From contig JADFOP010000040.1 of NCBI GenBank assembly GCA_022562795.1, positions 1 through 18,894 on the forward strand: 18,894 bases of DNA, given 5' to 3'. The notes under the pieces are model-generated. The model had not been told where the DNA came from and did not search any database. It saw only the letters and a program-made list of their open reading frames with translations. This DNA is from Nitrospinota bacterium. Lineage in GTDB: Bacteria > JADFOP01. The translations under genes were made by a program, and so were the position numbers. Of the stretch, positions 1 through 18,894 are shown piece after piece; within the stretch, counting starts at the first letter, position 1, and each line of letters starts with the position of its first letter.

Positions 1-172
1 AGAGCTTCTTTTTGCCAAAAAGGAACGTGGGGCGGTGGAGGTCCACCAGGATACCCTCGAGCCGGTGTGACAACGGAAGGACCACCTGCCTGCTGGCTGC
101 TTCCGCCCGGCCGGCAACCAAAAAGAGGACGGCGGCAAAGAGGACCGATACTGTAATTGACCGTTGCAGCAT
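1..172 (-). CDS. Exported protein, N-terminal part only (runs off the left edge)
   Basis: An open frame starts at ATG 172-170 on the minus strand and stays open for 57 codons to the window edge. The first residues form a textbook Sec signal peptide: MLQRS, a hydrophobic core (ITVSVLFAAVLFLVAG), then RAEA/A as a probable signal peptidase I site after about residue 25. The visible mature part starts ASRQVVLPLSHRLEG and ends FLFGKKKL. An exact TATAAT lies 29-34 bases upstream of the ATG, so a start here is credible, although the ribosome binding site (AGGG) is weak. The protein should be exported to the periplasm or cell surface. I do not recognise the family from this fragment. It is divergent from nrdJ across a long intergenic region. 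Confidence 0.6.
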   Translation of the reverse strand, partial: MLQRSITVSVLFAAVLFLVAGRAEAASRQVVLPLSHRLEGILVDLHRPTFLFGKKKL

Positions 173-561
173 ATACAACCCTGGGAGGAAAAGTCCCCCG
201 ATTATACCCGACTGCAGCGGACGGCCACAAGGGCGGCGCCTCTCCGATAACGGTCTTCAACCCCGCCTGGTGGGCCTCTGGGCCGACGGGCTAGCAGTCT
301 CGCTCCGCAACACACCAAATGCTAAATTATAAAACGCTGTTATATTTTTTATTGGGCCTTGAGCTAAAGAGGGGGGTTTCCCAGGGAAGATGCTTCTCAA
401 TACGTGAACCTGGCCCCTTGCAATCCCGCAACGCCTTTCAAATGGGGCTATTACCAGGGACTCGCCAAGCGCTAATCTTTGCAAATATTAAATATGAATA
501 TCCATAATTACTCACCTAGCCGTCAACGCCTATGAAAAAACGAAAAAATCGCACTTTTCTC
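173..561. other. Intergenic stretch without a recognisable gene
   Basis: Apart from the minus-strand promoter at 201-230, nothing here looks coding. The short open frames on both strands have no ribosome binding site, no motif and low-complexity or arginine-rich translations. The part from about 315 to 560 has several AT-rich tracts, unlike the GC-rich genes around it. Confidence 0.5.
201..230 (-). promoter_or_regulatory. Sigma70-type promoter for the exported protein
   Basis: On the minus strand an exact TATAAT lies at 206-201. A partial -35 match, TTGTGG, lies at 230-225 with an 18-base spacer. The predicted transcript start is about 20-25 bases before the ATG at 172. The -10 is strong and the -35 is weak. 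Confidence 0.5.
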
Positions 562-590
562 TTGACAGCCCAACATATTGTGTTTAATCT
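562..590 (+). promoter_or_regulatory. Promoter for nrdJ
   Basis: An exact TTGACA at 562-567 is followed by TTTAAT at 583-588 (15-base spacer) or TAATCT at 585-590 (17-base spacer). An alternative pair is TGTACA 590-595 with TATAAA 613-618, spacer 17. Both arrangements overlap the NrdR-like boxes. The distance to the predicted nrdJ start at 881 implies a leader of roughly 260-290 nt. Confidence 0.5.
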
Positions 591-615
591 GTACATGCTA
601 CACCAAATAGAGTAT
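568..615 (+). promoter_or_regulatory. Two tandem NrdR-like boxes upstream of nrdJ
   Basis: The 16-base NrdR consensus is ACACWATATATWGTGT. Box 1 at 568-583 matches 13 of 16 positions, with a perfect right half (ATATTGTGT). Box 2 at 600-615 matches 12 of 16, with a perfect ACAC left end. The boxes start 32 bases apart, about three helical turns, which is the spacing known for functional NrdR box pairs. They overlap the promoter elements. NrdR is the zinc-ATP-cone repressor of ribonucleotide reductase genes. Position, spacing and downstream gene all agree, so regulation by NrdR is a strong inference. Confidence 0.65.
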
Positions 616-880
616 AAAGCTAGGAAAAGGTTCCACAGTTCATCAACAGAATTTTCACCACTACGCCCCGCTGGAAGTCCCGGTGAGGCGGTCAGAAAGG
701 GGCTTTTGCACAGAAGGAGTTGCGTAGCAGGGTCGCGCAATGGTGTTTATCCCCCAGTGGTGTCAAACTAGGGCTTTAAGAGCTATCAAGGTATGGTCGC
801 CCAGTGGGTAGTGCTAGGCAAAGCGGCCTGAAAGACGGCGTTTATAAAGCATAACAACCACCGATCGAGGAGCAGCGTTT
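616..880 (+). other. Long nrdJ leader, no gene seen
   Basis: The stretch between the promoter and the nrdJ ATG holds no convincing coding sequence. It has small self-complementary pieces, for example TTGCG...CGCAA around 719-740, so it may fold. I found no match to a cobalamin riboswitch, and a B12-dependent enzyme would not be expected to carry one. The nrdJ ribosome binding site, GAGGAG, lies near its 3' end at 867-872. Confidence 0.35.
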
Positions 881-1006
881 ATGAGTCCCGCAGAGAGGCT
901 AAGGCAGGAGTTGCTCAGTGCGGAGGGCACTAGTGGGAGCAGCGCACCTGACTCGAACGAGCAGGGAGGCGGCATCGGGGAGGACGGCTCACCGACCTGC
1001 CGCTGA
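881..1006 (+). other. nrdJ: Probable 5' part of nrdJ in another frame (apparent frameshift)
   Basis: An ATG at 881 lies 8 bases after a good ribosome binding site (AGGAG, 868-872). It opens a frame starting MSPAERLRQELL that ends at TGA 1004-1006. The main nrdJ frame, one base earlier, is open from 952 and encodes LTDLPLTENSIAVLV just before the GTG at 1024. That peptide resembles the conserved start of class II reductases (L-[ST]-E-N-x2-x-VL...RYL). One missing base, for example in the GGGG at 977-980, would join the two frames into one protein of about 796 aa. The cause could be a sequencing error or a true mutation. Confidence 0.6.
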
Positions 1007-1023
1007 CGGAGAACTCCATCGCA

Positions 1024-3270
1024 GTGCTCGTCAGGCGTTACCTGAAAAAGGACGAAGCTGGGGCCCCCACCGAGCGGCCCGAGGATATGTTCCGCCGGGT
1101 CGCCGAGAACGTGGCCGAGGCCGACCGCAGGTACAAGGCCACCGACGAGGAGGTCGCCGTCACAGCCGAGGCCTTCTACCAGCTCATGACGAACCTGGAG
1201 TTCATGCCCAACTCCCCCGCCCTCATGAACGCCGGAAGAGACCTTCAGCAGCTCTCGGCCTGCTTCGTCCTGCCCATCGACGACAACATGGAGAGCATAT
1301 TCGAGACGCTCAAAGACGCGGCCCTCATCCACAAATCTGGCGGCGGGACGGGCTTTAGCTTCTCACGCCTGCGCTCCAAAAACAGCAGGGTCCGCACCAC
1401 CCACGGGATCGCCTCGGGGCCTGTCTCGTTCATGAAGGTCTACGACAACGCCACCCAGGAGATCAAGCAGGGCGGCACCCGCCGTGGGGCCAACATGGGC
1501 ATCCTCCGGGTGGACCATCCCGACATCATCGACTTCATCACCTGCAAGGCCGACGGCGGGATTATCAACTTCAACATATCCGTGGCGATGACCGAGGGCT
1601 TCATGGAGGCGGTCGAACGCGACGAGGAGTACGACCTGCTTGACCCCAACACCCAGGAGGTTGTCAAGCGCCTGAGCGCCCGGAAGGTCTTCGACCTCAT
1701 CGTCAACCTCGCCTGGAAGACGGGCGACCCGGGCATCGTCTTTCTCGACCGCATCAACCGGGACAACCCGACCCCGCTGGTCGCCGAGATAGAGGCGACC
1801 AACCCCTGCGGCGAACAGCCGCTGCTGCCCTACGAAAGCTGCAACCTCGGCTCCATCAACCTGGCCAAGATGCTTCGGACCATAAACGGCACCTGGGAGT
1901 TCGACTGGGGGAAGCTCCGCCGCACGGTGCACCGCTGCATCCTCTTCCTCGACAACATCATCGACATGAACAACTACCCCCTGCCCCAGATCGAGGAGAT
2001 GACCAGGGGCAACCGGAAGATCGGCCTCGGAGTGATGGGCTTCGCCGACGCCCTCATCATGCTGGGGATCCCCTACAACAGCGAGCGGGCCCTGGAGTGC
2101 GGCGAGGAGATCATGAGCTTCGTCCAGACCGAGGCCAAGGCCGCCTCGGTGGACCTGGCCTCCCGGAGGGGCAACTACCCCTTCTTCGTAGGCTCGACCC
2201 ACGAGGCCGACGGCCTCAAGCTCATGCGCCACACGACGGTCACCACCATCGCCCCCACCGGCACGATTTCCATCATCGCCTGCTGCTCGAGCGGAATCGA
2301 GCCGCTCTTCGCCGTAAGCTACGTCCGCACCGTCATGGACGGCACGCGGCTCGTGGAGGTCAACCCCCTCTTCCTCGAGGTGGCCACCGAAAGGGGCTTC
2401 TACTCCGAGGAGCTCATGGCGAAAATAGCCGAGCGCGGCTCGGTCGTGGGGCTCTCTGAGGTGCCTGAAGACGTACAGCGCCTCTTCGTAACCTCCCACG
2501 ACCTTGAGCCGATGGACCACATCAAGATGCAGGCGGCCTTCCAGAAGCACACCGACAACGCTGTGAGCAAGACCGTCAACATGCGCCACGACGCCCCGCC
2601 CGAAGAGGTCCGCGAGGTCTACCGGTACGCCTACGAGAACGGCTGCAAGGGGGTGACGGTCTTTCGCGACGGATGCAAGGGCGGCGAGCAGGTCCTCTCA
2701 ATCGGTACGACCCCCAAGGCCGAGGACGCCCTGGAGGACAACGGCGAGCCGGCCCTTGGGACCGGCACCACCCCCAAGGCGCGGCCCGACGTGACCCGAG
2801 GGACCACCCGCTCCATCATGACCGGCTGCGGGAAGATGTACGTCACGATCAACGAAGACGAGCACGGGGTGCCCTTCGAGCTCTTCAACTCCATCGGCAA
2901 GGCCGGCGGCTGCGCCTCGGCCCAGAGCGAGGCCATCGGGCGGCTCGTCTCCCTGGCGCTCCGAAGCGGGGTCAACCCCGAGGTCATAGTCAAGCACCTG
3001 AAGGGCATCTCCTGCCACCTGCCCGTGTGGCAAAACGGGATGAAGATTCTCTCGTGCGCCGACGCCGTCGGCAAGTCCCTCGAGATGTATCTCGTGAACA
3101 AGGGGGCCTCGGCGGGGGCTTCCCCAGGCCTCCATCAGATGGCGACCCCCCTGCCTCTGTCGGCCACCGATGGGCTCGTCCGCTCGACCTGCCCCGACTG
3201 CGGCGGGGGCCTAGTGCACGAAGAAGGATGCGTCGTCTGCCACGGATGTGGCTATAGCGAGTGCTTCTAA
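1024..3270 (+). CDS. nrdJ: Adenosylcobalamin-dependent (class II) ribonucleoside-diphosphate reductase
   Basis: Reduces ribonucleotides to deoxyribonucleotides with a radical made from adenosylcobalamin, so it needs no oxygen and no small subunit. The radical and redox residues are present: C80 (SACFVLP), then N260-P-C262-G-E264 and C273 (SCNLGSINL). The N, C, E, C spacing matches that of the Thermotoga NrdJ active site. The C-terminus has the redox or zinc cysteine tail C723-x2-C726...C736-x2-C739-x2-C742...C747. A linker before the C-terminal domain carries GTTPKA twice, 20 residues apart. Numbering is from GTG 1024. This is probably not the true start, because conserved sequence continues upstream and a better ATG with ribosome binding site lies at 881 in another frame. 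NrdR-like boxes upstream suggest control by NrdR. Confidence 0.95.
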   Translation: MLVRRYLKKDEAGAPTERPEDMFRRVAENVAEADRRYKATDEEVAVTAEAFYQLMTNLEFMPNSPALMNAGRDLQQLSACFVLPIDDNMESIFETLKDAALIHKSGGGTGFSFSRLRSKNSRVRTTHGIASGPVSFMKVYDNATQEIKQGGTRRGANMGILRVDHPDIIDFITCKADGGIINFNISVAMTEGFMEAVERDEEYDLLDPNTQEVVKRLSARKVFDLIVNLAWKTGDPGIVFLDRINRDNPTPLVAEIEATNPCGEQPLLPYESCNLGSINLAKMLRTINGTWEFDWGKLRRTVHRCILFLDNIIDMNNYPLPQIEEMTRGNRKIGLGVMGFADALIMLGIPYNSERALECGEEIMSFVQTEAKAASVDLASRRGNYPFFVGSTHEADGLKLMRHTTVTTIAPTGTISIIACCSSGIEPLFAVSYVRTVMDGTRLVEVNPLFLEVATERGFYSEELMAKIAERGSVVGLSEVPEDVQRLFVTSHDLEPMDHIKMQAAFQKHTDNAVSKTVNMRHDAPPEEVREVYRYAYENGCKGVTVFRDGCKGGEQVLSIGTTPKAEDALEDNGEPALGTGTTPKARPDVTRGTTRSIMTGCGKMYVTINEDEHGVPFELFNSIGKAGGCASAQSEAIGRLVSLALRSGVNPEVIVKHLKGISCHLPVWQNGMKILSCADAVGKSLEMYLVNKGASAGASPGLHQMATPLPLSATDGLVRSTCPDCGGGLVHEEGCVVCHGCGYSECF

Positions 3271-3304
3271 AGGTTTATCAAGGAGGGAGAGGGAGGATAA
3301 GCAG

Positions 3305-3604
3305 TTGCCAAAGAAACGTGACCCTCACGACAGGAAGGTGAGAGCAATAGCCAAACAATACAAAGATTTAGGATATGACGTTAAGGCGGATTTACCGACC
3401 TACGATAAACCCGACCCCATTGGTAAAGGCAGCCATATTCCGGACGTACACGCAAAGAACCCGCGGGGTGATGAGGTTATCGTAGAGGTTGATACGCCTG
3501 GAACTGAAGACTCCGATCAGCTTTCCGCCTTTAGGAGAAGCGCTGCTCAGAGGGGTGCAGAATTCAGGCACGAAATTGTAAAGCCAAGAGGAAAGAAGAA
3601 GTAA
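3305..3604 (+). CDS. Small PD-(D/E)xK-nuclease-like protein, function unknown
   Basis: I chose TTG 3305 because GGAGG at 3292-3296 lies 8 bases upstream and the protein then begins MPKKRDPHDRKVR. A longer GTG start at 3248 would overlap nrdJ. The 99-aa product is basic at both ends and ends PRGKKK. Its centre reads IPDV (P46-D47), then VIVEVDT (E61-V-D63). This resembles the D...E-x-K core of restriction-endonuclease-like folds, except that the usual lysine is an aspartate. A nucleic-acid-binding or nuclease-related role is inference. Base composition is visibly richer in A+T than nrdJ or pepA, which suggests a separate origin. It follows nrdJ by 34 bases but need not be functionally linked to it. 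Confidence 0.6.
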   Translation: MPKKRDPHDRKVRAIAKQYKDLGYDVKADLPTYDKPDPIGKGSHIPDVHAKNPRGDEVIVEVDTPGTEDSDQLSAFRRSAAQRGAEFRHEIVKPRGKKK

Positions 3605-3663
3605 GTCGATAATGTCCGGCTAAACCCTGGTCTACCAGGTGCAGCGTCCCACCCAACGCCCGG

Positions 3664-3698
3664 CCCCGGCTCCCCGCATCCCTCCTGGGGAGCCGGGG
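3664..3698. repeat. Perfect 12-bp inverted repeat (possible terminator or transcript-end hairpin)
   Basis: CCCCGGCTCCCC at 3664-3675 pairs perfectly with GGGGAGCCGGGG at 3687-3698 around an 11-base loop. It lies after the small nuclease-like gene and before the repeat protein. No T-run follows on either strand, so intrinsic termination is uncertain. It may act as a 3'-end stabilising hairpin. Confidence 0.55.
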
Positions 3699-3724
3699 AG
3701 GGCAACGTTGCTAAAGGTGAGGGC

Positions 3725-4012
3725 ATGAGCAAGGTCTATAAGACGCTCCACCACCCCGTCGGAAGCTATTCGATGCCCTGGTTCGAAATCAAAGGGGGCA
3801 AACTGTACCCCACGCCAGGCAATCCGGAATGTAAAAACAACAATAACTCCCCGTGGTTTGAGGTCAAGGGGAGCGAAATCTACCCCACCGCCCACCATCC
3901 CCAAGGCCACCAGCGGCTCCCCTGGTTCGAGATCAAGGGGAATAAAATCTATAAAACCCTCCACCACCCAAGGTACGAACCCTCCCCGTTCTTTGAGATA
4001 AGGGACCGGTAA
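3725..4012 (+). CDS. Four-repeat beta-type protein, function unknown
   Basis: This 95-aa protein is almost entirely four copies of one unit of 21-25 residues. The unit pattern is [VLI]Y[KP]T-x-[HG][HN]P, then 4-8 variable residues, then P[WF]FE[IV][KR] and usually G. The copies begin at V4, L27, I52 and I75. There is no signal peptide or membrane segment, so it is probably cytoplasmic. Alternating aromatic and charged residues suggest beta hairpins that could close as a fourfold-symmetric ring; this is inference. The ATG follows AAGGTGA at 3714-3720. It sits between a perfect hairpin and a cluster of palindromes, with no close partner gene. I recognise the repeat style from uncharacterised bacterial proteins but know no function. 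Confidence 0.65.
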   Translation: MSKVYKTLHHPVGSYSMPWFEIKGGKLYPTPGNPECKNNNNSPWFEVKGSEIYPTAHHPQGHQRLPWFEIKGNKIYKTLHHPRYEPSPFFEIRDR

Positions 4013-4106
4013 GCCAAATATCCCAAAATCAGCTCCGCCAGGCCAAGGGGCCGGGCGGTGGGGTGTCTTTGGGGGGCAAATTAAAGATATTGCTTCCAAC
4101 GAGTAG

Positions 4107-4135
4107 GGGACAGTCCGCCTCAGGCGGATTGTCCC
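4107..4135. repeat. Palindromic hairpin containing CCGCCTCAGGCGG
   Basis: GGGACAGTCCGCC at 4107-4119 pairs with GGCGGATTGTCCC at 4123-4135. This gives a 13-bp stem with one G-T wobble and a 3-base loop. The centre is CCGCCTCAGGCGG at 4115-4127, a near-copy of CCGCCTAAGGCGG found at 4194-4206 and 6937-6949. It looks like a dispersed intergenic repeat. Confidence 0.6.
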
Positions 4136-4191
4136 TGTCCGCGGGTATGAAGGGCGGGTCGCTTTTCGAAAGGCTAAAAGGCCAGACAGCC

Positions 4192-4208
4192 ATCCGCCTA
4201 AGGCGGAT
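4192..4208. repeat. Short palindrome, second copy of the CCGCCTAAGGCGG repeat
   Basis: ATCCGCCT at 4192-4199 and AGGCGGAT at 4201-4208 form an 8-bp inverted repeat. The core CCGCCTAAGGCGG (4194-4206) recurs exactly at 6937-6949. Confidence 0.6.
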
Positions 4209-4234
4209 CCCTACAGGAAGGACTGCAAAAAGGT

Positions 4235-4258
4235 GTCGGGGTCAGGGGCGACCCCGAC
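4235..4258. repeat. Hairpin with 9-bp perfect stem
   Basis: GTCGGGGTC at 4235-4243 pairs with GACCCCGAC at 4250-4258 around a 6-base loop. It is the third of four hairpins packed between the repeat protein and doxX. No coding function is seen here. Confidence 0.5.
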
Positions 4259-4272
4259 TACCCGGGATGTAG

Positions 4273-4293
4273 GGACAGGGTTTAGCCCTGTCC
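4273..4293. repeat. Hairpin just downstream of doxX
   Basis: GGACAGGG at 4273-4280 pairs with CCCTGTCC at 4286-4293 around TTTAG. The sequence CCCTGTCCGCGG that ends it also occurs at 4133-4144, next to the first hairpin, so the two are probably related repeat ends. It lies 5 bases beyond the doxX stop and could help end that transcript, but there is no T-run. Confidence 0.5.
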
Positions 4294-4298
4294 GCGGC

Positions 4299-4757
4299 TC
4301 ACTTCGCCCAGCGGCGGCCGCGTCGTTCCCATCGCGCCTGCATCACCGCGTCAAACGAGGCCGGGCCTGCCCCGGCGATGAGGAGCGCCAGGGCTGAGCC
4401 GAGAAGCGCCAGGGTGTACTCGATGCCTCCGGGCAGAAAGAAGGCGCCCCAGTGGACCCCGAGCATGGCGACCAGCATCACAACCGCGATGTTGAGCGCC
4501 CCGAACCGGGTGAAAAGTCCTATCAGGACCAGCAGGCCCCCGAAGAACTCCCCGCCTGATGCCAGAGAGGCCCAGAGCATGCCGGGCGTCAGCCCCAACT
4601 TGGTCGCGAACAGCTCTGCGGTCGCCTTCAGCCCCTTACCGCCAAAGCCGCCGAAGAGCTTCTGCGCCCCGTGGGCCATGAAGATGACGCCGAGGGAGAC
4701 CCGAAGCGGAATTGTCCACCACCCCGCTTTGGTCTCAACCAGTTTTAGCTTGAGCAC
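4299..4757 (-). CDS. DoxX family integral membrane protein
   Basis: A 152-aa protein with about four hydrophobic helices and the typical DoxX opening: a basic N-terminus, then a helix around residues 15-31 with LRVSLGVIFMAHGAQKLFGGFGG, then FGGLLVLIGLFTRFGA. The C-terminal tail is basic (RWERRGRRWAK). DoxX-like proteins sit in the inner membrane and are linked to redox or stress functions in some species; the substrate here is unknown. The start is GTG 4757, preceded on the minus strand by GGGGAGGAG at a suitable distance. It is transcribed alone, opposite to its neighbours. Confidence 0.85.
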   Translation of the reverse strand: MLKLKLVETKAGWWTIPLRVSLGVIFMAHGAQKLFGGFGGKGLKATAELFATKLGLTPGMLWASLASGGEFFGGLLVLIGLFTRFGALNIAVVMLVAMLGVHWGAFFLPGGIEYTLALLGSALALLIAGAGPASFDAVMQARWERRGRRWAK

Positions 4758-4897
4758 CGGCTCCTCCCCTCGTCCTGCCCTCTTGTCTGAGATGCATCAA
4801 GAATACCCCGATACTAATTCAACTCCGGCCTTTTGGGAAGAGCCGTTCCTCAACTCTTGGCCACTACAAGACCCCTCCCGAAGCTTGCGCCTCGTGC

Positions 4898-4903
4898 TAT
4901 AAT
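4898..4903 (+). promoter_or_regulatory. Exact TATAAT -10 box
   Basis: TATAAT lies 42 bases before the ATG at 4946. No good -35 is present at 16-18 bases upstream, so promoter strength is uncertain. It is the best candidate promoter for the small cysteine-rich protein. Confidence 0.4.
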
Positions 4904-4945
4904 CGGCTCCCGATCACAAGCGACCTTCCGTAAGGAGACCCGTAA

Positions 4946-5224
4946 ATGGAATATCCCGAGTGCTTCAGTGATATGGGCCACAAAATTTACTGCCTCGGCT
5001 ACGATCCGGCCGCCGATGGCATGAGCGACGAGCATCGGTCCGAGGCCGTCCGCCGGGAGGCTATCGCCTGTCACGCCTGCCCGGTCTTCGACCCCTGCTG
5101 GAAGATCTCTTTGAACAGCGGGGTGCACGGCAGCGAGCTCAACGTTGCCGAGAGGCTCACCGGCATCGAGGGCGCCCTTGGCGGCCGAGGCCCCAATTCA
5201 ACAGGCTTCGGCAGGTTGCATTGA
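4946..5224 (+). CDS. Small cysteine-cluster protein with WhiB-like spacing
   Basis: The 92-aa product has five cysteines: C6, C16, then C42-x2-C45-P-V-x3-C51-W. The run CxxCPVxxxC followed by a hydrophobic residue is the spacing of the [4Fe-4S]-binding segment in actinobacterial WhiB proteins, with one or both of C6 and C16 as possible further ligands. The WhiB G[VI]WGG turn is not seen, although GVHGSE at about 59-64 lies in the equivalent place. No basic DNA-binding tail is present. A small Fe-S or zinc protein is likely; a redox sensor role is inference. AGGAG at 4933-4937 is 8 bases before the ATG. It lies just upstream of pepA, which has its own promoter-like sequence. Confidence 0.7.
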   Translation: MEYPECFSDMGHKIYCLGYDPAADGMSDEHRSEAVRREAIACHACPVFDPCWKISLNSGVHGSELNVAERLTGIEGALGGRGPNSTGFGRLH

Positions 5225-5245
5225 ACGTCCGGCCCGAATCATCAC

Positions 5246-5272
5246 TTGACAGGGCCCGACCGACCGTATATT
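5246..5272 (+). promoter_or_regulatory. Promoter upstream of pepA
   Basis: TTGACA at 5246-5251 and TATATT at 5267-5272 are separated by 15 bases, slightly short. The site lies about 40 bases before the pepA GTG. Confidence 0.45.
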
Positions 5273-5314
5273 CAAAGACATATCCACGCCTTATAAAACC
5301 GGAAGGAGGTAGCC

Positions 5315-6826
5315 GTGAAGGTCCAGGTAACGGCCGGGAAACTCATTGACGTTAGGACCGACGCTCTCGGCGTCTGTCTCTTTCAAGGAGCGAAGCGGCC
5401 CGAGGGCGATCTAGCCGCGCTCGACAAAGCCCTTGGGGGCCTCATCGCCCGCCTCCTTAGGGATGGCGACTTCGAGGGCAAGGCCGCCCAGACCGCGCTC
5501 CTTTACCCGTCGGCCCCGGTTCGAGCCAAGCGGCTCTGTCTCGTCGGCCTGGGAAAGCGTGAGGAGTTCACGCTCGAAGGCTTCCGGAAGGCCGTCGGCA
5601 TCCTTGCCAAGCTCGCCCGACGTGTGACAGCCCGCTCGCTCGCAGTGAGCATACACGCGGCCGAGGCCCTCGAGGAGACCCGCGCCGATGCCGCACGGGC
5701 GGCCGTCGAGGCGGCGATTCTGGCCACTTACTCCTTCGACGAATACAAGACCGACGGCGACAAGGTCAAAAAGCCCCTGGCGAACATCACCGTCGTCTCT
5801 CCCGACCGGCGGGGTCTGAAAGCCATCCGGGCCGCGGCTGCCGAGGGACGCACGATCGCCGAGGCGACCTGCTTCGCCCGCCGGCTGGTGGACCTGCCTG
5901 GAAACACCCACACGCCGACATACCTCGCCCGCGAGGCCCGCGCCATCGCCCGCTCCAGCCAGAAGCTCAAGGTTCGCGTCCTCGGCCGCGCAGATATGGA
6001 GCGGCTTAAGATGGGCGCCCTGCTGGGGGTCGCCAAGGGCAGCTCAGAGCCGCCCCGGTTCATCATCCTGGAATATAAGGGCGGTCGAGCCCGCGAGGCG
6101 CCCGTCGTGCTCGTCGGAAAAGCGGTGACCTTCGACTCGGGAGGCATCTCCATCAAGCCCTCTCAGGCAATGGAGGAGATGAAACGCGACATGGCCGGCG
6201 GGGCGGCGGTAATGGGGGCCCTCAAGGCGATCTCGGCGCTCAAGCTGCCGATTAACGTCGTCGGGCTCATCCCGGCCACAGAGAACCTCCCGAGCGGGAC
6301 GGCCCTCAAGCCGGGCGACATCATCACGACCTCGAGCGGAAAGACCATCGAGATTCTCAACACCGACGCCGAGGGACGCCTCATCCTGGCCGACGCGCTT
6401 ACCTACGCCAAGCGGTACAAGCCGGCCGCGTGCGTGGACCTGGCGACCCTCACGGGGGCCTGCGAGGTCGCCCTCGGCAAGCACTGCGCGGGGCTGATGG
6501 GGACCGACGAGGCCCTCATCGACGAAGTGAGGGACGCCGGCGAGGCCTGCGGGGAGCGGGTATGGCCCCTGCCCCTTTGGCCCGAGTACCACGAGCAGAT
6601 CAAGTCGGACGTGGCCGACGTGAAAAACATCGGCGGCCGTGGCGGCGGGGCCATCACCGCCGCCGCCCTGCTGGCTAAGTTCGCCGAGGGCTACCCATGG
6701 GCGCACCTCGACATCGCCGGGACGGCCTGGGTGACCACGGAGCTCCCCTACACCCCCAAGGGAGCCACGGGCTACGGCGTCCGACTCTTGGTGGAGTTCC
6801 TCAAGCGGCGGGCCGAGGCGGCGTAA
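5315..6826 (+). CDS. pepA: Leucyl aminopeptidase (M17 family, cytosolic)
   Basis: A metal-dependent exopeptidase that removes N-terminal residues in late protein turnover, normally a hexamer with two metal ions per subunit. The 503-aa length is typical. All metal and catalytic residues are visible: K269, D274, K281, D292, then D351, E353 and R355 in the family signature NTDAEGRL. These are each one lower than the E. coli PepA positions. The N-terminal part (about 1-165) is the variable macro-like domain and the catalytic domain follows. The start is GTG 5315, with a near-perfect AAGGAGGT 5 bases upstream. E. coli PepA also binds DNA, but nothing here shows that role. Confidence 0.97.
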   Translation: MKVQVTAGKLIDVRTDALGVCLFQGAKRPEGDLAALDKALGGLIARLLRDGDFEGKAAQTALLYPSAPVRAKRLCLVGLGKREEFTLEGFRKAVGILAKLARRVTARSLAVSIHAAEALEETRADAARAAVEAAILATYSFDEYKTDGDKVKKPLANITVVSPDRRGLKAIRAAAAEGRTIAEATCFARRLVDLPGNTHTPTYLAREARAIARSSQKLKVRVLGRADMERLKMGALLGVAKGSSEPPRFIILEYKGGRAREAPVVLVGKAVTFDSGGISIKPSQAMEEMKRDMAGGAAVMGALKAISALKLPINVVGLIPATENLPSGTALKPGDIITTSSGKTIEILNTDAEGRLILADALTYAKRYKPAACVDLATLTGACEVALGKHCAGLMGTDEALIDEVRDAGEACGERVWPLPLWPEYHEQIKSDVADVKNIGGRGGGAITAAALLAKFAEGYPWAHLDIAGTAWVTTELPYTPKGATGYGVRLLVEFLKRRAEAA

Positions 6827-6869
6827 ATCACGCTAGAGGGAGATTCTACCCCAGCTATGGTCGGGGTCA

Positions 6870-6898
6870 TTGACAGACGGGTCTCCCTGGCGCATATT
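6870..6898 (+). promoter_or_regulatory. Possible promoter for nfu
   Basis: TTGACA at 6870-6875 is followed 17 bases later by CATATT (6893-6898). A further TATACT at 6985-6990 lies closer to the gene but has no good -35. The pepA-nfu gap also holds the third CCGCCTAAGGCGG repeat. Confidence 0.35.
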
Positions 6899-6936
6899 AG
6901 GGTTGATATATTCAAATTGAGGAGCAAGCGAGCCGG

Positions 6937-6949
6937 CCGCCTAAGGCGG
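6937..6949. repeat. Third copy of CCGCCTAAGGCGG
   Basis: This 13-base near-palindrome is identical to the core at 4194-4206 and differs at one base from 4115-4127. All three lie between genes. Confidence 0.6.
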
Positions 6950-7015
6950 GAATCGACGCGCTGCCTAGCAAAGACGCAATCAATTATACTGTTTTTTTGA
7001 GCGAGGAGGTAGAGG

Positions 7016-7246
7016 ATGGCAGAAAACATTCGTGATCAGGTGGAGCAGGTTCTCGATAAGATTCGACCCGCGGTCATGATGGACGGCGGCAACATTGAGC
7101 TCGTCGACGTGATTGAAGGGGTCGTGACCGTTCGCCTCTTGGGGGCATGCCACGGCTGCCCCTCCTCCACGGCGACGCTCCAGTTCGGGATAGAGCAGGC
7201 ATTGAAGGACAATATCCCCGAAGTGGAGCGGCTAGTCGCCGTCTGA
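7016..7246 (+). CDS. NifU C-terminal-like (Nfu) Fe-S cluster scaffold
   Basis: A 76-aa protein consisting only of the Nfu domain. It has the usual opening VLDKIRPAVMMDGGNIELVD and the cluster-binding pair C45-x2-C48 in GACHGCPSSTATL. Nfu proteins bind a [4Fe-4S] cluster between two subunits and pass it to client proteins. No N-terminal U-type or A-type domain is attached, so it is the short stand-alone form. GAGGAGGT at 7003-7010 lies 5 bases before the ATG. A strong hairpin follows the gene. Clients in this window could include the radical SAM proteins, but there is no direct link. Confidence 0.93.
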   Translation: MAENIRDQVEQVLDKIRPAVMMDGGNIELVDVIEGVVTVRLLGACHGCPSSTATLQFGIEQALKDNIPEVERLVAV

Positions 7247-7283
7247 CACTCCCACCACTATATAACCTTCCTTTCGAATAAGC

Positions 7284-7321
7284 GCTGGCCGGGCTCCCCT
7301 TCCAGGGAAAGCCCGGCCAGC
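7284..7321. terminator. Strong hairpin between convergent nfu and rplT
   Basis: GCTGGCCGGGCT at 7284-7295 pairs perfectly with AGCCCGGCCAGC at 7310-7321, with a 14-base loop. It lies 37 bases after the nfu stop and between two converging genes, where a shared terminator is expected. There is no T-run, so this is a likely but not classical terminator. Confidence 0.5.
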
Positions 7322-7344
7322 CAAACCTCTGCGAATTCAATCAT

Positions 7345-7387
7345 TTGTATGCCCACCAGGATGCCTCCCGGGGGGGCGAGCATACAA
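7345..7387. repeat. Inverted repeat downstream of rplT
   Basis: TTGTATGC at 7345-7352 pairs with GCATACAA at 7380-7387, with further GC-rich pairing inside. It lies past the end of rplT, in the convergent gap, and may act as the 3' hairpin of the ribosomal protein transcript. No T-run follows it. Confidence 0.4.
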
Positions 7388-7474
7388 CCACAATTTCCGG
7401 GAATTTCCGAATTATCGCTCTACGGGTTGGTTTTCTGCGAGAGCCAGGAGATGAGGTCTATTGCTTGAGGCGAC

Positions 7475-7834
7475 TTAGGCGGCCAGGGCGGTCTTGGCCC
7501 TGTCGGCAATCTGGCCGAAGGCCTCGGGGTCGTGTACGGCCAGGTCTGCGAGCACTTTGCGATCGAGCGCCACCTCGGCCCGCTTGAGCCCGTGCATGAA
7601 CTCACCGTAGGTGAGGCCGTGCAGGCGGGCCGCGGCGTTGATGCGGATGATCCAAAGACGTCGAAATTGGCGCTTTCGCTGGCGGCGGTCGCGGTAGGCG
7701 TACTTCATCGCCCGCTCGACGGCCTCCCGGGCCCTCTTGTAGCTATTGCGGCGCATCCCGTAGTAGCCCTTGGCCTGCTTGATTATCTTCTTATGTCGGC
7801 GCCGGGTGACCGGCCCGCTGGTGACTCTCGTCAT
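7475..7834 (-). CDS. rplT: Large ribosomal subunit protein L20 (bL20)
   Basis: Binds 23S rRNA early in large-subunit assembly. The 119-aa sequence has the long basic helix with [16 protein letters not shown] and the conserved [19 protein letters not shown]. It begins [13 protein letters not shown]. The length is typical. The start lies 10 bases after rpmI, with GAGG overlapping the rpmI stop, so the two genes are probably translationally coupled. It is the last gene of the thrS-infC-rpmI-rplT group. L20 often represses its own operon, but no operator is identified here. Confidence 0.97.
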
Positions 7835-7844
7835 TGGGGGATCC

Positions 7845-8042
7845 TCAGGCGTAGGGCAGCATGCGGCCGACCCTCTTCTTTTCGGCCTTGCTTACGAGCG
7901 TTGGGCGGCGCAGGGAGCGCTTGCGCCCGGCCGTCTTCTTGGTCATGATGTGGCTGGCGTTGGACTTGCGGCGCTTAAACTTTCCGCTGGCGGTTTTTTT
8001 GAACCGCTTTGCGGCGCCTTTATTTGTCTTTAGCTTGGCCAT
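7845..8042 (-). CDS. rpmI: Large ribosomal subunit protein L35 (bL35)
   Basis: A 65-aa basic protein of the large subunit with the family opening [21 protein letters not shown] and the C-terminal segment RVGRMLPYA. Its position between infC and rplT is the standard bacterial order. The ribosome binding site (GAGGA) is rather far from the ATG. It is separated from infC by 120 bases that hold a promoter, so rpmI-rplT can be made apart from thrS-infC. Confidence 0.97.
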
Positions 8043-8078
8043 TGAGATCCATCCTCGACCCCTAACACTGAAGGCGCA

Positions 8079-8107
8079 TCTATACCAGAGAGGCAGGTAA
8101 AAGGCAA
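8079..8107 (-). promoter_or_regulatory. Internal promoter for rpmI-rplT
   Basis: On the minus strand TTGCCT (8107-8102) and TATAGA (8084-8079) are separated by exactly 17 bases. The site lies between infC and rpmI and would give a leader of roughly 30 nt. Confidence 0.5.
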
Positions 8108-8162
8108 GGAAAATTCGTCCGGCCAGGCTCTTCCTTATGACGCGGTGGGCTCGTAGGGCCGT

Positions 8163-8681
8163 TCAGGAGGAGGACCTGGGAACCAGGACCATGGACATGA
8201 CGCGCCCCTCCCGCGTCGGGACCTGCTCTACCTGGCCCAGGTCGTTGACCTCTTCGGCCACCCGGTCGAGGATCGCCCTGCCCCGTTCGGGATGGTCCAT
8301 CTCGCGGCCCCGAAACCTGATAGTGACCTTCGCCTTGTTCCCGTCGGTGAGGAAGCGTCTGACGTGGCGGACCTTAAACTGGTAGTCGTGCTCGTCGGTC
8401 TTGGGCCTAAGCTTGACCTCTTTGACCTGGATGGTGTGTTGCTTGCGCCGGGCTTCCTGGGACCGCTTGGCCTGCTGGTACTTCCATCGGCCGTAATCCA
8501 TAACCTTGCAGACCGGCGGATTGCCGTCGGGGGAGACCTCCACCAGGTCGAGGCCGCTATCCTCTGCCACCTGCAGAGCCTCTTCGAGGGGCACGACCCC
8601 TACATGGTTGCCCTCGGGGTCTACGAGGCGAACCTCATTGACCCTGATCATCTCGTTTACCCGTAATCGCTTCTTGCTAAT
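8163..8681 (-). CDS. infC: Translation initiation factor IF-3, predicted AUU start
   Basis: Binds the 30S subunit, prevents 50S joining and checks start-codon pairing. The canonical N-terminal pattern RVNE-x-IRVNEVRL is visible only if translation starts upstream of ATG 8651. An in-frame ATT at 8681-8679 gives I(M)SKKRLRVNEMIRVNEVRLVD, 172 aa, the usual length. AAGGAGG (8693-8687) lies 5 bases before it. An AUU start is a known hallmark of infC that lets IF-3 repress its own synthesis. The ATG start would delete ten conserved residues and has no comparable ribosome binding site. The gene begins 15 bases after the thrS stop. Confidence 0.95.
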   Translation of the reverse strand: MSKKRLRVNEMIRVNEVRLVDPEGNHVGVVPLEEALQVAEDSGLDLVEVSPDGNPPVCKVMDYGRWKYQQAKRSQEARRKQHTIQVKEVKLRPKTDEHDYQFKVRHVRRFLTDGNKAKVTIRFRGREMDHPERGRAILDRVAEEVNDLGQVEQVPTREGRVMSMVLVPRSSS

Positions 8682-8696
8682 AACTCCCTCCTTCTT

Positions 8697-10646
8697 CTAG
8701 GCCTCCTCAAGGAGGCTCGTTAGACTGCGCGAGGTGGCCTCCTTACGGAGGACGTCCGTAAGGCGCTCCAACTCCATGCCCCGAATGTCCGCGCCTCCGC
8801 GGGTGCGGACCGAAACTGTCCGTTCACTGACTTCCTGGTTGCCTACTATGGCCATGTAGGGAATCTTCTCCACCTGGGCTTCGCGGACCTTGTAGCCGAT
8901 CTTCTCGTTGCGCAGGTCCGCCTCGGCCCGAAGCCCCTCCGCTTTGAAAGCAGCCACAAGCTCACGAGCGTAGGCCTGCTGGGCGTCGGTGATGGTCATG
9001 ACGCGTACCTGGACGGGCGCGAGCCACACCGGGAAGGCTCCGGCGTAGTGTTCCACGAGCCCCCCGACGAAGCGCTCCATGCTGCCGAGCACCGTGCGGT
9101 GGACCATGACCACGTGGTGGTGGGCCCCGTCGGGGCCGACGTAGGTTATGTTGAACCTCTTGGGCAGGTTGAAGTCTAACTGGATGGTCGGGCCCTGCCA
9201 GCCCCGGCCCAAAGCGTCGAGCATCTTGATATCTATCTTAGGCCCGTAGAAGACGGCTTCGCCCTCTTGGCGCACGGCTTCGAGGCCCTTGGCGGCAAGG
9301 GCCTTGGCCAGCGCCTCCTCGGCCATGGCCCACTCGTCTTCACCTCCGGCATACTTCTCCGGCTCAAGAGGGTCGCGAAGGCCGAGGGTCAGCTCGAAGT
9401 CCTCGTAGCCGAAGGTCGCGAGCATGAATTGGGCGAGGTCGATGACCCCGAGGACCTCGTCGGCTAGCTGATCGGGCGTGCAGAAGATGTGAGCATCGTC
9501 TTGGGTAAATCCCCGGACCCGGAGCATCCCGTGGAGGGTGCCGCTTCGCTCGTAGCGGTAGACGGTGCCCATCTCGGCGTAGCGGATGGGCAGCTCCCGG
9601 TAGCTTCTCAGCTTAGTCTGGTAAATCATGATGTGGCCGGGGCAGTTCATGGGTTTGACGACGTATTCGTCCTCGTCGATGTTCAGGACGTACATGTTTT
9701 CGCGGTAGAAGTCGTAGTGGCCGCTGGTGCGGAAGACCCGGTCGCGGACGATGTGGGGGATGGAAACCAGATCGTAGCCGCGCCGTGTGTGCTCGTCCTC
9801 CCAGAAGCGCTCGATGACCTTCCTGATGATCGTCCCCTTGGGGTGCCAGTAGATGAACCCTCCCCCGGCCTCATCATGGATACTGTAGAGGTCGAGTTGC
9901 CGGCCTAGCACGCGGTGGTCTCGCTTGCGGGCCTCCTCGAGCGCCGCCAGGTGGGCCTCCAGGGCCTCAGCCGTGGGGAAAGAGGTGCCGTAGATGCGCT
10001 GGAGCATCTTATTGTCCTCGAGGCCCCGCCAGTAGGCCCCGGCTACAGACAATAGCTTGATGGCCTTGATGGCGCCGGTCGAGGGCACGTGGGGCCCACG
10101 GCAGAGGTCGACGAACTCCCCCTGCCTATAGATGGTGACAGTGGGCTCGTCGATCTCTTCGAGAATCTCCACTTTGTAGCCCTCGCCTAATTGCCGGAAC
10201 ATCTCGATCGCCTTCGGGCGGTCCATCACCTCCCGGAACACCGGAATGTCCTCGGCGATGATTTTGCGCATTTCGGCCTCGATGGCCTCCAGGTCCTCCG
10301 GTGTGAAGGGCTCCTCCCGGTCGAAATCGTAGTAATAACCGTCCTCAATGGGGGGCCCGATGGAGTAGTGAGCCTTAGGCCAGAGGCGTTTAACGGCCTG
10401 GGCCAGGATGTGGCTCGTTGAGTGGCGGTAGGCCTCGGCCCCCTCGGGGTCATCGAAGGTCACTACGCTTACGGAGGCCGGCTCCTCAAGGGAGATGGAA
10501 AGGTCCACCAGTGAACCGTTGACCTTGGCGGCCAACGCATCAGGCAGGGCCGCGGGGTAGTGGGCCTCCAAGGCCTCGGCAACCGTTGTGCCGGCCTGCA
10601 CGGAGGCGTTAGAGCCGTCGGGAAAAGCGACAACAATCTCAGCCAT
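8697..10646 (-). CDS. thrS: Threonine-tRNA ligase
   Basis: Charges tRNA-Thr with threonine. The 649-aa protein has an N-terminal TGS domain (about 1-62), the second editing domain with H75, H79, C182 and H186 that clears mis-attached serine, and a class II catalytic core. Catalytic zinc ligands are C335 (MNCPGH), H386 and H516 (VHRTVLGSMERF, motif 3). Motif 2 is YRYERSGTLHG. A C-terminal anticodon-binding domain follows. I prefer ATG 10646, giving MAEIVVAFPDGS as in the family, over GTG 10661, which sits 6 bases after a T-run and has no ribosome binding site. An intrinsic terminator just upstream suggests attenuation. infC follows within 15 bases. Confidence 0.97.
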   Translation of the reverse strand: MAEIVVAFPDGSNASVQAGTTVAEALEAHYPAALPDALAAKVNGSLVDLSISLEEPASVSVVTFDDPEGAEAYRHSTSHILAQAVKRLWPKAHYSIGPPIEDGYYYDFDREEPFTPEDLEAIEAEMRKIIAEDIPVFREVMDRPKAIEMFRQLGEGYKVEILEEIDEPTVTIYRQGEFVDLCRGPHVPSTGAIKAIKLLSVAGAYWRGLEDNKMLQRIYGTSFPTAEALEAHLAALEEARKRDHRVLGRQLDLYSIHDEAGGGFIYWHPKGTIIRKVIERFWEDEHTRRGYDLVSIPHIVRDRVFRTSGHYDFYRENMYVLNIDEDEYVVKPMNCPGHIMIYQTKLRSYRELPIRYAEMGTVYRYERSGTLHGMLRVRGFTQDDAHIFCTPDQLADEVLGVIDLAQFMLATFGYEDFELTLGLRDPLEPEKYAGGEDEWAMAEEALAKALAAKGLEAVRQEGEAVFYGPKIDIKMLDALGRGWQGPTIQLDFNLPKRFNITYVGPDGAHHHVVMVHRTVLGSMERFVGGLVEHYAGAFPVWLAPVQVRVMTITDAQQAYARELVAAFKAEGLRAEADLRNEKIGYKVREAQVEKIPYMAIVGNQEVSERTVSVRTRGGADIRGMELERLTDVLRKEATSRSLTSLLEEA

Positions 10647-10667
10647 TGCGGCAAGACTCACAGAGAG

Positions 10668-10711
10668 AAAAAAACGGCATCATGGATGGCCGCTGGCCGT
10701 CCAAGATGCCG
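10668..10711 (-). terminator. Intrinsic terminator immediately upstream of thrS (possible attenuator)
   Basis: On the minus strand a long hairpin covers 10711-10675: CGGCATC pairs with GATGCCG, and inside it GGACGGCC pairs with GGCCATCC with one mismatch. It is followed at once by seven T residues (10674-10668). This is a classical Rho-independent terminator. It ends about 20 bases before the thrS ATG and about 85 bases after the tRNA-Val gene. It either ends the tRNA transcript or acts as a controllable attenuator for thrS. Confidence 0.75.
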
Positions 10712-10796
10712 CGAGCTTTCGACACCAACCTGCTGGTGAGCGTCAAACTGAGGATACCCTCTCTGAAGGGTCAAAGATGGTACAATTTCTAGAAAA

Positions 10797-10871
10797 TGGT
10801 AGGCACGGGCGGTATCGAACCGCCGACCTCTTGCGTGTCAAGCAAGCGCTCTCCCCCTGAGCTACGCGCCT
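10797..10871 (-). tRNA. tRNA-Val (GAC anticodon)
   Basis: Folds as a full cloverleaf on the minus strand. The acceptor AGGCGCG pairs with CGTGCCT (one G-T), the D arm is GCTC/GAGC, and the anticodon stem CTTGC/GCAAG holds loop TTGACAC. The T arm is GGCGG-TTCGATA-CCGCC. The discriminator A and CCA are encoded. The first acceptor pair is A-T. It lies between the epimerase gene and thrS. Confidence 0.95.
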
Positions 10872-10935
10872 AGCTATCAGGTACGCTCGTACAGAAACTA
10901 CATTATTCATTGACGGGAGAGTTGTCAAGGGAAAA

Positions 10936-11352
10936 TCAGCCACCCTCGGAAGTGGCGGGCTGAAGGATTTCCAAGAGCACCCCTCCGGTGCTCTTGGGAT
11001 GGAGAAAGGCCACCAGGGTGTCGTTTGCGCCCGGCTCGGGCCGCTCGTTGATGAGCCGCACCCCCTTGGACTTGTAATGGTCCAAGGCAGCGGCCACATC
11101 GTCGACCTCGAAGGCGATGTGGTGGATGCCCTCGCCCCGCTTGGCCAGGAACTTCGCCACGCCTCCATCCGGGTTGAGAGGCTCGACGAGCTCGATCTTT
11201 ACATCACCTATAGCGAAGAACGCGACCTTTACCTCAAAGTTATCAAAAACTTCAATGCCGCCCCCGGAAAACCCCAGGACCTCGCTGAAGAGGCGGGAGC
11301 TTGCCTCGACATCTTTGACGGCAATGGCGATGTGGTTGATTTTTTTGAGCAT
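10936..11352 (-). CDS. mce: Methylmalonyl-CoA epimerase
   Basis: Interconverts the S and R forms of methylmalonyl-CoA, linking propionyl-CoA use to the B12-dependent mutase and succinyl-CoA. The 138-aa protein has two VOC-fold halves. Likely metal ligands are H7 (KINHIAIAV), E54 (KIELVEP region), H78 (GIHHIAFEVDD) and E128 (GVLLEIL). The family string LAKRGEGIHHIAFEV is clear. The length is normal. No good ribosome binding site is visible before ATG 11352, and it lies 110 bases after clpX, so co-transcription with clpX is possible but not shown. The mutase genes are not in this window. Confidence 0.9.
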   Translation of the reverse strand: MLKKINHIAIAVKDVEASSRLFSEVLGFSGGGIEVFDNFEVKVAFFAIGDVKIELVEPLNPDGGVAKFLAKRGEGIHHIAFEVDDVAAALDHYKSKGVRLINERPEPGANDTLVAFLHPKSTGGVLLEILQPATSEGG

Positions 11353-11462
11353 CAGCCAAGCACCAGGGGGCTCAATCTCTAATCAAGGGGCCCCAAGGAA
11401 GCCGGGTAAGAGGTGCGGAGCGGGGGGTGTGCATCCCTTGGACAGCGGCGACCGTACCCCCA

Positions 11463-12701
11463 TCAGACCGCCTTTTTTTCATAGATCGTGATGGGATAGG
11501 CGCGCTGCGTTATGACCTCTTCGGATATGACGCACTCCTTGATGTCGGTCAGGCTCGGCAGTTCGTACATGATGTCCAGCATGACCTCTTCGAGAATTGC
11601 CCGCAGGCCACGGGCGCCGGTCTTTCGCTCCAAGGCCTCGCTGGCGGTGGCCCGTATGGCGCTGTCGGTGAAGGAGAGTTGGACGTTCTCGAATTGGAAG
11701 AACTTCTGGTACTGCTTGATGAGAGAGTTCTTGGGCTCGGTGAGAATCCGCTCGAGGTCCACCTCGTCGAGTTCGGCCAGGACTGCTGTTACTGGCAGGC
11801 GGCCGATGAACTCGGGGATGAGGCCGTAGCGGATTAAGTCCGTCGGCTGGACCTGGGCCATAATGTCATCGATCTTCTCAGACTCGGAGGTCTCCTCGGC
11901 CGTTTTGAAACCCATGACCTTCTTACCGACACGGTTCTGAATGATTTTGTCAAGCCCGATAAAAGCCCCCCCGCAGACGAAGAGGATGTCGGTGGTGTCG
12001 ACCTGGACGAACTCCTGGTGGGGATGCTTGCGCCCACCCTGGGGCGGCACGCTGGCGACCGTCCCCTCGATAATCTTAAGCAGGGCCTGCTGGACCCCTT
12101 CACCTGAGACGTCGCGGGTAATTGAGGGATTCTCGCTCTTTAAACTTATTTTATCGATCTCGTCGATGTAGATGATGCCACGCTGGGCGCGGGCCACGTC
12201 GTAGTCGGCCGACTGGAGCAGCTTGAGGATTATGTTCTCCACGTCCTCGCCCACGTAGCCAGCCTCGGTCAAGGTAGTGGCGTCGACGATGGTGAAGGGC
12301 ACCTCCAGGATGCGCGCCAGGGTCTGGGCCAGCAACGTCTTGCCGCTTCCGGTCGGGCCGATGAGGATAATGTTGGATTTCTGGAGCTCTACGTCGTCGG
12401 CCATGCTTCCTGCATCAATGCGTTTGTAGTGGTTGTGTACGGCCACCGAGAGTATTTTCTTGGACTTATCCTGTCCGATGACGTACTCATCCAGGTGGTC
12501 CTTTACCTCTCGCGGCTTGAGAAGGTAGCTGCCCTCGGAGGTCTTGGTCTGAGAGGTCTCCTCGGTGATAATTTCGCCGCACAGCTCGACGCATTCATTG
12601 CATATGTAAACGGTGGGGCCAGCGATAAGTTTTTTTACATCGTCCTGGCTCTTGCCGCAAAATGAACAGCGAAGCGTATCGTCCTGGCTTTCTCTGGCCA
12701 T
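11463..12701 (-). CDS. clpX: ATP-dependent Clp protease, ATP-binding subunit ClpX
   Basis: AAA+ unfoldase that feeds proteins into ClpP. The N-terminal zinc domain has C12, C15, C34 and C37. Walker A GPTGSGKT is at 115-122, Walker B IIYIDE at 176-181, and pore loop GYVG at 148-151. RKHPHQEF lies at about 224-231, and the arginine finger is in PEFIGRLP (R301). Sensor 2 is GARGLR. The ClpP-docking loop reads MGF (263-265) where E. coli has IGF, a conservative change. The length, 412 aa, is normal. It starts 9 bases after clpP, whose stop overlaps the ribosome binding site AGGAAG, so they form one operon. Confidence 0.97.
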
Positions 12702-12710
12702 TATTGCTTC

Positions 12711-13358
12711 CTACCCCTTAGGGGATTTGTCGCCCTTTTCGTTGGACTCGGCGGCCTCAGCGCCGGGCTCGCCGCCGTCCTTGGAGGCGATTACTTCGTC
12801 GATGATGCCGTATTCTTTGGCCTCCTCGCCCGACATGAAGAAGTCCCGGTCTGTGTCTTGCTTGATGGCCTCCACGTCCTTGCCGGTGTGGAGGGCGAGA
12901 ATTTTACTCAGGGTCTCCTTCATCAGGAGAATCTCGCGTGCCTGGATGTCGATGTCGGTGGCCTGGCCTCGGAAGGCGCCGGCCGGCTGGTGCAGCATGA
13001 TGCGGGCGTGGGGTAGTGCGAAGCGCTTACCTTTGGCGCCGGCTGACAGAAGGAGCGCCCCCATGCTGGAAGCCTGCCCGACGCAGATGGTGGAGACATC
13101 GGACTTAATATACTGCATGGTGTCGTATACGGCGAGCCCGCTGGTGACGATGCCTCCAGGCGAATTGATGTAGAGGTAGACGTCTTGGGCCGGCTCATCG
13201 GCCTCGAGGAACAGTAGTTGAGCGATGACGAGGCTGGAGATGAGGTCGTCGATGGCGCTGCCTATGAAGATGATCCGGTCTTTGAGGAGCCGCGAGTATA
13301 TGTCATAGGCCCGCTCTCCCCGCTGGGTCTGTTCCACAACTATGGGCACCAGTGGCAC
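12711..13358 (-). CDS. clpP: ATP-dependent Clp protease, proteolytic subunit ClpP
   Basis: Serine protease that forms a double heptameric barrel and degrades proteins delivered by ClpX. The catalytic triad is S98 (GQASSMGA), H123 (IMLHQP) and D172 (DTDRDFFMS), the same numbers as in well-studied ClpP enzymes. The N-terminal [25 protein letters not shown] is typical. The start is GTG 13358, with AGGAG 8 bases before it. The C-terminal tail after about residue 195 is charged and longer than usual ([21 protein letters not shown]). It lies between tig and clpX in the standard order. Confidence 0.97.
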
Positions 13359-13414
13359 GAAGCGCTCTCCTGTCCGTTGTTTCTCTACTGAATCCGTTTA
13401 ACTAGTATATCATA

Positions 13415-14713
13415 CTATTCAGCGGCCGAATCTTCCACTTCTTTTCTCGCCACCACCTCTTCGGTTATCTGCAGCTCGGCTACCAAAGCGTCCAGGGCGC
13501 TGCTGCGGCGAAGCTCGAGACGTAGCCCCTCGATGGTCCCCTCGTCTTCCATCTCCTTGCGAACCTCGGCGGGCTCGCGGTTGAGGCGATGGGCAAGCCG
13601 CGCCACCTCCGTTTGTATGTCACCCTCGCTGGGCTCGACGCTCCGGACGGCGGCAACCCGATCCAGGACGATACTGCTGATGGCCCGCTCCCGGGCGGGC
13701 TCCTTAAGTCGCTCCGAGAACCCCTCTGCCCGAATTTCGCTCGTATCGAGCTGGTGGCCACTGGCGGCCATCGAGCGCTGGAGGTCAGCCATGAGCCTTC
13801 GTACCTCCTCCTCGATGAGGGCGTCGGGAACGGGGATGTCGTGGAGCGCAACCATGCGGCGGCTCACATCAGCTCGGAGCCGCTCGGTGGCGCGTAGCTC
13901 CTCGAACCGCTCCATCTCGCGCCGGAGAGTGACCCGCAGGGACTCTAAGCTCTCCTCGCCCACGCTGAGAGCAAGGGCCTCATCGAGTGGCGGGACGCGA
14001 CGCTTCTTAACCTCTTGGACGGTGATACGAAAGCGCCGCTCTTCGCCCACCTCCTCATCGGGGGGGATCGTGACCTCGCGGACCTCGCCCTGGCAAGCTC
14101 CGAGAAGCTGCTCTTCAAAGACCGGGTGTAGACCCCCCTCGCCCAGGATGACGGGGTGGGACTGGACGGCGCCAGCCGAAGGCTCCCGGCCCACGTCGGT
14201 ACGCTCGAAATCAAGCATGACGTAGTCGCCCTTCGCCAAAGGTTCCTCGTCGCTCCCCTCAAAGCTGGCGTGCTGCTCGGCCAGCCGGGCAAGCTGCCCC
14301 TCCAGCTCCTCGTCTGTCACCCGGACCACTTTCTTGGTGAAATTCTCACCCTCTAAGGAGCGGAGCTCGAAGTCGGGGATGACCTGGACGGTGGCGGTGA
14401 AGGATAGGGGTTCGCCCAGCCTTACGTTGGCCCCCTCCACCCGAGGGCGGCCCACGGCCTCAAGCCCGTGGGAGGCCACGACCTCGAGCAGAGCCGGCCC
14501 GACGAGCCCCTCCGCCACCTCTTGCTCCACCTGGTGTCGGTAGAGGCTCTCGAGCATCTCCCTGGGCGCCCGGCCCTTGCGGAACCCTTGGAGCTTGACC
14601 CTCCGGTTCAGCTCTCGGTAGGCGGCGTCAATGGCTTCCCGGACCTCCTCCGCCGGCAAAGTGACGGCCACCTGGCGGGTGACTTCATCCACGGTCGTGA
14701 TTTTGCTCTCCAC
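13415..14713 (-). CDS. tig: Trigger factor (ribosome-associated chaperone)
   Basis: Binds the ribosomal exit tunnel and shields new chains. The 432-aa protein has an N-terminal ribosome-binding domain with the signature GFRKGRAP at 43-50 (F44-R45-K46, as in E. coli). A prolyl isomerase domain follows at about 155-245 (KGDYVMLDFERT... to RRFRITVQEVKKR), then a long helical C-terminal domain. The C-terminal part is arginine and glutamate rich. The start is GTG 14713; AGGAG lies 9 bases before it on the minus strand. A short inverted repeat (13403-13417) spans the stop codon. clpP follows after 56 bases. Confidence 0.96.
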   Translation of the reverse strand: MESKITTVDEVTRQVAVTLPAEEVREAIDAAYRELNRRVKLQGFRKGRAPREMLESLYRHQVEQEVAEGLVGPALLEVVASHGLEAVGRPRVEGANVRLGEPLSFTATVQVIPDFELRSLEGENFTKKVVRVTDEELEGQLARLAEQHASFEGSDEEPLAKGDYVMLDFERTDVGREPSAGAVQSHPVILGEGGLHPVFEEQLLGACQGEVREVTIPPDEEVGEERRFRITVQEVKKRRVPPLDEALALSVGEESLESLRVTLRREMERFEELRATERLRADVSRRMVALHDIPVPDALIEEEVRRLMADLQRSMAASGHQLDTSEIRAEGFSERLKEPARERAISSIVLDRVAAVRSVEPSEGDIQTEVARLAHRLNREPAEVRKEMEDEGTIEGLRLELRRSSALDALVAELQITEEVVARKEVEDSAAE

Positions 14714-14753
14714 AACCCGCTGCTCCTATGAGATATGGCCTAGGGTTAAATTA

Positions 14754-14839
14754 TGGTGCGAGAGGGGGGATTCGAACCCCCACGGCCGAAGCCACAGGAT
14801 CCTAAGTCCTGCGCGTCTACCAAATTCCGCCACTCTCGC
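14754..14839 (-). tRNA. tRNA-Leu (UAG anticodon)
   Basis: Class II tRNA on the minus strand. The acceptor GCGAGAG pairs with CTCTCGC. The anticodon stem CAGGA/TCCTG holds loop CTTAGGA, giving anticodon TAG. A long variable arm (GTGGCTTCGGCCGT region) is typical of tRNA-Leu. The T loop is TTCGAAT, and discriminator A and CCA are encoded. It lies about 40 bases upstream of tig. Confidence 0.96.
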
Positions 14840-14845
14840 ACGGCA

Positions 14846-14871
14846 GGGGCGGAGGAACTTCCCTCCGCCCC
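14846..14871. repeat. Hairpin between the two tRNA genes
   Basis: GGGGCGGAGG at 14846-14855 pairs perfectly with CCTCCGCCCC at 14862-14871 around a 6-base loop. It may guide processing of the joint tRNA-Lys/tRNA-Leu transcript or partly terminate it. No T-run follows. Confidence 0.5.
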
Positions 14872-14879
14872 CGATGGCG

Positions 14880-14955
14880 TGGTAGGCGGCGAAGGACTCG
14901 AACCTTCAACCTACGGATTAAGAGTCCGTTGCTCTGCCAGTTGAGCTAGCCGCCC
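14880..14955 (-). tRNA. tRNA-Lys (CUU anticodon)
   Basis: Full cloverleaf on the minus strand. The acceptor GGGCGGC pairs with GCCGCCT (first pair G-T). The D arm is GCTC/GAGC, and the anticodon stem ACGGA/TCCGT holds loop CTCTTAA, anticodon CTT. The T arm is GAAGG-TTCGAGT-CCTTC. Discriminator A and CCA are encoded. It is the first gene of the long minus-strand block. Confidence 0.96.
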
Positions 14956-15402
14956 ACCGCGTTCGTAACTAGACCCACCCTCCTGCGTTCACTGGCACGC
15001 CAGGCCTGATTTAGAATACACTCAAAGTAAAATGCCTATTCACATGCTCGGCTTCCTACAGGAGTGATTATAAATTGGAGCTTCCCAGGATGCAAGTGAA
15101 GGGCGAAATCCTGTTGGTTCAGGCAAAAGTGGCCGGAGTGGCGGGCTTTAAAGAAACGTCACACCTCGTAGGGCCGCCGATTAATGGAGTTGTCCAGGGG
15201 ACCTTGTCCTTTCCTCCAGGGTTTGATAGACTTTGCGGAACCTCTCGGGCATAATTGACGCCTTTTTATTTCCCATTAGGGGGACGTGGTGCGTGAGGGG
15301 ATGTTAAGGGGCCCTTGAAGTCTGGGCTCGTTTCCCATGTGGCCCATGGACCGTCTTAGGAAGAATCCCGGTGCTCAGAACACACCTGCGTAGGGGAGTG
15401 CT
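14956..15402. other. Intergenic region before the glycosyltransferase operon
   Basis: This gap separates divergent units, so it should hold promoters for both tRNA-Lys (minus) and the glycosyltransferase operon (plus). The best plus-strand -35 is TTGACG at 15255-15260, but no convincing -10 follows at normal spacing. A possible small gene at 15090-15254 is listed separately. I see no structural RNA. Confidence 0.4.
15090..15254 (+). CDS. Possible small protein upstream of the radical SAM operon
   Basis: A 54-codon frame starts at ATG 15090, with GGAG (15077-15080) 9 bases before it, and ends at TAA 15252. It begins MQVKGEILLVQAKVAGVAG and ends GFDRLCGTSRA, with one cysteine near the C-terminus. 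It has no known motif. Its place on the same strand before two radical SAM genes makes a peptide substrate conceivable, but codon evidence is weak and the frame may be chance. Confidence 0.25.
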   Translation: MQVKGEILLVQAKVAGVAGFKETSHLVGPPINGVVQGTLSFPPGFDRLCGTSRA

Positions 15403-16548
15403 ATGACGGGGTTGCTCATTTTATTTCTCGTGACAGCATCGATTCTGTGGGTCTCTCTCTTCGGTTATCTATTGGCCCTTGTCTTTTTTGCCTCGCGTCG
15501 ACATCGTGACGATCTAGGTGCTTCAGCCTTGCCTGAAATTGCGGTCGTCGTGCCGACCCTAAACGAAGAGGAGCTAATTTTAGCCAAGATCGCCGATCTG
15601 CGGCGTACCGACTACCCCAGCGACCGGATGACAGTTGTGGTGGTCGATGGAGGGTCGGTCGATCAGACCACGAAACTCATACGTCAGGAGATCGCACGGG
15701 GGGAGCCAATCCATCTTGTCTCCCTGAACGGCGCTCGAGGAAAGTCGTACCAGATCAATCATGTGCTTGGAATCTTGACGCAGGATATCGTTGTATTCAC
15801 TGATGTGGATTCGGTGCTCGAACCTTCCTGTATTAGGGAACTCATCAGCGTGTTAGAGCGCGACCCAAACACAGCGGTAGCTGGCGCCACCGTGCGGCCT
15901 GATACCGCTCTCCTGGAAGAACGCATTCATTGGTGGTTTCAAAATTATTTATGGTGGCTTGAGGGCGAGGTCCTGTCATCTGCTGGTGTCAGTGGGGTCT
16001 GCTTTGCCGTACGGCGAGAGACTGTTCTACCCCTCCCACAGGATGCCTATGCTGACGACGTCCACGTCGCTTTCGCCGCTGGGGCTCGGGGCTTTCGTGC
16101 GCGCCTCTGTCGCAAGGCGCACGCAACAGAAATCCGCGTCCCCCAGACGGCGAGCGAGTTCGTGCAATTTCGGCGTCGCCGTGGATCGGTCTACCTGTCC
16201 GAGCTGCTGCGCCCGTCGAAGGACCTCCACCCTCCCGTGAGCTGGAAGCTGGCGCGGCTGATGCGGCTGTGGCACTTCCTGGTGACGCCGAAGGTCGGGG
16301 TCGTCCTGGCCGTCTCAGCCTGCGTGCTCCTCGGGACGCCCTACTGGCACTGGCCGCTGTTGACCTTCGCTGCCTTCGCCGCTCCAGCATGTGCGGCCCT
16401 GATTGCTTCCAAGACTCTGGCGGTCGAAAGGAGCGGGTGGTGGAGCTTGAACCTGGCTGCAAGCCGATTGTTGGTCCTTAACTTGGTATCCATGTTGACG
16501 TTGAAATACCGCCCCCCAGTACGGGGTCCCGTGGGAGGGAAACCATGA
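15403..16548 (+). CDS. Membrane-anchored family 2 glycosyltransferase
   Basis: A 381-aa processive-type glycosyltransferase. One N-terminal membrane helix (about 3-30) precedes a GT-A domain: VVVPTLNEE (48-56), D82 in VVVDGGS, the metal-binding D134-V-D136, D218-D219 in the YADDV acceptor-site motif, and Q255-FRRRR, which resembles the QxxRW motif. About three C-terminal hydrophobic segments follow (about 289-305, 312-333 and 348-370). The layout resembles hyaluronan or polysaccharide synthases, or lipid-linked sugar transferases; donor and acceptor are unknown. GGGGAG lies 6 bases before the ATG. The stop overlaps the next start (ATGA), so it is translationally coupled to the first radical SAM gene. 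Confidence 0.9.
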   Translation: MTGLLILFLVTASILWVSLFGYLLALVFFASRRHRDDLGASALPEIAVVVPTLNEEELILAKIADLRRTDYPSDRMTVVVVDGGSVDQTTKLIRQEIARGEPIHLVSLNGARGKSYQINHVLGILTQDIVVFTDVDSVLEPSCIRELISVLERDPNTAVAGATVRPDTALLEERIHWWFQNYLWWLEGEVLSSAGVSGVCFAVRRETVLPLPQDAYADDVHVAFAAGARGFRARLCRKAHATEIRVPQTASEFVQFRRRRGSVYLSELLRPSKDLHPPVSWKLARLMRLWHFLVTPKVGVVLAVSACVLLGTPYWHWPLLTFAAFAAPACAALIASKTLAVERSGWWSLNLAASRLLVLNLVSMLTLKYRPPVRGPVGGKP

Positions 16549-17549
16549 TTCGTTCCCGTCATCTCAAGATGGCCTCACGCTTTCTTGCCCACCGCTTCCG
16601 GGAGCTGCACCCCTTCGAGGTCCAGGCCAGCCTCTTAAACGCCTGCAACCTCCGGTGCGTCTACTGCTGTTGCCCCGATATTAAGACTCGGATGATGACG
16701 ACGGAGCAGTGGAAGACTATAATCCGCAGTCTTGGAGCTCTTGGTACGATGCGCATCAAGTTCCAGGGGGGCGAGCCCACCCTCCGGGCGGATTTCCGAG
16801 ACCTGTGTTCCGAGGTTCAGAAAGCCGGGATTATTTGCGCTGTTATCACTCATGGGCTCGAAGTCGCCAACAAACCAGAGTTGCTCGATTATCTCGACGA
16901 AATCGTTTTCAGCTTGGACTCGGCAACCCCAGAGATCAACGATTCTCTTCGCGGTCAGGGGACGCATGCCGAAGCTGTCAAAGCGATCGACATCGCGCGT
17001 CATCGCGGTCTACGGACCTATTTGAGTATGGTTGTCAACAAGGAGACACTCGGTGAGGTGGAGGCCCTGCTGGAGTTCTGTGAGGCCCGGGGAGTGGGGT
17101 TTCACGCCCAGCCGATTATCTTCGGGAGGCAATACTTCGACGAGACGGCGCGGCGTTTAGCGTTGACAGACGAAGAGGTGAGGGCCCTGCATAAACGTCT
17201 TGCGGGGTGGAAGTCCCAGGGTCGCCGATTAATGTTTTCGGTACGATCCTACGAGAAAACATTGGAATGGAAGGATTACGGCGAGCTTGCGATACAGAGT
17301 CCGGGCGAGTCTTCGTGTATGGCAGGCAAAGATTACATCCACATCGAACCTAACGGCGACGTACTCCCGTGCAATCAGCATGGGGCAAACTTCACCCCAA
17401 AAAATATAATTAAGGATGGGCTGGATGAGGCACTTCGCCACACACGACGGCACAACTGTGGAGATTGCTTTTCGGTCTTTTTGAATGAGCGGAAGGCCTT
17501 GTTCGGTCTCAGGCCAGCGGCGCTCCGGGAGGTTGTTCGGCGGGGCTGA
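16545..17549 (+). CDS. Radical SAM protein with auxiliary cysteine cluster (paralogue 1)
   Basis: A 334-aa radical SAM enzyme. The [4Fe-4S]/SAM motif is C34-x3-C38-x2-C41 (CNLRCVYC), followed by QGGEPTLR, the usual GGEP SAM-contact motif. The C-terminal part has C258, C276 (PNGDVLPC) and C305-x2-C308, a SPASM/twitch-like set that probably binds one auxiliary Fe-S cluster. The substrate is unknown. Its ATG overlaps the stop of the glycosyltransferase gene. It is clearly related to the next gene, with the same 18- and 29-residue intervals between auxiliary cysteines. The basic N-terminus (MIRSRHLKMASRFLAHRFREL) could be an amphipathic membrane-contact helix. Confidence 0.88.
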   Translation: MIRSRHLKMASRFLAHRFRELHPFEVQASLLNACNLRCVYCCCPDIKTRMMTTEQWKTIIRSLGALGTMRIKFQGGEPTLRADFRDLCSEVQKAGIICAVITHGLEVANKPELLDYLDEIVFSLDSATPEINDSLRGQGTHAEAVKAIDIARHRGLRTYLSMVVNKETLGEVEALLEFCEARGVGFHAQPIIFGRQYFDETARRLALTDEEVRALHKRLAGWKSQGRRLMFSVRSYEKTLEWKDYGELAIQSPGESSCMAGKDYIHIEPNGDVLPCNQHGANFTPKNIIKDGLDEALRHTRRHNCGDCFSVFLNERKALFGLRPAALREVVRRG

Positions 17550-17586
17550 GGCCTCTCGGCCTGAATATGGAACCCAAGGAGACAAT

Positions 17587-18636
17587 ATGCGGATTGTGAA
17601 CACCATGCGGTACGCGGGCCAGATGGTGGCGAGTCGTCTGGCCGGTACACCGAGGCTGGTCTTAGCATCTATCTATCCGACACACCACTGCAACCTACGC
17701 TGCACGTACTGCAGCTCTCCTTATCTCAAGACGCCCGAACTCACAACCGACCAGTGGCTGGCGGTGGTCGACGAGCTGGCCGACCTTGGTTGCCGTCGCG
17801 TCGCCATTCTCGGAGGTGAACCTCTGGTGCGGAAAGATGTGCCGGACCTAATCGCGAGGGTGCGGGAGCGGGGCATGTCATGTGTGCTGACCTCGAACGG
17901 AGTACTTGTACCTCGGCTGGTCGATCGCCTGCGCCTGCTCAACACTCTCGTCCTCAGCCTCGATGCTGTAGGAGAGGCGAATGATGAGGTGCGCGGCGCC
18001 GGGGTTTTTGAGGCGGTCAAAGATGCCCTTGCGGCTGCCAGGGGAGCGGACATCCCGGTCAAAATCAACGCCGTGCTCTCTGCAAAAACGGCCCCGATGC
18101 TCGATGAATTGCTCGCGTTCATCGAACAGCACGATCTCTACCTTACCCTGAATATCATGCGGTCTGGGGATTCCAACCTCTGGCACAACGCCGACAGTAT
18201 CAAGGCCGAAGACGACGAAATCCGAAAGGTTTGCCATCGGATGGCGAGCCTGACACGGACTAACCCGCGGATACTCTTTTCGGAGACCACCTTCCGCTAC
18301 GCCGCCCGCTGGGACGACTACTCTCGCGATCGATACGAGGCCGATGAGCTCCCGGCGGACGACCCGCTCCTGCGCGATGGTCCAAAGTGTCAAGCCGGTC
18401 GCTACTATATGACCATCAATCCCGACGGGACGGTGTATCCCTGCGTAATGACCGTCGGGAGTATTCCAGGTGGCAACGTCGTGACCGATGGTGTGGAAGC
18501 AGCCTGGCGCCAACTGCACGGGCACCGGTGCGTGGCCTGTTATTCGCCCTGTCTGGTGGAAAATAATTACCTCTTCTCGCTCAAGCCCCGGGTAGTGGTA
18601 AATTTTGTGGCCAAACATTTGACTCGATTTTTTTAG
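17587..18636 (+). CDS. Radical SAM protein with auxiliary cysteine cluster (paralogue 2)
   Basis: A 349-aa radical SAM enzyme. I chose ATG 17587 because AAGGAG (17576-17581) lies 5 bases before it; an earlier in-frame start would overlap the previous gene. The motif is C35-x3-C39-x2-C42 (CNLRCTYC), followed by LGGEPLVRKD. Auxiliary cysteines are C268, C286 (PDGTVYPC), C315-x2-C318 and C322. Spacings of 18 and 29 residues match paralogue 1, which lacks the last cysteine. An N-terminal helix and a hydrophobic or basic tail (RVVVNFVAKHLTRFF) suggest membrane contact. It starts 37 bases after paralogue 1. The enzymes probably act in sequence or on related sites of one product; the reaction is unknown. 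Confidence 0.88.
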   Translation: MRIVNTMRYAGQMVASRLAGTPRLVLASIYPTHHCNLRCTYCSSPYLKTPELTTDQWLAVVDELADLGCRRVAILGGEPLVRKDVPDLIARVRERGMSCVLTSNGVLVPRLVDRLRLLNTLVLSLDAVGEANDEVRGAGVFEAVKDALAAARGADIPVKINAVLSAKTAPMLDELLAFIEQHDLYLTLNIMRSGDSNLWHNADSIKAEDDEIRKVCHRMASLTRTNPRILFSETTFRYAARWDDYSRDRYEADELPADDPLLRDGPKCQAGRYYMTINPDGTVYPCVMTVGSIPGGNVVTDGVEAAWRQLHGHRCVACYSPCLVENNYLFSLKPRVVVNFVAKHLTRFF

Positions 18637-18718
18637 TCAGGCTAAGCTCGCTGTTGGCTTGGCGGGTGGGCAGAACCCGGCAACCAATATCGCGCGAGGT
18701 TCCTTTGTAGGAATGCTT

Positions 18719-18894
18719 TCAAGATGGTTCGTTCCGGGCGCCCTTGGATTTCCGGGTGCAATTTTTTAAGAAGTTTAAACTCTCCCGTTGGTTATCCCGA
18801 GTTAAGATGTCACTAGCAAGCCTCCCGCCCTCCTTCCTCGTTAGTGCGCTGGAGCCGTAGATGGAGCGTTGGTCGCAGTCCGGTGTGGCTTTCC
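18719..18894 (-). CDS. Possible C-terminal end of a gene entering from the right edge
   Basis: On the minus strand one frame is open from the window edge for 58 codons to TGA 18721-18719. It reads ...DCDQRSIYGSSALTRKEGG... and ends KSKGARNEPS. No family is recognised. It would converge with the radical SAM operon. An open frame of this length in a fragment is weak evidence, so this may be chance. Confidence 0.2.
   Translation of the reverse strand, partial: KATPDCDQRSIYGSSALTRKEGGRLASDILTRDNQRESLNFLKNCTRKSKGARNEPS

Follow-up and report, generated by a model that had tools for sequence, protein, structure and literature searches.

A candidate operon of a membrane glycosyltransferase and two paralogous radical SAM enzymes, possibly for tailoring of a lipid-linked glycan, in a Nitrospinota bacterium

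What is known of radical SAM enzymes acting on sugars comes mainly from antibiotic pathways and from free sugars or nucleotide-sugars, and the BtrN-type twitch dehydrogenases combine a four-cysteine auxiliary cluster with a sugar-like (cyclitol) substrate. In the mycofactocin pathway, a radical SAM peptide maturase (MftC) works together with a family 2 glycosyltransferase (MftF), and the adenosyl-hopene transferase HpnH is a radical SAM enzyme of a membrane-lipid pathway. To our knowledge, neither a family 2 glycosyltransferase nor a tandem paralogue lies beside the gene for the cytosylglucuronate decarboxylase BlsE, and the archaeal glycosyltransferase PcManGT has no radical SAM partner. BlsE (PDB 7vob) acts on a sugar, with decarboxylation of glucuronate reported and two clusters suggested (PMC3715490). 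PcManGT (PDB 6yv7), from Pyrobaculum calidifontis, is named as a transmembrane enzyme of N-glycan biosynthesis in the title of Gandini et al. (2020), as cited in PMC8993221, where it is also suggested to be a homologue of AglC and where its mannosyltransferase function is stated to have resisted experimental confirmation.

The stretch of DNA analysed here (the window) comprises 18,894 nucleotides of contig JADFOP010000040.1 from a Nitrospinota bacterium (assembly GCA_022562795.1) and contains a trio of genes, GT2, rSAM1 and rSAM2, which joins enzymes of these known kinds. A sequence-only reading of the window had described a glycosyltransferase gene overlapping or closely followed by two paralogous radical SAM genes, and had named no characterised system with exactly this set. 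The open reading frames lie as described, all three products have Pfam matches, and no system of this kind was found in the literature as searched on radical SAM enzymes with surface glycans or on the Candidatus Tectomicrobia. The features of the locus are listed by position:

14880–14955, minus strand: tRNA-Lys(CTT) flanking the operon, a rearrangement point relative to the congener
15403–16548, plus strand: GT2, membrane glycosyltransferase of 381 aa; Pfam PF00535 (Glycos_transf_2), E 1.3e-21
16545–16548, plus strand: stop codon of GT2 and start codon of rSAM1 overlapping in ATGA, read from the sequence
16545–17549, plus strand: rSAM1, 334 aa; Pfam PF04055 (Radical_SAM), E 2.1e-24
17575–17582, plus strand: AAGGAGA-type ribosome-binding site upstream of the rSAM2 ATG at 17587, read from the sequence
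17587–18636, plus strand (frame open from 17485): rSAM2, 349 aa if translated from 17587; Pfam PF04055, E 2.2e-24

Judged from the ATGA overlap, GT2 and rSAM1 are likely to be translationally coupled. The first ATG of the rSAM2 frame, at 17485, falls inside rSAM1; the start is most likely at 17587, since an AAGGAGA motif precedes that position and the protein aligns with its orthologue over the full length from there, which would place 37 nt between the two radical SAM genes. The neighbourhood beyond position 18,894, for which a survey had been proposed, consists of about 0.8 kb of contig that crosses an N gap and reaches an unrelated partial gene, and the operon therefore ends with rSAM2, as far as visible.

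GT2 had been read as membrane-embedded, in agreement with its hydrophobic segments, one at the N-terminus and about three towards the C-terminus, and its domain plan consists of an N-terminal transmembrane helix, a GT-A domain and C-terminal membrane helices. Membership of glycosyltransferase family 2 is indicated by the PF00535 match, by the catalytic motifs DVD (DXD-type) and ADD, with D134, D218 and D219 invariant in the alignment, and by the GT-A fold of the AF2 model (pLDDT 79). The clearly best fold match of this model was PcManGT (Z 31.6, 327 residues, rmsd 3.5), followed by hyaluronan synthase (Z 24.5), and phmmer aligned GT2 with PcManGT at E 1.6e-16 and 22–23% identity. The minimal cellulose-synthase-like fold with an N-terminal transmembrane helix and C-terminal membrane helices, characteristic of PcManGT/AglC-like enzymes, is thus found in GT2 as well, with residues 333–381 of the model poorly predicted, although PcManGT is archaeal and GT2 belongs to a bacterial operon. 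The predicted role of GT2 is transfer of a sugar onto a polyprenyl-linked acceptor.

The two radical SAM proteins are 31% identical over about 330 aa and hence paralogous; the genome has 24 Radical_SAM matches, and within it rSAM1 matches rSAM2 best by a wide margin. The CxxxCxxC cysteines are C34/C38/C41 in rSAM1 and C35/C39/C42 in rSAM2, both proteins carry GGEP, and the auxiliary cysteines are C258/C276/C305/C308 and C268/C286/C315/C318, respectively. The three cluster cysteines, GGEP and the four auxiliary cysteines are retained in all 17 aligned family members, so that the CxxxCxxC and GGE(P) signatures of the superfamily are present throughout; a fifth cysteine, C322, occurs in both rSAM2 orthologues and several other members and is absent from rSAM1. 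The intervals of 18 and 29 residues between auxiliary cysteines are identical in the two proteins, as had been noted from the letters, but the observation carries less weight given that the spacing is family-wide (18, 28–30 and 3 in 17/17 members; C-x17-C-x(27-29)-C-x2-C), and for the same reason identical intervals were rejected as evidence that the two proteins share a substrate. The full SPASM pattern (CX9-15GX4C ... CX2CX5CX3C ... C) is absent, with only C268, C286, C315 and C318 invariant, and the Pfam SPASM model scored 22.7 and 31.0 against a cut-off of 21.5, yet spanned just positions 1–47 of 67. The predicted auxiliary site is therefore a twitch, i.e. a four-cysteine half-SPASM after the barrel with a single auxiliary cluster, and not a full SPASM.

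The barrel of rSAM1 was assigned from PF04055, a structure model having been made for rSAM2 alone of the pair. The rSAM2 model (AF2, pLDDT 92 overall) is a radical SAM barrel with many radical SAM chains at Z > 20. Among the matches listed, with families absent from the lists remaining possible, BlsE was the top full-length match (Z 25.7, 295 residues, rmsd 3.2) and tied as the best with SkfB (Z 25.1), ahead of SuiB (24.2) and viperin-like enzymes (23.9), with PqqE also among the close folds; BtrN, a shorter protein, gave a lower fold score (Z 16.0 over 213 residues). BlsE and rSAM2 also share a radical SAM core with extra C-terminal cluster cysteines. This likeness to an enzyme of glucuronate decarboxylation with two suggested clusters (PMC3715490), and the lack of a transmembrane segment in either radical SAM protein, would suit a pathway in which the pair tailors a soluble nucleotide-sugar, the unusual sugar then being attached by GT2 to a lipid or glycan. 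Such a pathway is nevertheless rather unlikely, as rSAM2 scored only 47.6 bits against the BlsE equivalog TIGR04466 (cut-off 400) and as the cationic N-terminal helix suggests a role at a surface, for example in membrane docking.

SkfB, which ties with BlsE, is a peptide enzyme, and the fold therefore favours neither a sugar nor a peptide substrate. A RiPP pathway, in which the two radical SAM enzymes mature a ribosomal peptide and GT2 glycosylates it, would be consistent with the closeness of the SkfB, SuiB and PqqE folds and would have a precedent in the coupling of MftC with MftF. However, the Pfam scan found no RRE/PqqD leader-binding domain in either protein, with only about 25 residues ahead of the barrel, and the second cluster of a full SPASM is lacking. 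No MftA-like precursor was found, the mycofactocin models scored 84–91 against a cut-off of 265 (MftC) and 55.8 against 280 (MftF), and the window and the second trio locus described below share no small open reading frame, a comparison that a distant or very short precursor could escape. The peptide substrate that the sequence-only reading had allowed for finds no support here, and a RiPP pathway appears decidedly improbable. More generally, neither radical SAM protein reached the curated NCBIfam cut-offs for MoaA, PqqE, mycofactocin, HpnH or BlsE, and among the curated families listed there is therefore none of known, unrelated reaction to which they would belong. This outcome favours the sequence-only reading, as does the conservation of the trio described below.

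Membrane-contact helices had been proposed for both radical SAM proteins. A cationic, amphipathic stretch is present at the N-terminus of each, and at the C-terminus too in rSAM2, whose two stretches are helices in the AF2 model, but transmembrane segments are absent from both proteins; contact through the terminal helices is possible from these features. The amphipathic helices could equally belong to a module that modifies a membrane lipid (isoprenoid, hopanoid or ether lipid) by a radical reaction of the HpnH or tetraether-synthase kind, with GT2 adding a head-group sugar. A weak match of rSAM2 to HpnH (TIGR03470, 48.7 bits), whose alignment includes the N-terminal helix, and the presence of GDGT-MAS in the rSAM2 fold list (Z 18.6, 246 residues) point the same way, yet the HpnH score is far under the cut-off of 225, the GDGT-MAS score is well under that of the best fold match, and no lipid-biosynthesis neighbour was seen at either trio locus, leaving a lipid substrate improbable.

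Conservation among relatives, on which the sequence-only reading had staked its proposal, was found in a distant lineage: a Candidatus Tectomicrobia genome (G050; JACPUC010000014.1) carries the orthologous genes in the same GT2–rSAM1–rSAM2 order, including the ATGA overlap of GT2 and rSAM1. Identities between the two loci are 35% for GT2, 37% for rSAM1 and 41% for rSAM2, against 29% for non-corresponding radical SAM proteins across the two species. In a maximum-likelihood tree, rSAM1 paired with rSAM1 (100/99) and rSAM2 with rSAM2 (98/97), and all four clustered together with weaker support (82/89). This pairing indicates that the duplication had taken place before the two loci diverged, and that the trio behaves as a unit, and an old one. 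The retention of order, overlap and orthologue pairing across distant lineages also argues against the absence of any joint pathway, i.e. tandem radical SAM enzymes of separate function co-inherited with GT2 by chance, and such a coincidence is the least probable of the explanations weighed, even considering the diverse neighbours of other family members.

The complete trio was present in two of the 386 sampled genomes (that of the window and G050), and a radical SAM match at E 1e-40 or better in 10 of the 386, the window's genome included. Phylum searches around G050, G026 and G288 (one to three genomes each) yielded no further trio, nor did a second genome sample around G050. Scans with single proteins against named genomes and viral contigs gave no matches, the plasmid search gave one remote mycofactocin-type match, and the phage search gave none. 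In a two-sequence profile search the Tectomicrobia copy was the only close match, the other 27 being remote radical SAM proteins, most of them aligned partly. Looser arrangements were observed in G026, in which one radical SAM gene with a partial SPASM match comes after a GT2 that is 36–41% identical to those of the two trios, and at another G026 locus and a G311 locus, where a GT2 adjoins another radical SAM gene; the closest GT2 homologues outside the trios (G026 C48 and C115) also lie beside radical SAM genes.

Across the wider radical SAM family, many neighbouring genes are carbohydrate-related, but not all. Family members co-occur with a carbamoyltransferase in three genomes, at least two of which add a GH57-like gene to this pair, with an FAD mutase-like protein (named by eye from sequence) in two genomes and with DUF362 in four; PMT_2-type membrane transferases adjoin some of them, and one such transferase lies just downstream of the Tectomicrobia trio. 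These varied, often carbohydrate-related neighbours suggest a family that probably takes part in several pathways, glycans being their recurrent theme. At individual loci of related genomes (L031, L109 and L110), a NodU/CmcH-type carbamoyltransferase is the immediate neighbour of the family gene, and in L031 and L109 a GH57-like gene lies on the opposite side. A DUF362 gene is directly upstream of the family member in L051, L052 and L054, Pfam-confirmed in L054 only, and a 6-kb cluster in L053 (5658–11576) contains four family members and a B12-binding-type radical SAM gene beside a gene judged by eye to be heptosyltransferase-like.

The PcManGT-like fold of GT2 and the carbohydrate-active neighbours of several relatives strengthen the earlier guess of a radical modification of a lipid-linked or surface glycan, the reaction itself being conjectural. 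The preferred reading, to which a probability of roughly 0.42 is assigned, is an accessory, probably acquired operon in which a lipid-linked glycan is extended by GT2 and oxidatively tailored by the two radical SAM enzymes; the occurrence of other family members beside DUF362 or non-glycan genes, the restriction of the complete trio to two genomes, the tie of BlsE with a peptide enzyme and the failure to confirm the function of PcManGT by experiment (PMC8993221) speak against it. We infer the acceptor, the membrane docking and the type of reaction as follows. GT2, its fold modelled, would use a nucleotide-sugar as donor and glycosylate a lipid-linked acceptor on the cytoplasmic side of the membrane, the activity supposed for PcManGT/AglC-type enzymes. 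The radical SAM enzymes, perhaps held at the membrane by their cationic terminal helices, would each use the CxxxCxxC cluster and SAM to form a 5'-deoxyadenosyl radical, which would abstract a hydrogen from the sugar or from its lipid, and the four-cysteine auxiliary cluster would accept the electron. By analogy with BtrN and BlsE, the net outcome would be an oxidation, for instance a dehydrogenation or a decarboxylation. Action of the two enzymes at successive sites or positions would explain why two diverged paralogues are conserved. The product may then be exported to the cell surface; the PMT_2-type transferase encoded just downstream of the Tectomicrobia trio could use it. A fuller formulation, of a horizontally moving pathway in which two successive membrane-working radical SAM enzymes modify the sugar of a polyprenyl-linked glycan supplied by the PcManGT-like GT2, is doubtful. 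A conserved combination of a lipid-linked-glycan GT2 with two radical SAM enzymes would suggest that uncultured bacteria carry out radical chemistry on glycans bound to the membrane, and would offer a defined, testable three-gene set for an otherwise unassigned radical SAM family spread over several uncultured lineages.

Neither of the two nearest relatives, a congener (G001) and a genome of the same class (G002), gave an rSAM2 or GT2 match at the thresholds used, absence from the congener being uncertain since that genome is 85% complete. The trigger-factor gene of the congener (78% identical) is flanked by tRNA-Leu, tRNA-Lys, tRNA-Arg and tRNA-His, and the operon of the window follows tRNA-Lys. 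The tRNA-Arg/His pair lies inside another contig here, which identifies the operon site as a rearrangement point; a simple insertion beside the tRNA was considered and is not supported, for the same reason. Third-position GC is 0.65–0.69 in the three operon genes versus 0.77–0.91 in seven neighbouring genes. The absence from the nearest relatives, the low GC3 and the rearrangement point at tRNA-Lys together suggest an accessory operon, probably acquired horizontally, at a rearrangement-prone tRNA site.

In another genome, at L047 (8456–12035, minus strand), a radical SAM gene of the same family has DUF362 and a deoxyhypusine-synthase-like gene as neighbours and lies immediately downstream of tig-clpP-clpX, housekeeping genes that are also near the operon in the window. 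Elsewhere in the window, a small four-cysteine protein (4946–5224, plus strand) has a weak WhiB-like match (17.4 bits, under the cut-off of 23.6), and a 95-aa open reading frame (3725–4012, plus strand), matching no Pfam family above cut-off, contains about three and a half units resembling PWFEIKGxKIYxTxHHP.
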